Shown here: positions 1-64,000 of the stretch, piece by piece
How the letters are laid out: every line of letters starts with the position of its first letter
Position numbering within the stretch: position 1 is the first letter of the stretch
NCBI RefSeq assembly: GCF_030908245.1
Contig: NZ_JAVFJJ010000006.1
Span: forward strand, 124,001 to 188,000
Direction of reading: 5' to 3'
Source: Sinomonas sp. ASV322
GTDB lineage: Bacteria; Actinomycetota; Actinomycetes; Actinomycetales; Micrococcaceae
Length of the DNA stretch: 64,000 nt
Notes under the pieces: model-generated
Databases searched by the model: none
What the model was told of the DNA's origin: nothing
What the model saw: only the letters and a program-made list of their open reading frames with translations
Made by a program: the position numbers and the translations under genes

Positions 1-30
1 GGCGGTCGCCCGGATCTCCGTTGTTGTCAT
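1..30 (-). CDS. Next gene of the ABC importer operon, 5' end only (probably the ATPase)
   Basis: An ATG at 30-28 overlaps the stop of the downstream-facing permease gene in the ATGA arrangement, and the ten visible codons read MTTTEIRATA. Only the start lies in the window. The preceding genes encode a binding protein and two permeases but no ATPase, so the ATP-binding subunit is the expected next gene. That identity is inferred from operon order only. Confidence 0.5.
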   Translation of the reverse strand, partial: MTTTEIRATA

Positions 31-893
31 GGCATGCCCTTCTTTGAACCCTTGACTCCGAAGCCGCTGACCAACAGCAGCGCCGCTTCGACGAGCAGCA
101 AACTGAATACAGAGACCGCCGCCTGCTCTTGACCCGAGGCCGCGGGCAGCTGCGCGAGCCAGACCGGGAATGGCTTGGTGTACAGCAGGATGGACGCGAC
201 GGTGTACTCACCCATCACGAGCGCGAAACACAGGAAGCCCGCGTTGACCAGGCTGGTCCGAAGCGGTGGCAGCAGCACCGAGGTGATCGTGGTCCACCAG
301 CTCGCGCCGAGGTTGCGGGCCGCCTCCACGAGGGTCGCGAGCGGCAAAGCCTCGAGACCGGTGTTGATGGTCCGATAGACGAATGGCAGCGCCATGACGC
401 TGTACGTCGCCACGAGGAGGAGCGGATGGTCGGTATCGCGCGCCCACTTGAGCGCGAGGAACAACGGCGAACCATCGTCGCCAGCCTGGGGTGCCACCGC
501 CTTGTAGATGTTGCTGATGCCGACAACCAGAACAACCGGCGGAAACACGAGCGGCAACAGGCAGATGATCTCGACCACCGACTTGAGCTTCGGCAGGTAC
601 AGATGCAGCAGGATCTGCGTGGGCACCATGAGCGCGAGTGTCAGCGCGATCGAGAAGACCGACAGCAGCAGTGAATAGACGAGCGCCTCCACGAAGCCGA
701 TCTGGCCGGTGGGCGGCGCAGCAAAGATCTGGCCGTAGGCGTCGAGGCTGACCCCGCCGCCCGGCGTCTTCACCGTGAAATTGATCGCCGCAATCAGGGG
801 ACCGACAAAATAGACCGCGGCAAGGGCCAGCACGAGCCAGCGTGCGCCGGCGCCCCATGAGAGACGCCGGACCGTCGTCGTCGAGCTGCTCAT
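27..893 (-). CDS. ABC transporter permease, PotC-like
   Basis: 288-residue inner-membrane permease with about six hydrophobic segments, beginning MSSSTTTVRRLSWGAG. The EAA-type loop that contacts the ATPase is visible around EAARNLGASWWTTITSVLLP. It belongs to the polyamine/iron/phosphonate/thiamine type of binding-protein-dependent importers. The start at 893 overlaps the stop of the upstream permease by 4 bases (ATGA), showing translational coupling; the much longer upstream reading frame is antisense noise. The substrate cannot be told from the sequence; polyamine, 2-aminoethylphosphonate or phosphodiester uptake are all possible. Confidence 0.88.
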   Translation of the reverse strand: MSSSTTTVRRLSWGAGARWLVLALAAVYFVGPLIAAINFTVKTPGGGVSLDAYGQIFAAPPTGQIGFVEALVYSLLLSVFSIALTLALMVPTQILLHLYLPKLKSVVEIICLLPLVFPPVVLVVGISNIYKAVAPQAGDDGSPLFLALKWARDTDHPLLLVATYSVMALPFVYRTINTGLEALPLATLVEAARNLGASWWTTITSVLLPPLRTSLVNAGFLCFALVMGEYTVASILLYTKPFPVWLAQLPAASGQEQAAVSVFSLLLVEAALLLVSGFGVKGSKKGMP

Positions 894-1852
894 GCCAACC
901 ACCTCGAAGTGCGTCGCTGGAGCCACTGATAGATGACGGTCATCGGCAGGACGATCGCGATCATGTCGAGCGCGAGGGCCGCGCCCAGATTCTCCTGACC
1001 GGACAGCACATTGCCCGAGAGCACAGCCGCGATGCGGATCGTGACGACCGGGAAGGAAGAGTTGATCGCGTACACCGTGGCATAGGCGGAGAACGATGAG
1101 CAGAAGAGGAGCAGGAGAGACCCGAGGAAGCTCGGCAACACGACCGGCGCGGCCACCCAGCGCCAGTACTGGGCCTTGGAAGCACCGAGATTCTCGGCCG
1201 CTTCGGCCCATTGAGCCTTCAAGCCCTCGAGCGCCGGCATCATCACGAGCACCATGAGCGGGATGAGGAAGTAGAGGTAGACGAGCGTGATCCCGGCCAG
1301 TGCGGGCAGCTTGAACCCGAAACTGTCGAGCAGAGAAATGCCGAAGGCGTCTTTGAGAAAGACCGTCACGACCCCGACGTTGGCATCGAGGCTCGCGATG
1401 AACAGGAACGCGAGCGGGACGCCGCCGAAGTTCGCCGTCACCGCCGACGCGGTCGTGACGATCTGCTTGAGCGCGCTCCCCTTGCTCGTGACGACTGCGT
1501 AGGCGAGCAGGAGCCCCAGCACACCGCCGACAAGTGCGGTGATTGCGGAGAGCTCGACGCTGGTCCAGAGGGACGTCGCCTGAATCCCACTCAGCGAATT
1601 CTGCACATTGTCCACGGTGAACATCGTCTGATCGCTGTGCACGAATTGGTGCGTCGCCGGATCACGGTGAACCTCGCCGGGCACCGTCTTGACGAACGCC
1701 TGCCAGCAGATGAACAGGATCGGCAGGATCAGCGCTACCCCGGTGAAAGCGAAGAAGGGCGCAAGCCCCAACCACGCGGGCGCTGCGAACGAGCGACGGC
1801 GCCGTGGCTGGGAATCCCCAGCCACGGCCTCCGTCTCGAGATGGACTGTCAC
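890..1852 (-). CDS. ABC transporter permease, PotB-like
   Basis: 320-residue permease with an N-terminal TM segment (PAWLGLAPFFAFTGVALILP) and an EAA loop at EAAENLGASKAQYWRWVAAP. It should form a heterodimeric channel with the following permease. I chose the GTG at 1852, which overlaps the TAG stop of the binding-protein gene by one base (TAGTG), over a GTG/ATG start about 20 bases upstream that would overlap it further. It is the middle gene of a binding protein - permease - permease - (ATPase) operon. Confidence 0.87.
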   Translation of the reverse strand: MTVHLETEAVAGDSQPRRRRSFAAPAWLGLAPFFAFTGVALILPILFICWQAFVKTVPGEVHRDPATHQFVHSDQTMFTVDNVQNSLSGIQATSLWTSVELSAITALVGGVLGLLLAYAVVTSKGSALKQIVTTASAVTANFGGVPLAFLFIASLDANVGVVTVFLKDAFGISLLDSFGFKLPALAGITLVYLYFLIPLMVLVMMPALEGLKAQWAEAAENLGASKAQYWRWVAAPVVLPSFLGSLLLLFCSSFSAYATVYAINSSFPVVTIRIAAVLSGNVLSGQENLGAALALDMIAIVLPMTVIYQWLQRRTSRWLA

Positions 1853-3021
1853 TACTGAACCGCTGCCGCCCACGCCGAGGTGATCGCGGCCTTCGCCTTC
1901 GCGGTCTGGTCCTCAGACGGGGTGAACGGCTTCTTGTCGTCGACAGCCGGGAGCTTGTCGGCCCCGACCGCCTTGCCATTCTTCAGCATCGCAGCGAGCT
2001 CGGCCGGGCGAGCGAAGCCCTTGATCCAGCCGTTCTGGCCACCGTCGGCGTCCTGGCTGTACAGGAACTCCTGCCACAGCCGCGCCGCCGCCGGGTGCGG
2101 CGCGTTCGCGTTGACGGCCTGGTCGTAGTAGGCCGCGATCAGACCATCGCTCGGCACCGTCACGGTCCAGGTGACGCCGGCCGACTTCAGCTTGTCGGCA
2201 AGGCCGAGGTTGAGGTAGTCCCAGTTGACGACGATCGGGGTGGCGCCGGCCTGAGTGGTGGCGTCGGTGGCCTTCGTCTTGTTGTAGATGCCCTCGGAGT
2301 TGAGCTTCTTGAAGAAGTCGATACCCGGCTGGATGCTGTCAGCCGACCCTCCGTTGGCGAGCGCCGCGGCCCAGACTGCGTTGAACGGCGAGTTGCCGCT
2401 GGTCGGGTCACCGCTGAGCGCCACCTTGCCCTTGTAGGCGGGGTTGTCGAGATCCTTGAACGTCTTGGGGCACGTTCCGCCGACAGCGGCCGCGTTGCAC
2501 CCGATCGACATGTAGCCGCCCAGGTCAGCCCACCACAGGCCGCCGTCGTCCTTGATGTTGGCCGGGATGTCGCCCCAGGTCGCGACCTTGTAGGAGGCGT
2601 ACAGGCCGTCCTTCGCGCCCGAGACTGCGTAGGAGTTGCCCACGTCCACCACGTCCGGCGCGCTGGCCTGGCCCTTGGTCGACTTGAGCGCGTTGATCTC
2701 ATCGCCCGACGAACCGTCCGGGTTGGCGTCGTTGACGGTGATGCCGTACTTCTTCTGGAAGGTGTCCATCAGCTCGCCATAGTTGGCCCATGTGCGGGGC
2801 AGGGCGATGACGTTGAGCTGGCCTTCCTTCTTGGCCGCGGCGACGAGCGCGTCCATTCCGCCGCCGTCTGCCGCGGACTGCGCCTTGGCCCAGTCTCCGT
2901 TGTGCCCGGCACTCACGGCGCTGGTGCTGTTGCTCGTGCTCGAACCGCATGCGGCCAGCGAGAGGGCGAGCGCACCGCTCGCCGCAACCGCCGCCAGGCG
3001 GCGTACATCATTGATGCGCAC
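1852..3021 (-). CDS. ABC transporter solute-binding lipoprotein
   Basis: 389-residue extracellular solute-binding protein of the polyamine/iron(III)/phosphonate class. A lipoprotein signal is clear: basic MRINDVRR, a hydrophobic stretch, then the lipobox LAAC at residues 21-24, followed by a Ser/Thr/Asn linker. It is the first gene of the importer operon and delivers ligand to the two permeases encoded just downstream. The divergent GntR/HutC gene at 3231 is the obvious candidate regulator. The ligand is not identifiable from sequence. Confidence 0.88.
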   Translation of the reverse strand: MRINDVRRLAAVAASGALALSLAACGSSTSNSTSAVSAGHNGDWAKAQSAADGGGMDALVAAAKKEGQLNVIALPRTWANYGELMDTFQKKYGITVNDANPDGSSGDEINALKSTKGQASAPDVVDVGNSYAVSGAKDGLYASYKVATWGDIPANIKDDGGLWWADLGGYMSIGCNAAAVGGTCPKTFKDLDNPAYKGKVALSGDPTSGNSPFNAVWAAALANGGSADSIQPGIDFFKKLNSEGIYNKTKATDATTQAGATPIVVNWDYLNLGLADKLKSAGVTWTVTVPSDGLIAAYYDQAVNANAPHPAAARLWQEFLYSQDADGGQNGWIKGFARPAELAAMLKNGKAVGADKLPAVDDKKPFTPSEDQTAKAKAAITSAWAAAVQ

Positions 3022-3230
3022 AATTGCTCCCGTGTTGTTGCTTGCGTGCGGCCCGGTTGGCTACACAACTTTCAGAAGGGATTCTGGGCTGGCGACGGTG
3101 AACGCACCGTGAACGAGGTCTCGAATCCGACTGAACACTCTGAACACTCCTCAGGACCGCCGGGAATTCGGCGGAAGTTGGGGCGGGTAGCATGGTCACG
3201 ACTCGGCCCATCACCTCACGAGGAGCAACC
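3022..3230. promoter_or_regulatory. Divergent importer/GntR intergenic region
   Basis: This 209-bp spacer separates the binding-protein gene from the divergent regulator. It holds a perfect inverted repeat CCGCCG-GGAATT-CGGCGG at 3157-3174 and a tandem pair of TGAACACTC words at 3132-3149. A clear Shine-Dalgarno AGGAG at 3221-3225 serves the regulator. The inverted repeat is a reasonable operator candidate for the HutC-type repressor; that is inference. Confidence 0.4.
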
Positions 3231-3989
3231 ATGGCAGTCGGCGACGCGAGCGCCGCGGCACGTCCGCAGTATCGAAAGTTGGCAGCCAACTTGCGCGAGG
3301 CGATAGCTTCCGGCGCCTATCAGGACGGCCGACTGCCGAGCGAGGAAACTCTCGCCGCCCAGCACGGCATGTCGCGCGGAACGGTGCGCCAGGCTCTGGC
3401 CCTGCTGCGGGCCAATGGTGTGGTCACGTCGCGCCGCGGCACACCGCGAGTGATCCTCGGCACCGCGCGCACCCAGAGCTTCTACGAGCTCATGAGCTTC
3501 ACGTCATGGGCGCGGGCCGTCGGAGAGGAGCCCGGAGGACATACGCTCGCCTTCGAACACCGACCAGGTGAGCCATGGGAATGCGCGCAACTCGACCTTG
3601 AGCCCGGCTCGATGCTCTATTTCGTGCTGCGCGCCCGCACCCTCTCGCGCGTGCCGGTCATGGCCGAGCGCACCCTCTACCCGGAGGCGGTCGGCCGCGT
3701 TCTCGCGGACCTTGGCCCCGATGCCATCTCGCACATGGATCCGCTCGTCGACGAGGGACTCATCTTTGCCGATCTCGAGCACTCGATCGACCTCATCAGC
3801 GCCAATGCGGAAGACGCACGCATCCTTGATATTCCCCAAGGCTCCCCGCTGCTGCGCGAGCGTCGACGGGCAACGGATCCATCCGGCGTCGTCCTGCACT
3901 GGTCCGACGACCGCTTCCTGCCCGGCACGGTCAGCTTTACCGTGCACAGTTCGGCGGCGGTGACCTCAATGTCACGCCGCCGCGGATAG
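3231..3989 (+). CDS. GntR/HutC-family transcriptional regulator
   Basis: 252 residues. The N-terminal winged helix-turn-helix is visible as YRKLAANLREAIASGAYQDG followed by LPSEETLAAQHGMSRGTVRQALALLRANGVV, and the C-terminal half is a UTRA effector domain (DLEPGSMLYFVLRARTLSRV, RERRRATDPSG). The start at 3231 sits 5 bases after AGGAG; an in-frame ATG at 3192 lacks a ribosome site. It is transcribed away from the importer operon and probably represses it when the imported ligand is absent. Confidence 0.88.
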   Translation: MAVGDASAAARPQYRKLAANLREAIASGAYQDGRLPSEETLAAQHGMSRGTVRQALALLRANGVVTSRRGTPRVILGTARTQSFYELMSFTSWARAVGEEPGGHTLAFEHRPGEPWECAQLDLEPGSMLYFVLRARTLSRVPVMAERTLYPEAVGRVLADLGPDAISHMDPLVDEGLIFADLEHSIDLISANAEDARILDIPQGSPLLRERRRATDPSGVVLHWSDDRFLPGTVSFTVHSSAAVTSMSRRRG

Positions 3990-4014
3990 CCAGCCACGAG
4001 GCCCTGCGACGCGC

Positions 4015-4782
4015 CTAGCCGCCAACGTGTGGGGTCAGATGCCCGATCCCGTTGAAGATGGCGAGGGCCGCGCCCGCGTAGGCGATGACGATCACGACGC
4101 GGCGCACAGCTTCGCCCGCGACCCGCCGCGCCAGGAAATCGCCCGCGACGATGCCTGCGACCATACAGACGAAGATCAGCATCCACTGCCAGAACTCGAG
4201 CTCCGGCCAGTGGCCGCCGGTCGCGAAGACCTTGGCGAGCAACGACGTGGTGCCTGTCGTGATGAAGTACGGCTGGAGGGTCGCGCCGAAGCGTCGCTGG
4301 TCCCAGCGGCTCAGCACGGCATACGCCGTCACGGCGGGACCGCCCACGGCAGCCGCCGCGTTCATGAGCCCGCTCGAGAAGCCGCTCGCGGCCATGACGC
4401 CCAGCCCGTCAACCCGCTTCCCCAGATTCCGCTGTGCCCGCGCGACGAGCTGCGACCCGACAAGCCCGGCCACGAGAATGAGCCCGATGCCGATCTCGAG
4501 CGGCGCCGCCGCCACATGGCTCGCGAGAAACGCACCGATCGCGATGCCCGCGAATCCGGGAATGATGAGGCCGAGATACCGGCGCCATTCCACGTCCCGC
4601 CACACCCTGGACAGGATGAGCAGGGAAGACGTGGCCCCGCAGGCGTTGACGATCATGACGCCGTCGAGCGGTCCGAGCAGCACGACGAGCACGGGCGAGA
4701 CCATGAGGCCGAACCCCAGCCCGGCGACGCGCTGCGCCGTGGCCCCGACGACGACAGCGAGCAGGACCACGGCGAAGAGCAC
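4015..4782 (-). CDS. TauE/SafE-family anion permease
   Basis: 255-residue polytopic membrane protein of the TauE/SafE (DUF81) sulfite/organic anion exporter family, with about seven to eight hydrophobic segments and the family-typical paired repeats (GLGFGLMVSPVLVVLLGP near the N terminus, SGFSSGLMNAAAAVGGPAVTAY in the second half). It begins 9 bases after the stop of the CitE-like gene, so it is very likely the last gene of the leucine operon. That placement suggests it moves a pathway anion, such as a branched-chain or C5/C6 acid, rather than sulfite. It ends 25 bases from the convergent GntR gene. Confidence 0.82.
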   Translation of the reverse strand: MLFAVVLLAVVVGATAQRVAGLGFGLMVSPVLVVLLGPLDGVMIVNACGATSSLLILSRVWRDVEWRRYLGLIIPGFAGIAIGAFLASHVAAAPLEIGIGLILVAGLVGSQLVARAQRNLGKRVDGLGVMAASGFSSGLMNAAAAVGGPAVTAYAVLSRWDQRRFGATLQPYFITTGTTSLLAKVFATGGHWPELEFWQWMLIFVCMVAGIVAGDFLARRVAGEAVRRVVIVIAYAGAALAIFNGIGHLTPHVGG

Positions 4783-4791
4783 TCCGGAATC

Positions 4792-5664
4792 CTATATCTG
4801 ATATCTGGCGGGATGCTCCCCGGCCCGCCGCAAGACAGCCTCGGCATGACGCAGGATCGGGCCGTCGATCATCCGGCCCTCGAACTGGAACACTCCCGTT
4901 CCCGCCGCGTCGGCGGCGGCAAGGAGCTCGCGCGCGGCGGCGACGGCAGCCGGGCTCGGCGCATATGCCGCACGCACCGGCGCGACCTGATTCGGATGGA
5001 TACAGGCCTTCGCGGCGAAGCCCGACGCCGCTGCGTCGGCTGCCTCGGCAGCGAGGCCGTCAAGGTCGGGAATCGCCGTGTACACGGCATCGATCGCTGC
5101 CTTGCCGAATGCACCCGCCGCCAGCAGGACGCTCGAGCGGGCATGCAGGGCGACGGCGCGATAGCCGCCGTCTTCCGCCCTGCTTGACGTCCCTCCGAGC
5201 GAGGCGACGAGATCCTCGGCGCCCCACATCAGGGCGACGACGTTGGGTTCCGCGGCGATCGCCGCGGCGTTGACGACGCCGAGTGCGGTCTCGCACAGCG
5301 CGATCACCGTGAGTCCCGGGTCGGCTGCTGCGAGCCCCCGGAGCTGCTCGGGCGACTCCGCCTTCGCGAGCATGAGCGTCCGGTAGGGCGTGGACGCGAG
5401 GGCCTCGAGGTCGGCCTCGACGTGAGCGCTGCCAGCGGAGTTGATGCGCACGATGGTCCGCCTGGGGTCGAGCGGAATCTCCGCGAGGTTCCTGCGCGCC
5501 GCCCCTTTCGCATCGGGGGCGACGGCGTCCTCGAGATCGAGGATGACGGCGTCGGAGCGCTCCGCAGCCTTGGCGAATCGCTCGGGCCGGTCGGCCGGGC
5601 AGAACAGGAGGGCGGGGCCCATGGCGAACGCAGCGTTCGCAGGTTCAGTCACGGTGGTGTGCAT
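4792..5664 (-). CDS. CitE-like beta-hydroxyacyl-CoA lyase (HpcH/HpaI family)
   Basis: About 290 residues of a TIM-barrel citrate-lyase-beta-like protein: FCPADRPERFAKA, DLEDAVAPDAK (metal and CoA region), IVRINSAGS, LMLAKAESPEQL, and the C-terminal KACIHPNQV. The ATG at 5664 overlaps the MaoC gene by 20 bases; a GTG at 5652 with AAGGA 11 bases upstream is an alternative start. By position and family it corresponds to M. tuberculosis Rv2498c, a stereospecific beta-hydroxyacyl-CoA lyase proposed for leucine and itaconate breakdown, and would cleave HMG-CoA-type thioesters to acetyl-CoA plus acetoacetate here. Confidence 0.85.
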   Translation of the reverse strand: MHTTVTEPANAAFAMGPALLFCPADRPERFAKAAERSDAVILDLEDAVAPDAKGAARRNLAEIPLDPRRTIVRINSAGSAHVEADLEALASTPYRTLMLAKAESPEQLRGLAAADPGLTVIALCETALGVVNAAAIAAEPNVVALMWGAEDLVASLGGTSSRAEDGGYRAVALHARSSVLLAAGAFGKAAIDAVYTAIPDLDGLAAEAADAAASGFAAKACIHPNQVAPVRAAYAPSPAAVAAARELLAAADAAGTGVFQFEGRMIDGPILRHAEAVLRRAGEHPARYQI

Positions 5665-6187
5665 CCTTGGTCCACATGAGGCACGAGCGCTTCGCCCGCG
5701 CAACGACGACGCCGTCCTGGTTGCGACCCGTGTGCTCCATCGTCACGATCCCTTGGCCCGGGCGAGACGATGAGAGCCGCTTCTCGACGACGACTGTTTC
5801 GGTGTAGAGCGTATCGCCGTGGAACAGCGGATGTGGGAAGGAGACGTCCGTGAGGCCGAGTTGGGCGACAATCGTGCCTTGCGTAATCTGCGCGACGGAC
5901 TGGCCCACGAGGGTCGCCAGAGTGAACATCGAGTTGACGAGCCGCTGCCCGAAGGGCTGGCCCTCGCTCCACGCCGCATCGAGGTGCAGGGCCTGGGTGT
6001 TCATCGTGAGGGCCGTGAAAAAGACATTGTCTGCCTCGGTCACCGTGCGGCCCGGGCGGTGAGCGTAGACAACCCCCTCCTCGAGCTCGTCGTAGTAGAG
6101 CCCCCGCTGCTCGATGACGCGGGGCCTGCTCGCCTCGGGCTCCCCCGCCTCGGGCCCCCTCTCCTGACGCTCAGGGCTCGTTGTCAT
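5645..6187 (-). CDS. MaoC-family enoyl-CoA hydratase
   Basis: 180-residue hot-dog fold protein. The hydratase region [22 protein letters not shown] carries the Asp/Asn/His pattern expected of MaoC dehydratases, followed by [20 protein letters not shown]. The start overlaps the CoA-transferase beta gene by 17 bases. Position between CoA-transferase and CitE-like lyase matches Rv2499c in the M. tuberculosis leucine cluster. It most likely hydrates 3-methylglutaconyl-CoA to a hydroxymethylglutaryl-CoA used by the lyase; substrate assignment is inference from context. Confidence 0.86.
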
Positions 6188-6869
6188 GGATCTCGACCTC
6201 GAGCTCGGCGGCGGTGGCGGCCACGACGTCGTCCTCGGTCACGCCCGGGGCGAGCTCGCGGAGCACCAGGACCGGCCCCTTGCCCGGTTCCATGCCCGCG
6301 CCAACAATGCCGGCCCCGCTGTCGCGCACGACGTCGATGACGCCGAGGTCCGTGATGATGCGGTCCACGCAGCCGCGCCCTGTGATGGGCAGCTTGCAGT
6401 CCGGGAGGATCTTCGGGTTCCCGTTCTTGTCGGTGTGGTCCATCATGACGATGACCCGCTTCGCCCCGAACACGAGGTCCATGGCGCCGCCCATGCCCTT
6501 GACCATCTTTCCGGGGATCATCCAGTTGGCGAGATCGCCGTTCTGGGAGACCTCCATCGCGCCGAGCACCGCGACGTCGACATGGCCGCCGCGGATCATG
6601 CCGAACGACGTCGCGGAGTCGAAGAACGCGGCCCCCTTCTTGATCGTCACGGTTTCCTTGCCGGCGTTGATGAGATCCGGGTCCACGTGGTCCTCGTCGG
6701 GATATGGTCCGGTCCCGAGGATCCCGTTCTCCGAATGGAGCACCACCTCGACGCCCGCCGGAATGTAGTTCGGGATGAGCGTCGGCATACCGATCCCCAG
6801 ATTCACGTACTGCCCGTTCGAGAGCTCTTGGGCGACGCGCGCCGCAAGCTCATAGCGATTCCACGGCAT
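6171..6869 (-). CDS. scoB: 3-oxoacid CoA-transferase subunit B
   Basis: 232 residues, the beta subunit of a class I CoA-transferase. Hallmarks are [14 protein letters not shown] near the N terminus and the catalytic glutamate in HSENGILG, with [19 protein letters not shown] later. The ATG at 6869 shares its A with the TAA of the alpha subunit gene (TAATG). Together the subunits transfer CoA from succinyl-CoA to acetoacetate, the end product of leucine breakdown, so this gene closes the pathway encoded around it. Confidence 0.92.
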
Positions 6870-7630
6870 TACTGCGCCACCGTCCTCTTCTCGATTCGCT
6901 TCTCGCCGAGCGGGCTGTCGGCGGGGACGTGCACGACGCGCTGCACGAAGATGCCCGGGGTGTGGATGCGTTCCGGATCGAGTTCGCCAGGCTCGACGAG
7001 CTCCTCGACCTCGGCGATCGTGATGCGGCCGGCCATCGCGCACAGGGGATTGAAGTTCATGGCGGTTTCGTGGAACACGAGGTTGCCGTGCCGGTCGCCG
7101 CGCAGCGCGTGCACCAGGCCGAAGTCCGGCGTGAGGGACTCCTCGAGCACGTACTCCCTGCCGTTGAAGGCGCGCACCTCCTTGGGCGAGGACGCCTTCA
7201 CAACGTTCCCTTCGGCGTCGTACTTTTGCGGGAGCCCGCCCTCGGAGACCTGGGTGCCGACGCCCGCGGCGGTGTAGAAGGCGGGGATGCCCGCACCGCC
7301 GGCCCGCAGCTTCTCGGCGAGCGTGCCCTGCGGTGTGAGGACCACCTCGAGTTCGCCGGAGAGGAACTGCCGCGCGAACTCCTTGTTCTCCCCCACATAG
7401 GAGCTCACGGTGCGCCGGATGCGCCCGGCGGCGAGGAGGATCCCGAGGCCCCAGTCGTCGACGCCGCAGTTGTTGCTGATGGTCTCGAGGTCTGTCGTCC
7501 CTTGGCGCAGGAGGGCGTCGATGAGCCCCACCGGGATGCCGCACAGGCCGAAGCCGCCGACGGCGAGCGAGGCCCCATCTGGGATGTCGGCCACGGCGTC
7601 CTCGACGCTGGCCACCACTTTGTCGATCAC
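6869..7630 (-). CDS. scoA: 3-oxoacid CoA-transferase subunit A
   Basis: 253-residue alpha subunit, with the glycine-rich CoA-binding motif [20 protein letters not shown] near the N terminus and the family block [12 protein letters not shown] (residues about 51-62). It overlaps the beta subunit start by one base and lies 40 bases after the acyl-CoA dehydrogenase gene, in the same operon. Length and domain limits are normal for the family. Confidence 0.93.
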
Positions 7631-7670
7631 AGACCCTCCTTGTGCCGTGGTGCTGCTTTCGTGACCTACG

Positions 7671-8846
7671 CTACAGCCCGAGTTCGCGAGCGATCAGCAT
7701 GAGCTGAACCTCCGTGGTTCCCTCGCCGACCTCGAGGATCTTCGAGTCTCGGTAGTGCCGCGCGACCGTGAACTCGTTGATGAAGCCGTAGCCGCCGAAG
7801 ACCTGCGTCGCGTCCCGCGCGTTGTCCATCGCGGCCTCGCCGGCAACCATCTTCGCAATCGCGGCCTCGGTCTTGAAGGGCTTTCCGGCGAGCATGCGGG
7901 CCGCGGCGTCGTAGTACGCGAGGCGCGCGGTGTGGGCTCGGACCTGCATGCGAGCGATCTTGAACTGGATCGCCTGGTACTTCCCAATGTTCGTGCCGAA
8001 CGCGCTGCGTTCCTTCGCGTACTTGACGGAGAGATCCACGCAGCCCTGGGCCGCCCCGGTCCCGAGAGCGGCGATGGCGATGCGCCCCTCATCGAGGATC
8101 GAGAGGAAGTTCGCGTACCCGCGTCCACGCACTCCGAGGAGGTTCTCCTCCGGCACACGGGCGTCCTTGAAGGAGAGCGGATGCGTGTCCGAGGCGTTCC
8201 AGCCGACCTTGTTGTACGGCTTCTCGGCACGGAATCCGGGGGTTCCGGACGGGACGATGATCGTCGAGATCTCCTTGCGCGTGGTTCCGTCCGGGCGGTT
8301 CTCCACGCCGGTCACGGCGGTGACGGTCACGAACCTCGTGATGTCCGTCCCCGAGTTCGTGATGAACTCCTTCGAGCCGTTGATGACCCATTCGCGCCCG
8401 TGGGTCGTCTCCTCGAGCCGCGCGTTCGTCTTCGTGCCGCCCGCATCCGATCCGGCCTCCGGCTCCGTGAGCCCGAAGCCCGCGAGCGCGCGCCCCGCCG
8501 CGAGATCCGGAAGCCAGGCCTGCTTCTGCTCCTCGGTGCCGAAGCGGAAGACGGGCATCGCGCCGAGGGACACGCCAGCCTCGAGGGTGATGGCGACCGA
8601 CTGGTCCACGCGGCCCAGCTGCTCGAGGGCGAGCGCGAGCGCGAAGTAGTCGCCCCCCATGCCGCCATAGTCCTCGGGGAACGGGAGCCCGAAGAGGCCC
8701 AGCTCCCCCATCTGGGAGACGACCTCGTACGGGAAGCTGTGCTCCTCGTCGTGCTTCTGCGAGACGGGCGCGACGACCTCGTCGGCGAACTCGCGGACTG
8801 TCTCGCTGAGCTCCCGATACTCGTCGGCGAGCTGGAAGTCGACCAT
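7671..8846 (-). CDS. Acyl-CoA dehydrogenase, probably isovaleryl-CoA dehydrogenase
   Basis: 391-residue flavoprotein with the N-terminal helical domain, the FAD-contacting segment FGLTEPEAGSDAGGTKTNA, and the C-terminal family signatures YFALALALEQLGRVDQSV and QVFGGYGFINEFTVARHYRD followed by KILEVGEGTTEVQ. It sits 9 bases after the biotin carboxylase gene. Position matches M. tuberculosis fadE19. In this operon its natural substrate should be isovaleryl-CoA produced by the branched-chain keto acid dehydrogenase encoded at 13.4-17.1 kb; 2-methyl-branched acyl-CoAs are alternatives. Confidence 0.88.
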   Translation of the reverse strand: MVDFQLADEYRELSETVREFADEVVAPVSQKHDEEHSFPYEVVSQMGELGLFGLPFPEDYGGMGGDYFALALALEQLGRVDQSVAITLEAGVSLGAMPVFRFGTEEQKQAWLPDLAAGRALAGFGLTEPEAGSDAGGTKTNARLEETTHGREWVINGSKEFITNSGTDITRFVTVTAVTGVENRPDGTTRKEISTIIVPSGTPGFRAEKPYNKVGWNASDTHPLSFKDARVPEENLLGVRGRGYANFLSILDEGRIAIAALGTGAAQGCVDLSVKYAKERSAFGTNIGKYQAIQFKIARMQVRAHTARLAYYDAAARMLAGKPFKTEAAIAKMVAGEAAMDNARDATQVFGGYGFINEFTVARHYRDSKILEVGEGTTEVQLMLIARELGL

Positions 8847-8855
8847 AAGGGCTCC

Positions 8856-11027
8856 TCAATCTTCTTTCGGGGTCACTTCTGTGGGAGTCATTTCTTGCGG
8901 GGTCACCGTGGCGACGACGTGATCGGCCCGCACGAAGGAGCCCACGGCGACGTGAAGCTGGACCACGCCCGCGAAGGGGGCGACGAGCTGGTGCTCCATC
9001 TTCATCGCCTCGACGCTCGCGAGCGGCTGGCCCGCCTCGACGGCCTCCCCGGTCGCGACGGCGACCGAGACGACCGTCCCCGGCATGGGGGAGCGCACGT
9101 CCGGCGGGAGCTCGCCCTTGCCGTCGAGCGCGGCCCGGCGGGCGCCGTCGAGCACCCTCTCAAGGCGCTGCGAGCGGTCGAGGACGGGCAGCGCAACGGA
9201 CCAGCCGCCGTCGCCGAGGTACACCGTCCGCCCGGCGGGATCGAACGCCCACGCGTAGGTGTGCGGCTCGCCGTCCTGATCGGGGTCAAGCTGGAGGACA
9301 AGGCTTTGGCCGACGACGGCGATGCTCGCCGCGCGCTCGGGACCGTTCCCCAGGCTCACGGCCAGGTGCGCCGTGGAGCCCGAAGCAGCGCGCGCCACCC
9401 GGACGGTGGCGACACCGCCGTCGGGCGTGCCAAGCGCGACCCGACGCGGCCCGGGTGCGCCGACGCGCCACGCGTCCCGCCGCCACGGGCCCTCTTGGGA
9501 GAGCGCGCCCTCCTGGGAGCACGGGCCCTCCTGGGAGAGCGCCGGCTCGGACTCCCGCACGTGCTCGGCGAGCATCGCCGCGGCGATGAGCTCGGGCTCA
9601 CCGACCTCGCGGAATGCAAGGCTGTCGAGCCGACGCTCGATGAGCGTCGTGTCGAGGTGGCCGGCGCGCACGTCCGGGTCTGCGAGCAGGAGCCGCACGT
9701 ATTCGATGTTGGTCGGGACGCCCAGGACCGTGTAGGCGCCGAGGGCGGCGTCGAGCTTTTCAAGAGCCGACGCGCGGTCGGGACCCCACGCGATGGCCTT
9801 CGCGAGCAGGGGGTCGTACGAGGCGCCGATCTCGAGCCCCTCTTCGAGGGCGCTGTCGACGCGCACGCCCTCGCCGTCCGGCTCGGAGAGCAGCTCAATC
9901 CGACCCGTCGCCGGGAGGAACTCGCGACGGGAATTCCCGCTCCGCGCGCCGGTCTCGACGAGCGCCTCGGCGTAGATGCGGGCCTCGATCGCGTGGCCGT
10001 CGAGTCGCACCTCCTCTTGGCGGAGCGCGAGCCTCTCCCCCGCGGCGACGCGCAGCTGCTGCTCGACGAGGTCCACCCCGGTGACCATCTCGGTCACGGG
10101 GTGTTCAACCTGGAGGCGCGTGTTCATCTCCATGAAGAAGAACTCGTCCGGGGCGTCATCGCTCACGAGGAACTCGACCGTTCCGGCGCCCGCGTAGCCG
10201 ACGCTGCGGGCGGCGTCGCACGCGGCCCGGCCGATGCGCTCGCGCGTCCCGGCGCCGAGCCGCGTGTCGAGCAGCGGCGACGGCGCCTCCTCGATGACTT
10301 TCTGGTGCCGGCGCTGGAGTGAGCATTCACGTTCGCCGAGGTGGATCGTCGTCCCATAGTGGTCCGCGAGGATCTGCACCTCGATGTGGCGCGGGGAGCG
10401 GATGAGGCGTTCGAGGAACAGGGTGTCGTCGCCGAAGGCCGCGGACGCGACGCGACGCGCCGTCGCGAGGGCGCCCGCGAGCTGCCCGCGGGACTCGACG
10501 ACGTGCATGCCTTTGCCGCCGCCCCCGGCGGAGGGCTTGATGAGCAGCGGGTACCCCACGCCGTCGGCCGCCTCCATGAGCTCCTCATCGGTGAGGCCCG
10601 GCCGGGCGATGCCCGGGACGACGGGCACGCCATAGCCCGCGACATGGTTCTTCGCCCTGATCTTGTCCCCCATGACAGAAAGGGCTTCGACGCCGGGGCC
10701 GACGAAGATGATGCCCGCGTCGTCGAGCGCTCGCGCGAACGCCTCGTTCTCGCTCAGGAAGCCGTAGCCCGGGTGCACGGCATCGGCGCCGGTCGCGCGG
10801 CACGCGGCGAGTATCGCGTCGATGCTGAGATAGCTCTGCAGGGCGGCAGGTGGCCCGATTCGCACGGCCTCGTCGGCCTCGTGCACGTGCCGCGCCCCGG
10901 CGTCGTCGTCGCTGTAGACGGCGACGGACCGGATGCCGAGCCGGCGAAGCGTGCGGATCACCCGGCACGCGATCTCGCCTCGGTTGGCGACCAGCACTTT
11001 AGCGAAGCGAAGATCGGACACAGTCAT
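8856..11027 (-). CDS. Methylcrotonyl-CoA carboxylase alpha subunit (biotin carboxylase + BCCP)
   Basis: 723 residues. The N-terminal biotin carboxylase begins RFAKVLVANRGEIACRVIRT; the ATP-grasp loop is KPSAGGGGKGMHVV and the catalytic region is FFMEMNTRLQVEHPVTE. The C-terminal biotinyl domain carries VEAMKMEHQL with the biotinylated Lys. Start ATG at 11027 lies 5 bases after the beta subunit stop. The linker near 9490-9537 contains three in-phase 18-bp repeats that encode an SQEG repeat. The partner subunit is of MCC type, so the complex should carboxylate 3-methylcrotonyl-CoA in leucine degradation. Confidence 0.9.
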   Translation of the reverse strand: MTVSDLRFAKVLVANRGEIACRVIRTLRRLGIRSVAVYSDDDAGARHVHEADEAVRIGPPAALQSYLSIDAILAACRATGADAVHPGYGFLSENEAFARALDDAGIIFVGPGVEALSVMGDKIRAKNHVAGYGVPVVPGIARPGLTDEELMEAADGVGYPLLIKPSAGGGGKGMHVVESRGQLAGALATARRVASAAFGDDTLFLERLIRSPRHIEVQILADHYGTTIHLGERECSLQRRHQKVIEEAPSPLLDTRLGAGTRERIGRAACDAARSVGYAGAGTVEFLVSDDAPDEFFFMEMNTRLQVEHPVTEMVTGVDLVEQQLRVAAGERLALRQEEVRLDGHAIEARIYAEALVETGARSGNSRREFLPATGRIELLSEPDGEGVRVDSALEEGLEIGASYDPLLAKAIAWGPDRASALEKLDAALGAYTVLGVPTNIEYVRLLLADPDVRAGHLDTTLIERRLDSLAFREVGEPELIAAAMLAEHVRESEPALSQEGPCSQEGALSQEGPWRRDAWRVGAPGPRRVALGTPDGGVATVRVARAASGSTAHLAVSLGNGPERAASIAVVGQSLVLQLDPDQDGEPHTYAWAFDPAGRTVYLGDGGWSVALPVLDRSQRLERVLDGARRAALDGKGELPPDVRSPMPGTVVSVAVATGEAVEAGQPLASVEAMKMEHQLVAPFAGVVQLHVAVGSFVRADHVVATVTPQEMTPTEVTPKED

Positions 11028-11032
11028 GGTCC

Positions 11033-12655
11033 TCACATCCTGAAGACGCCGAACGACGTCTCGGGCAGCGGGACCCGGGAGACGACGTCGAGGGCCATGC
11101 CGAGAACCCGGCGGGTGTCGGCGGGGTCGATGATGCCGTCGTCCCAGAGTCGTGCCGTCGAGTAGTAGGGGCTTCCCTGTGCCTCGTATTGCGCCTTGAT
11201 CGGCGCTTTGAATTCCTCTTCGGCCTCGGGCGGCCACGGCTCGCCCCCTTCTCGGAGCCGTTGCGCGTCGAGCTGCTCGCGCTTGACCGTCGCCAGGACG
11301 CTTGCGGCCTGGCTGCCGCCCATCACGGAGATGCGGCTCGCGGGCCACATCCAGAGGAAGCGCGGCGAGTAGGCGCGCCCGCACATCGAGTAGTTCCCGG
11401 CGCCGAAGGAGCCGCCGATGATGACCGTGAGCTTGGGGACCCGGGTCGTGGCAACGGCCGTGACCATCTTGGCGCCGTGCTTGGCGATCCCGCCGTGCTC
11501 GTAGTCGCGGCCCACCATGAATCCCGAGATGTTCTGGAGGAACACGAGCGGGATCCCGCGCTGGTCGCACAGCTCGATGAAGTGGGCGCCCTTGAGGGCG
11601 GACTCGGAGAACAGCACCCCGTTGTTCGCAATGATCCCCACGGGGTGACCGTGGATCCGTGCGAAGCCCGTGACAAGGGTCGGGCCGTAGTCCTTCTTGA
11701 ACTCGTGGAACTCGCTCGCGTCGACGAGCCGGGCGATCACCTCGTGCACGTCGTACTTGGCGTTGACGTCCGTGGGCACGGCGCCGTAGAGCTCGGCCGG
11801 GTCGACGGCGGGAGGCGGCGCGGGCGCGACGTCCCACGCAGGGGCGGCGGTCACCGGGAGCGTTTGGACGATGTTCCGCACGATCTCGAGGGCGTGCTCG
11901 TCATTCTCGGCGAGGTGATCCACGACGCCCGAGATCTTCGCGTGGACCTCGCCTCCGCCGAGCTCCTCCGCTGTGACGACCTCTCCGATCGCGGCCTTCA
12001 CGAGCGGGGGCCCGCCGAGGAAGATCGTGCCCTGGTTTCGCACGATGACGGTCTCATCGCTCATCGCCGGGACGTACGCTCCGCCGGCCGTGCACGAACC
12101 CAGAACCGCCGCGATCTGCGGGATCTTCGCCGCGGACAGGCGGGCTTGGTTGTAGAAGATCCGCCCGAAGTGCTCGCGGTCGGGGAAGACCTCGTCCTGG
12201 CGCGGGAGGAACGCGCCGCCCGAATCGACGAGGTACACGCACGGAAGCCGGTTCTCGAGCGCGATCTCCTGAGCCCGCAGGTGCTTCTTGACGGTCATCG
12301 GATAGTAGGTGCCGCCTTTGACTGTCGCGTCGTTCGAGATGACGAGCACGTGGCGCCCGTGGACGAGGCCGATGCCGGCGATGATTCCCGCCCCCGGGCT
12401 CTCGTCGCCGTACATCCCGTTCGCCGCGAGCGGCGCGATCTCGAGGAACGGCGACCCCTCGTCGAGCAGCACGTCGATGCGCTCGCGCGGGAGGAGCTTC
12501 CCTCTCGCGACATGCCGCTCGCGCGAGCGCGGCGGGCCGCCGAGCGCGGTCGCCGCGAGACGCTCCGCGAGCTCGCCCGCGAGGGCGCGCTGGCCGGCGT
12601 CGTTCTCCGCGAACTGGGCGCTCGAGGGATCGATGCGGCTGAGCAGGGTCTCCAT
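11033..12655 (-). CDS. Methylcrotonyl-CoA carboxylase beta subunit (carboxyltransferase)
   Basis: 540-residue carboxyltransferase with two crotonase-like halves. The block [20 protein letters not shown] followed by [20 protein letters not shown] is characteristic of MCC beta subunits rather than propionyl-CoA carboxylases; [20 protein letters not shown] and [16 protein letters not shown] complete the acyl-CoA site. It is the first gene of the minus-strand leucine operon and faces the TetR gene across two 18-bp operators. AGAGG lies 4 bases before the ATG. Confidence 0.92.
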
Positions 12656-12668
12656 CGAACCTCTAGTC

Positions 12669-12713
12669 CAGTTAGTGACTATTAACTGAAATCAAAGTTA
12701 GTCTTGATTAACT
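12669..12713. promoter_or_regulatory. Double TetR-type operator between mcc operon and regulator gene
   Basis: Two 18-bp elements lie in tandem: AGTTAGTGACTATTAACT at 12670-12687 and AGTTAGTCTTGATTAACT at 12696-12713, consensus AGTTAGT-N4-ATTAACT, centres 26 bp apart. The first has a perfect 6-bp inverted repeat CAGTTA...TAACTG. They occupy the 79-bp gap between the divergent starts and are AT-rich against a GC-rich background. The likely ligand is the TetR protein encoded at 12735, acting on both directions. Confidence 0.78.
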
Positions 12714-12734
12714 CTGATGTCTACAGGAGCGATC

Positions 12735-13412
12735 ATGAGCGATGCATCCACGACTCCCCGCAGCGAGGGCCCCAGCTCGCGCAGCGAGGCCAAGGCCGTG
12801 CGCCGCCTGGCCCTCCTCGACGCCGCGGCTGGGCTCTTCGCGGCGCAGGGATTCGCGGGCGTGTCGCTCGACGACCTCGGCTCCGCGGCAGGCGTGAGCG
12901 GCCCCGCGATCTACCGGCACTTTCCCGGCAAACAAGCGGTGCTCGGAGCGCTTCTGGTGGGCGTGAGCGAGGAGCTCCTCGAGGGCGGGCTGCGCGTCGT
13001 CGCGCGCAGCATCGGAGACGACGGCACAGCGCACGACGGCGAGGCCGGTCGCGGCACGGACGACGGCGAGGCCGCCTTGCGCGCGCTCGTCGCCTTCCAC
13101 GTGGACTTCGCGCTCTCGAAGCCCGACGTCATCCGCGTCCAGGACCGCGACTTCACGAACCTCTCCGCCGAGGATCAGGGGGCCGTGCGCTCGCTCCAGC
13201 TCCGCTACATCGAGGTCTGGGCGCGCGCCCTCGCGCGCGTGCGCCCGGACTCGCCCCCAGCCGAGCTTCGGCTTCGCGCGCAGGCCGTTTTCGGGCTCAT
13301 CAACTCGACCCCCCACTCGGTGGGCTCGCCGGGGCGCCGCACGAGCGAGCGCAGGGCGCGCCGGATTCTCGAGTCGATGGCGCTCGCGGCGCTCATCGCC
13401 CCTGCGCCCTAG
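12735..13412 (+). CDS. TetR-family regulator of the leucine operon (BkaR-like)
   Basis: 225 residues with an N-terminal TetR DNA-binding domain (RLALLDAAAGLFAAQGFAGV, SLDDLGSAAGVSGPAIYRHF) and a helical ligand domain including QDRDFTNLSAEDQGAVRSLQ. AGGAG 5 bases before the ATG at 12735 decides against the upstream ATG at 12717, which overlaps the operator edge. It diverges from the mcc operon exactly as Rv2506 diverges from the M. tuberculosis leucine cluster, so it is probably an acyl-CoA-responsive repressor. Its stop shares the tetranucleotide CTAG with the convergent E2 gene. Confidence 0.9.
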   Translation: MSDASTTPRSEGPSSRSEAKAVRRLALLDAAAGLFAAQGFAGVSLDDLGSAAGVSGPAIYRHFPGKQAVLGALLVGVSEELLEGGLRVVARSIGDDGTAHDGEAGRGTDDGEAALRALVAFHVDFALSKPDVIRVQDRDFTNLSAEDQGAVRSLQLRYIEVWARALARVRPDSPPAELRLRAQAVFGLINSTPHSVGSPGRRTSERRARRILESMALAALIAPAP

Positions 13413-14866
13413 ACCATCGTCAAGACCATGCCCGGGTCGGCCAGGATCGCGCCGACATCGGACAGGAAGCGCGATGCCTGCTCGCCGTCGACGAGCCGAT
13501 GGTCGAACGAGAGGGAGAGCGTGAGCACGTCGCGGAGGGCGATCTCGCCCCGATGCTCCCACGGCAGGCGCCGCACTTGGCCCATCGCGAGGATCGCGGC
13601 CTCCCCCGGGTTGAGGATCGGGGTGCCCGCATCGATGCCGAACACGCCGATGTTCGTGATGGTGATGGTGCCGCCCGTGAGATCCGCCGGGCTGATGTGG
13701 CCCTCGCGCGCCGAGCCGGCGAGCCGGGCTATGGCCTCGGCGAGCTCGGTCAGGCTCATGGCGTCGGCGTCCTTGACGTTGGGCACGAGAAGTCCTCGCG
13801 GTGTCGCGGCGGCGAAGCCGAGATTCACGTAGTGGTACTCGACGATCTCCTGCGCCGCCTCGTCCCAATGCGAGTTGAGCGACGGGCTGCGGCGCAGCGC
13901 GATGAGCACGGCCTTCGCAACGATCGTCATCGGCGTGAGCTTGACCCCGGCGAATGCCCTTGAGTCCTTGAGCCGTGCAAGCAGCTCCATCGTCGCCGTC
14001 GCGTCGATAGTGAGGAACTCGCTCGCGTGCGGGGCCGAGAACGCGCTCGCGACCATGGCGGCCGCGGTCTGCCGGCGCACGCCGCGGATCGGCGTCCGGG
14101 TCTCGCGTTCGCCCGCGACCCGCACCGGCGCTTCGGGCACCAGGGCCTGCTGCGGGGCCGTTGCTTGTTCTGGGGCCGCGGTCCCGACTTGGCCCAGGAT
14201 GTCGTCGCGCGTCACCAGACCCTTGGGTCCGGTGCCATGGACGACGGCGAGGTCAACCCCGAGGTCCTTCGCGAGCTTGCGCACGGGCGGGGTCGACCGG
14301 GGCCGTTCCACGGGCACGCCTGCGGCCGGGACCTCTGCGACCGGCACCTCTGCGACCTGCGCCTCGGCGACCGGGGCCTGTGCGACCCGGACCTGGGCGA
14401 CCGGCGCCTTCGGTTCGGCCGCGCCGGCCCAGCTTCTGGCCTTGCGCGCCGGGCGGCCCGAGAGCTCGGGCATGGCGCCGTACCCCACGAGGTTCGGCTC
14501 GCGCTTCGGCGCGGTGCCTCGGCCAGAAGCTGCATCGCGGCCAGACGCGGCGTCCCGCGCCGGCGCGCCGGCCCGAGCCGTCCCGGCGTCGCCCACCTCG
14601 AACTCCGCAATGGGCGCACCGACGGCGACGACCTCGCCCGGTTCGGCGAGGAGCGCGACGACCTTCCCGGCATACGGGCTCGGAAGCTCGACGACGGCCT
14701 TGGCCGTCTCGACCTCGCCGATCACCTGGTTGAGCTGGACGGTGTCCCCCACGGCCACGCGCCACGCGACGATCTCGGATTCGGTGAGACCTTCTCCGAG
14801 ATCAGGGAGCAGGAACTCTCGAGTTTCGACCCCCGATGCTGCCGCCGTGTGGGGTGCCGCGCTCAT
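13409..14866 (-). CDS. bkdB: Branched-chain 2-oxoacid dehydrogenase E2 (dihydrolipoyl acyltransferase)
   Basis: 485 residues. The lipoyl domain (FLLPDLGEGLTESEIVAW, lipoyl Lys in GEVETAKAVVELPSPY) is followed by a long Ala/Pro/Val/Glu linker, a peripheral-subunit binding domain (TPPVRKLAKDLGVDLAVVHG) and the catalytic acyltransferase domain ending with LTLSLSFDHRLVDGEQASRF, where His and Asp are the active-site pair. The start overlaps the E1 beta stop (ATGA). The E2 core carries the acyl group from E1 to CoA. No E3 gene is present in the window. Confidence 0.9.
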   Translation of the reverse strand: MSAAPHTAAASGVETREFLLPDLGEGLTESEIVAWRVAVGDTVQLNQVIGEVETAKAVVELPSPYAGKVVALLAEPGEVVAVGAPIAEFEVGDAGTARAGAPARDAASGRDAASGRGTAPKREPNLVGYGAMPELSGRPARKARSWAGAAEPKAPVAQVRVAQAPVAEAQVAEVPVAEVPAAGVPVERPRSTPPVRKLAKDLGVDLAVVHGTGPKGLVTRDDILGQVGTAAPEQATAPQQALVPEAPVRVAGERETRTPIRGVRRQTAAAMVASAFSAPHASEFLTIDATATMELLARLKDSRAFAGVKLTPMTIVAKAVLIALRRSPSLNSHWDEAAQEIVEYHYVNLGFAAATPRGLLVPNVKDADAMSLTELAEAIARLAGSAREGHISPADLTGGTITITNIGVFGIDAGTPILNPGEAAILAMGQVRRLPWEHRGEIALRDVLTLSLSFDHRLVDGEQASRFLSDVGAILADPGMVLTMV

Positions 14867-15903
14867 TCGCCCTCCTCCGTGCCGCTCAGCGAGTTGGGCC
14901 GGCCGAGCACGCGATCGACCCCGTCGAGGATCCGGTCGAGATCGGGAAGGTGATAGAACTCGAGCTTCGAGTAGGGGTATGGAATGTCGAAGCCGGTCAC
15001 GCGCACGGGCGCGTGCTCGAGGTAGTAGAAGCAGCGCTCGGCGATGCTTGCGGCGATCTCGGCGCCGAGCCCTCCCGTGCGCGAGGCCTCGTGGGCGATC
15101 ACGAGCCGGCCTGTCTTGCGCACTGACGTCTCGAGAGTCGCGTAGTCGATCGGCGACAGCGAGCGGAGATCGATCACCTCGACCGAGACGCCCTCGTCCG
15201 ACGCGGCAATCGCGGCGTCGAGACACGTCTTGACGAGCGGGCCATACGCGACAAGCGTCACGTCACGCCCCTCGGACGCGACCCTCGCCGAGCCCATCGC
15301 GAGCCCGCCGGGTCCGTCGAGGCCGACGGAAGTGTCGACGTCGCCCTTGTCGTGGTACCGGCGTTTGGGCTCGAGGAACACGACGGGGTCGTCGCTCGCA
15401 ACGGCCTCCTGGATCATGGCGTACGCATCCTGGGGATTCGACGGCGAGATGACGCGGAGCCCCGCGGTGTGCACGAAATACGCCTCGGGCGATTCGGAGT
15501 GGTGCTCGGGCGAGCCGATGCCGCCGCCGAACGGTATGCGCACCGTGATCGGGACCTTGACTCGGCCGAGGCTGCGGAAGTGGAGCTTGGCGACCTGCGA
15601 GACGATCTGGTCGAACGCGGGGTACAGGAAGCCGTCGAACTGGATCTCGACGATCGGGCGGTAGCCGCGGTAGGCCATGCCGATCGCGGTGCCCATGATG
15701 CCCGACTCAGCGAGGGGCGTGTCGATCACGCGATGTGCCCCGAAGTCCTTCTGGAGCGCGTCGGTGACGCGGAAGACGCCGCCGAGCTTGCCGATGTCCT
15801 CGCCCATGAGCACGACGCGCGGATCGCGCTCCATGGCCCGGCGGAGCCCGGCGTTGAGGGCCTTCGCGAACGTCATCTGAACGAGAGGATTCTGCTCGAT
15901 CAT
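14863..15903 (-). CDS. bkdA2: Branched-chain 2-oxoacid dehydrogenase E1 beta subunit
   Basis: 346-residue transketolase-like beta subunit: VVLMGEDIGKLGGVFRVTDA, DTPLAESGIMGTAIGMAYRG, PFGGGIGSPEHHSESPEAYF, and VFLEPKRRYH. It forms the alpha2beta2 thiamine diphosphate decarboxylase with the product of the preceding gene; the ATG shares a base with that gene's TGA (TGATG). The EPKRRY sequence fits branched-chain rather than pyruvate dehydrogenases. Confidence 0.9.
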   Translation of the reverse strand: MIEQNPLVQMTFAKALNAGLRRAMERDPRVVLMGEDIGKLGGVFRVTDALQKDFGAHRVIDTPLAESGIMGTAIGMAYRGYRPIVEIQFDGFLYPAFDQIVSQVAKLHFRSLGRVKVPITVRIPFGGGIGSPEHHSESPEAYFVHTAGLRVISPSNPQDAYAMIQEAVASDDPVVFLEPKRRYHDKGDVDTSVGLDGPGGLAMGSARVASEGRDVTLVAYGPLVKTCLDAAIAASDEGVSVEVIDLRSLSPIDYATLETSVRKTGRLVIAHEASRTGGLGAEIAASIAERCFYYLEHAPVRVTGFDIPYPYSKLEFYHLPDLDRILDGVDRVLGRPNSLSGTEEGE

Positions 15904-17060
15904 CAGTGGCCTCCTTCCACCAGCGTCGCACTCGAAATCCCGCCGTGGTAGCGCTCGAACTGATCGCGCTGCCGGTCCAGAACCGAGTGCGGTCCCGCGT
16001 AGACGTGCTCGAAGAGGGACCCGGGGGCCGGGTCGGGCATGTGGATCGTCGCCTCGCGGAGTTCCGCCGCGACCGCGTCTGCCTTCGCCGCGACCCGCGA
16101 GCGCAGCTCGTCGTCGAGGAGGCCGAGGCCGCCGAGGTAGGCCTCGAACCGGGCGATCGGGTCGCGTTCCTTCCAGTCCTCGAGCTCGTTCGGATCGCGA
16201 TAGCGCGTGGGATCGTCCGCCGTCGTATGCGGGCCCATGCGGTAGGTGACGGCCTCGATGTAGGAGGGCCCGTTGCCCGAGTGCGCCCGCTCGAGTGCCT
16301 CGCGCGTGACGGCGAGGCATGCGAGCACGTCGTTGCCGTCGACCCGAGCGCTCGGAATGCCGAAGCCCGGCGCGCGGCGCGCGATGGGGACGTGCGCCTG
16401 GAGCCCGACGGGCTCCGAGATGGCCCAATGGTTGTTCTGGCAGAAGAACACGACGGGCGCCTGATAGCTGGCCGCGAACACCATGGATTCGTTGACGTCG
16501 CCCTGGCTCGTCGCGCCGTCGCCGAAATAGGTGACGGCCGCGGTCTCGGCGCCGTCGAACAGGACGCCCATCGCGTAGCCGACGGCGTGCAGGGTCTGCG
16601 CGCCGATCACCACTTGGGAGGGGGCCATGTTGAGCGCGAAGGGGTCCCAGCCCGAGTGGGCGTTGCCGCGCCACTGCCGCACGAGATCCGGGAGGGAGGC
16701 GCCGCGCACATACGCGACGCCGATCTCGCGGTAGCTCGGGAAGATGAAATCGTCGGCGCCGATCGCGTGCGCCGAGCCGATCTGCGCGGCCTCCTGCCCG
16801 ACGAACGGCGGCCAGAGGCCGAGCTGTCCTTGGCGCTGCAGCGCGGTTCCCTCCGCGTCGATGCGGCGGGCCACGACCATGTCCTCGTAGAGCGACGCGA
16901 GGGTCTGGGCTCCGCTTTCCCCGTCCACATCATCGAGGTAGTGGTCGAAATGTTCGTTGGGGTGTCGCTCGCCGTCCGGCGAGAGCAGCTGAATCGGCGA
17001 TCCGTGGTCGCCGGCGGTCATCTGATAGCGCATCTGATATGTGGACACTTCGGTTCGCAT
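15903..17060 (-). CDS. bkdA1: Branched-chain 2-oxoacid dehydrogenase E1 alpha subunit
   Basis: About 385 residues with the thiamine diphosphate fold signature GDGATSQGDVNESMVFAASY ending in FFCQNNHW, and the E1 alpha phospholoop region YRMGPHTTADDPTRYR. I use the ATG at 17060 (MRTEVSTYQ); an ATG at 17021 is also possible, and the extension to 17138 runs into the divergent regulator promoter. First gene of the E1a-E1b-E2 operon, which supplies isovaleryl-CoA, isobutyryl-CoA and 2-methylbutyryl-CoA from leucine, valine and isoleucine. Confidence 0.88.
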   Translation of the reverse strand: MRTEVSTYQMRYQMTAGDHGSPIQLLSPDGERHPNEHFDHYLDDVDGESGAQTLASLYEDMVVARRIDAEGTALQRQGQLGLWPPFVGQEAAQIGSAHAIGADDFIFPSYREIGVAYVRGASLPDLVRQWRGNAHSGWDPFALNMAPSQVVIGAQTLHAVGYAMGVLFDGAETAAVTYFGDGATSQGDVNESMVFAASYQAPVVFFCQNNHWAISEPVGLQAHVPIARRAPGFGIPSARVDGNDVLACLAVTREALERAHSGNGPSYIEAVTYRMGPHTTADDPTRYRDPNELEDWKERDPIARFEAYLGGLGLLDDELRSRVAAKADAVAAELREATIHMPDPAPGSLFEHVYAGPHSVLDRQRDQFERYHGGISSATLVEGGH

Positions 17061-17187
17061 CCCTATCTGCTCGCGGGAGGCCTGTAGGCCCCCGGGGTTA
17101 ATGTGACGATACTCACAACGAACAGGGGGTACAACCAACCACGGTGAAACTGAGCAGGATGCCCTATTCGATGACTCCCCGGCGTGC

Positions 17188-17193
17188 TAATCT
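17188..17193 (+). promoter_or_regulatory. -10 element of a leaderless promoter for the Lrp gene
   Basis: TAATCT matches the actinobacterial TANNNT -10 consensus and ends 7 bases before the ATG at 17201, placing transcription start at or next to the start codon. The -35 region (TTCGAT at 17167-17172) is weak. Confidence 0.5.
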
Positions 17194-17200
17194 GCGCAGC

Positions 17201-17674
17201 ATGCACGCCGTGGACGCCACTGACACCAGAATCCTGCGGGCGCTCGCCGATGACCCGCGGCGCACCGTGGTCGCCCTCGCCCAAGAGCTCGGGCTCTCGC
17301 GCAATACCGTGCAGGCCCGCCTCGCGCGGCTCGAACAGCACGCGTTCCTCGCCTTCGACCGGCGGATCAATCCCTCGTCGCTCGGCTACCCGCTCCTCGC
17401 GTTCATCACGGTCCACGTCCAGCAGCGCAAGCTCACCGAGATCACGGCGGCGATCGCGAAAATCCCCGAGGTGCTCGAAGGCCATGGTCTGACAGGGACG
17501 GCGGACCTCCTCCTGCGGGTCGTCGCGGTCGACGCCGAAGACCTCTTCCGGATCAACGGGAAGATCCTTGCGTGCGACGGCGTCGAACGCACCGACACGG
17601 CCCTCGCCATGGGCGAACTCATCCCGTTCCGGATGGATCCGCTCCTCGAGCGAGGGCCGCGCCTGTCTGGTTAG
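17201..17674 (+). CDS. Lrp/AsnC-family regulator, divergent from the bkd operon
   Basis: 157 residues with the Lrp helix-turn-helix (DTRILRALADDPRRTVVALA, QELGLSRNTVQARLARLEQH) and a C-terminal RAM ligand-binding domain. The TAATCT at 17188-17193 lies 7 bases before the ATG, the spacing typical of leaderless actinobacterial mRNAs, and no Shine-Dalgarno is visible. Divergent placement beside the keto acid dehydrogenase genes suggests a BdkR/BkdR-like amino-acid-responsive activator or repressor. Confidence 0.88.
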   Translation: MHAVDATDTRILRALADDPRRTVVALAQELGLSRNTVQARLARLEQHAFLAFDRRINPSSLGYPLLAFITVHVQQRKLTEITAAIAKIPEVLEGHGLTGTADLLLRVVAVDAEDLFRINGKILACDGVERTDTALAMGELIPFRMDPLLERGPRLSG

Positions 17675-17698
17675 AGCTGTCAGTGCTGGCTTGAGCTG

Positions 17699-19294
17699 TT
17701 AGTGCTGTACGGCCTTTTCCGCGCCGGCGCCCGTGAGCGAGCGGACCTCCATCTCGGCCCGCTTCGCGGGGTCCTCGACGCGGCGGTCGAGCTGGCTTCC
17801 GAGCCATCCGAGGAGGAAAGCGAGCGGAATCGAGACGATGCCTGGGTTGCTGAGGGGGAAGACCGCGAAGTTCGCGCCGGGGATCATCGACGTCTTCGCC
17901 CCCGAGACGACGGGCGAGAGCGCGATGAGGATGATCGCCGACGCGAGGCCGCCGTAGATGCTCCACAGCGCGCCCCGGGTCGTGAACTTCTTCCAGAAGA
18001 GCGAGTAGAGGATGGTCGGGAGGTTCGCGGACGCCGCGACGGCGAAGGCGAGCGCGACGAGGAACGCGACGTTCTGGCCGTTCGCGAAGATGCCGCCGAC
18101 GACGGCGAGGATCCCGATGACGACGACGGTGCGTCGCGCAACTTTGACCTCGGCGGCCGGCGTGGTCTTCCCCTTGGCGAGGACGTTGGCGTAGATGTCG
18201 TGGGCGAACGACGCCGCGGCCGTGATCGTCAGCCCGGCGACGACGGCCAGGATCGTTGCGAAGGCGACGGCCGCGATGAAGCCGAGCAGGAGCGGGCCGC
18301 CGAGCTGGAACGCGAGGAGCGGAGCCGCCGAGTTCACACCACCGGGGGCCTTCTTGATGGTGGCCGCGCCGACGAGCGCCGCGGCGCCGTAGCCGAGGAC
18401 GAGGGTGAAGAGATAGAAGGCGCCGATCAGCCAGATGGCCCACACGACGGACTTGCGGGCTTCCTTCGCGGTCGGAACAGTGTAGAAGCGCATGAGGACG
18501 TGCGGGAGGGCCGCCGTGCCGAGCACGAGCGCGAGGCCGAGCGAGAGGAAGTCGAGCTTCGTCGTGTCGCTCAGGCCGTACTGGAGGCCCGGGCTGAGCA
18601 GCGCCGCACCGGTCTTGCCGCCCGCCTCGACCGCGCTCCCGAGGAGGCGTGAAAGATCGAAGCCGTTCATCGCGAGGACCATCACGGTCATGGCGGCCGC
18701 GCCGATCACGAGGAGGAACGCCTTGACGATCTGCACCCACGTGGTGCCCTTCATGCCGCCGATGAGCACGTACATGATCATGAGGGCGCCGACGACCGCG
18801 ATGACGACAGCCTGCCCGGTCCACGTTGAGATGCCGAGAAGGAGGGCCACGAGGCCGCCGGCTCCGGACATCTGGGCGAGCAGGTAGAAGAAACAGACGG
18901 CGAGCGTGGACGTCGCGGCGGCGATCCGCACGGGCCGCTCGCGGAGGCGGAACGCGAGGACGTCAGCCATGGTGAACTTGCCGGTGTTGCGCAGGAGCTC
19001 GGCGACGAGGAGGAGCGCGACAAGCCACGCGACGAGGAAGCCGATCGAGTACAGGAATCCGTCATAGCCATTGATGGCAATCGCCCCCGTGATCCCGAGG
19101 AACGAGGCGGCAGACAGGTAGTCGCCCGCGATCGCGGTGCCGTTCTGCCAGCCCTTGAAGGAACGCCCGCCCGCATAGTAGTCCGCGGCGGTCTTGTTGT
19201 TCTTGCTGGCCCGGAGCACGATCACGAGGGTGATCGCGACGAAGACCGCGAAGATCGTGATGTTGAGCCACGACGAATCCTGGAGGCCTTTCAC
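17699..19294 (-). CDS. actP: Cation/acetate symporter (SSS family)
   Basis: 531-residue sodium:solute symporter with about 13 TM segments. Family motifs include TAADYYAGGRSFKGWQNGTA, IAGDYLSAASFLGITGAIAI, and GTAALPHVLMRFYTVPTAKE. The GTG at 19294 overlaps the DUF485 stop (GTGA) and has AAGGAGG 6 bases upstream, which fixes the start well inside the longer open frame. The pairing with a DUF485 protein is the standard acetate permease arrangement. A 15-bp imperfect direct repeat (GAGCTGTYAGTGCTG, 17674-17688 and 17693-17707) lies across its 3' end. Confidence 0.92.
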   Translation of the reverse strand: MKGLQDSSWLNITIFAVFVAITLVIVLRASKNNKTAADYYAGGRSFKGWQNGTAIAGDYLSAASFLGITGAIAINGYDGFLYSIGFLVAWLVALLLVAELLRNTGKFTMADVLAFRLRERPVRIAAATSTLAVCFFYLLAQMSGAGGLVALLLGISTWTGQAVVIAVVGALMIMYVLIGGMKGTTWVQIVKAFLLVIGAAAMTVMVLAMNGFDLSRLLGSAVEAGGKTGAALLSPGLQYGLSDTTKLDFLSLGLALVLGTAALPHVLMRFYTVPTAKEARKSVVWAIWLIGAFYLFTLVLGYGAAALVGAATIKKAPGGVNSAAPLLAFQLGGPLLLGFIAAVAFATILAVVAGLTITAAASFAHDIYANVLAKGKTTPAAEVKVARRTVVVIGILAVVGGIFANGQNVAFLVALAFAVAASANLPTILYSLFWKKFTTRGALWSIYGGLASAIILIALSPVVSGAKTSMIPGANFAVFPLSNPGIVSIPLAFLLGWLGSQLDRRVEDPAKRAEMEVRSLTGAGAEKAVQH

Positions 19295-19644
19295 TCGGCA
19301 CCTCCTTCGGCGGCGGCACGCGCGGGCGCGCGGTCCTCGATCTCGGCCCGGATCGCCTCGGCTGCCGCGTCGAGGCGCCTGTTCGAGTAGCTCACGTACC
19401 ACGCCGTGATCGCGAACGTGCTGACGAATTGGAGCAGGCCGAGCACCAGGCCGACCGTGATGTTTCCCGCCACCTTGATGGACATGAAGTCGTGCGCATA
19501 GTCGGCGAGCAGGACGTAGGCGAAATACCAGATCAGGAACGCCGCTGCGAGGGGGAAGACGAAGCTGCGGTGTCTGCGCCGCAGCTCAGTGAACTCGGGG
19601 CTGGCCTGGACCAGCTGGAAGTCGGGGTGAGCTTCTTTGCTCAA
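19291..19644 (-). CDS. DUF485 membrane protein, symporter partner
   Basis: 117 residues with two TM segments (FVFPLAAAFLIWYFAYVLLA and NITVGLVLGLLQFVSTFAIT), the DUF485 layout. I chose the TTG at 19644 because GAGGAGG sits 5 bases upstream and because the longer ATG-started form would put a CRP-like palindrome (19689-19706) inside the coding region. DUF485 proteins accompany acetate symporters; this one is translationally coupled to actP. Confidence 0.8.
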   Translation of the reverse strand: MSKEAHPDFQLVQASPEFTELRRRHRSFVFPLAAAFLIWYFAYVLLADYAHDFMSIKVAGNITVGLVLGLLQFVSTFAITAWYVSYSNRRLDAAAEAIRAEIEDRAPARAAAEGGAE

Positions 19645-19688
19645 GGGAGCCTCCTCGTGATGCCCGCAGGCCTGCCGCGGGCGTTGCT

Positions 19689-19706
19689 GAGTGATGTGCA
19701 TCACTC
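19689..19706. promoter_or_regulatory. CRP/GlxR-like palindrome upstream of the acetate permease operon
   Basis: GAGTGATGTGCATCACTC is a perfect 8-bp inverted repeat around TG and contains GTGA-N6-TCAC, the core of the CRP/GlxR consensus. It lies 45 bases before the TTG start of the DUF485-actP operon and 183 bases before the divergent lytS-like gene, so it could control either. Carbon-source control of acetate uptake by GlxR/CRP is well known in actinobacteria; binding here is inferred. Confidence 0.6.
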
Positions 19707-19820
19707 TCGCCGCATGCGCGCGACGGCGCCACGCGCTTCGGCGCCGGATCGCCGGGCGGCCGTGTGGCTGCGCCGAACGGAGTCGGCCACAAGACGAATG
19801 GAACGGGATTGACGGCGGGG

Positions 19821-19850
19821 CGGGCCTGACAACGGCGGGCCCGACAACGG
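19821..19850. repeat. 15-bp tandem repeat before the lytS-like gene
   Basis: CGGGCCTGACAACGG is followed directly by CGGGCCCGACAACGG, differing at one base. The pair lies 38-68 bases before the sensor kinase start. The two GACAACGG words are 15 bp apart and could be direct-repeat binding sites for the LytTR regulator encoded in this operon, although spacing differs from the usual 20-23 bp. Confidence 0.5.
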
Positions 19851-19888
19851 AACGGCCTGAACGGGCCGGATGGCGTTAGCCTGTGCTC

Positions 19889-21109
19889 ATGTCCCCCGAG
19901 TCGCTCGCGGCCGCCGTCGTCGTCGTCATCGTCGTCCTGGCCGCGCTGGGACTCGCGGTAGCCGCCGTCGCCCTCCGGCTGTGGCGTTCGCGGCGAGACT
20001 TCGGCAGCGACGCCGAACGCGCAACCTACACAACCCTCCACGCCGCGGCCCAGGCAGGCCGGCACCTCAGGGGCGGATTGGAGCCCGACGGCGCAGCCAA
20101 GGCTGTCCGGCATCTGCGGGCCATGCTGGGCTCGCCAGCCCTGGCTCTCACCGACGAAGCGCGCCTCCTCGCGTGGGACGGCGAGAGCCCGGCCCACAGC
20201 GGCACCGTCATGGCCCTCGCCCTCAAGTCCCTCGCCGGCGGGCGCGCCAGGATCGCCTCCGCGCCCGAGGTCTCGTGCTCGGCCGCAGGCTGCGGCGAAG
20301 CGGACTGCCGCCTGCGCCACGCCGTCGTCGCGCCAGTGCAGGCAGGCTCGCGGACCATCGGCACCGTTGTCGCCTTCGCCCCGGATGCCCGAGCCGGGCT
20401 CGTGAGCGCGACGAACGAGGTGGCCGCATGGGTCGCGACGCAGGTGGAACTCGCTGAGCTCGACCGCTCCCGCACGCTGCTCATGGAAGCCGAAGTGCGG
20501 GCGCTCCGAGCGCAGATCAGCCCGCATTTCATCTACAACTCGCTCAACGCCATCGCGTCGTACATCCTGACGGACCCCGAACGAGCCCGAGAGCTCGTCG
20601 TCGAATTCGCGGACTTCACGCGATACTCGTTCCGCCGCCACGGGGACTTCACGACGCTCGCCGAGGAGCTGCGCAGCATCGACCGGTACCTTCTGCTCGA
20701 ACGGGCCCGCTTCGGCGACAGGCTCCAGGTGAGTCTGCGCATCGCACCCGAGGTGCTCGGCACGGCTGTGCCGTTCCTGAGCCTCCAGCCGCTCGTCGAG
20801 AACGCGGTCAAACACGGGATCGAGGCCCGAGAAGGGGTCGGCAGGATCTCCATCACTGCCGAGGAGGAGGGGGCGGACGCGGTGGTACGGGTCGAGGACG
20901 ACGGCGTCGGGGCCGATCCCGAACGGCTGCGGCAGGTTCTCGCGGGCCATGCAGGAGGGGAGCACGTGGGCCTGCGCAACGTCGACGCCCGCCTGCGCCA
21001 GGTCTACGGGGACGACCACGGGATCGTCGTCGAGACCGCGCCCGGCGCGGGAACCCTCATCACGCTTCGCGTGCCGAAGTCCCAGCCAGATCACGACGTC
21101 GGCCGCTAG
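19889..21109 (+). CDS. LytS/BtsS-type sensor histidine kinase
   Basis: 406 residues: one N-terminal TM segment, a GAF-like middle region, the LytS-type His box RAQISPHFIYNSLNAIASYI with the phosphorylated His, and an HATPase domain (LVENAVKHGIEAREGVGRIS, DDGVGA, GGEHVGLRNVDARLR). TAGCCT at 19877-19882 ends 6 bases before the ATG, a leaderless arrangement. The cysteine/histidine-rich patch CSAAGCGEADC in the sensor half is unusual and might bind metal. It is paired with the LytTR regulator and an SSS symporter, a layout like the pyruvate-sensing BtsSR system. Confidence 0.9.
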   Translation: MSPESLAAAVVVVIVVLAALGLAVAAVALRLWRSRRDFGSDAERATYTTLHAAAQAGRHLRGGLEPDGAAKAVRHLRAMLGSPALALTDEARLLAWDGESPAHSGTVMALALKSLAGGRARIASAPEVSCSAAGCGEADCRLRHAVVAPVQAGSRTIGTVVAFAPDARAGLVSATNEVAAWVATQVELAELDRSRTLLMEAEVRALRAQISPHFIYNSLNAIASYILTDPERARELVVEFADFTRYSFRRHGDFTTLAEELRSIDRYLLLERARFGDRLQVSLRIAPEVLGTAVPFLSLQPLVENAVKHGIEAREGVGRISITAEEEGADAVVRVEDDGVGADPERLRQVLAGHAGGEHVGLRNVDARLRQVYGDDHGIVVETAPGAGTLITLRVPKSQPDHDVGR

Positions 21110-21136
21110 GATAGCGCGACCAGTAAACTTGCGCGC

Positions 21137-21871
21137 ATGTTGACCGTCCTCGTCGTCGACGACGAGCTGCCCGCCGTCCGCGAGCTCGCGTATCTGCTCG
21201 GCAAGGACGGACGGATCGGGACGGTCCACACTGCCGGCTCTGGCGCAGAGGCGCTCCTCGCGCTCGAACGCGAAGACATCGACGCGATCTTCCTCGACAT
21301 CCACATGCCCGGGCTCAGCGGCCTCGACCTCGCGAGGGTCATCGCGCGCTTCGCGCGGCCTCCCGCCGTCGTCTTCGTCACCGCCGACGAAGAACACGCC
21401 CTCGAGGCCTTCGACCTCGCCGCCGTCGACTATCTGCTCAAGCCCGTCGGGTCCGAGCGCCTCTCGCGGTGCGTGGGCCGCATCGTGGCGCTGCAGGAGG
21501 AATCCCGCCCGGCGCCGCAAGAACCCGCACCCGAGCTCATCACCGTCGAGCAAGCCGGCGTGACGCGCAGGATCCGGCGCGAGGATGTCCGGTTCGTTCA
21601 GGCGCAGGGCGATTACGCGCGTCTTCACACCGTCGACGGAAGCTATCTCGTGCGGGTGCCCCTCAATGACCTCGAGCGCCAGTGGGCACCGGCAGGCTTC
21701 GTGCGGGTCCATCGGTCCTTCCTCGTCGCGATGGCCAACGTCGAGCAGCTGCGCCTCGGGGGCGCCCACGCAAGCGTCGTCGTCGCCGGGGTCGAACTCC
21801 CCGTGAGCCGCCGGCTCCTCCCGGGGCTCCGCGAACGGCTCGCCGCAACACGGATCAGGCCGCTGCCATGA
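21137..21871 (+). CDS. LytTR-family response regulator
   Basis: 244 residues: receiver domain (TVLVVDDELPAVRELAYLLG, phospho-acceptor Asp in DAIFLDIHMPGLSG, Lys in YLLKPVG) and a C-terminal LytTR DNA-binding domain (RFVQAQGDYARLHTVDGSYL, GFVRVHRSFLVAMANVEQLR). TAAACT at 21124-21129 lies 7 bases before the ATG, so it may also be made from a leaderless internal promoter. The stop overlaps the next gene (ATGA). It presumably activates the symporter operon or the divergent actP operon. Confidence 0.9.
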   Translation: MLTVLVVDDELPAVRELAYLLGKDGRIGTVHTAGSGAEALLALEREDIDAIFLDIHMPGLSGLDLARVIARFARPPAVVFVTADEEHALEAFDLAAVDYLLKPVGSERLSRCVGRIVALQEESRPAPQEPAPELITVEQAGVTRRIRREDVRFVQAQGDYARLHTVDGSYLVRVPLNDLERQWAPAGFVRVHRSFLVAMANVEQLRLGGAHASVVVAGVELPVSRRLLPGLRERLAATRIRPLP

Positions 21872-22254
21872 CACCCGATCCCCACCCCCAGAGAGTGCGG
21901 GTGACGGCCCCGCGTTCGAACGCGGCGCCTGCTCCCGTCGCACCGTCCCTCGCGCGCGAACTCACGGAACAGTCCGAGATCGGCGAGGTCCTGCTGCGTT
22001 CGCTCATCCGCTCGCAGCTTCGGCTGGCCCTCGTCGTCGGCGGCGCCTTCCTCACGTGCCTCTGCGGCCTCGGGGTCCTCGCGGCCCTCGGCGCGAGTTT
22101 CCCCTTGCTGCCCGGGCTTCCCGGGCTTTCTCTCGCGTGGCTCCTGCTCGCGGTGCTCCCCTACCCGGCCGCGATCGCCTGTGCGGCGTTCTACGCACGG
22201 GCCTCCGCGCGCAACGAGGAACACTTCCGCGAGCTCGTGCGGGACAAGCCATGA
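21868..22254 (+). CDS. Small membrane protein, DUF485-like symporter partner
   Basis: 128 residues. Residues 1-30 are Pro/Ala-rich and probably cytoplasmic; two TM segments follow (LALVVGGAFLTCLCGLGVLA and LAWLLLAVLPYPAAIACAAF). It overlaps the response regulator by 4 bases and the symporter gene by 4 bases. Size, two-TM layout and position match the DUF485 partner of SSS symporters, although the sequence is diverged from the copy at 19291. Confidence 0.75.
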   Translation: MTPDPHPQRVRVTAPRSNAAPAPVAPSLARELTEQSEIGEVLLRSLIRSQLRLALVVGGAFLTCLCGLGVLAALGASFPLLPGLPGLSLAWLLLAVLPYPAAIACAAFYARASARNEEHFRELVRDKP

Positions 22255-23798
22255 CGCCCGCGCCATCGCTCCCGCCCGCACTCGCCATTGGGGCAGTCGC
22301 CGCCGTCGCCCTCACGACGGTCCTCGTGGGGGTTCTCGGGCTGCGGATCTCCCGCACGACGAGCGACTTCTACGTTGCCTCGCGCACGGTGCGTCCCTGG
22401 TGGAACGCGTCGGCGATCGGAGGAGAATATCTCTCGGCCGCGAGCTTCCTCGGCGTGGCCGGACTCATCATGGTCAACGGGGCGCAGGCCCTCTGGTACC
22501 CGATCGGCTACACGGCCGGGTTCCTCATGCTCCTCCTGTTCGTCGCGACGCCGCTGCGGCGTTCCGGCGCCTACACCGTTCCAGACTTCGCGGCCGCACG
22601 CCTCGGCTCGAACGCCGTGCGGCGGGCAACGAGCGTGCTCGTGGTCCTCATCGCATGGTTCTACATCGTCCCGCAGCTCCAAGGTGCCGCCCTCGCCCTC
22701 CATACGACGACGGGGCTGCCGGGCTGGGTCGGCTCCGTCGCCGTCGTCGCGGTCGTCGTCGCCTCGGTCATGTTCGGCGGAATGCGTTCGATCACGTTCG
22801 TGCAGGCGTTCCAGTTCTGGCTCAAGCTCGCCGCGCTGGCTCTGCCGGCACTCTTCCTGGTCCTGTGGCTCGCCGGGCGCGGCGCGCCCTCGGGCGAACC
22901 GATCGACGCGCTCGGCGCCGCCTCCGGCAACGCACCGGCCATCCCGGCGTCGCTCGTGGCGCCCGACGGCGTCTACCGCACCGTGTCGGTCATGGTCGCC
23001 CTGCTCTTCGGCACGCTCGGCCTCCCCCACGTGCTCGTCCGGTTCTACACGAACCCGGACGGCCCCTCGGCGCGGCGCACGACCGTCATCGTCCTGAGTC
23101 TGCTCTCGGTCTTCTATCTGTTCCCGACTGCGTTCGGGATCCTCGGACGGACCGCGGCACCCGATCTCGCGGGGCAGGCCGACGCGACGGTCGTGCTCCT
23201 GCCGGCGCGCCTCATCGACGGCCCTCTGGGGGCAGCCCTCTCGGCACTCGTGCTCGCGGGAGCGATGGCCGCGTTCCTCTCCACCACGTCGGGCCTGCTC
23301 GTCTCGATCGCGGGCGTCATGAGCCAAGAGCTCTTCGGAGGAAGCGTCCACGGCTTCAGGGTCGCGGCCGCAGCCTCCGCGGCGGTCCCCCTCGGCGCAG
23401 CCCTCCTCGCGGGGCCTCAGGCGCTTGCCGGGAGCGTCGGCCTCGTCTTCGCCTTCACCGCCTCGACGATCTGCCCGCTCCTCATCCTCAGCATCTGGTG
23501 GCGACGGCTCACCGCTGCGGGCGCGATCGCCGGGCTGGCGGCGGGAGCGCTCGCGTGCGGCAGTGCGGTCCTCTTCTCCGCGATCGTGCCCGGGATCGCG
23601 AACATGGCCGTGCTCCAGGCGCTGCTCGGCCAGCCGGCCGCGTGGTCGGTACCGCTCGCGTTCGCGGTCATGGTCGGTGTCTCGGCCGTTCGCCGCAGGC
23701 CGGTGCCCACCGCCGTCGACCGCTTCCTCGTGCGCATCCACCGCCCCGAGGCATACGAGCCGGACCCGGCCCGGGAGGCTACGCGATCTTCGAGATGA
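22251..23798 (+). CDS. Sodium:solute symporter (acetate/monocarboxylate type)
   Basis: 515 residues, about 13 TM segments. It shares the paralogous motifs TTSDFYVASRTVRPWWNASA, IGGEYLSAASFLGVAGLIMV and GTLGLPHVLVRFYTNPDGPS with the actP product encoded on the opposite strand, so the two units arose by duplication or parallel recruitment. Its coupling to a LytS/LytTR system suggests inducible uptake of pyruvate, lactate or acetate. The 3' end overlaps the convergent DivIVA-domain gene by 20 bases. Confidence 0.88.
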   Translation: MTPAPSLPPALAIGAVAAVALTTVLVGVLGLRISRTTSDFYVASRTVRPWWNASAIGGEYLSAASFLGVAGLIMVNGAQALWYPIGYTAGFLMLLLFVATPLRRSGAYTVPDFAAARLGSNAVRRATSVLVVLIAWFYIVPQLQGAALALHTTTGLPGWVGSVAVVAVVVASVMFGGMRSITFVQAFQFWLKLAALALPALFLVLWLAGRGAPSGEPIDALGAASGNAPAIPASLVAPDGVYRTVSVMVALLFGTLGLPHVLVRFYTNPDGPSARRTTVIVLSLLSVFYLFPTAFGILGRTAAPDLAGQADATVVLLPARLIDGPLGAALSALVLAGAMAAFLSTTSGLLVSIAGVMSQELFGGSVHGFRVAAAASAAVPLGAALLAGPQALAGSVGLVFAFTASTICPLLILSIWWRRLTAAGAIAGLAAGALACGSAVLFSAIVPGIANMAVLQALLGQPAAWSVPLAFAVMVGVSAVRRRPVPTAVDRFLVRIHRPEAYEPDPAREATRSSR

Positions 23799-24360
23799 GC
23801 TCGACGCAGCGGTCGAGGAATGCGTCGACCTGAGTCTCCTCGTAGCCGTCGCGCCCGGTCACGGTGCGGAAGACGGCGGTGCGGACTTCGTCGGCGCTCA
23901 TGACTTCGTCGTGCTCGAGGTAGTTGAGGAGCCGGTGGCACAGCTCGTCGACGTCTCCCGGATGGTAGCTGGGGGACGTGATCTTGACGGGCCTGCGGAA
24001 GCGGTCCCCGTCCGGGCGCAGGAGGCGGCCGCGCAGAAGGCTCGCGAGGGCCCCCACCTCATGCAGCCAGGCGTCTTCGCCCTCGCGGTCGATGAGTTCG
24101 TCGCGTTCACGGCGGGCAAGGGCGTCTTCGAGGCGGTCGAGGGCAGCGTCGACCTGGCTGGCGTCGTATCCTCCGCGCACGGCGTCGAACGCGACGCTCC
24201 GCACATCGTGGCTCGTGACAGGCTGGCCGGACGCGGACGTGTTGCGGAGATAGGCCCTGGCGGCCTCCATGAACTTCTCGACCTGCTTGGGGCTGTACCC
24301 CAGGTCGCCGCGGCCCACGCGGCTGAATCCAGCCGCGGCTCCCGATTCAGTGCGCGCCAC
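23779..24360 (-). CDS. DivIVA-domain protein
   Basis: 193 residues with three short DivIVA-like modules of the form GY..xxVDxxLD (GYSPKQVEKFMEAARAYL, GGYDASQVDAALDRLEDALA, GYEETQVDAFLDRCVELISK). It lacks the long coiled coil of Wag31, so it is one of the small actinobacterial DivIVA-domain proteins of unknown role. It lies 113 bases upstream of cdsA in the same direction. Confidence 0.82.
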   Translation of the reverse strand: MARTESGAAAGFSRVGRGDLGYSPKQVEKFMEAARAYLRNTSASGQPVTSHDVRSVAFDAVRGGYDASQVDAALDRLEDALARRERDELIDREGEDAWLHEVGALASLLRGRLLRPDGDRFRRPVKITSPSYHPGDVDELCHRLLNYLEHDEVMSADEVRTAVFRTVTGRDGYEETQVDAFLDRCVELISKIA

Positions 24361-24473
24361 CGTGCCTCCGTCCTCTCACGCGGCGAGCACCCCGCCGCAG
24401 GCCGCGATCGGCCCTGCCCAACATTATCCCGCTCCGGCCCTGCAACCGGATCTATGTCTGGTTGTGCCGAGGC

Positions 24474-25445
24474 CTACCCGGTCACGGGCAGGAGGTTAAA
24501 CACGACGTAGGCCACGGGCACCCCGAACAGGATCGAATCGAGCCGGTCCATCATGCCGCCGTGCCCCGGAAGGATGCTGCTCATGTCCTTGATGCCGAGT
24601 TCGCGCTTGACCATCGATTCGGCGAGATCTCCCGCCGTCGCCGCTCCCACCATCGCAACGGCGAGGACGATGCCGACCCACCACGGACGCCCGAGCAGGA
24701 AGACCGTGCCAAGGACTCCGATGACCATCGCGCCCGCGACCGATCCTGCGAAACCCTCCCACGACTTCTTCGGGCTGATCTTGGGGGCCATCGGATGCCT
24801 GCCCCAGCTCGCGCCGACGATGTACCCGAAGGTGTCGTTCGCGAAGACGAGCAGGAGCGTGAGGACGAGCTGAAGGACGCTGTGGGGCACCGCGAGGCCC
24901 GGCCACAGTCCGAGCGGCGGCGGCGCGACACCCGAATCGTGCAGGGGAAGCACCGAGAAGCCCACGAAGAACGGGATCCACAGGAGGACGAACACGCCCC
25001 CCACGACGTTCGCCACGGCGCCGACCGCCGTCTCGAGGCTCTGCCAGAGCAGCACCGCCGCGCTCGCGGCCAGAAGCGCGAAGAGCTGCGCCTCCTGCCC
25101 TCCGAGGAACGCCGAGAACGGGATCGCGATCGCACCGACGAGCACCGGCACAATCGGGATCGTGATCCTGCGCGTCTGGAGCGCCCGGAATACCTCCCAC
25201 ACGCCCAGGACCCCGGCCGCCGTCGCGATGATCACGAAGCCGAGCGGCCACACGAAGAGCCCGCCGAGCACCGCGGCGAGGAGCGCCAGGCCGACGACGA
25301 TCGCCGCAGGGAGATTCCGTCCGGCCCTCGACGACGCGGCCGCCCCTGCCACGCTGGCGGACGTCGCCTTGTCCGCGGCCGCCGCCTCACGGCGGGAGCG
25401 CCTCGAGGCGGGCGCTCCCGGGGCATCAGGCTGGGATTCGGTCAT
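24474..25445 (-). CDS. cdsA: Phosphatidate cytidylyltransferase
   Basis: 323 residues: a basic/Ala-rich cytoplasmic N-terminus of about 50 residues, then about eight TM segments and the CDP-diglyceride synthetase C-terminal signature within KRELGIKDMSSILPGHGGMM followed by DRLDS. The enzyme makes CDP-diacylglycerol from phosphatidate and CTP for phospholipid synthesis. Its ATG shares a base with the frr stop (TGATG), the conserved pyrH-frr-cdsA order. Confidence 0.95.
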   Translation of the reverse strand: MTESQPDAPGAPASRRSRREAAAADKATSASVAGAAASSRAGRNLPAAIVVGLALLAAVLGGLFVWPLGFVIIATAAGVLGVWEVFRALQTRRITIPIVPVLVGAIAIPFSAFLGGQEAQLFALLAASAAVLLWQSLETAVGAVANVVGGVFVLLWIPFFVGFSVLPLHDSGVAPPPLGLWPGLAVPHSVLQLVLTLLLVFANDTFGYIVGASWGRHPMAPKISPKKSWEGFAGSVAGAMVIGVLGTVFLLGRPWWVGIVLAVAMVGAATAGDLAESMVKRELGIKDMSSILPGHGGMMDRLDSILFGVPVAYVVFNLLPVTG

Positions 25446-26002
25446 CAGACCTCGAGCAGCTCCGCTTCCTTGCGCTTGACGAGCTCGTCGACGCTGTCCG
25501 TGTGCTGCTTGGTCAGGCCGTCGAGCTCGCGCTCGCCGCGCGTGCCGTCGTCCTCGCCGACCTCGCCGTCCTTGACCAGGCGGTCGAGGGTCTCCTTCGC
25601 CTTGCGGCGGATGCTGCGGATCGAGACCTTCGCGTCCTCGCCCTTGCCCTTGACGATCTTGACGTACTCGCGGCGGCGCTCCTGCGTGAGCTCGGGCAGG
25701 ATCACGCGAATGACGGCGCCGTCGTTGGACGGGTTCGCACCGACCTCGGAGTCGCTCAGGGCCTTCTCGATGTCGCGCAGGGCCGTCTTGTCGAACGGGG
25801 TGATGAGGATCGTGCGGGCGTCCGAGACCTGGAACGACGCGAGCTGCTGGAGCGGGGTAGGCGTGCCGTAGTACTCGACCATGACCTTCGCGTAGAGCGC
25901 CGGGTTGGCGCGGCCGGTCCGGATCGCGGCGAAGTCCTCCTTGGCCACCTCGACGGCCTTCTCCATCTTGTCGGCGGCTTCGAGGAGAGTCTCTTCGATC
26001 AC
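25445..26002 (-). CDS. frr: Ribosome recycling factor
   Basis: 185 residues, the usual length. [20 protein letters not shown] starts the three-helix bundle; [20 protein letters not shown] and [20 protein letters not shown] are family signatures. It uses a GTG start with AGGAG 10 bases upstream. The factor splits the post-termination ribosome together with EF-G. Confidence 0.96.
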
Positions 26003-26077
26003 GGTTGCTTCGCTCCTGACTGCTGGTCTCTTGACAGCTGGAATGCTGACGGGTGGGCTACGGACATCCTAGCCGGA

Positions 26078-26845
26078 TCAGGGGGTCACCAACGTGCCGA
26101 GCTGGCCGTCCAGGATCGCCTTCGTCACGTTGCCCTCGCCCTCCATGCCGAAGACGACCATCGTGAGCCCGTTGTCCTTGCACATGGTCATCGCCGTCTG
26201 GTCCATGACGCGGATGTCGCGGCGGAGCGCCTCGTCGTACGTGAGGCGCTCGAGCTTGCGCGCCTCCGGGTCCTTCTTGGGGTCGGCCGTGTAGACGCCG
26301 TCGACGCCGCTCTTCGCCATGAGGACGACGTCGGCATGCACCTCGAGCGCGCGCTGCACCGCGACCGTGTCGGTCGAGAAATACGGAAGCCCCGCGCCGG
26401 CGCCGAAGATCACGACGCGGCCCTTCTCCATGTGCCGGATCGCCCGCCGCGGGATGTACGCCTCGGCGACCTGGCCCATCGTGATGGCGCTCTGCACGCG
26501 GGTCTCGACGCCCGCCTGCTCGAGGAAGTCCTGGAGGGCAAGGCAGTTCATGACCGTGCCGAGCATGCCCATGTAGTCCGCGCGGGAGCGGTCCATTCCG
26601 CTCTGCGAGAGCTCGGCGCCACGGAAGAAGTTGCCTCCGCCGACGACGATGGCAACCTCGACGTCGTCGACCGCCGCAGCGATCTGGCGGGCGACGCCGC
26701 GGACGGTTGCAGGGTCCACGCCGAGCTTGCCCCCGCCGAAGACCTCGCCCGAGAGCTTGAGCAGAACACGACGACGGCGCGGCGGGAGAGGATCGTCGGT
26801 CACGGGGAGGGCTGAAGTCTGCACGTCGGTCTGTACGGTTTCCAT
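26078..26845 (-). CDS. pyrH: Uridylate kinase
   Basis: 255 residues with the UMP kinase fold: [14 protein letters not shown] near residue 26, [34 protein letters not shown] and [20 protein letters not shown]. The N-terminal 22 residues before the kinase core are an actinobacterial-style extension. It phosphorylates UMP to UDP. It lies between frr and tsf; a strong hairpin at 26895-26951 separates it from tsf. Confidence 0.96.
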
Positions 26846-26894
26846 GGTGATTTGTCCCCTCGAACCGGTTTGTGGGCTTGCTCTAGATTATCTG

Positions 26895-26951
26895 GGCGCA
26901 AAAGGGGCGGCCACTCGAAGTGAACTGCTTCAAGTGGCCGCCCCTTGCGCC
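26895..26951 (-). terminator. Terminator hairpin after tsf
   Basis: AAGGGGCGGCCACT at 26902-26915 pairs perfectly with AGTGGCCGCCCCTT at 26933-26946, and the outer GGCGCAA/TTGCGCC arms extend the stem on both sides. It lies between tsf and pyrH on the minus strand, ending the rpsB-tsf transcript and insulating pyrH-frr-cdsA. A short T run (TTTT) follows the 3' arm in the minus-strand sense. Confidence 0.8.
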
Positions 26952-26970
26952 GGGCGTGCCGGTTCGGCGA

Positions 26971-27807
26971 CTAGGCGCCGACGCGGAAGCGCGCGAACGC
27001 GGTCGCCTCGACACCGGCCTCCTGGAGGACCTGGCCGACGCTCTTCTTGGCGTCCTTCGCGAATGCCTGGTCGAGGAGGACCTCGCCCTTGTAGAAGCCG
27101 GTCACGCGGCCTTCGACGATCTTCGCGAGGGCTGCCTCGGGCTTGCCCTCGGCCTTCGCGGTCTCCTCGGCGATGCGGCGCTCGGACTCGACGAGGTCGG
27201 CCGGAACGTCCTCACGGCGGAGGTAGTTCGGAGCCATCGCGGCGACGTGCACGGCGACGTCGTGAGCGGCAGCGGCCGCGGCCTCGCCCTCGCCGTTGAC
27301 GGCGAACAGGACGCCGACCTGGGCCGGGAGGTCCTTGGACGTCTTGTGGAGGTACGCGTCAACGGTCGCGCCCTCGACGCGGGCCACGCGACGGACCGCG
27401 ACCTTCTCGCCGAGCACGGCGCCCTCTTCGACGACGAACTCGCTCGCCGGCTTGCCGTCGATCTCGGCGGCGAGGAGAGCCTCGACGTCAGCCGCGCCGG
27501 AGGCAACGGCGGCACCGAGGACCTTGTCGGCGAGTTCGATGAACTTGGCGGACTTGGCGACGAAGTCAGTCTCGCAGTTGACCTCGACCATGACGCCGAC
27601 GCCGTTCTCGACCTTCGCGGCCACGAGACCCTCGGCGGTCGAGCGGCCCTCGCGCTTGGTCGCGCCCTTGAGGCCCTTGATGCGGATGATCTCGACGGCC
27701 TTCTCGGCGTCGCCGTTGGCCTCGTCGAGAGCCTTCTTGACGTCCATCATGCCGGCGCCCGTGCGCTCGCGCAGGGCCTTGATGTCAGCAGCGGTGTAGT
27801 TCGCCAT
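26971..27807 (-). CDS. tsf: Elongation factor Ts
   Basis: 278 residues. The UBA-like N-terminus [20 protein letters not shown] and the core segment [20 protein letters not shown] are diagnostic. EF-Ts exchanges GDP on EF-Tu. It follows rpsB by 123 bases containing two consecutive hairpins. Confidence 0.97.
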
Positions 27808-27846
27808 GTGAACCCCTCTGTCTCGTTCTTAGCACTTCTCACACAT

Positions 27847-27917
27847 CGGCAGGATGGCACCGGGCTTCGGTGCCATCCTGCCGTCCGCCTCCCGGCCGGC
27901 CGAGACCGGCCGGGAGG
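27847..27917 (-). terminator. Two back-to-back hairpins between rpsB and tsf
   Basis: The first stem is CGGCAGGATGGCACC (27847-27861) with GGTGCCATCCTGCCG (27869-27883), 15 bp and a 7-base loop. The second is CCTCCCGGCCGG (27888-27899) with CCGGCCGGGAGG (27906-27917), 12 bp and a 6-base loop. Neither has a clear U tract, so they may act as a partial terminator or as processing/stability elements that set the S2 to EF-Ts ratio. Confidence 0.65.
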
Positions 27918-27930
27918 AATGGTCTAGGGG

Positions 27931-28776
27931 CTAGTTCTGCTCGCCCTCAGAGGAGCCAGCCGCGCCGGCCTCAGCAGCGTCAGCGGCCGGAGCGGCCTCT
28001 TCGGCGGTCTGGCCCTCGAGGAGCTCGCGCTCCCACTCGGCAAGCGGCTCGGCGGACGTAGCGCCCTCCGAACCTGCGGCACGGTTGTTGCGGGCGATGA
28101 GGCCCTCGGCCACGGCGTCGGCGACCACGCGCGTCAGGAGGTTGACGGAGCGGATGGCGTCGTCGTTGCCCGGGATCGGGTAGTTGACCTCGTCCGGATC
28201 GCAGTTCGTGTCAAGGATCGCCACGACCGGGATGCCAAGCTTCTTGGCCTCGTCGACCGCGAGGTGCTCCTTCTTGGTGTCGACGACCCAGAGGAGGGCC
28301 GGCGTGCGGGAGAGGTTGCGGATGCCGCCGAGGGTCTTCTCGAGCTTGTCCTTCTCGCGCTGGAGGATGAGGAGCTCCTTCTTGGTGCGGCCAGAACCGG
28401 CCACATCCTCGAAGTCGATCTCCTCGAGCTCCTTGAGGCGCTGGATGCGCTTCGCGACCGTCGAGAAGTTGGTGAGCATGCCGCCGAGCCAACGCTGGTT
28501 GACGTACGGCTGGCCCACGCGCATGGCCTGCTCGGCGATGGCTTCCTGAGCCTGCTTCTTCGTGCCGACGAAGAGGACGGTGCCGCCCTTGGCGACGGTG
28601 TTCTTGACGAACTCGTAGGCGCGGTCGATGTAGGAAAGCGACTGCTGGAGATCGATGATGTAGATGCCGTTGCGCTCGGTGAAGATGAAGCGCTTCATCT
28701 TCGGGTTCCAACGGCGGGTCTGGTGACCGAAGTGGACGCCGCTGTCGAGCAGCTGGCGCATGGTAACGACGGGCAT
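27931..28776 (-). CDS. rpsB: 30S ribosomal protein S2
   Basis: 281 residues. The start [20 protein letters not shown] at 28776 is preceded by AAGGAG; the longer open frame upstream is untranslated leader. The C-terminal 45 residues are an acidic Ala/Glu-rich tail ([20 protein letters not shown]), common in actinobacterial S2. It binds the 30S head-body junction and is co-transcribed with tsf. Confidence 0.97.
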
Positions 28777-29240
28777 GCCGACGCTCCTTCCGGCAGGTCC
28801 TTCACGAGGGAGCCTCTGCGGCCGCCCTTGCCCCTGCCCTAGTTGTTGACGGTTCTTCGACGACGGCCGGCTGGCCGCCGCCCCTGGCACCCCTCGCAGA
28901 CCCGAGCCGCCCAGCTCATTCACCGGGGCGGACCGTCAGGCACACGAGGCCCTGCCACACGTGCGGCGGGGCGCTGGATGCGCGGAGTCAGCTTTCCACC
29001 CGTTTGGCATGAGGCATGACGAGCAATTGGCATGACAAAGAGGACGCAGAAAGCCGCGGTTCTCAGTGTACTACAGGGGCATTGCGCGGCTGGCAGCCCT
29101 GGCCGCTCCCGCCCGCCCCGCTGCGCTTCTCCCGCCCGCCCACCCTGCTTTTTCTCCTCCACACAGCGCACGACGGCGTGCCCTCCACATGCGCTGCAGG
29201 TCGTCTTCCAAGGGGGTCGCCAACGCGCAAGGCTCGGGAG
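28777..29240 (-). promoter_or_regulatory. rpsB leader and shared upstream region
   Basis: This 464-bp stretch has no credible gene. In the minus sense TACACT at 29070-29065 is a candidate -10, which would give rpsB a leader of about 285 bases, long enough for autoregulation by S2. The stretch next to the M23 gene gives no clear promoter on the plus strand. Open frames across it have no family resemblance. Confidence 0.35.
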
Positions 29241-29852
29241 ATGACTCGCTTCCCGTCGAAGGACTGCAGGCCTCCCGCCGCGAGGATCCTTGCGGTCACG
29301 CTCGCGGCAATCCTTGCCACCACTCCCCTGCTCGGCGGCGCCGCGCCGCACGGCCAGTCAGCCTCGGGGCCCCCGCTGCAGGGCCCTGCGGCCACCCCCG
29401 CCTCGGGGTGGGCGTGGCCTCTCGCCCCGCGACCCGTGCTCTTGCGGGCGTTCGACCCTCCGGCCCGCCCGTGGCTGAGCGGACACCGCGGCGTGGACCT
29501 CGCTGCGGCGCCGGAGCAGGAGCTTCTCGCGCCCGACGACGCCACGGTCGCCTTCGCGGGCTGGGTCGTGGACCGGCCGGTTCTGACGATCATGCATCCG
29601 GACGGGCATCGCAGCAGCTTCGAGCCCGTCGCGACGGACCTCGCCGTCGGCACGCGCGTCACCCGTGGGCAGGCCATCGGACGTGTCGCTGCAGCACCAC
29701 GGCACTGCGCGGTGGGCTGCATCCACTGGAGCGTACGGCGCGATGACAGCTACCTTGACCCGCTCCGCTTCGTCGCGGACACGCGGCCCTCCGTCCTGCT
29801 CCCGTGGACAGGCACGCCACCCCCATGGACCGGCCGGTCGCCTCCGGCATGA
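29241..29852 (+). CDS. M23-family (LytM) metallopeptidase, secreted
   Basis: 203 residues. A signal peptide is visible (ARILAVTLAAILATTPLLGG), then a Pro/Ala-rich linker and a LytM/M23 domain with zinc ligands in SGHRGVDLAA (His and Asp) and CIHWSV (His). The first domain His of some endopeptidases is present as GH; a second HxH is reduced to one His, so activity is likely but not certain. It probably cleaves peptidoglycan cross-bridges or acts in cell separation. The stop lies one base from the stop of the convergent dehydrogenase gene. Confidence 0.8.
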   Translation: MTRFPSKDCRPPAARILAVTLAAILATTPLLGGAAPHGQSASGPPLQGPAATPASGWAWPLAPRPVLLRAFDPPARPWLSGHRGVDLAAAPEQELLAPDDATVAFAGWVVDRPVLTIMHPDGHRSSFEPVATDLAVGTRVTRGQAIGRVAAAPRHCAVGCIHWSVRRDDSYLDPLRFVADTRPSVLLPWTGTPPPWTGRSPPA

Positions 29853-29853
29853 G

Positions 29854-31038
29854 TCACACGATCGCGGAGATGCCCGTGATCGCCCGACCGGTCACGAGAG
29901 TGTTGATCTCGTGCGTCCCTTCATAGGAGAAAATCGCCTCGGCGTCCGCGAACACCTTGGCCATTCCGAAGTCGGTGACGATCCCGTTCCCACCGAGAAC
30001 GGCCCGGCCGAGGGCAACGGACTCGCGCATGCGGGCCGTCGTGAAGGCCTTGGCGAGAGCCGACTGCTCATCACGCGCTTGCCCCTCCTCGGCGAGCTGC
30101 GCGAGGCGAACCATGAGGCCCATCGAGCTCACAGTGTTGCCGAGCATCGTGACGAGATGATCCTGAACGAGCTGGAAGGAGGCGATCGGGCGGCCGAACT
30201 GGTACCGCTCCACGGCATACCGGCGCGCGACGTCGAATGCAGCCATCATGAGGCCGACGGCCTGCCACGCCACGGAGAGGCGTGTTGCCTTGAGCACTTT
30301 GTTGGTATCGCGGAAAGAGTTGGCGTGCGCGAGCTTGAACTCTTCAGGGACCACGACGTTTTCAAGCGTGATGTCGGCGTTCTGGACAGTGCGGAGCGAG
30401 ATCTTGTTCTCGATCTTGGTGGCCGAATATCCCGCAAGCGAAGTGTCCACGAGGAACGCCTTGACCTGGTTGTCGTCGAGATCGCGCGCGTAGATGACCA
30501 CCCAGTCGCAGAAGGTCGCGTTTCCGATCCAGCGCTTGGCCCCGTTCAGCACCCATGAGGAGCCGTCCCGCCTCGCTGTCGTACGGGTGCCTCCCGCAAC
30601 ATCGCTGCCGCCGAGCGGCTCAGTCAGGCCGAAGGCGCCGATCTTCCTGAGGGCGTAGACGTCGGGGAGCCACTCCTGCTGCTGCTCGCGCGATGCGAGC
30701 AATTCGAGCGAGCCCGTGAACAGACCGTCGTGGACGCCCATGAATGTGGCAATTGACGCGTCGGCGCGCGTGAACTCGGCGTGCAGGAGACCTGCCAGGA
30801 GGTTCGAGTGGCCTTGCCGACGCACGGGGCTCATGACGTCCAGTTCGGCGAGCTGGGGAATGAGACCGTGTGGGAACTCGGCGCGGTTCCAGCATTCGAC
30901 CGCGATGGGGCGCACGTTGGCGTCAAGCCACTCGCGCACCTCATGGAGACGGTCTCGCTCCTTGTTCGAAAGCAGCGTTTCGAAGGCGAAGAAGTCGCCA
31001 TCGGCGTAAGGCAGCTCAACGGGGCTCGACTGGGTCAT
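29854..31038 (-). CDS. Acyl-CoA dehydrogenase, glutaryl-CoA dehydrogenase-like
   Basis: 394 residues. FGLTEPLGGSDVAGGTRTTA binds flavin, and the C-terminal FSYEGTHEINTLVTGRAITG is close to the signature of glutaryl-CoA dehydrogenases and their plant ACX4-like relatives. The ATG at 31038 follows GAGGAG by 5 bases. It stands alone, with a 22-bp palindrome 42 bases upstream as its likely operator. A role in lysine/glutarate or short-chain acyl-CoA oxidation is possible; no pathway partners are adjacent. Confidence 0.85.
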   Translation of the reverse strand: MTQSSPVELPYADGDFFAFETLLSNKERDRLHEVREWLDANVRPIAVECWNRAEFPHGLIPQLAELDVMSPVRRQGHSNLLAGLLHAEFTRADASIATFMGVHDGLFTGSLELLASREQQQEWLPDVYALRKIGAFGLTEPLGGSDVAGGTRTTARRDGSSWVLNGAKRWIGNATFCDWVVIYARDLDDNQVKAFLVDTSLAGYSATKIENKISLRTVQNADITLENVVVPEEFKLAHANSFRDTNKVLKATRLSVAWQAVGLMMAAFDVARRYAVERYQFGRPIASFQLVQDHLVTMLGNTVSSMGLMVRLAQLAEEGQARDEQSALAKAFTTARMRESVALGRAVLGGNGIVTDFGMAKVFADAEAIFSYEGTHEINTLVTGRAITGISAIV

Positions 31039-31079
31039 GTCCACTCCTCATTCCGCGCTCCATGAAGGATCACGCGAGC

Positions 31080-31101
31080 TATGTTACTGGCGAGTAACAT
31101 A
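31080..31101. promoter_or_regulatory. Perfect 22-bp palindrome upstream of the dehydrogenase gene
   Basis: TATGTTACT-GGCG-AGTAACATA has 9-bp perfect arms and a 4-base centre. It is AT-rich in a GC-rich region and lies between the divergent dehydrogenase and protease-inhibitor genes, 42 bases from the former. Geometry suits a TetR-type dimer; no regulator gene is adjacent. Confidence 0.68.
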
Positions 31102-31181
31102 ACATCCGCGGCAGGGGCGAGACAAGAGATGGGTTTGCGACGGCATTGCCCTATCGCCGATTGCGGACCAGAATCGCTCGC

Positions 31182-31610
31182 GTGAACGGCACTCGGGATT
31201 CGGGAGATACGCGCGATGTGCTCGAAGTCCAGGCAGGCACCGCCTTCACCGTGGCGCTGCAGTCGCCGAGTGGAACCGGATATCGCTGGGAGGTAATGCA
31301 AACACCCCCTGGCATCGACCTTGTCGGCCGAGAGACCGACGTCGTCGGCCGGGAGTCCGGCAGCGCTCCGGATTCCCCGGAAGGGTCGACCCGCGCAGCG
31401 GTGGCGGTTCCAGTGCCGGGCTCGCCCGTCGTCGACCGGTTCACGCTGCGTGTCGCCGCAAAAGCTGAGGCCGGCACCGCGATTGTCTTCGGACTCAGGC
31501 GTTCATGGGAGGCCGAACCAGTGCGCACGCACACCGTCACGGTCGAGCTGGCAAGTGGGTCCAGCGAACCGACAAACGGCCCAGCGGCCGGACACGGCCA
31601 GGGAGGCTAG
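31182..31610 (+). CDS. Chagasin-like cysteine protease inhibitor (I42 family)
   Basis: 142 residues. The three inhibitor loops are recognisable: SGTGYRWE matches the NPTTGY loop, PGSPVVDRF corresponds to the glycine-rich loop, and RRSWEAEP corresponds to the RPW loop. No signal peptide is evident from the chosen GTG at 31182; TTG codons at 31146 and 31161 are alternative starts, and no ribosome site decides between them. Chagasins inhibit papain-like proteases. The C-terminal 18 residues are low-complexity. Confidence 0.68.
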   Translation: MNGTRDSGDTRDVLEVQAGTAFTVALQSPSGTGYRWEVMQTPPGIDLVGRETDVVGRESGSAPDSPEGSTRAAVAVPVPGSPVVDRFTLRVAAKAEAGTAIVFGLRRSWEAEPVRTHTVTVELASGSSEPTNGPAAGHGQGG

Positions 31611-31619
31611 GGGGCAAAC

Positions 31620-31658
31620 GGCGCGCCCGGTGCTCTGCCCGTTGTGACCGGGCGCGCC
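31620..31658. terminator. Hairpin between convergent inhibitor and cassette genes
   Basis: GGCGCGCCCGGT at 31620-31631 pairs perfectly with ACCGGGCGCGCC at 31647-31658 across a 15-base loop. It starts 9 bases after the inhibitor stop and faces the 3' end of the ABC/protease cassette, so it could terminate from either side. No long T run follows. Confidence 0.55.
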
Positions 31659-31710
31659 GACGCACGCAACCCCCAGGGCCTCATGCGCTGGATAACAGTA
31701 GCTCTCGCAA

Positions 31711-31764
31711 CTATCCATCGACCAGCTTTTTCAAGATTGCGTCGCACATGTACAACAACCTCAC
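31711..31764 (-). CDS. Candidate 17-residue peptide coupled to the membrane protease gene
   Basis: GTG at 31764 overlaps the TGA of the HELGH protease gene (GTGA), as the other genes of this cassette overlap. It encodes MRLLYMCDAILKKLVDG, an amphipathic peptide with one Cys, ending at TAG. The stretch is lower in GC than its surroundings. An alternative is that it is only the translated tail of a frameshifted protease gene. No family is recognised and expression is unproven. Confidence 0.3.
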   Translation of the reverse strand: MRLLYMCDAILKKLVDG

Positions 31765-32483
31765 AGCAAACTTCGCGGCGAGGCGTCCGATCGAGCCGCC
31801 CTCCGTCGTCGGCTGAGCTGGGCCACGGCCCCCCAAATCGTGACACCATCCCCAACGGGCCACAAGGCACACAAGGCGTGGCCCAAGGCAATGGCCAGCC
31901 ACGCTCCGCAGGTCAAGGGTGCGACCCACAGAAATGGCACCAGAAAGGGCACGAGGAATCCTGGCGCGAGGGGCCCGGCAGCCGCGACAAGAAGGTCGCG
32001 CCACGGAGGCAGGCCCCTCCTCACGAGGTGACACCTCATGCCCTTCGCCACGGCGATCCCGGGAGCCATTGAACCACCGAGAAGTCGATAGGCGGCCACG
32101 TGCCCGAGTTCGTGCACGAGGATCGAGCACGCCAAGAAAAACCCGGCGAGGGCCAGCCCGGCCAGCGACGTGAGCCCGGTCCCGAGACCCGCAACAAGCA
32201 CGAGGCCGAGAAGCACGAAGACGCGAAACATCGCCCGCGCGTAGTGGCTGAGGGCGACCGCCACCGACGAGCGCCACCCGGACGGGAGCACCGTTGCCCG
32301 GCTCAGGCTCGTGCCGAAGACCGAGCCAAGCGGCGCGCGCTTCCGGTTCTCGCTCGCGAGGCCGAGCTCGAGCAGGTCATGGCGGAACGTCGGCGACGTC
32401 TGGGTCACCGCAATCCCGAGAGGGGGAAACGCCACGACCGCATCTTCGCGTGTGACCCCGGGGGTGAAAACGAGATCAGACAT
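31761..32483 (-). CDS. M50-like membrane zinc metalloprotease
   Basis: 240 residues. A cytoplasmic N-terminal region of about 75 residues precedes several TM segments. The zinc motif lies within FLACSILVHELGHVAAYRLL (HELGH, catalytic Glu), and WPVGDG near the C terminus is a plausible third-ligand Asp. The start MSDLVFTPG at 32483 overlaps the permease stop by 8 bases. Among ABC cassettes, a membrane site-2-type protease is known from the Bacillus yyd peptide locus, where it matures the exported peptide; a similar role is inferred. Confidence 0.78.
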   Translation of the reverse strand: MSDLVFTPGVTREDAVVAFPPLGIAVTQTSPTFRHDLLELGLASENRKRAPLGSVFGTSLSRATVLPSGWRSSVAVALSHYARAMFRVFVLLGLVLVAGLGTGLTSLAGLALAGFFLACSILVHELGHVAAYRLLGGSMAPGIAVAKGMRCHLVRRGLPPWRDLLVAAAGPLAPGFLVPFLVPFLWVAPLTCGAWLAIALGHALCALWPVGDGVTIWGAVAQLSRRRRAARSDASPRSLL

Positions 32484-33953
32484 AGCGGGCCACGTTGTTC
32501 TCCTGCGACGAAGCAGCCGCCGCATACAGGAGGAGGAACAGCCCGGCGAGGAGCACCTCGGCGGCCGCCGCCGTGAGCGAGTTCGTCGCGGACGCCACCC
32601 ACGAGGTCAGGAGCGACGAGAGCATGACGGCGATCGCCGCGAGGAACCCCGCTGCCGTGACGGAAAGGCCCTGATCTTCCGAATAAGGGATCAACGCGCC
32701 CGCGAGGAGGGCCACCGCGAAGATGAGCGCCATCCGGGCGACGACGCCGGGCGTGTCGCCGATGGCGATCATGCCAAGCGCCAGCTCGGCCGCATAGATC
32801 GGGATGGCCAACCCGACGCCGACGAGTGCGTACGCGGCAACCTGTGGGCCAATCCACCACGACCAGCGTCCCTGGATGATCGCGCCAAGCCAACGGAACC
32901 GCATCGTGCGCCCCACAGCGTACATGCCCAGCGCGAACGGCACCGCGGGAAGGCCCGCGGCAAGCTTCTCCGCGGCCGGGGCGATGAGTTCCACGGCAGA
33001 CATGCCCCGCACGGCCAGGACGAGCGGAAGGCTCGCGAGGCACGTGACGATGAACTGCGGAGTGCGAATGGCGATCAGGGCTTCGAACCACGCCCCTGCG
33101 GCAAATTCGCCGGACGGCGGGGTCGTGCGGGTGAGCAGCCGGATGCCGGCCGGCGCTTGCTCTTGGCGATGCATGCGGCTTCCCGCGACGAACACGATGG
33201 CTGCCGCGATCCACCAAACCCCGATGCCGACGACGGCGAGGCCTTCGCCGGCGAGGATCCGGGCCGTGAGTCGTGGCAGAAGGAGATCCCAGGGGCTCCA
33301 TGCTTCCTGGCCGTAGCGAAACTCGAGAACGTCGCGCGAGAACGCGAGCAGCGCCGACGCCATGACGACGGCGGCGCCGCCGGCGACGGCGTATTGATGC
33401 GGCAGCCTCACACAGCGCTTGAGGAGGCTGGCGAGCGCGTGAAAGGCCCCGAGCGCGAGCATCTGCAGGGAGACGATGTTCCCGACGAGAAGCGCACAGG
33501 CTGCGACCGCGCCTCCCGTGCCGAGAACGCGCTGCGCGACCACGACCGCGGTTGCCGAGAGGGCGAGACCGAAGATCGCGGCGATCGCCATGAGAGGAAC
33601 AAGCTGCCCCACCTGGCCCGTCGTGCGGCCGACGGGGAGTAGATCAAGGAGCGATTGGAGCGAGGTCCTCGACGGCAAGGAGACCGTGAGAACCACGACG
33701 ATCAGCGTGCAGATGACGGCACTGGACGAGAACCCACCGTGCGCAGCATCGTCTCGCCCAGCTCCCGCGGGATCGGCCCCGCCGCGGACTGGGCCGCAAC
33801 CATCGCGAGGACGAGGCCCAGCGCGAGCGCCGCCCCGAGACCTCCTCCCGCGGCCCACAGGATGGTCTTGGTGGTCGTGCGGAAGAGCCCAGCCAGCTCC
33901 CGGACCCACAGCACCCCTGCCGTACGCGTGACCGCGGCCAGCGTCGAGCTCAT
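32476..33953 (-). CDS. ABC-2-like permease, interrupted by an apparent frameshift
   Basis: A large polytopic protein read in two frames. The first frame starts at ATG 33953 (MSSTLAAVTRTAGVLW, TM segment TKTILWAAGGGLGAALALGL) and stops after 83 codons at 33702. The second frame continues the protein without stops from about 33735 (FSSSAVICTLIVVVLTVSLP) to 32476 with about ten further TM segments. One extra G in the GGG of ACGGTGGGTTC would join ...MLRTVG to FSSSAV. This is a recent one-base deletion, a sequencing indel, or two separate polypeptides. It should pair with the ATPase at 34231. Confidence 0.7.
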
Positions 33954-34234
33954 CGAATCCGCTCCGCCGAGCCCGCGGAACGCCGGCGTAGAGACCCCAC
34001 GACGACGAGCGCCGTGACGACAAGAATGACAGCCAACATTCCCCAGGGATGCGGGACGAAATTCACCGCGGGCATGCCGTTCTCCTCCGTGAGCCACGCT
34101 TCGAAGATCCCGGGAAGATTTGCCCGCGTGCCCGTTGACCACGCGAACGCCATCGAAGCCACAAGGCCCAGCACAAGAACGGACACCCCGACGACGAGCC
34201 CACCAAGGGCGGAGAAGACGACTCTGACAATCAT
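33950..34234 (-). CDS. Small two-TM protein of the ABC cassette
   Basis: 94 residues with TM segments VVFSALGGLVVGVSVLVLGL (N-terminal) and WGMLAVILVVTALVVVGSLR (C-terminal), joined by an extracytoplasmic loop of about 30 residues (TRANLPGIFEAWLTEENG). It overlaps the ATPase stop (ATGA) and the permease start (ATGA). I recognise no family. Strict coupling suggests a subunit or immunity component of the transporter. Confidence 0.72.
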   Translation of the reverse strand: MIVRVVFSALGGLVVGVSVLVLGLVASMAFAWSTGTRANLPGIFEAWLTEENGMPAVNFVPHPWGMLAVILVVTALVVVGSLRRRSAGSAERIR

Positions 34235-35004
34235 GAGAACCTACCTCGCTGAGAGAGGGCTGATATGCGTGCCTCGCGCTCCGCGCTCGCGCGGCGGAGG
34301 CCAGTGATCGACATGAAGACTTCCTCGAGACTCGAACACTCGGGGTGAGCCGCGAGAAGCCCCTGCGGCGATCCGCGGCCGACGGTCCTCCCCTCAGAGA
34401 GGATCGTGACCTCGTCGCAATCGCGCTCGGCCCGCAGCATGTCGTGGGTTGCGATGAGAACCGACCGACCACTCGCCGCGAAACTCGAGAGAATCTGCCT
34501 CAAGGCGGCCGACGCATCGGGATCGAGGCCCCTGAACGGCTCATCGAGAACCACCAGCTCGGGACTGTGGCTCAGGGCCGCAACAACTTGAAGCTTGCGC
34601 TTCATGCCGTGTGAGAAGTGGCCCACTTGCTTGTCGAGGTCGCCCGACAGCCCAAGAATGTCCGCGAGCTCATGACTTCGGTCCTGATCGCGGCGCCGGT
34701 GCATCGCGTCGTGGAACGCGAGATATTCGCGGCCCGTCAGCGCTCCGGGCAGGGGCAGGTCGTCCGGCGCGAACCCATACAGACGGCGGGACGCCTTGTC
34801 CTCGACAGGAATGCCGAGGATCTCGACGGTGCCCTCGTCGGGCGCGAGGAGCCCGGTGAGGATGTGGAGGCCGGTGGTCTTCCCCGAGCCATTCGGCCTC
34901 AGCAGGCCATAGATCTTGCCTGCTTCAAGCTGCAGGTCGAAGCCGGAGAGCGCGGCGCGCTTTCCGTATCGCTTGCCGACTCCGGCCGCATCAAGGGTGA
35001 ACAT
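34231..35004 (-). CDS. ABC transporter ATPase with altered Walker A
   Basis: 257 residues of the ABC-2/DRA exporter class: signature GHFSHGMKRKLQVVAALSHS, Walker B ELVVLDEPFRGLDP, switch His in LIATHDM. Walker A reads RPNGSGKTT at residues 36-44, so the first glycine of the usual GPNGSGKTT is Arg. The invariant Lys-Thr are intact and hydrolysis remains plausible. ATG 35004 is preceded by a GGGGG tract. First large gene of the coupled ATPase - two-TM protein - permease - protease cassette. Confidence 0.86.
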   Translation of the reverse strand: MFTLDAAGVGKRYGKRAALSGFDLQLEAGKIYGLLRPNGSGKTTGLHILTGLLAPDEGTVEILGIPVEDKASRRLYGFAPDDLPLPGALTGREYLAFHDAMHRRRDQDRSHELADILGLSGDLDKQVGHFSHGMKRKLQVVAALSHSPELVVLDEPFRGLDPDASAALRQILSSFAASGRSVLIATHDMLRAERDCDEVTILSEGRTVGRGSPQGLLAAHPECSSLEEVFMSITGLRRASAEREARISALSQRGRFS

Positions 35005-35031
35005 CACACCAGCCCCCACATCACCTGTTCG

Positions 35032-35145
35032 CTAGTCCCCGCGATCGAGTCGGTACGACGACGATGCGGCGTGGACAGCCCGTTCCTGGAGTTCAGAGAG
35101 CAGCATGGCGCCACCGAGTGCGCCCTTGGTCATGAGCAGAGTCAC
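35032..35145 (-). CDS. Candidate 37-residue peptide gene before the ABC cassette
   Basis: GTG at 35145 follows GGGGGAATC; an ATG at 35133 is an alternative. The product begins MTLLMTKGALGGAMLLSEL, has a Gly-Gly motif after Leu, and ends SSSYRLDRGD before TAG at 35034-35032, 27 bases before the ATPase start. Position and size resemble a precursor of an exported peptide processed at a double glycine, but the sequence matches no family I know and has no Cys. Confidence 0.38.
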   Translation of the reverse strand: MTLLMTKGALGGAMLLSELQERAVHAASSSYRLDRGD

Positions 35146-35194
35146 GATTCCCCCACTTTCTTGGTAGCTGACTTGGGTACAGATAGCTGGGTGT

Positions 35195-35557
35195 CTAGTT
35201 GTTCACACTTGGCTCAGTTGCCTGCGTTGGTTCTGCGATGCCGCCTTCACCTCCCTCGCCTTGGTCGCTTACGTTGCTCCCCTTGTCCTTCCGGTTCCGA
35301 GATGTCGACTGACGATTTCCCCTTCGAGGAGCACCACTAGGAGGGATGGGCGTAAAAAAGACCTCGACAGGAACGTCGAGGGCCCGGCAGATGAGCCGAG
35401 CGGTCCGCGCCTGATTGACCGACTGAGTCTTCCCCGAGATCAAGTTGTCGATCGTCCCGGGAGCGCAGCCGACATAGTCGGCCAGACCTCGGTTCGACCA
35501 TCCCTGCCGAGTCATCACATCGATCAGGACGTCGCGCGCCACAAGCTTGAACCGCAT
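35195..35557 (-). CDS. XRE-type helix-turn-helix regulator, phage-like
   Basis: 120 residues starting MRFKLVARDVLIDVMTRQGW. The Cro/CI-type HTH is NRGLADYVGCAPGTIDNLIS with the following SGKTQSVNQARTARLICRAL; this sequence type is frequent in actinophage immunity regions. A Gly/Glu/Asn-rich low-complexity tail of about 40 residues follows. An earlier ATG at 35608 would extend it by 17 residues. It is transcribed toward the ABC cassette and away from the TTAGGCA array. Confidence 0.8.
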   Translation of the reverse strand: MRFKLVARDVLIDVMTRQGWSNRGLADYVGCAPGTIDNLISGKTQSVNQARTARLICRALDVPVEVFFTPIPPSGAPRRGNRQSTSRNRKDKGSNVSDQGEGGEGGIAEPTQATEPSVNN

Positions 35558-35663
35558 GTCGGCGTGCCACCCCCTCCGGTACGTCCGATGCCTCGTGCGT
35601 TCCTCCATTCAATCGAGTAGCGGCCGGGTCGTCAAGTAGAGGGTAACGTCAACAGAACCAAAG

Positions 35664-35800
35664 TTAGGCATTTCTTAGGCACTTCTTAGGCACAACTCGC
35701 CGCTTGGCCAGTGATCACGCGGATCGCCGAGATCGAAAGTTAGGCACTTCTTAGGCACATCCCACGCTCGTGGCAGCATGCCAAGCCGAGAGATGCCTAA
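35664..35800. repeat. TTAGGCA operator-like array with 11-bp period
   Basis: TTAGGCA occurs at 35664, 35675, 35686, 35740 and 35751 on the plus strand and as TGCCTAA at 35794. The first three are exactly 11 bp apart, as are the next two, and the two groups share the 20-mer AGTTAGGCAYTTCTTAGGCA. All lie in the gap between the two divergent HTH genes, which is clearly lower in GC than the window average. The one-turn phasing suggests cooperative binding of a regulator to one DNA face. Confidence 0.85.
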
Positions 35801-35853
35801 GATTCAGTGGTTGGCACCGTACCGAGCAGCAGCATGCGCATGAGGGGAGAGAG

Positions 35854-36360
35854 ATGAGTCAGCAGGATTTGGGAGCGCTACTCGCTGACGTGAAGGCCGC
35901 ACGCGGCTGGTCGTTCGAGGCCATGTCGAGGGCATGCGGCGGTGTTCCGACGGGCAAGCGCCTCTTCCAGCTCGTCAACTCGCCGCTCAAGAACTTCCCA
36001 GACCCGGACACGATCCGCGGCCTCCAGCGGGCCACGGGCGCGAGCACGACTGAGATCGTCATGGCGGCGGCCCGCTCGCTCGGGCTCGAGGTGGCAGAAA
36101 CCGATCCGGATGCACTGCACGTGCCGGGCATCTCGCACGCGCCGGATGCCGCACGGGAGGCCTTTCTCGCCTTGGGCCGGGAGGTCTCGGCACTCGCGGA
36201 AGCTGCGTCGTCGTCGTCCGTACGAAGCGCTCGCGGAAGCCGCCGCAAGCCGGCTGACCTCCCCTCGGACTGGCAAGATCTCGCCGCCTATCAGGGGCCC
36301 GAAGAACATCTCCGCCGCGAAGACGAGTGGGGCGCCCGAGGCGAGGAGTCGCAGGGCTGA
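35854..36360 (+). CDS. Helix-turn-helix protein, XRE-like N-terminus
   Basis: 168 residues. The N-terminal 80 residues resemble an XRE-like DNA-binding domain (LGALLADVKAARGWSFEAMS, TIRGLQRATGASTTEIVMAA). The C-terminal half is charged and probably flexible. GGGGAGAG just before the ATG at 35854 fixes the start. It diverges from the phage-like regulator over the TTAGGCA array, the usual geometry of a two-repressor switch. Function unproven. Confidence 0.75.
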   Translation: MSQQDLGALLADVKAARGWSFEAMSRACGGVPTGKRLFQLVNSPLKNFPDPDTIRGLQRATGASTTEIVMAAARSLGLEVAETDPDALHVPGISHAPDAAREAFLALGREVSALAEAASSSSVRSARGSRRKPADLPSDWQDLAAYQGPEEHLRREDEWGARGEESQG

Positions 36361-36373
36361 TCCCAGAAACGGC

Positions 36374-36409
36374 TGAGGGCCCCCAGAGTCGCAGGTTCAG
36401 GGGCCCTCA
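36374..36409 (+). terminator. Hairpin terminator after the HTH gene
   Basis: TGAGGGCCCC at 36374-36383 and GGGGCCCTCA at 36400-36409 form a perfect 10-bp stem with a 16-base loop, 13 bases after the stop of the HTH gene. The rest of 36361-36575 shows no further feature I can support. Confidence 0.6.
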
Positions 36410-36575
36410 TAGCGGTTATTCGGTTGTTGCGGCTCCTCGCGGGGAACTCATAAATACCTTCACACGCGCGGGCGCGGGCTCCAACACTTGCGTGTACTCG
36501 AATCTGGCGGAGCGAGTACCTGATTGAGGAGGAGACGGCCCCTACAGTGCGGCATGGGCGGTCTCGTCCTCGGGG

Positions 36576-36649
<74 letters not shown>

Positions 36650-36718
36650 TCGGACCCGAATCGACTGCTGCCGATCGGGGCCATTCCATCCTAGTCGGTG
36701 ATGGGAGTGGTGCCTGCG

Positions 36719-37939
36719 TCATCCGTGGGACGGGACGGAGTCCGCGCCCCGATACAGGGCTTCGAACGTGTCGAGCGTGTACGTGATGCTGTGCTTCTGC
36801 ACCATCTCGTGGCTCACCTTGCCCATTGCGAGGCGATCCGCCTCGGGAAGGCTCAGGATGGCGTTGATCTTGCGGGCGAGGTCGTCGCTGTCGTGGGGGC
36901 GGAAGAGGAAGCCGTTCTCCCCATCGCGCACGAGGTGCGGGAGGGCCATTGCATCGGCAAGCACGACGGGTGTCGAGGCGCTCATGGCCTCAAGCGTCAC
37001 GAGCGACTGGAGCTCGGCGGTTCCCGGCATGCAGAACACGTCGGCGCGGATGTACGCCTCGCGGAGGTCCTCGTCGGACGCGAGCCCGAGGAACCGCACC
37101 CTGTCACCCAAGCCAAGCCGCGCGACCTGGGCGTCGAGGCGAGCGCGGATTTCGCCGTCGCCCACGATCTCGAGGTGCGCGTCGAGCTCGGCCGGAAGCT
37201 TCGCCACCGCGTCGATGAGGAGATCGACGTGCTTCTCCTCGGCGAGTCGCCCGGCGAAGAGGACCGTGGGCCACGGGTTGCGCTCGACGCGCTCGCCCGG
37301 CGCGAGCTCGTAGGCCTGGGCGTCGATCCCGTTGGAGAGCGGGATGACCTCGTGCAGGAACGCGTGGTCGTGCATCGCCTTGGCGGCGAGGGGCGTGGGC
37401 GTCGTGACGACGTTCGCCCGCCCCATGACCTTGCCCATGTCCTTCCAGGACTGGCGGCCAACGATGTCGAGGAACCACTTCGGGAACGGCAGGAACGGGT
37501 TGAGGTTCTCCGGCATGAAGTGGTTCGTGGCGACCACCCGGATGCCGCGCTTCACGGCCTCGTACAGGACGTGCTCGCCGACCATGTAGTGGCTCTGGAT
37601 GTGAACGACATCCGGCTTCACGCGGTCGAAGAGGAGCGAGATCTCCTTCTTGATCTCCCACGGGAACACGACGCGGAAGTACGGATGAGTCGGCACCGAG
37701 TGGGACCGCAGCCGATGCACGGTGGCCTCGGGACGCACCTCGCTGTAGCTCTTGCCCTTCTCCGAGCGGCTCGCGAGGACGTGCACGTTGTGGCCGCGCG
37801 CCGTCATGCCCTTGGCGAGGCGGTAGCCGAACTGGGCGGCCCCGTTGACGTGCGGAGGATAGGTGTCGGCGCCGATGAGAATCGTCAGCGGCTTCTGGCT
37901 CTGGACGTCACGGTGCGGCTCAGCGTCGGGCAGGGTCAC
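36719..37939 (-). CDS. GT4-family glycosyltransferase
   Basis: 406 residues with two Rossmann domains: ILIGADTYPPHVNGAAQFGY at the N terminus and the donor domain with VLFAGRLAEEKHVDLLIDAV and CMPGTAELQSLVTLEAMSAS, including the EX7E-type motif. The HFMPENLNPFLPFPKW segment recalls lipid-linked mannosyl/glucosyltransferases. GTG 37939 lies just after AGAGGA. With the phosphatidyltransferase in the same operon it probably glycosylates a membrane lipid, using GDP-mannose or UDP-glucose; donor unknown. Confidence 0.87.
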   Translation of the reverse strand: MTLPDAEPHRDVQSQKPLTILIGADTYPPHVNGAAQFGYRLAKGMTARGHNVHVLASRSEKGKSYSEVRPEATVHRLRSHSVPTHPYFRVVFPWEIKKEISLLFDRVKPDVVHIQSHYMVGEHVLYEAVKRGIRVVATNHFMPENLNPFLPFPKWFLDIVGRQSWKDMGKVMGRANVVTTPTPLAAKAMHDHAFLHEVIPLSNGIDAQAYELAPGERVERNPWPTVLFAGRLAEEKHVDLLIDAVAKLPAELDAHLEIVGDGEIRARLDAQVARLGLGDRVRFLGLASDEDLREAYIRADVFCMPGTAELQSLVTLEAMSASTPVVLADAMALPHLVRDGENGFLFRPHDSDDLARKINAILSLPEADRLAMGKVSHEMVQKHSITYTLDTFEALYRGADSVPSHG

Positions 37940-37961
37940 GATTCCTCTTCTGGTTGGCCGG

Positions 37962-38879
37962 TCATTGCCCCGGTTCCGAGGATCCCCGGAGTTCGCGTGC
38001 CGCCTCGTTCCTGCGACTGGTGACTTCAGGATGATGGCGGGACAGGGCAATGACTCCCACGATAGCAACGAGCGCGGCCGCAGCCATGGCGATTCCCATG
38101 ACAGGAGCGACGTCCGGCCGCAATTCACCGAGAATTGTGATGCCGATCGCCACACCGACCATGGGGTCGATCACCGTGAGCCCCGCGATGACGAGATCCG
38201 GCGGACCGGACGAGTACGCGTTCTGCACGAACCACGATCCCAAGCCTCCTGCGGCCGCGATCGCGAAGATCGAGTACCACTGGACGTTGACCAGGAACAG
38301 CCCGTTGGGGTCGAGGATCTGGCGCCCGATGATGCGTGTGAGCACAGCCACGAAGCCGAACAGGACGCCTGCTCCGAGAATGAACACGAACGCGTTGAGG
38401 CGCTGGCGGAACGCGAGCGCGAGGCCGCCGAAGATACAGATCGCGAGCACGAGGAGGAGCACGATCGTGAGCTCCTCCCCAGCCGAGACGTGATGGTTCT
38501 CCTCGGTGGCCGTGACGGCCAGGAGCACGAAGAGCGCCGATCCGGTGACACACGCCGTGATCGCGACGACGGTCGGCCGATTGAGCGTGATCCCCTGATC
38601 CTTCGAGTTGACCACGGTCGTGATGACGAGCGCGATCGCGCCGATCGGCTGCACCACGGTGAGCGGTGCCGAGATGAGCGCCGTCATGTTGCACACCATG
38701 CCGAGCGCCAGCAGCAGGAGCCCCAAGAGCCACCGCGGATTCCGCAGGAGCCGGAGGAATCCGCTCGAGTTGACCCCGAGGCCGCCGGTATCGAACTTCA
38801 CGGCGCTGCCTTGGCGCTGGGCACCGAGCGCGAGGAAGAGGGCGCCGAGCAGTGCGAGGACGACGGCGAACCACACCAT
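37962..38879 (-). CDS. DMT-superfamily transporter (EamA/NIPA-like)
   Basis: 305 residues with about nine to ten TM segments beginning WFAVVLALLGALFLALGAQR; QPIGAIALVITTVVNSKDQG and TVIDPMVGVAIGITILGELR are typical of the drug/metabolite and NIPA-like Mg transporters. The ATG shares a base with the stop of the phosphatidyltransferase gene (TGATG). Substrate unknown; a lipid intermediate or Mg2+ would fit the operon. Confidence 0.82.
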   Translation of the reverse strand: MVWFAVVLALLGALFLALGAQRQGSAVKFDTGGLGVNSSGFLRLLRNPRWLLGLLLLALGMVCNMTALISAPLTVVQPIGAIALVITTVVNSKDQGITLNRPTVVAITACVTGSALFVLLAVTATEENHHVSAGEELTIVLLLVLAICIFGGLALAFRQRLNAFVFILGAGVLFGFVAVLTRIIGRQILDPNGLFLVNVQWYSIFAIAAAGGLGSWFVQNAYSSGPPDLVIAGLTVIDPMVGVAIGITILGELRPDVAPVMGIAMAAAALVAIVGVIALSRHHPEVTSRRNEAARELRGSSEPGQ

Positions 38880-39592
38880 CAGTGCCTCACCTCGCCGGGG
38901 CCGCCAGCGTCCGGGCCGCCTGAGTCCGGGCTGCCTGAGTGAGGGCCGCCTGAGTCCGGGCCCGGATCCGAGTTACCGGCTCTGCGCCCGCTGCGGACCC
39001 CGCGGCCCTTGCGGACGATCGCCCAGAAGTAGTTGTAGCCCGCGATCCAGTGGCCAGCGAGCCCTAGCGCAAGGCAGGTCCACGCGAGCGCGAGATAGAC
39101 CCCCGAACCGGGGATGGGAAGCTTCGAGAGGACGAGCAGCGGAGTGCCGATGAGGAGGAACGCCGTGCGGAGCTTGCCGATGCGGCTCACCGGAAGGTCC
39201 GGGTGGCTGCGGAAGTAGAAGAGCGACGTGATGCCGAGCACGACGTCGGGCACGACGAACGCCGCGAGGTACCACCATTGGACGACCCCCGCGAGGACAA
39301 GTGTCAGCGCGACCGCCATGAGGGCGAGCCGATCCGCGGCGGGGTCGAGGACGCGACCGAGCTTGGACGTCTGGTCGAAGCGCCGTGCAACGTAGCCGTC
39401 GACCCAGTCGGTTCCGCCCATGATGCCCAGCACGACGACCGCCCACGCGTATTCACGCGGCCCCAGGACGAGCCACATGAAGAGCGGCACGCCCATGAAG
39501 CGGACGACCGTGAGGACGTTCGGAACCGTGAGCACTCGGTCGTGATGCACCGGCGGCTGCCCCGGCCGTGCACCCGCGCCGAAGACCCTCAT
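38879..39592 (-). CDS. CDP-alcohol phosphatidyltransferase
   Basis: 237 residues, about five to six TM segments, with the full catalytic motif DGYVARRFDQTSKLGRVLDP followed by AADR (DGxxAR-x8-GxxxDxxxD). It transfers a phosphatidyl group from CDP-diacylglycerol to an alcohol such as glycerol phosphate or inositol phosphate. The C-terminal tail consists of repeats rich in Gly/Pro/Asp/Ser, encoded by four 15-bp tandem units at 38898-38957. Confidence 0.9.
   Translation of the reverse strand: MRVFGAGARPGQPPVHHDRVLTVPNVLTVVRFMGVPLFMWLVLGPREYAWAVVVLGIMGGTDWVDGYVARRFDQTSKLGRVLDPAADRLALMAVALTLVLAGVVQWWYLAAFVVPDVVLGITSLFYFRSHPDLPVSRIGKLRTAFLLIGTPLLVLSKLPIPGSGVYLALAWTCLALGLAGHWIAGYNYFWAIVRKGRGVRSGRRAGNSDPGPDSGGPHSGSPDSGGPDAGGPGEVRH
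38898..38957. repeat. Four 15-bp tandem repeats in the phosphatidyltransferase tail
   Basis: Units of the form GGGCCGCCTGAGTCC repeat four times in phase, encoding a five-residue Gly/Pro/Asp/Ser motif at the protein C terminus. Such a unit can change length without breaking the frame. Confidence 0.75.
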
Positions 39593-39623
39593 CGACTCCC
39601 CCGAATGGCGGCCTTGGGTCGCC

Positions 39624-40550
39624 TCAGCTCTTCACCAGCTTGCGAAGGAAGACAGCAAACGCGGTCGCCGACACGGCAAACGCCGCAATTGGCGCCCACC
39701 GCTCCTTGACTGTTTCGCCGACGCCAGAGGCGTTCGCCGAACCGGCGGACGACGCGCGGGCGCTGCTCCCCGCCGTCGTGCTCGCCGTTGAGCTGGACGA
39801 CCCGGCGCCTGAGCCTCGGCTGCCAGCTTGCACCCTCGCGAACGCCGCGGCACGTAGGCGGTTGAACGCCTGGGCCGCATCGTCGGCGAGGGCTTCGGCC
39901 TGGCGCTTGACGTCGAGCTCTTCGACGAGGTCGTCGCGGACGTCGAGGATGTGCTCGCGCCGCTTGGCAATGCGCTCGCGCAGCTCGGCCTCGCTCGGCG
40001 TCGGGGGCTTGATGCGCCCGTGCGCACGGTCCTCCGCTGCCTTCTCCATCTTGGCTTTGGCCTCCGCGGCCTCCTTGGCCGCCTTCGCACGCTTGTACTG
40101 GATGGTCGAGGGGTCGAGGACACGCGGATCGAAGTTCCGACCCTCCGTGATGACCCCGAGATCGTGCCGGATGCCGCGGATCGCGTCCGCCGGGATGAGC
40201 GGCATGGCCTTCTTGACGCGGCCGAGGCCGATGAGGACGGCGATGAGCAGGATGATGAGGCACGCGGCGCCGACTACGAGAGCGGCGAGCCAGCCCGGCA
40301 TGACCGTCGCGAGCCCGAGGATCGCCGCTACCACGAGCGCGATCACGAGGAAGCCGAGGAAGACGAGCGCGACGACGAAGAGCGCTGCACCGATTCCGGC
40401 CTGAACGCCGCGGTCCTTGAGCTCGTACTTGGCGAGGGAGATCTCGTCGTTGAGCTGCCTCGGCGCCAGTCGGGCCGCCTGGCCGACGAGATCTGGCAGG
40501 GCGGCAAGGCGCGGGCGCCTCCCCGCCGGCGAGCTGTGGCGACCACTCAT
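39624..40550 (-). CDS. Holin-X superfamily III / phage-holin-family membrane protein
   Basis: 308 residues. The start MSGRHSSPAGRR at 40550 precedes a DUF1469-like domain (LNDEISLAKYELKDRGVQAG, then two TM segments VVALVFLGFLVIALVVAAIL and WLAALVVGAACLIILLIAVL), a charged coiled-coil section (RAKAAKEAAEAKAKMEKAAE), a Ser/Ala-rich linker and a final TM segment. These proteins are chromosomal in actinobacteria and no lysis genes are nearby, so this is a membrane-associated protein, not evidence of prophage. Confidence 0.78.
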   Translation of the reverse strand: MSGRHSSPAGRRPRLAALPDLVGQAARLAPRQLNDEISLAKYELKDRGVQAGIGAALFVVALVFLGFLVIALVVAAILGLATVMPGWLAALVVGAACLIILLIAVLIGLGRVKKAMPLIPADAIRGIRHDLGVITEGRNFDPRVLDPSTIQYKRAKAAKEAAEAKAKMEKAAEDRAHGRIKPPTPSEAELRERIAKRREHILDVRDDLVEELDVKRQAEALADDAAQAFNRLRAAAFARVQAGSRGSGAGSSSSTASTTAGSSARASSAGSANASGVGETVKERWAPIAAFAVSATAFAVFLRKLVKS

Positions 40551-40665
40551 CGCTGGGCCCCTTCCCCTTCTGGCCAGATTGCTGGGCGGGACCGCGCGGC
40601 GGTCCGTCACCAAAGCTACCATTGACCCCCGCCATTCCGGGCCAATGAACGCAGGGTGGGGCGGC

Positions 40666-40797
40666 GGGAGAAGCCAGCTGGGGCGGTGGGAGAAGCCAGC
40701 CGGGGCGGCGGGAGCAACCAGCCGGCGCGGGGGGAGGAACCAGCTCGGGTGGTGGGAGAAGCCAGCCGGGGTGACGGGAGCAACCAGCTCGGGTGGT
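40666..40797. repeat. 22-bp minisatellite, six copies
   Basis: Six consecutive units of exactly 22 bp with consensus GGGAGMARCCAGCYSGGGYGGY run from 40666 to 40797, directly after the stop of the hypothetical gene at 40809 and upstream of the holin-family gene. 22 bp is two helical turns. The unit length is not a multiple of three, so it is not a coding repeat. Copy number may vary between strains. Confidence 0.88.
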
Positions 40798-40808
40798 GGG
40801 CGGCGCAC

Positions 40809-41219
40809 TCAGCCGATGGCGCCGAACGCGGCCTCAGCGACGAGGAACTGCTCGGCGGACGCGACGGCGGCGGCAAACGCGTCGACATCGGTCGTCGAGC
40901 CCCGGGGGCCGCGCGGCTGCCATTCGTGGCGCGCGGACAGGACCGGTTCGAGACCGTCGCCGGGCGGCGCGTAGTAGATCGCGAATCGCTGGACGGGCCA
41001 TGCCGCGGGAGTCTCGGGCGCTACGAGGATCGCCGACTTGGCGGAGTAGTTGATCCACTGGGCGATAGGACGCCGATGGTCCCGGACAAACATGCCGTCG
41101 GCGTAGTGCTCGGCTGACCCTTCACCGTAGATCCGCTCGTACCGTACACGCCAGATCGTCAGCAGCGGACCCTCGTAGCGGGTCCATCCGGCAGGCAAAG
41201 CGACCTTCCGCGCGCCCAT
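40809..41219 (-). CDS. Conserved hypothetical protein, 136 residues
   Basis: A soluble protein starting MGARKVALPAGWTRYEGPLL with no TM segment and no motif I recognise. Aromatic-rich N-terminal half (WRVRYERIYGEGSAEHYADG) and a basic middle. Codon use is like its neighbours. It lies alone between the tRNA-Asn pair and the 22-bp repeat. Confidence 0.6.
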   Translation of the reverse strand: MGARKVALPAGWTRYEGPLLTIWRVRYERIYGEGSAEHYADGMFVRDHRRPIAQWINYSAKSAILVAPETPAAWPVQRFAIYYAPPGDGLEPVLSARHEWQPRGPRGSTTDVDAFAAAVASAEQFLVAEAAFGAIG

Positions 41220-41241
41220 GGATCCATGATATTCCGGGACG

Positions 41242-41317
41242 TGGCTCCCCCGACTGGACTCGAACCAGTAACCCTTCGATTAACAGTCGAATGCTCTGCC
41301 AATTGAGCTACGGGGGA
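41242..41317 (-). tRNA. tRNA-Asn (GTT), CCA encoded
   Basis: Cloverleaf TCCCCCG acceptor with CGGGGGA partner, anticodon loop CTGTTAA giving GTT, discriminator G. The sequence CCA follows the discriminator at 41244-41242. The mature body is 41245-41317. Confidence 0.95.
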
Positions 41318-41356
41318 ATGGCGCCACCCATCCGATGAGGGTACGGGGGCTCCAAG

Positions 41357-41429
41357 CTCCCCCGACTGGACTCGAACCAGTAACCCTTCGATTAACAGTC
41401 GAATGCTCTGCCAATTGAGCTACGGGGGA
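41357..41429 (-). tRNA. tRNA-Asn (GTT), second copy
   Basis: Identical in its 73-nt body to the copy at 41245-41317, 112 bp away, but followed by CTT instead of an encoded CCA. The two form a tandem duplication downstream of dnaG on the same strand. Confidence 0.95.
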
Positions 41430-41503
41430 ATGCGCAACGCGGTCCAGATTAGCAGGGAGCCGGGCCGGATACGAAATCAGGGACCGTTCTGCCGATTCCC
41501 GTC

Positions 41504-43384
41504 TCAGTCCCGATGCCGGAGCTCGCGCCGACGCAGCTCGAGCGCCATGAGCTCGCGGTTGAGCCGCTGATGTTCCTCGGGCGGGGCCGTCGCGTCGAGA
41601 CGCTGCAGCTGCCCCATGAGCTCGGCCTTGCGATGCGTGATCTGAAGTTCGAAGAGGCCCGCGAGGATGTCGCGGCAGTAGCGCTCGAGGGAATCCTGCG
41701 TCGAGGCCGGAAGCGGCGTGACGGCAAGTTCGGACAGGAGATGCCGCAAGGGTTCTGGCGCTTCATCCCGGACTCTCTCGATCCATGCGGCGTGGCCCTC
41801 GGCCCCGCGTCCGAGACGGCCTGCGGCGACGATGGCGGCGTGGAGCGCCTGGTACGCGGGGGCGGTGAAGTGTGCCTCGCCGAAATGCCGCCACGCGTCG
41901 TCGTCGAGCGTCGCAGGGTGTTGGAGGACGACTTCGAGCGCCTGCCGCTCCATCATCGCTACGGGATCGCGTGGATCGGGGCGGTCGCTGCGCATCCCGG
42001 GCGACGGCGCGTCCGCCTGTGCCGGCTGCGCCGCCCCGGCGCCCGACCCGGCCTGCGGCAGCCGCCTGCTCGCCGCTCCGACGGCCCTCGCGACGTCGTC
42101 CGGTGACATCCCGAGCCACTTCGCGAGCTCGCGGGCGTAGGCGGGGCGGATCGACTGGTCGCGGATCTGCGCCACGACGGGGGCCGCCTCGCGCAGCGCG
42201 GAGACCCGCCCCTCGACGGTGTTCAGGTCGTGCTTGCGCAGCGTCGCCTGGATGGCGAACTCGAAGAGCGGCCGCCTGCTCTCGATAAGCGCCTGCACGG
42301 CGGAGTCGCCGCGGTGCTGCCGGAGTTCGCACGGGTCCATGCCGCTCGGCTCGACGGCGACGAACGTCTGGGCGACGAAGCGCTGGTCCTCCTCGAAGGC
42401 CTTGAGGGCAGCCTTCTGGCCTGCCGCGTCGCCGTCAAACGTGAAGACGACCTCTCCCCCGGTGCCGTCGTCTGAGAGGAGACGCCGGGCGATCTTGATG
42501 TGGTCGCTGCCGAAGGCGGTGCCGCAGCTCGCGACCGCCGTGTCGATCCCGGAGAGATGGCAGGCCATGACGTCGGTGTAGCCCTCGACGACGACGAGCT
42601 GGCGCTTCTTCGCGATGTTCCGCTTCGCGAGGTCGATGCCGTAGAGAACCTGGGACTTCTTATAGAGCGTCGTCTCGGGCGTATTGAGGTATTTGGGTCC
42701 CTGGTCGTCGTCGAACAGCCGGCGCGCCCCGAAGCCGATGACGTCCCCCGCGATGTCCTTGATCGGCCAGACGAGACGCCCGCGGAAACGGTCGTAGAGG
42801 CCCCGGTTTCCCTCTGAGAACATGCCCGTGAGCTTGAGCTCGTCGTCGCGGAAGCCCCGTCCCCGGAGGTGCTTGAGCAGTCCGTCCCAGCCCTGGGGGG
42901 CGAAGCCCACACCGAATCGTTCGGCCACGTCCCGGTCGAAGCCGCGTTCGAAGAGGAACTGCCGCCCGGCCGCAGCCTGCGGCGTGAGGAGCTTGTCGCG
43001 GAAGAACTCGGACGCGATCTTGTGGGCGTCGAGGAGCCGCTGACGCTTCCCGACGTCCTCGCGTCGCGGGCCAGTGCCTTCCTCGTAGTGGAGCTCGTAC
43101 CCGATGCGCGCCGCGAGCTTCTCGACAGTTTCGGCGAAGCTCGAGTGATCGAGCTTCATGACGAAGCTGATCACGTCGCCGCTCTCGCCGCAGCCGAAGC
43201 AGTGGTACGTGCCGACCTGTGGGCGGACGTGGAAGGACGGCGTGCGCTCGTCATGGAACGGACAGAGGCCCTTCCACGAGCCGATGCCGGCGCTCTTGAG
43301 GGTCACGTACCCCTCGACGACTTCCCTGATGTCCGTCCGTGCGCGCACCTCGGCGATGTCTTCGGGTTTGATCAGGCCAGCCAC
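41504..43384 (-). CDS. dnaG: DNA primase
   Basis: 626 residues. The N-terminal CHC2 zinc finger has ligands C41, H44, C62 and C65 (CPFHDE, CFGC). The TOPRIM domain shows LVVVEGYTDVMACHLSGIDT and VVFTFDGDAAGQKAA with the catalytic acidic residues. A Gln/Pro linker and the C-terminal helicase-binding domain complete the protein. It makes RNA primers at the replication fork. Confidence 0.97.
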   Translation of the reverse strand: MAGLIKPEDIAEVRARTDIREVVEGYVTLKSAGIGSWKGLCPFHDERTPSFHVRPQVGTYHCFGCGESGDVISFVMKLDHSSFAETVEKLAARIGYELHYEEGTGPRREDVGKRQRLLDAHKIASEFFRDKLLTPQAAAGRQFLFERGFDRDVAERFGVGFAPQGWDGLLKHLRGRGFRDDELKLTGMFSEGNRGLYDRFRGRLVWPIKDIAGDVIGFGARRLFDDDQGPKYLNTPETTLYKKSQVLYGIDLAKRNIAKKRQLVVVEGYTDVMACHLSGIDTAVASCGTAFGSDHIKIARRLLSDDGTGGEVVFTFDGDAAGQKAALKAFEEDQRFVAQTFVAVEPSGMDPCELRQHRGDSAVQALIESRRPLFEFAIQATLRKHDLNTVEGRVSALREAAPVVAQIRDQSIRPAYARELAKWLGMSPDDVARAVGAASRRLPQAGSGAGAAQPAQADAPSPGMRSDRPDPRDPVAMMERQALEVVLQHPATLDDDAWRHFGEAHFTAPAYQALHAAIVAAGRLGRGAEGHAAWIERVRDEAPEPLRHLLSELAVTPLPASTQDSLERYCRDILAGLFELQITHRKAELMGQLQRLDATAPPEEHQRLNRELMALELRRRELRHRD

Positions 43385-43395
43385 GCCACCACCTT

Positions 43396-43437
43396 AGTCA
43401 CCACAGGCTCGGAAGGAGTCACCACAAGCTCGGAAGG
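43396..43437. repeat. 21-bp tandem duplication at the 3' end of dgt
   Basis: AGTCACCACAGGCTCGGAAGG and AGTCACCACAAGCTCGGAAGG abut and differ at one base. The second copy holds the last codons and stop of dgt, the first lies in the dgt-dnaG spacer. It is a small duplication of the gene end. Confidence 0.75.
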
Positions 43438-44705
43438 CTCCCCACGAGGCGTTCATACCAGGCAAGGGCCGAAGCGTCTGTGAGGGAGGCGACCTGGTCG
43501 ATCACCACGCGCAGCCGCGCGGCGTCGTCCGCAGCCGCGCGCCAGTCGGCGGCGAACATGGGCTCGAGGTGACGATCGCCGGTCGCACTGAGTGCCGTGA
43601 CGAGGGCGTGGAGGACCTCGCGCTGGCGCTCGTAGATCGGTTGGCGGTGGTCGGTCGTCATGACGAACGTCGTCGCGAGGCCCTTCATGACGGCGATCTC
43701 CATGACCGTCTCCTCGGGCACGACCACTTGGGCCGCGTAGCGGGTGAGCGGGGCGTCGCCGAACGCCGCCCGCGTCAGGCCCAGAGCACTGTCGCAGAAC
43801 CGGCCGATGAGCTGGCTGGTCATGTTCTTGAGGGCGGCCATCGACTTGCGCGAGCCGTCGGCTTCGAGGACCCACACTGGGGTGGCCTCGAGGCGCGCTA
43901 GGGCCGCGTCGATCTCCTCGGGGCCGCTGTGCGGGAGGTACCACTGCTGCGTGTAGCCGACGACGCGCGCGCGGTGGTCCGGGTTCGCCATCCACCGAAG
44001 CTGGAACTTGCCGGCGACGATCGCGTCCTCGACGTCGTGGACCGAGTACGCGATGTCGTCGGAAAGGTCCATGATCTGGGCTTCGAGGCAGCTCTGCCCG
44101 GCTGGGGCGCCTTCGCGGATCCACTCGAAGATCGCGAGATCGTCCTCGTAGGCGCCGAACTTGCTCGTCCGCTGCCCGTGCACGAGCGGCGCGTCCGGCG
44201 CCGTCCAGGGATATTTGCACGCCGCATCGAGGCTCGCGCGCGTGAGATTGAGGCCCGCGGGGCGCCCGTCGGCATCGAGGACCTTCGGCTCGAGCCGGGT
44301 GAGGAGTCGCAGTGTCTGCGCGTTGCCCTCGAAGCCGCCGATGCGGTGGGCAATCTCGTTGAGAGCGCTCTCCCCGTTGTGGCCGAACGGAGGGTGGCCT
44401 AGGTCGTGGCTCAGGCACGCAGCGTCCACGACGTCCGGGTCGCACCCGAGGACGCGGCCCAGCTCCCGGCCCACTTGGGCCACCTCGAGCGAATGCGTGA
44501 GCCGGGTGCGCACGAAGTCGTCGGTGTCCGGCGCGACGACCTGGGTCTTCGCCCCGAGGCGCCGAAGGGCCGACGAGTGCAGCACGCGCGCGCGATCGCG
44601 CTCGAAGTCGCTGCGGTAGCTCTTCTTGGGCGGTTCCGCGACCCACCGTCGGCTGTCCTCGGCCGTGTAGTGGCCGTTCCTTCGTGCCTCTGGTGCCTCA
44701 GCCAC
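43419..44705 (-). CDS. dgt: Deoxyguanosinetriphosphate triphosphohydrolase-like protein
   Basis: 428 residues of the HD superfamily: THSLEVAQVGRELGRVLGCD and CLSHDLGHPPFGHNGESALN give the His-His-Asp metal site; VHDVEDAIV supplies a later Asp. The GTG at 44705 overlaps the dus stop by 8 bases. It hydrolyses dNTPs to nucleoside and tripolyphosphate. The dus-dgt-dnaG order is common in actinobacteria. Confidence 0.93.
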   Translation of the reverse strand: MAEAPEARRNGHYTAEDSRRWVAEPPKKSYRSDFERDRARVLHSSALRRLGAKTQVVAPDTDDFVRTRLTHSLEVAQVGRELGRVLGCDPDVVDAACLSHDLGHPPFGHNGESALNEIAHRIGGFEGNAQTLRLLTRLEPKVLDADGRPAGLNLTRASLDAACKYPWTAPDAPLVHGQRTSKFGAYEDDLAIFEWIREGAPAGQSCLEAQIMDLSDDIAYSVHDVEDAIVAGKFQLRWMANPDHRARVVGYTQQWYLPHSGPEEIDAALARLEATPVWVLEADGSRKSMAALKNMTSQLIGRFCDSALGLTRAAFGDAPLTRYAAQVVVPEETVMEIAVMKGLATTFVMTTDHRQPIYERQREVLHALVTALSATGDRHLEPMFAADWRAAADDAARLRVVIDQVASLTDASALAWYERLVGSLPSLW

Positions 44706-45915
44706 CGGACACGTCCAGTTCGGCGGCGGCGATGTCCCGGGTCTGGTCGGCATCCATCGCGCGGCTTTCGAGCCAGCGGTGCGGGAGCGCGGGACGCTTG
44801 GGAGTTCCCGCACGCCCTCGCGGGCCCTCGGCGTCCGCACCGGGATAGGTCGCGGCGGCATCGAGCTCGCCGAGCAGTTCGCGGAGGACGGCGAGGGTCG
44901 GGACCTGGGCGAGCTTCGCCCTCAGTTCACCGCCCACTGTGTACCCCTTGAAGTACCACGCAACGTGCTTGCGGATGTCGCGAAGCGCCTTGCCCTCGTC
45001 CTCGAAGTAGTCCACGAGGAGCTCGGCGTGCCGATAGAACGCCTCCGCGACGTCGCGGAGCCCCGGCTTGATGCGTTCCTCACGGCCGTGGAACGCGGCT
45101 TGGAGGTCGCCGAAGAGCCACGGCCGCCCCTGGCACCCTCGGCCGACGACGACGCCGTCGACGCAGGTCTGCTGGACCATGCGGATCGCGTCCTCCGCGC
45201 TCCAGATGTCCCCGTTGCCCAGGACCGGGATATCGGGCAGCGCTTCGCGCAAGCGGGCTATCGCGTCCCAGTCGGCCGTCCCCGAGTAGAACTGGGCACA
45301 CGTGCGGCCATGGAGCGCGACGGCGGCCACGCCGGCGTCGCGCGCGATGCGACCAGCGTCGAGATACGTCAGATGGTCATCGTCGATGCCTTTGCGCATC
45401 TTGATGGTGAGCGGGACGTCTCCGCGCTGCGCCTCGCGGACCGCTGTCGTGACGATGGATGTGAACAGATCCGTTTTCCACGGGAGCGCTGAGCCGCCGC
45501 CGCGCTTCGTGACCTTCGGCACGGGGCAGCCGAAGTTGAGGTCGATGTGGTCGGCTCGATCCTCCTCGACGAGCATGCGCACGGCGCGGCCCACCGTCAC
45601 CGGGTCCACGCCGTACAGCTGGACCGAGCGGACCTTCTCGTCGTCGTCGTGCGAAATGATGCGAAGCGACTCGGGGTGCCGCTCGACGAGTGCGCGCGAC
45701 GTGACCATCTCGGCAACGTAGAGGCCTCCGCCGAACTCTCGGCACAGCCGGCGGAACGCCTTGTTCGTGATGCCTGCCATGGGCGCGAGGACGACCGGGG
45801 TGTCGATTGTGAGTCGGCCGAGCTTGAGCGGAGGCAGCTCGAGCTTGGGTGGGGCCGCCGCGGCGTCGGAATGCGCCGCAGGGGACTCGGCGGGGGCGAT
45901 GGGCACAGCAGTCAC
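44698..45915 (-). CDS. dus: tRNA-dihydrouridine synthase
   Basis: 405 residues, FMN TIM barrel: LAPMAGITNKAFRRLCREFG, IDLNFGCPVPKVTKRGGGSA, catalytic Cys in that FGCP, LHGRTCAQFYSG and GNGDIWSAEDA. It reduces uridine to dihydrouridine in tRNA. A GTG start overlaps the stop of the upstream gene by 3 bases (GTGA). An Ala/Pro-rich N-terminus of about 30 residues precedes the core. Confidence 0.95.
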   Translation of the reverse strand: MTAVPIAPAESPAAHSDAAAAPPKLELPPLKLGRLTIDTPVVLAPMAGITNKAFRRLCREFGGGLYVAEMVTSRALVERHPESLRIISHDDDEKVRSVQLYGVDPVTVGRAVRMLVEEDRADHIDLNFGCPVPKVTKRGGGSALPWKTDLFTSIVTTAVREAQRGDVPLTIKMRKGIDDDHLTYLDAGRIARDAGVAAVALHGRTCAQFYSGTADWDAIARLREALPDIPVLGNGDIWSAEDAIRMVQQTCVDGVVVGRGCQGRPWLFGDLQAAFHGREERIKPGLRDVAEAFYRHAELLVDYFEDEGKALRDIRKHVAWYFKGYTVGGELRAKLAQVPTLAVLRELLGELDAAATYPGADAEGPRGRAGTPKRPALPHRWLESRAMDADQTRDIAAAELDVSGG

Positions 45916-46922
45916 CCGTCCATTGTGTCAAAGTCGGGGTGCTTCCCCCGCGCACTGCCCCGATCGAGCTGGGATCTCGCGGCTACGAGCGCCTCGCTGA
46001 CGGCGGGCGGAAGGGACAGTCTCTCGCCGTCGAGGCCCGCCGCGGCCGCTGGCAGGACGTCCTCCCCCAGCCGCCACCAGAAGAGTGCGCCGCTCAGGGG
46101 TGCGACCTCGCCCTCGCCGAGGATGTCCACGAGACTGAGCATCCGCTCGACGTCGTCGAACGTTGTCGAGTCGCCCACGAGCTGAAGGCCCAGCATGCGA
46201 TGCGCGGGGACGCAGAACAGGGCGCCGAGGGGCCCGACGTCGATTCCGAGCGTCTCGACGAGCCGCTCGGGATACCCCAGCCAGGCGGCCTGGCGCGGAG
46301 GCTCGCCCTCGAAGACGACGGTGCTCGATCCGTTCGGAGCCGTGTAGACCGTGGGGTCGCCTAGGCCCGCCGCGACGAGATTGGCCTCCGCCGAGCGCCA
46401 CGCCTCCTCGATGCCCCCGACCTTGGCGAGATGGATGTCGGCGAGGAAGGCCGACGCCTGCTCGTGTCGAACCGCTACGAGGAGAGGCATCCCACCCACG
46501 CGGCGCGAATACGTGTAGTCCTCGGCGAGCAGCTCGTCCGGGATGCGCCCCGGCGCAGAAAACCGCGGGAACAGTCCTTTGTGGAGCTGGGCCTTGTCCA
46601 GGTGCGGAGGAGCGGCGAGCGCGCTCGCGATGAGCCGGCCGACGACGTCGGCGGCCAGCGCTCCCCATTGGCCCTTGGGCACCCGCGCGGCCTCGCGGGA
46701 GATCGTCGAGAATCCCAGGATCGCCCCAGGACTCGTGAACGGTCCTCCCGTGACGACGATGTGGCTCCCGCGGTCCCACGCACGGTAGCCGAGCGTCTGG
46801 ACTGCCTCGACGCAGTGAGCGCGGAGTGCTTCGGCCTGCCGAACCGTGAAGCCCGGGATGAACCGGTCGGCCTCGTCGAGGCTCTCCGTGCGCGAATGCC
46901 TGAGGCGTGCAGCCTTGCCCAT
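45912..46922 (-). CDS. Conserved hypothetical protein, 336 residues
   Basis: A soluble protein starting MGKAARLRHSRTESLDEADR; the ATG at 46922 is 3-5 bases after GGGGGAT and is preferred to ATGs at 46940 and 47018. No motif I can name. Blocks such as RAWDRGSHIVVTGGPFTSPG, KAQLHKGLFPRFSAPGRIPD and LSGALFWWRLGEDVLPAAAA suggest a conserved globular domain, and Trp is relatively frequent. It is translationally coupled to dus, so a link to tRNA or translation is possible but unproven. Confidence 0.7.
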   Translation of the reverse strand: MGKAARLRHSRTESLDEADRFIPGFTVRQAEALRAHCVEAVQTLGYRAWDRGSHIVVTGGPFTSPGAILGFSTISREAARVPKGQWGALAADVVGRLIASALAAPPHLDKAQLHKGLFPRFSAPGRIPDELLAEDYTYSRRVGGMPLLVAVRHEQASAFLADIHLAKVGGIEEAWRSAEANLVAAGLGDPTVYTAPNGSSTVVFEGEPPRQAAWLGYPERLVETLGIDVGPLGALFCVPAHRMLGLQLVGDSTTFDDVERMLSLVDILGEGEVAPLSGALFWWRLGEDVLPAAAAGLDGERLSLPPAVSEALVAARSQLDRGSARGKHPDFDTMDG

Positions 46923-47014
46923 GTGATCCCCCATATTCATGTGTGTGCGAGTTTCCGACGCTACCGGAGCCATCGCAGGTCGGGGAGGCGCTCGTCGTCG
47001 TATGTGGATAACTC

Positions 47015-47533
47015 TCATGCGACGGGCTGCCGGAGCGGCGCCGTGACGTCCGCGAGCGCGGCGGCGCGGCGGGCCACGACGAGGCCTTGGATCCCCAGGG
47101 TGACCGCGATGTACAGCATGATCGAGGCGCTCGAGACAGGGCTCGGGCCCCGGAGGCCCTCAAGCATGGACCCGATGACGTCGATCGCGATATGCGTCGC
47201 GATCGCGGCCATCCACAGGCCGAGTGCGGGCCAACCACCGCGCCGGTACGCGACGCCCTGCTGGATCCACACCGCAGCTGCGCGGCCGCGGAGCCAGCCG
47301 AACACCGCCGCGAGCCCGAGGGAGACAGCGAGTGTGAGCGCCTCGACCGGGGTCACGCCGCGCGAATCGGCCAGCTGGGCGAGCTGCCACACGCCGATCA
47401 CGCCGAGTATGAGGAAGGTGCGCGCCCTGAGGGAGCCGATCTGGCGCGTCTGGAACTGGCGCACGATCGCCCACGCGAGGACGGCGACGGCAAGGACGAT
47501 GTTCGCGGAGGAGAGGCTGCTCGTGAGGTTCAT
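47015..47533 (-). CDS. Membrane protein of a two-component operon
   Basis: 172 residues starting MNLTSSLSSANIVLAVAVLA, with about four to five TM segments (FLILGVIGVWQLAQLA, EALTLAVSLGLAAVFGWLRG, GLWMAAIATHIAIDVIGSML). It follows the response regulator by 68 bases in the same direction. Probably the output target or an accessory sensor of the kinase pair upstream. Family not recognised. Confidence 0.7.
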   Translation of the reverse strand: MNLTSSLSSANIVLAVAVLAWAIVRQFQTRQIGSLRARTFLILGVIGVWQLAQLADSRGVTPVEALTLAVSLGLAAVFGWLRGRAAAVWIQQGVAYRRGGWPALGLWMAAIATHIAIDVIGSMLEGLRGPSPVSSASIMLYIAVTLGIQGLVVARRAAALADVTAPLRQPVA

Positions 47534-47601
47534 GAATTCATCGTTCCGCCGGGCCGCCTGCCGGGCCCCACGCACCTGTCATGACTCCGGCATGACATTT
47601 G

Positions 47602-48210
47602 TCAGATGAGCCAGCCGTTCTCCTCGGCGATCCTCGCCGCCTCGGCCCGCGTGCTTGCGCCGGTCTTCCCCATGGCGCTTGAGAGGTAGTTCCGCACCGT
47701 GCCCTCGGACAGGAAGAGCTCGCGCGCGATGCTTGCGATCGTCGCGCCGCGGGACGCGGCGCGCAGGACGTCGGTCTCGCGTTCGGTCAGCGGGCTGTCC
47801 CCGGCCGTGAGGGATTCCGCTGCGAGCGCTGGGTCGACGACGCGGAGCCCCGAGGCGACGCGCCTCACGGCATCGGCCAGCTGGCGCGCGGGCGTGTCCT
47901 TGACGACGAAGCCCGCGGCTCCAGCCTGCATCGCCCGGCGGAGATAGCCTGGCCGGCCGAACGTCGTCACCATGAGCACGCGGCAGGCCGGCGCGACATC
48001 GCGCACCGCGGCGGCCGCGGCGATTCCGTCGATGCCCGGCATCTCGACGTCGAGGATCGCGACGTCGGGCCGATGCTGGGCAACGGCAGCGGCGACCTCG
48101 TCCCCGCGACCCACCTCTGCAACGACCTCGAGGTCTGGCTCGAGGCCGAGAAGCGCCGCCAGCGCGCCGCGCACGAGAGCCTGGTCGTCCGCGATGAGAA
48201 GCCGGATCAC
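47602..48210 (-). CDS. NarL/LuxR-family response regulator
   Basis: 202 residues: receiver (RLLIADDQALVRGALAALLG, phospho-Asp in VAILDVEMPGIDG, Lys in FVVKDTPARQL) and a C-terminal LuxR-type HTH (LTERETDVLRAASRGATIAS followed by IARELFLSEGTVRNYLSSAM). Its GTG start overlaps the kinase stop (GTGA). Confidence 0.93.
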   Translation of the reverse strand: MIRLLIADDQALVRGALAALLGLEPDLEVVAEVGRGDEVAAAVAQHRPDVAILDVEMPGIDGIAAAAAVRDVAPACRVLMVTTFGRPGYLRRAMQAGAAGFVVKDTPARQLADAVRRVASGLRVVDPALAAESLTAGDSPLTERETDVLRAASRGATIASIARELFLSEGTVRNYLSSAMGKTGASTRAEAARIAEENGWLI

Positions 48211-49376
48211 GCCGAGACCCTCAGCCTGAATCCGCCGAGGTCCGAGCGCCCCACGGAGAGCACGAGCCCGGCCGCCTTCGCACGCTCGGCCAGCCCGTCG
48301 AGCCCGTGCCCCGGGGTGGTGCCGCCCCCGCGCTCGGGGCCCACGCCGTCGTCGTCAATCTGGATCCAATCCTCACCCATGGCCACTTCGCACGCGGAAG
48401 CGCCCGAATGCCGCACGACGTTCGTGACTCCCTCCCGCAGCACCCAGCCGAAGAGCTCGCGATGCGCGGCGGAGACGGAATCGGCGGCGGTGGGCAGGCG
48501 CGCGGCGACGCCCGCGGAGCCGAGCGACGCGCGGGCCTCCGCGAGCTCGGTCGCGACGCTCACGCCGCGGTACCCGTGGACCGTGGCCCGCACGTCGGCG
48601 AGCGCGCCGCGTGCGAGCTCCTCGAGATCGGCCACCTCGCGCTCGGCCCGGTCTGGATCGAGGCGCACGAGCCGCCCGGCGAGCTCGGCCTTGACGGCGA
48701 TGACGGTGAGCGAATGTCCGAGGATGTCGTGGAGGTCGCGGGCCACGCGGTTCCGCTCTTCGGCAACGGCGAGCTCGGCGAGCTCGTCCTGCGCCGCTCG
48801 TAGCTCGCGGAGGGTCTGCGCCTGGCGCCCGAGGGCTGCGAGCAGGAGGCCGATCGACACGATGAGCGCGGGCTGGCCGACTGCCTCGACGAAGGAAAGC
48901 CCGCGCGCCAGCTCGATCGAGAACGACGCGACGAAGAGTGCCGCGACGAAGCCCACGAAGAAGGAGCGAGGAAGCTGCTGCAGTCCCGCGGCGACGGCGA
49001 CGAAGGTCCAATACCAGCCGGACTGCGGATCGTAGAGGAAGAAGCCGAGGCTCAGGGCCACGAGCCCGGCCAGGAGCGCAATCTTCCGCGAGAGCGAGCT
49101 GCCCCAGCTGTACGGGGGCACGAGGAGGAAGCCGAGCATGAACAGGGCCAGGTGCGCGACGCGGAGCGGGAGCTGCCCCGCGGCGAGGGCCGTGGCGGCG
49201 AAATGGGTCCAGTTCCCCGCGGTCCAGACGGCGACGGCGACGCCCGCCCCGACGAACCAACGCCGCGCAGCGCGCGCTTGGAGCACCCCGAGGAATCCGC
49301 GGCCCGAAAGGTCCTGCCCGAAGATCTCGCCTGCCCTCGGCGTGCCCGAGCGCTCGATCGCGGGGCCGGTGGTCAT
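48207..49376 (-). CDS. DesK/NarX-type sensor histidine kinase
   Basis: 389 residues. About five to six TM segments in residues 40-185, then the HisKA_3 box EERNRVARDLHDILGHSLTV with the phosphorylated His, and an HATPase region (LREGVTNVVRHSGASACEVA, DDDGVGPERGGGTTPGHGLD). DesK-type kinases usually sense membrane or envelope state; the signal here is unknown. Confidence 0.92.
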   Translation of the reverse strand: MTTGPAIERSGTPRAGEIFGQDLSGRGFLGVLQARAARRWFVGAGVAVAVWTAGNWTHFAATALAAGQLPLRVAHLALFMLGFLLVPPYSWGSSLSRKIALLAGLVALSLGFFLYDPQSGWYWTFVAVAAGLQQLPRSFFVGFVAALFVASFSIELARGLSFVEAVGQPALIVSIGLLLAALGRQAQTLRELRAAQDELAELAVAEERNRVARDLHDILGHSLTVIAVKAELAGRLVRLDPDRAEREVADLEELARGALADVRATVHGYRGVSVATELAEARASLGSAGVAARLPTAADSVSAAHRELFGWVLREGVTNVVRHSGASACEVAMGEDWIQIDDDGVGPERGGGTTPGHGLDGLAERAKAAGLVLSVGRSDLGGFRLRVSA

Positions 49377-49435
49377 GGCTTCACTCTAGTGCGGGCCGGC
49401 ACGTACCAGTTCTCGTCGTGGCGCATGATCAACAG

Positions 49436-50473
49436 TCATCCGCTGAGTCGCGCGAGACGCCGAAGCCGCTCGAGGCCCGCTCGGCCACCCTCCGCGGAAG
49501 GCTCGAGCGCGCGCTCGAGGCACGCCCGCGCGTCGTCCTCGTCGAGGTCCATGCCGATCGCCACGAGCTCGCTCGCCGCCCCGCCCCCGCCGGCGGCCCG
49601 AGCCACGTGGATCGAGCGCCCCACGACGTTCACGACGTACGCGACGATCCCCCGCGCTGAGCGCACCGCGATCCGGCCCTTGAGTCGGTAGGCGCTCGCG
49701 GGTGGCGCCTCGAGCAGTTCGACGACACGCCCGGGATCGACGCCGCCCGCCGAACGCACCGAGACGGCGCGGACGTGCTCGTGGGAGTCGTGCCCGAGGG
49801 ACTCGTGCGCCGCCCGGAGGAGCGCCCCGATCGGAAGCTGATCCTCGGGGTCCTCGAAGGAGGCGACGTCGTACACGAGTGAGGGGTCCACACGGCCGTG
49901 CGACGTCCGGACGATGTGCACGTCCGGATTGCCCTCGCGGATGCGCCGCTCGATGCGAGCCAGAGTCTCCTCCCGATCGCAACCGGGAAGCTCGTCGCAC
50001 TTGTTGAGCACGACGAGCGACGCGACGGAGAACCTCGCGGGCACGAGCGCGCCCGTGTCGACCGTGCGGAAATACTCGACGGCATCGACGACGTCGACCA
50101 CACCTCCTGCACGGACCGTCTCGACACCGCTGTACCGGATGAGGCGGGCGAGCGACCCCGGCTGGGCGATCCCGCTCGCCTCCACGATGACGACATCGAG
50201 CGCGAGGCGCGGGTGCGCAAGCCTCTCGAGGGCCTCATCGAGCCCACCGCCGTCGGGGAGGCAGCACACGCACCCGCCCGAGATCGACGCCGGTTCGTCG
50301 ATCTGGCCGCTCACGAGGCCAGCATCCACGTTGATATCGCCGAAGTCGTTGACGATCACGCCGACCCGTGCGCCGGGCTGCCGCAGCAGGTGGTTGAGCA
50401 CCGTCGTCTTCCCCGCGCCCAGATAGCCCGTGAGCGCTATCACCGGAATCCGCTCGTCAGCCCGCTTTCGCAC
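49436..50473 (-). CDS. COG0523 (CobW/ZigA-like) GTP-dependent metallochaperone
   Basis: 345 residues: Walker A GYLGAGKTT (residues 16-24), metal motif GCVCC at residues 67-71, Walker B region VVIVEASGIAQPG, NKCDE guanine specificity motif, and a CobW C-terminal domain. GTG 50473 follows GAGGGGG. A Zur-like box lies 24-38 bases upstream, so it is probably a zinc-limitation chaperone. Confidence 0.9.
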   Translation of the reverse strand: MRKRADERIPVIALTGYLGAGKTTVLNHLLRQPGARVGVIVNDFGDINVDAGLVSGQIDEPASISGGCVCCLPDGGGLDEALERLAHPRLALDVVIVEASGIAQPGSLARLIRYSGVETVRAGGVVDVVDAVEYFRTVDTGALVPARFSVASLVVLNKCDELPGCDREETLARIERRIREGNPDVHIVRTSHGRVDPSLVYDVASFEDPEDQLPIGALLRAAHESLGHDSHEHVRAVSVRSAGGVDPGRVVELLEAPPASAYRLKGRIAVRSARGIVAYVVNVVGRSIHVARAAGGGGAASELVAIGMDLDEDDARACLERALEPSAEGGRAGLERLRRLARLSG

Positions 50474-50496
50474 GCCACCGCCCCCTCAACTCATAT

Positions 50497-50511
50497 TGAC
50501 ACCGGTTCTCA
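50497..50511 (-). promoter_or_regulatory. Zur-like box upstream of the COG0523 gene
   Basis: On the minus strand TGAGAACCGGTGTCA has the TGA-N-A-N5-T-N-TCA symmetry of actinobacterial Zur sites. It lies 24 bases before the start codon, overlapping the expected promoter. COG0523 genes under Zur control are widespread; the match is partial because arms are short. Confidence 0.42.
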
Positions 50512-50593
50512 TCATGAACCATGCCCTCGGCCCAAGGCCACACCGCTGCCGGCTCGCCGGCGCGGCGGCCGCACCGCGGCAGACGGTGAGGGG

Positions 50594-51868
50594 CTAGAGA
50601 TCCGCGTAGCTCGGTCCAGGCTCGCGCGCCTCAAGTCGGGAGGCACCGGTGGCCTTGACCACGGCGACGGCGATCGCCGTCGTCATCGGGACCGCGAGCA
50701 CGAGCCCGATCGAGGCCACGAGCGTGCGCACGACCTCCTCGGCCAGCTCAAAGCTCGTCAGCGTCTCGAGGAGCGGACGGTCGTAGAGCGTGACGATGAC
50801 GAGGAGCGGGAGGGCGGCGCCAGCGTAGGCGAACGAGATCGTGTACACGGTGGACGCGATGTGGTCGCGGCCGATCCGCAGCGCCGAGGAGAACAGCTTG
50901 CGCGCGGGCGTGTGCGGCGCCAGCTCGTAGAGCTCCCACACCGCGGAGGCCTGGGTGATCGTGACATCGTTGAGGGCCCCGAGGCCCGAGATGATGAGCC
51001 CGCACAGGATGATGCCCGAGACGGAGAGCTTCCCGCCGAGGTTCACGAGGGACGCGGCGTCGTGAGAGCCGACGCCCGTGAGGTTGCCCGCGTCCATCGC
51101 CCAGGCGGCGAGGAGCGCGGTCACGCCGAGTCCGAAGACCGTGCCCAGCAGGGCCGTCGAGGTGCGTGCGGACACACCGTGCGCGAAGTACAGGACGCCC
51201 ATCATGATGACGACCGACCCGACGAGGGCCAGCAGGAGCGGCGGCTTGCCTTCGATGAGCCCGGGAAGGACGAACGCGGCCAGCACAGCGTACGCGCTCA
51301 CGAGCCCCACGAGCGCGCGGAATCCGCGCCACCGCGCGACCGCGATGACGACGACGGCGTAGAGTCCCGCGAGCAGGAGGATCGGCACCGTGCGCACGAA
51401 GTCGACGAAGACGTACGACGGCGACTGGGCACCGCCCTGCGATCCCGTCCCGTCGGACGGCTGCTGCACCTTCGAGAGGTTGAGGTACTTGACCTTGTCC
51501 CCCGGCTTGACGCCGTGCGAGACGATGATGTCCGGGTTCATGAGCACCTGCACGGGCTTGCCGCCGGCATCCGGCTGGGTCACGGCCATCGTGCATTGGG
51601 ATGGCTGCTGGCCCGGCATGCAGCCGGACTGCACGACCTGCTGCACCGTGCCAGTCTCCATCGTGACGCCTTGGGCGAGGGCGTAGGGGTTCGCGAGCTT
51701 GAGGTCGCCGCGGTCGCCCGTTGGCCAGAGGAGGATCATCGCAACGAGCGTCGCGACCCCGAGCGGCACGAGAACGGCCGCGAGGATCCACGTCGCCCGC
51801 CTCCGCGCCACGGCCGCAGCGGGGCTCGGAGCCGCACCCTCCCCCACGTGGCTGTGTCCGGCGCCCAA
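50594..51868 (-). CDS. YibE/F-family membrane protein
   Basis: 424 residues. One N-terminal TM segment, an extracytoplasmic domain of about 110 residues containing two Cys (VQSGCMPGQQPSQCTMAV, possible disulfide), then about seven TM segments with the YibE/F block GIILCGLIISGLGALNDVTI and RKLFSSALRIGRDHIASTVY. A TTG start at 51868 lies 3 bases after the GNAT stop; a GTG at 51847 is an alternative. Function of the family is unknown. Confidence 0.85.
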   Translation of the reverse strand: MGAGHSHVGEGAAPSPAAAVARRRATWILAAVLVPLGVATLVAMILLWPTGDRGDLKLANPYALAQGVTMETGTVQQVVQSGCMPGQQPSQCTMAVTQPDAGGKPVQVLMNPDIIVSHGVKPGDKVKYLNLSKVQQPSDGTGSQGGAQSPSYVFVDFVRTVPILLLAGLYAVVVIAVARWRGFRALVGLVSAYAVLAAFVLPGLIEGKPPLLLALVGSVVIMMGVLYFAHGVSARTSTALLGTVFGLGVTALLAAWAMDAGNLTGVGSHDAASLVNLGGKLSVSGIILCGLIISGLGALNDVTITQASAVWELYELAPHTPARKLFSSALRIGRDHIASTVYTISFAYAGAALPLLVIVTLYDRPLLETLTSFELAEEVVRTLVASIGLVLAVPMTTAIAVAVVKATGASRLEAREPGPSYADL

Positions 51869-51871
51869 CGG

Positions 51872-52921
51872 TCAGTCCCCGAGGATGAACGTGTCCGGTC
51901 CGAGCTGCGTCGCAAGCCCCGCGTCGAGGAGCGGATCGACGGCGGCCCGCAGCGCGTCCATCGAATCGTCCACCTCGAGGAGCACGGGGTGCTGATACGC
52001 GACGAGAGCGAGGAGGCCGCGCACGGCGTCCCGCGCGTCATCCGCTTCGAGCGCGGGGTCATGGCCGAGCAGGACCTCGGTGGGCGGCTCGTCGTCGTGT
52101 CCGGCCGCGCCCGAAGCGAGGAGCCCGGCCGCCGGGTTCGCGTAGCTCACCGCGAAGGCCCGGAGTCGGCCTTTCCTCCCCGCGGGCACCGACGAGCCGA
52201 ACGCGCTCCGGGCGGGCGCGCGGAGCACGACGGCGCCGTGCGCACCCGAGGCGTCGGACAGGAAGAGCTGCTGGGCCTTGCCGACGCTCAGCGGGGCGGG
52301 CGGATCCCACTCGTGCACGGCCGTGTAGTAGCGGCCGACGGCGTCGCTCAGCTCGACCGAGCCCGTCGCGAGATCCTGGACGAGCTGGGAGCTCTGCTGC
52401 TCGGAGCCGTCGCCGAACACGGGCAGCTTGAGCGAGCCCGGACGGACGACGACATGCCGCGATCGCTCAAGCGTGCCGAGGCCGGAGGCGCGGGCGAAGG
52501 CCTCCCCCGCGCTTCCTGCCGCGGCTTTCGTCCGAAGGCCCTTCGGGCCGCCGGGAGCCGTGAGCGCCGCCTCGCGCAGTCGGCGCAGAAGCTCGGTGCC
52601 GACCCCACGGCCCCGATGATCACGCGCGACCTCGACGTACGCCCACACTCGCCGCGGATGGAGCGCGCTCGCGTAGACGACGCCGGCCGCGATCGGGATG
52701 CCCTCGTCCACGGCGACGACGCAGCGCCGCCAGGTGTCGCCGTCGTCCGCCGTCTCGGAGACCTCATCGCCCTTCGCGGAGACCTCCCCGCCCGCCTTCC
52801 CCGCGTCAGGCCCGAGCTCGCCGCGGAACTGTGCCGCGGCGGGCCCTTCGGGGTCGCCCCAGATCTGCAGGAGCAGCTGGTCGTCGCCCGCGCGCCAGGG
52901 GCGGTAGTTCAGCTCGGCCAC
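51872..52921 (-). CDS. GNAT-family acetyltransferase
   Basis: 349 residues. The N-terminal 150 residues form a GNAT domain with the acetyl-CoA loop VARDHRGRGVGTELLRRLRE. The C-terminal half looks like a second, degenerate GNAT unit without the pyrophosphate loop. The two-unit layout resembles mycothiol synthase, but the signature residues are not convincing, so the substrate is left open. Confidence 0.8.
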   Translation of the reverse strand: MAELNYRPWRAGDDQLLLQIWGDPEGPAAAQFRGELGPDAGKAGGEVSAKGDEVSETADDGDTWRRCVVAVDEGIPIAAGVVYASALHPRRVWAYVEVARDHRGRGVGTELLRRLREAALTAPGGPKGLRTKAAAGSAGEAFARASGLGTLERSRHVVVRPGSLKLPVFGDGSEQQSSQLVQDLATGSVELSDAVGRYYTAVHEWDPPAPLSVGKAQQLFLSDASGAHGAVVLRAPARSAFGSSVPAGRKGRLRAFAVSYANPAAGLLASGAAGHDDEPPTEVLLGHDPALEADDARDAVRGLLALVAYQHPVLLEVDDSMDALRAAVDPLLDAGLATQLGPDTFILGD

Positions 52922-52944
52922 GCCCTGTGTTCCCTCCCCGCCCG

Positions 52945-54330
52945 TCAGTTCTTCTCGAGACGGTCGGCCAGGTAGCCCTGGACCTTGTCGAGCGAGACGC
53001 GTTCCTGCGTCATCGTGTCGCGCTCACGGATCGTGACCGCCTGGTCGTCGAGCGTGTCGAAGTCCACCGTGACGCAGAACGGCGTGCCGATCTCGTCCTG
53101 GCGGCGGTAACGGCGGCCGATCGCGCCCGCGTCGTCGAAGTCGATGTTCCAGCGCTTGCGCAGTTCGGCGCCGAGCGCTCGCGCCTTCGGCGAGAGGTCC
53201 TCGTTGCGGCTCAGGGGAAGCACGGCGGCCTTGATGGGCGCGAGGCGCGGGTCGAGGCGCAGCACCGTGCGCTTGTCGACGCCGCCCTTCGTGTTGGGCG
53301 CCTCATCCTCGGAGTATGCGTCGACGAGGAACGCCATCATCGAGCGCGTGAGGCCGAACGAAGGCTCGATGACGTAGGGGATGTAGCGCTCGTTCGTGGT
53401 CTGGTCGAAGTACGCGAGATCGTGGCCCGACGCCGTCGAGTGGCTCCCGAGGTCGAAGTCGGTGCGGTTCGCGATGCCCATGAGCTCGCCCCACTCGTTG
53501 CCCTGGAAGCCGAAGCGGTATTCGACGTCGATCGTGCCCGCCGAATAGTGCGCCCGCTCGTCCTCGGGGACCTCGAAGCGCCGCATGTTGTCAGGGTTGA
53601 TCCCGAGGTCAACGAACCAGTTCCAGCACTCGTCGACCCAGTGGCGGAACCACTCGTCGGCCTCGCCGGGGGCCGTGAAGAACTCGATCTCCATCTGCTC
53701 GAACTCGCGCGTGCGGAAGATGAAGTTGCCCGGCGTGATCTCGTTGCGGAACGCCTTGCCGATCTGGCCGATGCCGAACGGCGGCTTCTTGCGCGAGGCC
53801 GTGATGACGTTGCTGAAGTTCACGAAGATGCCCTGCGCCGTCTCGGGCCGCATGTAGTGCAGGCCCTCGGCGTTGTCCACGGGTCCGAGGAACGTCTTCA
53901 TGAGGCCCGAGAACATCTGCGGCTCGGTCCACTGGCCCGTCACGCCGCAGTCCGGGCACGTGATCGACTCCATGCCGTTCTCGGGCGCGCGGCCCTTCTT
54001 GGCCTCAAACGCCTCGATGAGGTGGTCCTGGCGGTGCCGCTTGTGGCAGTTGAGGCACTCGACGAGGGGATCCGTGAACGTCGCGACGTGCCCCGACGCC
54101 TCCCACACCTGCTTGGGCAGGATCACCGAGGAGTCAAGGCCCACCATGTCCTCGCGCCCGCGGACGAACGTCTGCCACCACTGGGCCTTGATGTTCTCCT
54201 TGAGCTCGACTCCGAGGGGCCCGTAGTCCCACGCCGAGCGGGAGCCACCATAGATCTCACCCGCCTGGAAGACGAATCCGCGGCGCTTGGCCAGGGAGAC
54301 GATTGCGTCCAGTTGGGATTTGGGTGCCAA
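52945..54330 (-). CDS. glyS: Glycyl-tRNA synthetase (class II, alpha2 type)
   Basis: 461 residues. Motif 1 region [20 protein letters not shown], motif 2 [20 protein letters not shown], motif 3 [16 protein letters not shown]; an inserted zinc-ribbon-like segment has CLNCHKRH and [12 protein letters not shown] start at 54330 is preceded by GGAGGA at 6 bases, giving [20 protein letters not shown]; no ATG in frame fits. Confidence 0.95.
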
Positions 54331-54428
54331 GGCATGTCCTCCATACTGATCAGGCCGCTGGGTGCGGTCCGCTAAGTCCAGAGTCAAGAGTACCGGTGGG
54401 TGGCGGGGTGGGTGCATAAGGTAGTCCC

Positions 54429-54644
54429 ATGCACGACGTCGAAATCCGCGAGGGCACCATCCGGCTCGGCCAGCTCCTCAAGCTCGCCTCGCTCGTGGAG
54501 GACGGCGTCGAGGCCGCCGACCTCATCCGCAACGGCCTCGTCAAGGTCAACGGGGAGATCGAGGAGCGGCGCGGCCGCCAGCTCACGGCGGGGGACGTCG
54601 TCGAGGTCGGCGGCGAGCGCGTCCGCCTCGTCTCGCGAGGCTAG
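54429..54644 (+). CDS. Small S4-domain RNA-binding protein
   Basis: 71 residues, a YbcJ/RqcP-like stand-alone S4 domain: [20 protein letters not shown] then [20 protein letters not shown] and [18 protein letters not shown] at 54417-54422 lies 6 bases before the ATG, with no ribosome site, indicating a leaderless mRNA. It diverges from glyS. Confidence 0.88.
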
Positions 54645-54680
54645 GCTCGGGCGCGCAGGAGATTCACGCGCGCAGAAGAT

Positions 54681-55391
54681 TCAGTCGTTCGAGAGGACCT
54701 TGTACGTCAAGAACTCGGCGACGTGGGCCATTTCCGGCGCGCTGATGCTGTGCATGATGCCGTCATAGACGATCTTCGTGAGGTCGACGCGCTCGCGCAC
54801 CCAGCCGAGGGTGTACGCGATCTTGTCCTGGGTGATGACGGGGTCAGCCTGGTCGCGGCCCCAGAAGAACGGGACGGTTCCGTCGAGCTCGCCGTCCTGG
54901 ACGTAGTCCCAGCCGCGGGCGCCCGGGTCGATGGCGAACCCAGAGAGGCCGACGACGGCTGCGAACTCGCGTGGGCGGCGCCGCAGGAGCGTCGTGGCCA
55001 TGGCCATGCCCATCGAGAACCCGAGCAGGGTCACCGAGCTGTGCTGAGCCCGGACGCCGTCGAGCCATGCGAGGACGTAGTCTCCCGCGGCCTCGACCTG
55101 GGCGATGTCGAAGTCGTCGGAAGCCATGAGCGGGAACCACTGGTAGGCGCCCGGACCGAGCGTCTGGGGCGCCCGGAGCGAGACGGCCGTAAATTCCTCG
55201 GGGAGCAGGGGCACGAGTCCCATGAGATCGGCCTCATTGGCCCCGTAGCCGTGGAGCAGCACGACGAGCGGGGTCCCGGCGCGCTTGTCGTCGGGCCGGC
55301 TCCAGACGGCATGAGGCGCCGGGTAGCCTGCGGGGTGGTGGGCGGCGGGGTGGGTGGAGACCCTCTGGGGCTGTGCCATGGATTCCGTCAT
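54681..55391 (-). CDS. Alpha/beta hydrolase, carboxylesterase/phospholipase type
   Basis: 236 residues. LVVLLHGYGANEADLMGLVP gives the oxyanion loop, GFSMGMAMATTLLRR the nucleophile elbow (GFSMG, catalytic Ser), and DPVITQDK with IMHSIS the Asp and His. It resembles YpfH/Est-type carboxylesterases. AACAAT lies 6 bases before the ATG at 55391, and a 26-bp palindrome begins 14 bases upstream, a strong sign of MarR- or TetR-type control. Confidence 0.88.
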   Translation of the reverse strand: MTESMAQPQRVSTHPAAHHPAGYPAPHAVWSRPDDKRAGTPLVVLLHGYGANEADLMGLVPLLPEEFTAVSLRAPQTLGPGAYQWFPLMASDDFDIAQVEAAGDYVLAWLDGVRAQHSSVTLLGFSMGMAMATTLLRRRPREFAAVVGLSGFAIDPGARGWDYVQDGELDGTVPFFWGRDQADPVITQDKIAYTLGWVRERVDLTKIVYDGIMHSISAPEMAHVAEFLTYKVLSND

Positions 55392-55404
55392 GTGCCCATT
55401 GTTC

Positions 55405-55430
55405 CACATAGTTGAAGAGTCAACTATGTG
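55405..55430. promoter_or_regulatory. 26-bp palindromic operator, MarR-like
   Basis: CACATAGTTGA-AGAG-TCAACTATGTG has 11-bp perfect arms. The core TAGTTGA...TCAACTA is the common form of MarR-family sites. It overlaps the presumed promoter of the esterase gene and lies 64 bases before the divergent SGNH hydrolase gene. Confidence 0.75.
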
Positions 55431-55467
55431 CCGTGGGCACGGTCTGGCTGCCCACGGCGTTAACGCC
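55430..55467. promoter_or_regulatory. Stem-loop and 12-bp palindrome next to the operator
   Basis: GCCGTGGGCA (55430-55439) pairs with TGCCCACGGC (55449-55458) across nine bases, and GGCGTTAACGCC (55456-55467) is a perfect palindrome overlapping its end. Both lie just upstream of the SGNH hydrolase gene and may be a second regulator site or an RNA structure in its leader. Confidence 0.55.
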
Positions 55468-55493
55468 GGATAGATAATGCAGGAGTGACGGAC

Positions 55494-56402
55494 ATGACCC
55501 AGACCAATCAACGCGACGCGCAGCTCGCGGACGGCCACCGCCATCCGTGGCACCGCTACGTCGCCATGGGGGACTCGTTCACTGAGGGCATCGGCGATCC
55601 CGATGAAGCCGCCCCCGGTGGCCACCGCGGATGGGCCGATCGGCTCGCCGAAGAGCTCTCCCGCGGAAGCGACGACTTCGCGTACGCCAACCTCGCGATC
55701 CGCGGGCGGCTCCTCGGCCAGATCCTCGACGAGCAGCTCAGGCCCGCCCTCGCCCTCTCGCCCGATCTCGTCTCGATCTCCGCGGGAGGCAACGACCTCC
55801 TCCGCCCGGGCAGCGACCCCGACGCACTCGCCGTGAGACTCGACGGCGCAGTCCGCCAGCTCGCCGACAGCGGCGCGACCGTGCTGCTCTTCAACGGCCC
55901 GGACATCGGCTCGACGCCCGTCCTGAGCGCGATCCGCGGGAAGGTGGCCATCTACAACGAGAATCTCCGCACGGTCGCCGCCCGGCACGACGCGATCATC
56001 GCCGACATGTGGAGCCTTCGACAGCTTTCCGATGCGAGGATGTGGGCGAGCGATCGCCTCCATTTCTCGCCGCTCGGCCACCACACGATCGCGATCATGG
56101 TGCTTGAGGCCCTCAACGTCCCGCACGGCCTCTCCCCCATGGAGCCCGCACCGCTTCCTGCACGCTCATGGCGCGAGGCGCGCGCCGAGGATCTCGTGTG
56201 GGCCCGCGAGTACTTCGTTCCGTGGGTCATCCGGCGTATACGGCACAAATCGAGCGGGGACGGCGTCTCCGCGAAGCGCCCGACGGCGGAGCCCGTGTTC
56301 GGCGTCGGCGTCCCCTTGGGCACGGGCGACGCGCCCGTCACGGAGGCGTTGGCTGGACAGGACCCCGGCGCCCGGAATTCCGGCGCGGTCGCGGGCGAGT
56401 AG
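55494..56402 (+). CDS. SGNH/GDSL-type hydrolase
   Basis: 302 residues. Block I YVAMGDSFTEGIGDP carries the nucleophile Ser, block II has the Gly in NLAIRGRLLGQILDEQL, block III is SISAGGNDLLRPG, and block V is DRLHFSPLGHH with Asp and His. AGGAG 8 bases before the ATG at 55494 selects it over GTG at 55485. No signal peptide, so probably cytoplasmic. The C-terminal 60 residues are disordered. Confidence 0.9.
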   Translation: MTQTNQRDAQLADGHRHPWHRYVAMGDSFTEGIGDPDEAAPGGHRGWADRLAEELSRGSDDFAYANLAIRGRLLGQILDEQLRPALALSPDLVSISAGGNDLLRPGSDPDALAVRLDGAVRQLADSGATVLLFNGPDIGSTPVLSAIRGKVAIYNENLRTVAARHDAIIADMWSLRQLSDARMWASDRLHFSPLGHHTIAIMVLEALNVPHGLSPMEPAPLPARSWREARAEDLVWAREYFVPWVIRRIRHKSSGDGVSAKRPTAEPVFGVGVPLGTGDAPVTEALAGQDPGARNSGAVAGE

Positions 56403-56410
56403 GAGCGAAC

Positions 56411-57055
56411 ATGAGCTGGTTCTTCTGGGTCGCGGTCTTCGCGTGGGTCATCCCGATCATTGTGCGGAGGATGAGCCAAGGGCGGGGCGGGCGACAGATC
56501 CCGCCTCGCGACCGCGGCTACAACCGGTACGGGGGTTACCCGGGGAACCCGTATCCCCGCGGCGTCCCGGGCATGCGACCGCCGCAGACGGGCCAGACTC
56601 CCGGCAGTCAGAACCCGTCCGGCCAGAACCCGTCCGGCCAGACAAACGGCGGACAGACTCAGGGCGGACCAACTCAGGGCGGACCGACTCAGGGCGGCCA
56701 GACTCAGGGCGGCCAAGCCTCGAGCAGGCAGCCGGGGCAGCTTCCCGCGCAGGCGCCGTCCGGGAGCGGGAACTGGTGGGAGCATCCGATTCCGCCGGGC
56801 ACGTTCCCGGGCCAGGTCGGCGTCCCGAGGGAACAGGCGCCTCGGCAGCCGTCGCCGGGGGCGCCACGGCCTGGGGCGACGATGCCGACGCGTCAGGGGA
56901 CCCCGCCGTTGTCCGCTGCGAATCCCGCGCCTCCGGTTCCCGAGGCGCAGGGCTACCGCGCGCGGAAGCTCGCGGAGCTCGACCAGCAGTTCACGGATCA
57001 GAAGATCTCGCTCGAGGAGTACATGAAGGCGCGCAACGAGATCATGCGCGGCTGA
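56411..57055 (+). CDS. SHOCT-domain membrane-anchored protein
   Basis: 214 residues: one N-terminal TM segment (SWFFWVAVFAWVIPIIV), a long Gly/Gln/Pro linker, and a C-terminal SHOCT motif (KLAELDQQFTDQKISLEEYM). The linker contains four 15-bp tandem repeats (56654-56713) encoding a TQGG(P/Q) unit. AGGAG 5 bases before the ATG; it follows the SGNH gene by 8 bases, so they are probably co-transcribed. Confidence 0.82.
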   Translation: MSWFFWVAVFAWVIPIIVRRMSQGRGGRQIPPRDRGYNRYGGYPGNPYPRGVPGMRPPQTGQTPGSQNPSGQNPSGQTNGGQTQGGPTQGGPTQGGQTQGGQASSRQPGQLPAQAPSGSGNWWEHPIPPGTFPGQVGVPREQAPRQPSPGAPRPGATMPTRQGTPPLSAANPAPPVPEAQGYRARKLAELDQQFTDQKISLEEYMKARNEIMRG

Positions 57056-57095
57056 CTCGCGGAGCCCCCTGGGCCAGGGTGCGCCCGCGCCACTG

Positions 57096-57262
57096 TCCCC
57101 AGCTTCTGCGCCAAGCTCCCCACCTTCTCCCCCAAGCCCACCGGCTTCTGGGCGCTCGGGCGGGAACGGAGGGCCCAGAAGCCGGGCGGGCGGTGCCGTC
57201 GTCGGCCCTGAATCCGGGGACGTTGGCGGAATAGCTGGGGACGTTGGCGCAGAAGCTGGGGA
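57096..57262. repeat. Nested inverted-repeat element between convergent genes
   Basis: A 19-bp perfect inverted repeat (TCCCCAGCTTCTGCGCCAA at 57096-57114, its complement at 57244-57262) encloses a 13-bp perfect inverted repeat (CCGGCTTCTGGGC at 57141-57153, complement at 57173-57185). A further partial copy GCTGGGGACGTTGGCG precedes the right arm as a direct repeat. All arms share the word GCTTCTG. It fills the 242-bp gap between the SHOCT gene and metX. It resembles a REP/BIME-like element and may also terminate both genes. Confidence 0.82.
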
Positions 57263-57297
57263 GGTCGGGGCCGGCCGTAGCGCTCCGGGACCCAGCC

Positions 57298-58437
57298 TTA
57301 CAGCGCGAAGACCCGCCGCCTCAGCTCTGGGCCGAGCTGCCCGATCTCGGTGAGGAACCCGTCGTGCCCGATCTTCGCGTCGATCGTGAACACGGGCACC
57401 TCGCCCGGGAGGCCTCTCGCGAGCTGCTCGGTCTGCTCAGGGAAGTAGAGCCGATCCGACGTGACCGACGCGAGGAAGAACTCCGACCTGGTCGCCGCGA
57501 GCGCACGCTCGACGCCGCCGCGGCCGCGCCCCACATCGTGGCTCATGAGCGCCTCCGTGAGGATCACGTAGCTGTTCGCGTCGAAGCGCCTCACGAGCTT
57601 GTCGGCCTGATGGTCGAGGTAGCTCTCCACCTGGTACCGCCCCCGCGAGGCCGCGCCGCCGGGGGCATCGAACGGGTTCTCCGCCCCCTGGCCCCGGCGA
57701 CCGAATCGGAACGAGAACTCCGGTTCCGAGCGGTAGCTGATGTGGGCGATGCGGCGCGCGAGGCCGAGGCCCGCTTCCGGCGTGGTCGCGCCGTAGTAGT
57801 CGCCGTCGCGGTAGTTCGGGTCCTGGCGGATCGCGAGGACCTGAGCCTGCGCGAGCGCGATCTGCTCGGCCGTGCTGTACGCACCGATCGCGACGACGAC
57901 ACAGTGCCGCACACGGTGCGGATAGGTGACGCCCCATTCGAGCGCGCGGGCGCCGCCCATCGATCCGCCGACGACGGCGTGCCAGCGGCGGATTCCGAGG
58001 CGGTCGGCGAGGCGCGCCTCGGCGCGCACCGAATCGCGGATGGTCACAAACGGGAAGCGCGAGCCCCACGGCAGGCCGTCCGGATCGGCCGAGGCCGGCC
58101 CCGTGCTCCCGTAGCAGCCGCCGAGCATGTTGGCCGCGACGACGAAGTACTTGTCCGTGTCGACCGGCTTGCCCGGCCCCACGAGCGCATCCCACCAGCC
58201 GGGCTGGTCCCCGCGCCCCCGGGCGACGTGCGTGTCTCCCGTGAGGGCGTGCTGGATGAGGACGGCGTTGGAGGCATCCTCGTTGAGCGTGCCCCACGTC
58301 TCGTACGCGAGCTGAACCTCGGGCAGGGCTCCGCCGGCCTCGAGCTGGAGGGCGCCGATTCCTACGGTGCGAAGCACGCCGTCGAGCACGCGGACGGGAG
58401 CCTCCGCCGGGGTGACGACGCGATCCACGATCGTCAT
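57298..58437 (-). CDS. metX: Homoserine O-acetyltransferase
   Basis: 379 residues, alpha/beta hydrolase fold: VQLAYETWGTLNEDASNAVL, GPGKPVDTDKYFVVAANMLG then GGCYGSTGPAS, nucleophile elbow VVGGSMGGARALEWG (GGSMGG, catalytic Ser) and the C-terminal Asp/His region IDAKIGHDGFLTE. It activates homoserine for methionine synthesis. The start overlaps the metY stop (ATGA). Confidence 0.95.
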   Translation of the reverse strand: MTIVDRVVTPAEAPVRVLDGVLRTVGIGALQLEAGGALPEVQLAYETWGTLNEDASNAVLIQHALTGDTHVARGRGDQPGWWDALVGPGKPVDTDKYFVVAANMLGGCYGSTGPASADPDGLPWGSRFPFVTIRDSVRAEARLADRLGIRRWHAVVGGSMGGARALEWGVTYPHRVRHCVVVAIGAYSTAEQIALAQAQVLAIRQDPNYRDGDYYGATTPEAGLGLARRIAHISYRSEPEFSFRFGRRGQGAENPFDAPGGAASRGRYQVESYLDHQADKLVRRFDANSYVILTEALMSHDVGRGRGGVERALAATRSEFFLASVTSDRLYFPEQTEQLARGLPGEVPVFTIDAKIGHDGFLTEIGQLGPELRRRVFAL

Positions 58438-59807
58438 GCGACTGGCTCGCCGACGGCGGCAGGCGTGCGGCCGCCGGTCGCCGCGACGGCCGCGAATCCG
58501 GCTTCGAGGTCCGCGAGGATGTCCGCGATGTTCTCGATGCCGACGGCGAGGCGCACGAGGCCGGGCGTCACGCCGGCGGCGCGCTGCTGGTCCTCGGTGA
58601 GCTGGGCATGAGTGGTCGACGCCGGGTGGATGACGAGCGAGCGGACGTCGCCAATATTCGCGACGTGCGAATGCAGCGTGAGGGCGTCGACGAAGGCCTT
58701 CCCGGCATCGGCCGGAGCAAGATCCGCGCCGCCAGCGAGTTCGAACGAGACGATCGCGCCCGTGCCGTTCGGCGCGTACTTCTTCCCGAGCCCGAACCAC
58801 GGGCTGGATTCGAGCCCCGCGTACGCGACCGAATCGACGTCGTCGCGCGCCTCGAGCCACCGGGCCACCGCGAGCGCGTTCTCGACGTGCCGCTCGACGC
58901 GCAGGCTGAGCGTCTCAAGGCCCTGGGCGATGAGGAACGCGTTGAACGGGGAGACAGCCGAGCCGAGGTCGCGCAGGAGCTGGACGCGCGCCTTGAGGAC
59001 GTATGCGAGGTTGGCTCCGAGGATGCCGCCGACGCCGAGGTCGCGCGCGAACACGAGCCCGTTGTAGGTTTCGTCCGGCGTGTTGAAGCCCGGGAACTTC
59101 TCGGGGTCCTGCCCGAAGTCGAACGTCCCGCCGTCGACGATCACGCCTGCGATGGCCGAGCCGTGCCCGCCGAGGTATTTGGTCGCCGAATGCACGACGA
59201 CGTCGGCGCCGTGCTCGAGCGGACGCAGGAGGTACGGGGTCGCCACTGTGTTGTCGACGATGAGCGGGACGCCGGCCCCATGGGCGACGGCGGCGACCGC
59301 CTCGAGGTCGAGGATGTTCTGGCGCGGGTTCGAGATCGACTCGGCGAAGAACGCCTTCGTGTTCGGGCGGACGGCGGCCCGCCACTCGTCGATGCTGTCC
59401 GGGTCCTCGACGAACGTCGTGTCGATGCCGAACTTCTTGAGCGTGTGCTTGAGCAGGTTGTACGTTCCGCCGTACAGGCTCGCGCTCGCCACAACGTGGT
59501 CGCCCGCCTCGGCGACCGTGAGGATCGAGTAGGTCGTCGCGGCCTGCCCCGAGGAGAGCAGGAGGGCGCCGACGCCGCCTTCGAGGCTCGCGATGCGCTG
59601 CTCGACCGCGTCCTGGGTCGGGTTCCCGATGCGGGTGTAGATCGGCGCGAGCTCGGCGAGGGCGAACCGCTTGGCCGCGCTCTCGGCGCTCGGGAAGACG
59701 AACGACGTCGTCTGGTAGATGGGCAGGGCCCGCGCTCCGGTCTCGGAATCGGGCGTCTGGCCGACGTGGATCTGACGGGTCTCGAAAGACCATTGGGTGC
59801 TGGACAT
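58434..59807 (-). CDS. metY: O-acetylhomoserine sulfhydrylase
   Basis: 457 residues of the Cys/Met-metabolism PLP family: [40 protein letters not shown], and the PLP lysine in [11 protein letters not shown]. It makes homocysteine from O-acetylhomoserine and sulfide. ATG 59807 lies 6 bases after GGAGGG. First gene of metY-metX, under the SAM riboswitch. Confidence 0.95.
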
Positions 59808-59829
59808 AGCATTCCCTCCGCTGCGCTTG

Positions 59830-59932
59830 ACCGACGGCTCCCGCCGGTCCAGGTCTTCACCCGGGGCACCCCACCGCGGCGGGAGGGTTGCCGGCCAGCA
59901 AGCCGGGGCTGTGTGCTGGCACTCATGACCTG
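59830..59932 (-). ncRNA. SAM riboswitch (SAM-IV type) in the metY leader
   Basis: The minus strand starts GGTCATGAGTGCCAGC, continues with AGCCCCGGCTTGCTGGCCGG then CAACCCTCC and GGTGGGGTGCCCCGGGTGA, and closes with AGACC, which pairs with the 5' GGTC. These blocks in this order match the SAM-IV/SAM-I-like actinobacterial class. It lies about 25 bases before the metY start, so S-adenosylmethionine probably reduces metYX expression. The boundaries are approximate. Confidence 0.87.
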
Positions 59933-59937
59933 TTGCG

Positions 59938-59943
59938 AGTGTA
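59938..59943 (-). promoter_or_regulatory. -10 element of the metYX promoter
   Basis: TACACT on the minus strand, with TTGCCG about 19 bases further upstream. Transcription would start at the first bases of the riboswitch, which supports both calls. Confidence 0.5.
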
Positions 59944-59998
59944 GGAGGCCCCCGATTCACCTCGGCAAATGTGTGACCGTGTGTGAAGCCTCTCCGGC

Positions 59999-61219
59999 TC
60001 ACCCCTCGAAGAGGCGGCGGCGGTGCTTGAGCTCCTTGACCCACGCGCGCGTCTGGCCGACGGCGAACGGCGACACCCCGCCGTCGTCCGCCTCGAGGGC
60101 CCCCACGAGCGGGGCCGACGCCTTGAGCGCGGTCTCGACGACGGCGACCGCCGCCCGGGCCGGCAGGCCCAGCTCGGTGGCCCACGCGAGGAAGAGCCGG
60201 CGCGAGATCCCCGTGCGCTTGCCGCCGAACGGAAGGGCGAGCGACTTGTCCCCGTAGGGAACGGTCGAGGGGATGTCGTAGACCGGTGCGACCGTCCACT
60301 CCCCCGGCGCCGCCAGGCCGCGGACCACGGAGACGTTCTTCGCGTGGAGGTCGCCGTTGCCGACGAGCCACGCGAACGCCCCCTGGAGGGCGAGGTTGCG
60401 CAGGGCGGGAAGCGCCGCCGAGCAGTGCGCGGCGACCGTCTGGCACAGCTCCTCGTAGCTCACGTTGTACTTGTCGGCCGGGTACAGGCCGAGGAGCTGG
60501 GATCCATCCTCGACGGCGAGGCGCGCGGTGCCGCCGCCCGGCAGCGCGGGGCGGTCGAAGCGCTCGACGAGGAGCCCCGAACGCCCGGCGACGTCGTGCA
60601 CGAGCCGCACCCCGCAGACCGGCACGCGGAGCCGGGCCGCGAAGCGGTACATGAGGAATTCGTTCTCGACGACGTGGGGGAACTCGGGAGCGTTGAGCTT
60701 GAGGATGTACCGCCGGTCGGCCTCCGCGGCGGGGAGCGAGATCATGCCCGCGCTCACCTTGTCCTGGACGCCCGCGAGCGCCTTCGGGTCGACGAGCGTC
60801 GGGTCGTTGACGAGGGCCGCGAAGTCCGGCGGGCGGCGCGCATCGAGTTCGACGGCGTGCTCCGCGTCGACCGCGGGCCCGCCCAGGGGCTCGCCGTGCG
60901 GCACGATCTGCACGTCGCCGACCGGGTCTCCGCCCGCGGCCATGAGGAGGCCGAGTTCGTCGTCGGCGCTCGTCTTGACCGCGCGGCGCAGCGAGGCCAG
61001 GCGCCGCCCCTCCGGCAGGAGGCCCGTGAAGAACGGCGGAACTGCTCCCGCCGGGGTGTCGACCGGGCGCGGCGTGAGCGGGAGGGTGCTCGCGACAGGC
61101 TCGCCACCGGCGGCGAGATAGGCGGGGAGGTAGGCGAAGCGCGTGCCTCCCTCGAATCGCTCGAGGCGCGCCGCGAGGACTCCGGCCTTGTAGACGTCGG
61201 CGATGCGGTGCCGCGTCAC
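59999..61219 (-). CDS. HipA-family serine/threonine kinase toxin
   Basis: 406 residues: HipA N1 domain, the Gly-rich loop AGVQDKVSAG, VAIK-like Lys in YILKLN, catalytic loop WLVGNGDLHAKNVSVV (Asp and Asn) and the metal-binding VAPVYDIPST. E. coli HipA phosphorylates glutamyl-tRNA synthetase; the target here is unknown. The GTG start overlaps the antitoxin stop (GTGA), the usual order antitoxin then toxin. Confidence 0.92.
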   Translation of the reverse strand: MTRHRIADVYKAGVLAARLERFEGGTRFAYLPAYLAAGGEPVASTLPLTPRPVDTPAGAVPPFFTGLLPEGRRLASLRRAVKTSADDELGLLMAAGGDPVGDVQIVPHGEPLGGPAVDAEHAVELDARRPPDFAALVNDPTLVDPKALAGVQDKVSAGMISLPAAEADRRYILKLNAPEFPHVVENEFLMYRFAARLRVPVCGVRLVHDVAGRSGLLVERFDRPALPGGGTARLAVEDGSQLLGLYPADKYNVSYEELCQTVAAHCSAALPALRNLALQGAFAWLVGNGDLHAKNVSVVRGLAAPGEWTVAPVYDIPSTVPYGDKSLALPFGGKRTGISRRLFLAWATELGLPARAAVAVVETALKASAPLVGALEADDGGVSPFAVGQTRAWVKELKHRRRLFEG

Positions 61220-61497
61220 GGGCGTGCCTCCCTGAGACCGGCACCCGCTCTGTCGGTGGCCGCGCGCGCTGCGAGGGTGCCGGTGCTCGCGCCGCGTGCG
61301 ACGACGTCAAGCTCGAGCCCGAGGGCGCCGAGCACAGCGGAGAGGGCATCGAGGCGCACGCTCGGCTTGCCCTGTTCGACGAACCGCACGAATCGCTCCG
61401 ACACCCCGGCGAGATCGGCGAGGTCCTGCTGCGTGAGGGACAGCGCACGACGGCGCACGCGGACTTTCGAGGCAATCCCCCGGATGATGTCGTCCAC
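61216..61497 (-). CDS. HipB-like XRE antitoxin
   Basis: 93 residues starting at GTG 61497 (VDDIIRGIASKVRVRRRALS), with the XRE HTH LTQQDLADLAGVSERFVRFV and EQGKPSVRLDALSAVLGALG. An Ala/Arg-rich C-terminal tail may plug the kinase. Two 18-bp palindromes lie upstream, the nearer one 20 bases from the start, consistent with autorepression. Confidence 0.9.
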   Translation of the reverse strand: MDDIIRGIASKVRVRRRALSLTQQDLADLAGVSERFVRFVEQGKPSVRLDALSAVLGALGLELDVVARGASTGTLAARAATDRAGAGLREARP

Positions 61498-61516
61498 GTC
61501 GCCCCCTTTTGATTGG

Positions 61517-61534
61517 TCGGTACGATCGTTCCGA
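61517..61534. promoter_or_regulatory. hipBA operator, proximal
   Basis: TCGGTACGATCGTTCCGA, a near-perfect palindrome of consensus TCGGnACGATCGTnCCGA. It ends 20 bases upstream of the antitoxin GTG. Confidence 0.75.
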
Positions 61535-61588
61535 TTCCATGCTCGCGCGCCGAGGAGATGTGAGTCAAGGAACAATCACGCCCCATCT

Positions 61589-61606
61589 TCGGTACGATCG
61601 TGCCGA
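61589..61606. promoter_or_regulatory. hipBA operator, distal
   Basis: TCGGTACGATCGTGCCGA, the second copy, 72 bp from the first centre to centre. Two spaced sites allow cooperative looping as in E. coli hipBA. Confidence 0.75.
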
Positions 61607-61662
61607 TAACGTGCGTCCCAACGGGAGGTCCTCCGTGCTGATCCGGCCGCGCCAAGGCGGTT

Positions 61663-61695
61663 CTTAGAGCCGTCTTAGACGGAGCAGGGCAGGAT
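61663..61695 (+). promoter_or_regulatory. 11-bp direct repeats and -10 of the PAP2 promoter
   Basis: CTTAGA occurs at 61663-61668 and 61674-61679, 11 bp apart, the spacing of OmpR-family half-sites. CAGGAT at 61690-61695 is a possible -10 ending 6 bases before the ATG, which would make the mRNA leaderless. The OmpR-type regulator at 63183 is the natural candidate binder. Confidence 0.45.
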
Positions 61696-61701
61696 AGGCA
61701 C

Positions 61702-62436
61702 ATGACGTCCTCCGACTTCACGGCGCCCAGCGCCCCAGCCAAAACTCCGCGCAGCCGTCTCGCAACGCTTCCGAGCCTCCGCCACTGGATCATCGCGCCC
61801 GTCGTGATGAGCGTCGCCGTGTTCGCCCTCGGGTTCATCGCGACGACGTCCGGCGTCACCTCGACGGAGCTCTCGGTCAACCAGACCATGAGCACGCAGC
61901 ACGTCGGCTGGCTCAACACGGTCTCCCTCGCCGTCGAGAAGATCCTCGGGCCGTCCGGCGCCGTCGTCATCCTCCTCGTGCTCATCGTGGTGCTCTGGTT
62001 CCTGCGCCGCACTCCCATCGACGCCCTCGCGGTCGCGTCGATCACCGGTTTCGGCTGGGTCTTCAGCCTCATCTTCAAGTACGCCGTCCACCGCCACCGG
62101 CCGGATCCGAGCCTCCTCGCGAACCCCCTCTCCCCCGACATGGACCCGAACAGCTTCCCGAGCGGCCACGTGTGCTTCGCGGTGTCGCTCACGATCGCGC
62201 TGTACTTCCTCTTCCGGCACACGCGCTGGGGCTCGTGGATCCTCATCGGCGGCATGGTCGCCTCGGGCCTCGTGGCCATCTCCCGCGTGTATGTCGGCGT
62301 GCACTACCCGATCGACGTCATCGCCTCCTTCCCGGCTTCGGTCGCGGGGATCCTGCTCTGGTGCGGCCTCTGGAACCGCTTCGCCATGCCCATCCTGAGC
62401 CGCGTGCCGTTCGTGACGCGGCTCGAATACCGCTGA
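61702..62436 (+). CDS. PAP2-family membrane phosphatase
   Basis: 244 residues with about six TM segments and the three-part acid phosphatase motif: KYAVHRHRPDP (KX6RP), SFPSGHVCF (PSGH) and SRVYVGVHYPIDV (SRX5HX3D). It removes phosphate from lipid phosphates such as undecaprenyl or phosphatidyl diphosphates. First gene of a PAP2-DedA-two-component group. Confidence 0.92.
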   Translation: MTSSDFTAPSAPAKTPRSRLATLPSLRHWIIAPVVMSVAVFALGFIATTSGVTSTELSVNQTMSTQHVGWLNTVSLAVEKILGPSGAVVILLVLIVVLWFLRRTPIDALAVASITGFGWVFSLIFKYAVHRHRPDPSLLANPLSPDMDPNSFPSGHVCFAVSLTIALYFLFRHTRWGSWILIGGMVASGLVAISRVYVGVHYPIDVIASFPASVAGILLWCGLWNRFAMPILSRVPFVTRLEYR

Positions 62437-62472
62437 GCCCGAAGAACACCGCCACTCCCTAAGGACACCCGC

Positions 62473-63153
62473 ATGCTCGACCCGACCTCCCTCCTCGTGG
62501 ACGCCGGCCCCTGGGTCCTTGGAGTCGTCGGCCTTATCGTCTTCATCGAGTCGGGGCTCCTGTTCCCGTTCCTCCCGGGCGATTCGCTCCTCTTTACCGT
62601 CGGCCTCCTCCACGGCAGGCTCGGCCTCTCGCTTCCCGTCCTCATCGTCGTCGTCATGATCGCGGCGATCGCGGGCGACCAGGCCGGCTACCTCATCGGC
62701 AGGGCCGTGGGGCGGAAGTGGTTCCGCGAGGACGCAAGGGTGCTCAAGCTGAGCCACCTCGAGAGCGCCGAATCGTTCTTCTCGCGCTACGGCGGCCGAG
62801 CGCTCGTCCTGGCACGCTTCGTCCCGATCGTGCGCACGTACACTCCGCTCGTCGCCGGAATGGCCCGCTACCCGTATCGCCGCTTCCTTGCCTGGAACGT
62901 CCTCGGGGCCGTCGCGTGGGCCGTGTCCATCACGATGCTGGGCGTGTGGCTCGGCCATGTCGAGTTCATCGCGAAGAACATCGACGTGCTCTCGATCCTC
63001 ATCGTCCTCGCCTCGGTCATCCCCGTCGGCATCGAGGCGCTGCGGCACCGCCGCCGAGGGAAGGACGCGGCGAGGACGGCCTCGGTCGATGCCGCCGTCG
63101 AGCCTTCCGCCGCGGACGGGCGCGAGGAGTACGCCGCCGCCTCGGCGGACTGA
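62473..63153 (+). CDS. DedA-family membrane protein
   Basis: 226 residues. IVFIESGLLFPFLPGDSLLF (E and FPFLPGD), GDQAGYLIGRAVGRKW and ARFVPIVRTYTPLVAGMARY are DedA signatures with the key acidic and Arg residues present. DedA proteins act as undecaprenyl phosphate or phospholipid translocases, which suits the PAP2 neighbour. Confidence 0.93.
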   Translation: MLDPTSLLVDAGPWVLGVVGLIVFIESGLLFPFLPGDSLLFTVGLLHGRLGLSLPVLIVVVMIAAIAGDQAGYLIGRAVGRKWFREDARVLKLSHLESAESFFSRYGGRALVLARFVPIVRTYTPLVAGMARYPYRRFLAWNVLGAVAWAVSITMLGVWLGHVEFIAKNIDVLSILIVLASVIPVGIEALRHRRRGKDAARTASVDAAVEPSAADGREEYAAASAD

Positions 63154-63182
63154 TGTCCGCAGCCCTTGGCACAATGTGAGCC

Positions 63183-63878
63183 ATGGACCCCAGACCTCGC
63201 GTGCTCCTCGTCGAGGACGACCGGCAGCTTGGCCCGCTCGTCGCCGAGCTGCTCGGAACTGACTTCGACGTCACCCTGTCCCGCGACGGCCGCGAAGGCC
63301 TCGACCTCGCGCTCACACGCGACTGGGACGCCCTCGTCGTGGACCGCGGGCTCCCCGGCCTCGACGGGATCGGGCTCGTCCAGGCCATCCGCTCACAGCG
63401 CGTGGCCACGCCCGTGCTCCTGCTCACGGCGCTCGGGAGCGTTCCCGACAAGGTCGAGGGCCTCGACGCGGGCGCGAACGACTACCTCGTCAAGCCCTTC
63501 GACGCCGACGAGCTCGCCGCACGCGTGCGCGCACTGACCAGGAACTTCGCGGGCCACGTGGGACCGCCTTCGGGCCCGTCGGGTCGGCCCGAGGTGCTCG
63601 CCGTGGGCACATGGGATCTGAACCCCGCGTCCCGGATGCTGACCTCGCCCTACGGCGACCGCGTCGAGCTCTCCGCGACCGAATCCGCCCTCCTCGCGGT
63701 CCTCGCTGGGGAGCCCGAGCGCGTCTATTCGCGGGCCGAGCTCGTCTCCGCGGCCTTCGACGCGGGCGAGACCCCCGGCGTCGTCGACACCTACGTCCAC
63801 TACCTCCGGAAGAAGACGGACAGATCCGTGATCAGAACGGTCCACGGCGTGGGCTATCAGCTGGGCAGCCTCGCATGA
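63183..63878 (+). CDS. OmpR-family response regulator
   Basis: 231 residues: receiver (RVLLVEDDRQLGPLVAELLG, phospho-Asp in DALVVDRGLPGLDG, Lys in YLVKPFDADE) and a winged-helix domain (LSATESALLAVLAGEPERVY, DTYVHYLRKKTDRSVIRTVH). CACAAT at 63170-63175 lies 7 bases before the ATG and no ribosome site is seen. The stop overlaps the kinase start (ATGA). Confidence 0.93.
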   Translation: MDPRPRVLLVEDDRQLGPLVAELLGTDFDVTLSRDGREGLDLALTRDWDALVVDRGLPGLDGIGLVQAIRSQRVATPVLLLTALGSVPDKVEGLDAGANDYLVKPFDADELAARVRALTRNFAGHVGPPSGPSGRPEVLAVGTWDLNPASRMLTSPYGDRVELSATESALLAVLAGEPERVYSRAELVSAAFDAGETPGVVDTYVHYLRKKTDRSVIRTVHGVGYQLGSLA

Positions 63879-64000
63879 GCTGGATCAGGCCCGGCTCGCG
63901 CCGCCCGCGCAACTCCGACGAGCTCGCAGTGCGGCGCGCGGCGTTCCGCGTGGGGCTCCAGGTCGCCGCGGCGGTCGCCGTCGTCGTCGTGCTCCTGCTC
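63875..64000 (+). CDS. Sensor histidine kinase, 5' end only
   Basis: 42 codons are visible, beginning MSWIRPGSRRPRNSDELAVR and entering a first TM segment (VGLQVAAAVAVVVVLLL). Position after an OmpR-type regulator with ATGA overlap makes it the cognate kinase. The rest lies outside the window. Confidence 0.75.
   Translation, partial: MSWIRPGSRRPRNSDELAVRRAAFRVGLQVAAAVAVVVVLLL

Follow-up and report, generated by a model that had tools for sequence, protein, structure and literature searches.

An operon in the genome of Sinomonas sp. ASV322, which encodes the remnant of a small membrane peptide, an ABC ATPase, a two-TM protein, a permease and an M50-type membrane protease, is read here, with confidence a little short of even, as a lineage-specific peptide locus that was placed under a domesticated phage repressor/Cro switch and is degenerate in this genome. 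The window, by which we mean the whole analysed stretch of 64,000 nucleotides, was compared with genomes of the same genus (15 in all, including the window genome, G000) and with more distant genomes and phage records. Feature coordinates are presented in Table 1.

Table 1. Features of the locus, in window coordinates.
Feature	Position	Strand	Remarks
Chagasin-like (I42) peptidase-inhibitor gene	31146..31610	+	convergent neighbour; Pfam PF09394, E 1.3e-10
M50-like membrane zinc protease, 240 aa	31761..32483	-	HELGH ... GDG; four hydrophobic segments
Permease region	32476-33953	-	two pieces in different frames
Permease C-terminal piece	32476..33738	-	own frame; 50-52% identical to intact G405 and G401 permeases
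Permease N-terminal piece	33705..33953	-	47% to G401 over 75 aa; frame ends in stop
Two-TM protein, 94 aa	33950..34234	-	conserved outer loop (predicted); G404 copy also found
ABC ATPase	34231-35019	-	DrrA/ABCA-like NBD; PF00005, E 5.5e-22
Truncated short ORF, 37 aa	35032..35145	-	remnant of 86-aa protein; profile match
Cro-like HTH protein	35195..35608	-	first gene on operon side; phage Cro/HTH relatives; PHROG
Putative operator region	35660..35802	.	TTAGGC sites, 5/5 genomes with the switch
Phage-type immunity repressor	35854..36360	+	phage relatives; phrog_12831, E 4e-12
tRNA-Met	36574..36649	-	bounds insertion site; adjoins HTH genes

From the Cro side the genes follow in the order 86-aa peptide gene, ABC ATPase, two-TM protein, permease and M50-type protease, and the same order is kept in the window genome, G401 and G405. 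The preliminary description took the last four of these genes to be made as one unit, and the genes and their overlaps (4, 4 and 8 bases between ATPase, two-TM protein, permease region and protease) agree with this, but the permease frame is broken in the window. Its proposed check on conservation of the gene set gave a similarly divided answer, since the order is conserved but in only 3 of the 15 genomes of the genus. The lower GC content that it noted applies to the switch region, where GC is 59.8% between 35 and 36 kb, and not clearly to the operon, which has 64.7-69.8% between 31 and 35 kb. No promoter was recognised on a sigma-70 scan.

The operon is complete in G401 and damaged in the other two carriers, by a permease frame break and truncation of the short ORF in the window genome and by a split ATPase in G405, where IS-like sequence was found at both contig ends. 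One further genome contained a relic (G404) and one the switch alone (G396), while two had only the neighbouring I42-inhibitor gene (G402, G397) and eight had none of these. Repeated damage that differs between G000, G405, G404 and G396 is expected of a costly, dispensable trait, and judged from its sequence the window copy looks degenerate and decaying, which the preliminary description had missed. The permease frame that starts at 33953 reaches a stop at about 33702 and homology resumes in another frame, whereas G401 and G405 each have an intact permease in a single frame; the break in the window could be an assembly error instead of a true lesion. In the window ATPase the first glycine of Walker A is replaced by Arg, where G401 and G405 have Gly.

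The ATPase was recognised by Pfam (PF00005, E 5.5e-22) and has a DrrA/ABCA-like nucleotide-binding domain, resembling drug transporter DrrA and, by PDB comparison of the G401 copy, the domains of lipid-transporting ABCA. The permease was identified by position and TM content, no match having been obtained among Pfam, NCBIfam or PDB families, and its role in transport is therefore assumed from the neighbouring ATPase. M50 proteases carry HExxH and, further along the chain, the D of a DG motif, and HE(L/A)GH and GDG are invariant in all three copies of the protease found here. The window protease scored below the Pfam cut-offs for M50B (PF13398, E 0.0023, 18.1 bits vs 26) and PF02163 (17.3 vs 27.2). 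The G401 protease had no Pfam match up to E 1, the G405 protease matched PF02163 at E 0.095, and neither had an NCBIfam match. A fold predicted for the protease from one sequence (pLDDT 54) was set aside.

The preliminary description had pointed to very short ORFs at both ends of the unit and suggested looking for a conserved one. The upstream ORF is indeed real and conserved, being intact in G401 and G405 and truncated in the window, but the downstream one is not conserved. The intact relatives encode a protein of 86 aa with one TM and an outer tail of roughly 26 residues, and the window remnant was recovered at E 9e-6 by a profile which had been built without it. Between G401 and G405 the protein is 81% identical over 86 aa, with conservation through the whole outer tail, and the gene has a pS of 0.694 and a pN of 0.105 (pN/pS about 0.15), indicating that it encodes a selected protein. 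Two intact copies plus one truncated copy give little to build the peptide reading on. None of the known bacteriocin and precursor families matched the protein above the Pfam or NCBIfam cut-offs, the sub-cut-off matches being FixS (E 0.28) and VirB3 (E 0.016-0.024). The short-ORF profile also gave matches in 35 genomes besides its own at E <= 0.05, and inspection of six of these loci (L039-L044) revealed no homologue with this gene context. A downstream precursor was rejected, as the stretches scanned there in G401 and G405, where the protease gene ends 2 bp and 29 bp respectively from the convergent I42 gene, contained no ORF of at least 12 aa on the operon strand.

The loop of the two-TM protein, predicted to lie outside, is strongly conserved (LPGIF.AW.TEENG.PAVNF.P..WGMLAV), and this ORF is the sole operon ORF which is still open in the G404 relic. 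Two profile matches in viral contigs were dismissed as short motif matches in unrelated proteins. When the peptide tail was compared with this loop in four pairings, 51-209 of 5000 shuffles scored equally high, so that a resemblance between the two is suggestive only.

Profile searches of the genomes sampled outside the genus yielded no credible homologues of the permease, the two-TM protein or the short ORF. Matches to the M50 protease were rejected as the same system at both wider levels. At nine of the 15 non-own loci from the phylum, inspected with flanks of about 1.5 kb, there was no ATPase match (0/9); six had a recognisable, generic-looking M50 protein and three (L003, L007, L008) had no readable M50 frame. 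At the order level eight of nine non-own loci were inspected and two had an ATPase match (L096, 37.5% over 48 aa; L097, 31% over 147 aa), which we do not count as the same gene set because their M50 proteins are of the generic kind. Literature searches on parts of the arrangement and on the genus showed nothing like it among the papers listed.

The phage-like regulators which had been noted beside the unit proved to be a stronger feature than first stated. The repressor is 49.5% identical to an HTH protein/repressor of Arthrobacter phage Mufasa8 over 103 aa (E 3e-20), with matches at 29-49.5% identity in 18 records, and the Cro-like protein matched four records at 34-38% and PHROG transcription-regulation families (best E 2.4e-6). 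The start of the Cro-like gene may be an internal ATG at 35554. Between the divergent HTH genes of the window lie five TTAGGC sites, grouped into two clusters and in 11-bp phase, and a single GCCTAA site in inverted orientation. Each of the five genomes with the switch had 4-6 repeated sites there, against means of 0.04-0.16 in 1000 resampled sequences. The spaced operator pattern occurred three times in the window, always in the switch, and was not obtained in 100 shuffles. The divergent HTH pair and its repeated putative operators thus have the make-up of a phage-type repressor/Cro switch. Genus-wide there were 16 matches to the pattern, ten in switches and six outside; the latter were discounted as not above chance, a reversed control pattern giving five. 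Only one outside site, on C13 of the window genome, stands out by longer identity. Regions from four phages (Mufasa8, Sonali, TripleJ, Pimento) did not share the TTAGGC operator, and viral contigs searched with one stricter pattern did not contain it either.

The I42 gene probably lies outside the unit and was rejected as a member, since G402 and G397 have it but lack the operon. On the other side the tRNA gene mentioned in the preliminary description is a tRNA-Met, with the two HTH genes adjacent. There was no integrase among the Pfam matches of proteins within 31146-36360, the wider neighbourhood being viewed by eye, and exact direct repeats in common with the tRNA region reached 10 bp at most; the integrase and attachment repeats of a prophage or integrative element were thus not found at the locus. 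Across the genus the site appears empty, with an intact unit, or with a relic.

If the locus is a peptide locus under a phage-type switch, release of the repressor would turn on the Cro-side transcript, the 86-aa peptide would insert N-in/C-out and the M50 protease would cleave it within the membrane or close to it. The ABC pair may export the product or clear it from the membrane as a form of immunity, the two-TM protein may be a partner or immunity factor, and the product would act on neighbouring cells; peptide release, export and antagonism would all follow from such a scheme. This reading is supported by the gene order kept in three genomes, selection on the peptide gene, the phage-type switch with its repeated sites, the conserved protease motifs and the repeated damage, and by a precedent in E. 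faecalis, in which peptide pheromones are made via an M50 protease and an ABC exporter (reviewed in PMC10202637). A fuller version, which we think rather unlikely, has a phage lysis-lysogeny switch taken over to control a peptide system that is new and unmodified. The outer tail of an 86-aa bitopic pro-peptide would there be released by an M50 intramembrane protease dedicated to it and dealt with by an equally dedicated ABC complex. The two-TM protein would be the immunity factor; there is a weak resemblance between its outer loop and the peptide tail, and its ORF is the one that stayed open in G404.

The same genes could encode an ABC-2-like lipid or drug complex of ATPase, permease, two-TM and one-TM subunits, in which the 86-aa protein would be no substrate but a small subunit with a structural or regulatory role, the protease serving to trim or recycle subunits. 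Transporters commonly have small TM subunits, the five proteins are conserved together, and the ATPase resembles DrrA and, in its G401 copy, ABCA lipid-transporter domains. Conservation of the 86-aa protein right through its outer tail argues against this, as does a position behind a phage switch and frequent destruction, which are unlike housekeeping export, and we regard it as rather unlikely. A pheromone instead of an antimicrobial, with protease and exporter yielding a signal which feeds back on the switch, would agree with the maturation and export of pheromones by Eep-type proteases and an ABC exporter, as described in PMC10202637. Inspection by eye showed no recognisable importer or receptor gene beside the locus, however, and the repressor is of phage type; we consider a pheromone very improbable.

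It is also quite unlikely that switch and operon are prophage remains kept against related temperate phages, providing superinfection exclusion or another defence at the cell surface. The repressor relatives are phage immunity repressors, and the switch outlives the operon in G396 and G404, as expected if the repressor itself confers immunity. PADLOC returned mad3 (E 4.5e-18, ATPase domain), RmrA (E 0.001, Cro-like HTH) and, weakly, PycTM (E 0.02, peptide TM), but these overlaps are with generic domains. Against such a role, PHROG gave no match for the two-TM protein, the protease or the short ORF, the permease and short ORF had no relatives in viral contigs, where the two two-TM motif matches were rejected, the Pfam matches of the unit proteins included no integrase, and the four phages examined have other operators.

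A peptide locus under a phage-type switch, if confirmed, would join temperate-phage decision circuits to bacterial peptide competition in a compact cassette. The locus also contributes two small proteins, the 86-aa peptide and the two-TM protein, that match no Pfam or NCBIfam family above its curated cut-off, and within one genus the site forms a natural series in which it is empty, holds an intact unit or holds a relic.

Among the closest known systems is yydFGHIJ/epeXEPAB of Bacillus, in which a small peptide gene, an M50-type protease and an ABC ATPase and permease are described in one operon (PMC7026026 and PMC10885120), a combination shared with the present locus. The resemblance to yyd suggested earlier nevertheless fails as membership: the locus is not a yyd locus, because its surroundings lack a radical-SAM gene for about 74 kb and because the protease does not fit the epipeptide model (YydH/LiaK, NF058609, E 0.22, 11.2 bits vs a cut-off of 225). 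The nearest PF04055 match in the window genome ends at C30:81395, and among the matches listed none lies on the contigs that carry the operon in G401 (C51) or G405 (C21, C31). No precursor family matched the 86-aa protein above a cut-off. Unlike yyd/epe, this locus has a peptide with its own TM and tail, an extra two-TM protein and a phage switch. With Eep/RseP and the pheromone exporter PptAB of enterococci and streptococci it would share a membrane M50 protease and an ABC exporter, which there act sequentially on precursor peptides (PMC10202637). The present genes form one dedicated operon. The Eep and PptAB genes are unlinked housekeeping genes, and their products act on lipoprotein precursors. 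With the switches of the actinobacterial temperate phages Mufasa8, Sonali, TripleJ and Pimento it shares divergent gene sets around a repressor; here, the repressor has no peptidase or integrase genes beside it, the operator sequence is different, and what follows on the Cro side is a transport operon, where the phages have early genes.

The four overlapping genes of the preliminary description stand in position and overlap (4, 4 and 8 bases), but the permease does not stand as an intact gene. Its frame in the window is open from its start and ends at a stop near 33702, and the remaining homology lies in a different frame (32476-33738) with codon-position GC typical of coding (third position 84%). 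In two same-genus relatives, G401 and G405, the permease is a single unbroken frame of 492-497 aa. The first glycine of the ATPase Walker A motif is Arg in the window and Gly in G401 and in the G405 N-terminal piece; the signature, Walker B and H-loop stretches were retained in both the window and G401. At the level of sequence, gene order, the M50 metal-site motifs, the ABC motifs and the damage in the window copy are established for the operon, and the window copy is probably dead.

Operon and switch genes located in the window
Feature	Position	Strand	Matches
ABC ATPase	34231-35019	minus	
Two-TM protein	33950-34234	minus	
Permease region	32476-33953	minus	
HELGH protease	31761-32483	minus	
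Cro-like HTH protein	35195-35608	minus	Gordonia phage matches
Phage-type repressor (HTH)	35854-36360	plus	phage repressor matches; phrog_12831

Very short ORFs had been noted at both ends of the unit; a conserved one was found on the ATPase side but none on the protease side. The window ORF (37 aa, GTG start) lies about fifty bases past the Cro-like gene, ahead of the ATPase. The corresponding ORF in G401 and G405 is 86 aa, with 81% identity between the two, pS of 0.694 (65 synonymous sites) and pN of 0.105 (193 non-synonymous sites); substitution of this kind indicates selection on the peptide gene. Hydropathy gave the 86-aa protein a single TM segment at 37-55, with a basic stretch on its N-terminal side and, on the other side, a conserved tail whose last residues are GGTFKAYCKA. 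The window copy, which was recovered by a profile built from the two relatives only (E 9e-6), can be aligned across the first ~35 residues; the remainder is missing, leaving it ~150 bp shorter.

The phage-like regulators reported beside the operon were confirmed. Matches to the repressor came from 18 phage records, the best being Arthrobacter phage Mufasa8 (49.5% across 103 aa), and the Cro-like protein matched four Gordonia phage records, one with a Cro annotation. TTAGGC operator sites, spaced at 11 bp, form two clusters between the two genes, with one inverted site near the repressor start. Site counts were 6 in the window's genome (G000), 4 in G401, where one first-cluster site was lost, and 5 each in G405, G404 and G396 (mean 0.04-0.16 in 1000 resampled sequences each). 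The spaced pattern occurred three times in the whole window, all within the switch, and never in 100 shuffles. Phage matches and site counts together identify a phage-type switch with conserved operators. Divergent gene sets flank the repressor in all four phages examined. In Mufasa8, Sonali and TripleJ the repressor is followed by a peptidase gene, accompanied in TripleJ by an integrase, and Pimento has a tyrosine integrase two genes past the repressor, whereas in the window the repressor-tRNA gap is only 213 bp, with neither peptidase nor integrase gene. A terminator-like hairpin with T run was seen within the Cro-like gene (35362-35381, minus; one such hairpin, with 0.5 expected from shuffles).

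Outside the switches, spaced operator sites across the genus did not exceed a reversed-pattern control. Contig C13 of G000 has a second operator cluster (L089, 15474-15545), which matches the switch operator exactly over 23 bp. Downstream of it are a 109-aa membrane-like ORF with a good start (14925-15254, minus) and two further small membrane-like ORFs, and on its opposite side lies a gene we take to be tyrS. The locus had no match to either HTH protein of the switch and is possibly a trans regulon or a second relic. About 2.4 kb from this operator, a 112-aa membrane-like ORF (17793-18131) was weakly similar to the 86-aa peptide by tblastn (37.7% over 53 aa, E 0.002), which may reflect no more than a common TM composition. 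Two copies of the spaced operator pattern were also seen on G396 contig C36 (L090, 3840-3857 and 8049-8066), one directly ahead of a P-type-ATPase-like ORF and the other between two divergent ORFs.

We retrieved and compared the insertion site from 14 other same-genus genomes. Co-occurrence of the gene set in other genomes holds in part: gene order is kept in G000, G401 and G405, where the operon is present (complete in G401 only), but the permease C-terminal piece found matches in only 3 of 15 same-genus genomes and in none of the 43 others (58 relatives in total). In G405 the ATPase is split across two contigs whose ends resemble insertion-sequence DNA, presumably IS21-like. G404 carries a relic with ATPase and permease reduced to fragments; its two-TM ORF (89 aa; L027, ~8.9-9.2 kb) remains open and has a good ribosome site (pN 0.18-0.25 and pS 0.60-0.75 against other copies). 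G396 has the switch and no operon, the chagasin-like I42 inhibitor gene is all that G402 and G397 carry at the site, and none of switch, operon and I42 gene was found in eight same-genus genomes at E 0.01. Damage that is repeated and different among relatives fits a costly trait. The interval between repressor and tRNA-Met in G396 (L026, 9027-10793) contains two further long ORFs of 358 and 232 aa that look membrane-like by eye, so the side next to tRNA-Met is possibly a hotspot for cargo.

A three-gene tree placed the carriers and G402 in one clade (support 1.0), G405 having no acyl-CoA dehydrogenase match in the tree data. The names acyl-CoA dehydrogenase, rpsB, glycosyltransferase, tyrS and DMT transporter are our assumptions from sequence appearance. 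At L021 7549-7600 (G405) there was no match to this dehydrogenase gene, which flanks the site in 14 other genomes. G404 goes with G401 in the species tree (0.98) but with G396 in the Cro tree (0.99), and the repressor tree groups G401 with G405 (0.999); this mismatch, from five sequences in each switch-gene tree, hints at exchange at the site. Within the carrier clade, identity to the window is 83-91% for the dehydrogenase and glycosyltransferase beside the site, while the window operon proteins share 47-66% with G401 and G405 (78% for the 67-aa G405 ATPase N-terminal piece), and therefore the operon evolves faster.

Beyond the genus, profiles gave marginal genomes besides the window's own: one for the permease (396 of the order), four for the two-TM protein (374 of the class) and 35 for the short ORF (396 of the phylum), where six loci read individually were non-homologues. 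Counting the window's own genome each time, the protease search matched 16 of the 396 genomes from the phylum and 20 of the 198 from the order; the readable distant matches resemble generic M50 proteins and were rejected as relatives. Plasmids gave no match for the protease, permease piece, short ORF or two-TM protein, viral contigs no relative of permease or short ORF, and pattern scans of the genome collection for the protease and the permease piece recovered no relatives.

The system is real, small and lineage-bound, with few carriers. In the mechanism we propose, the operon transcript would be read from the Cro side, the protease would cleave the peptide, which may be antagonistic, and the ABC pair would export it or protect against it. 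The suggested likeness to the yyd locus does not extend to identity, and we conclude that this is not an epipeptide locus. For the epipeptide ABC pair YydIJ, an immunity role had been postulated and the pair proved to have at most a minor part in it (PMC7026026), and therefore exporter is not the sole possible role for such a pair. The closest functional precedents are enterococcal pheromones, with M50-protease maturation and ABC export (PMC10202637), and epipeptides, with the M50 protease EpeP alongside EpeX (PMC10885120).
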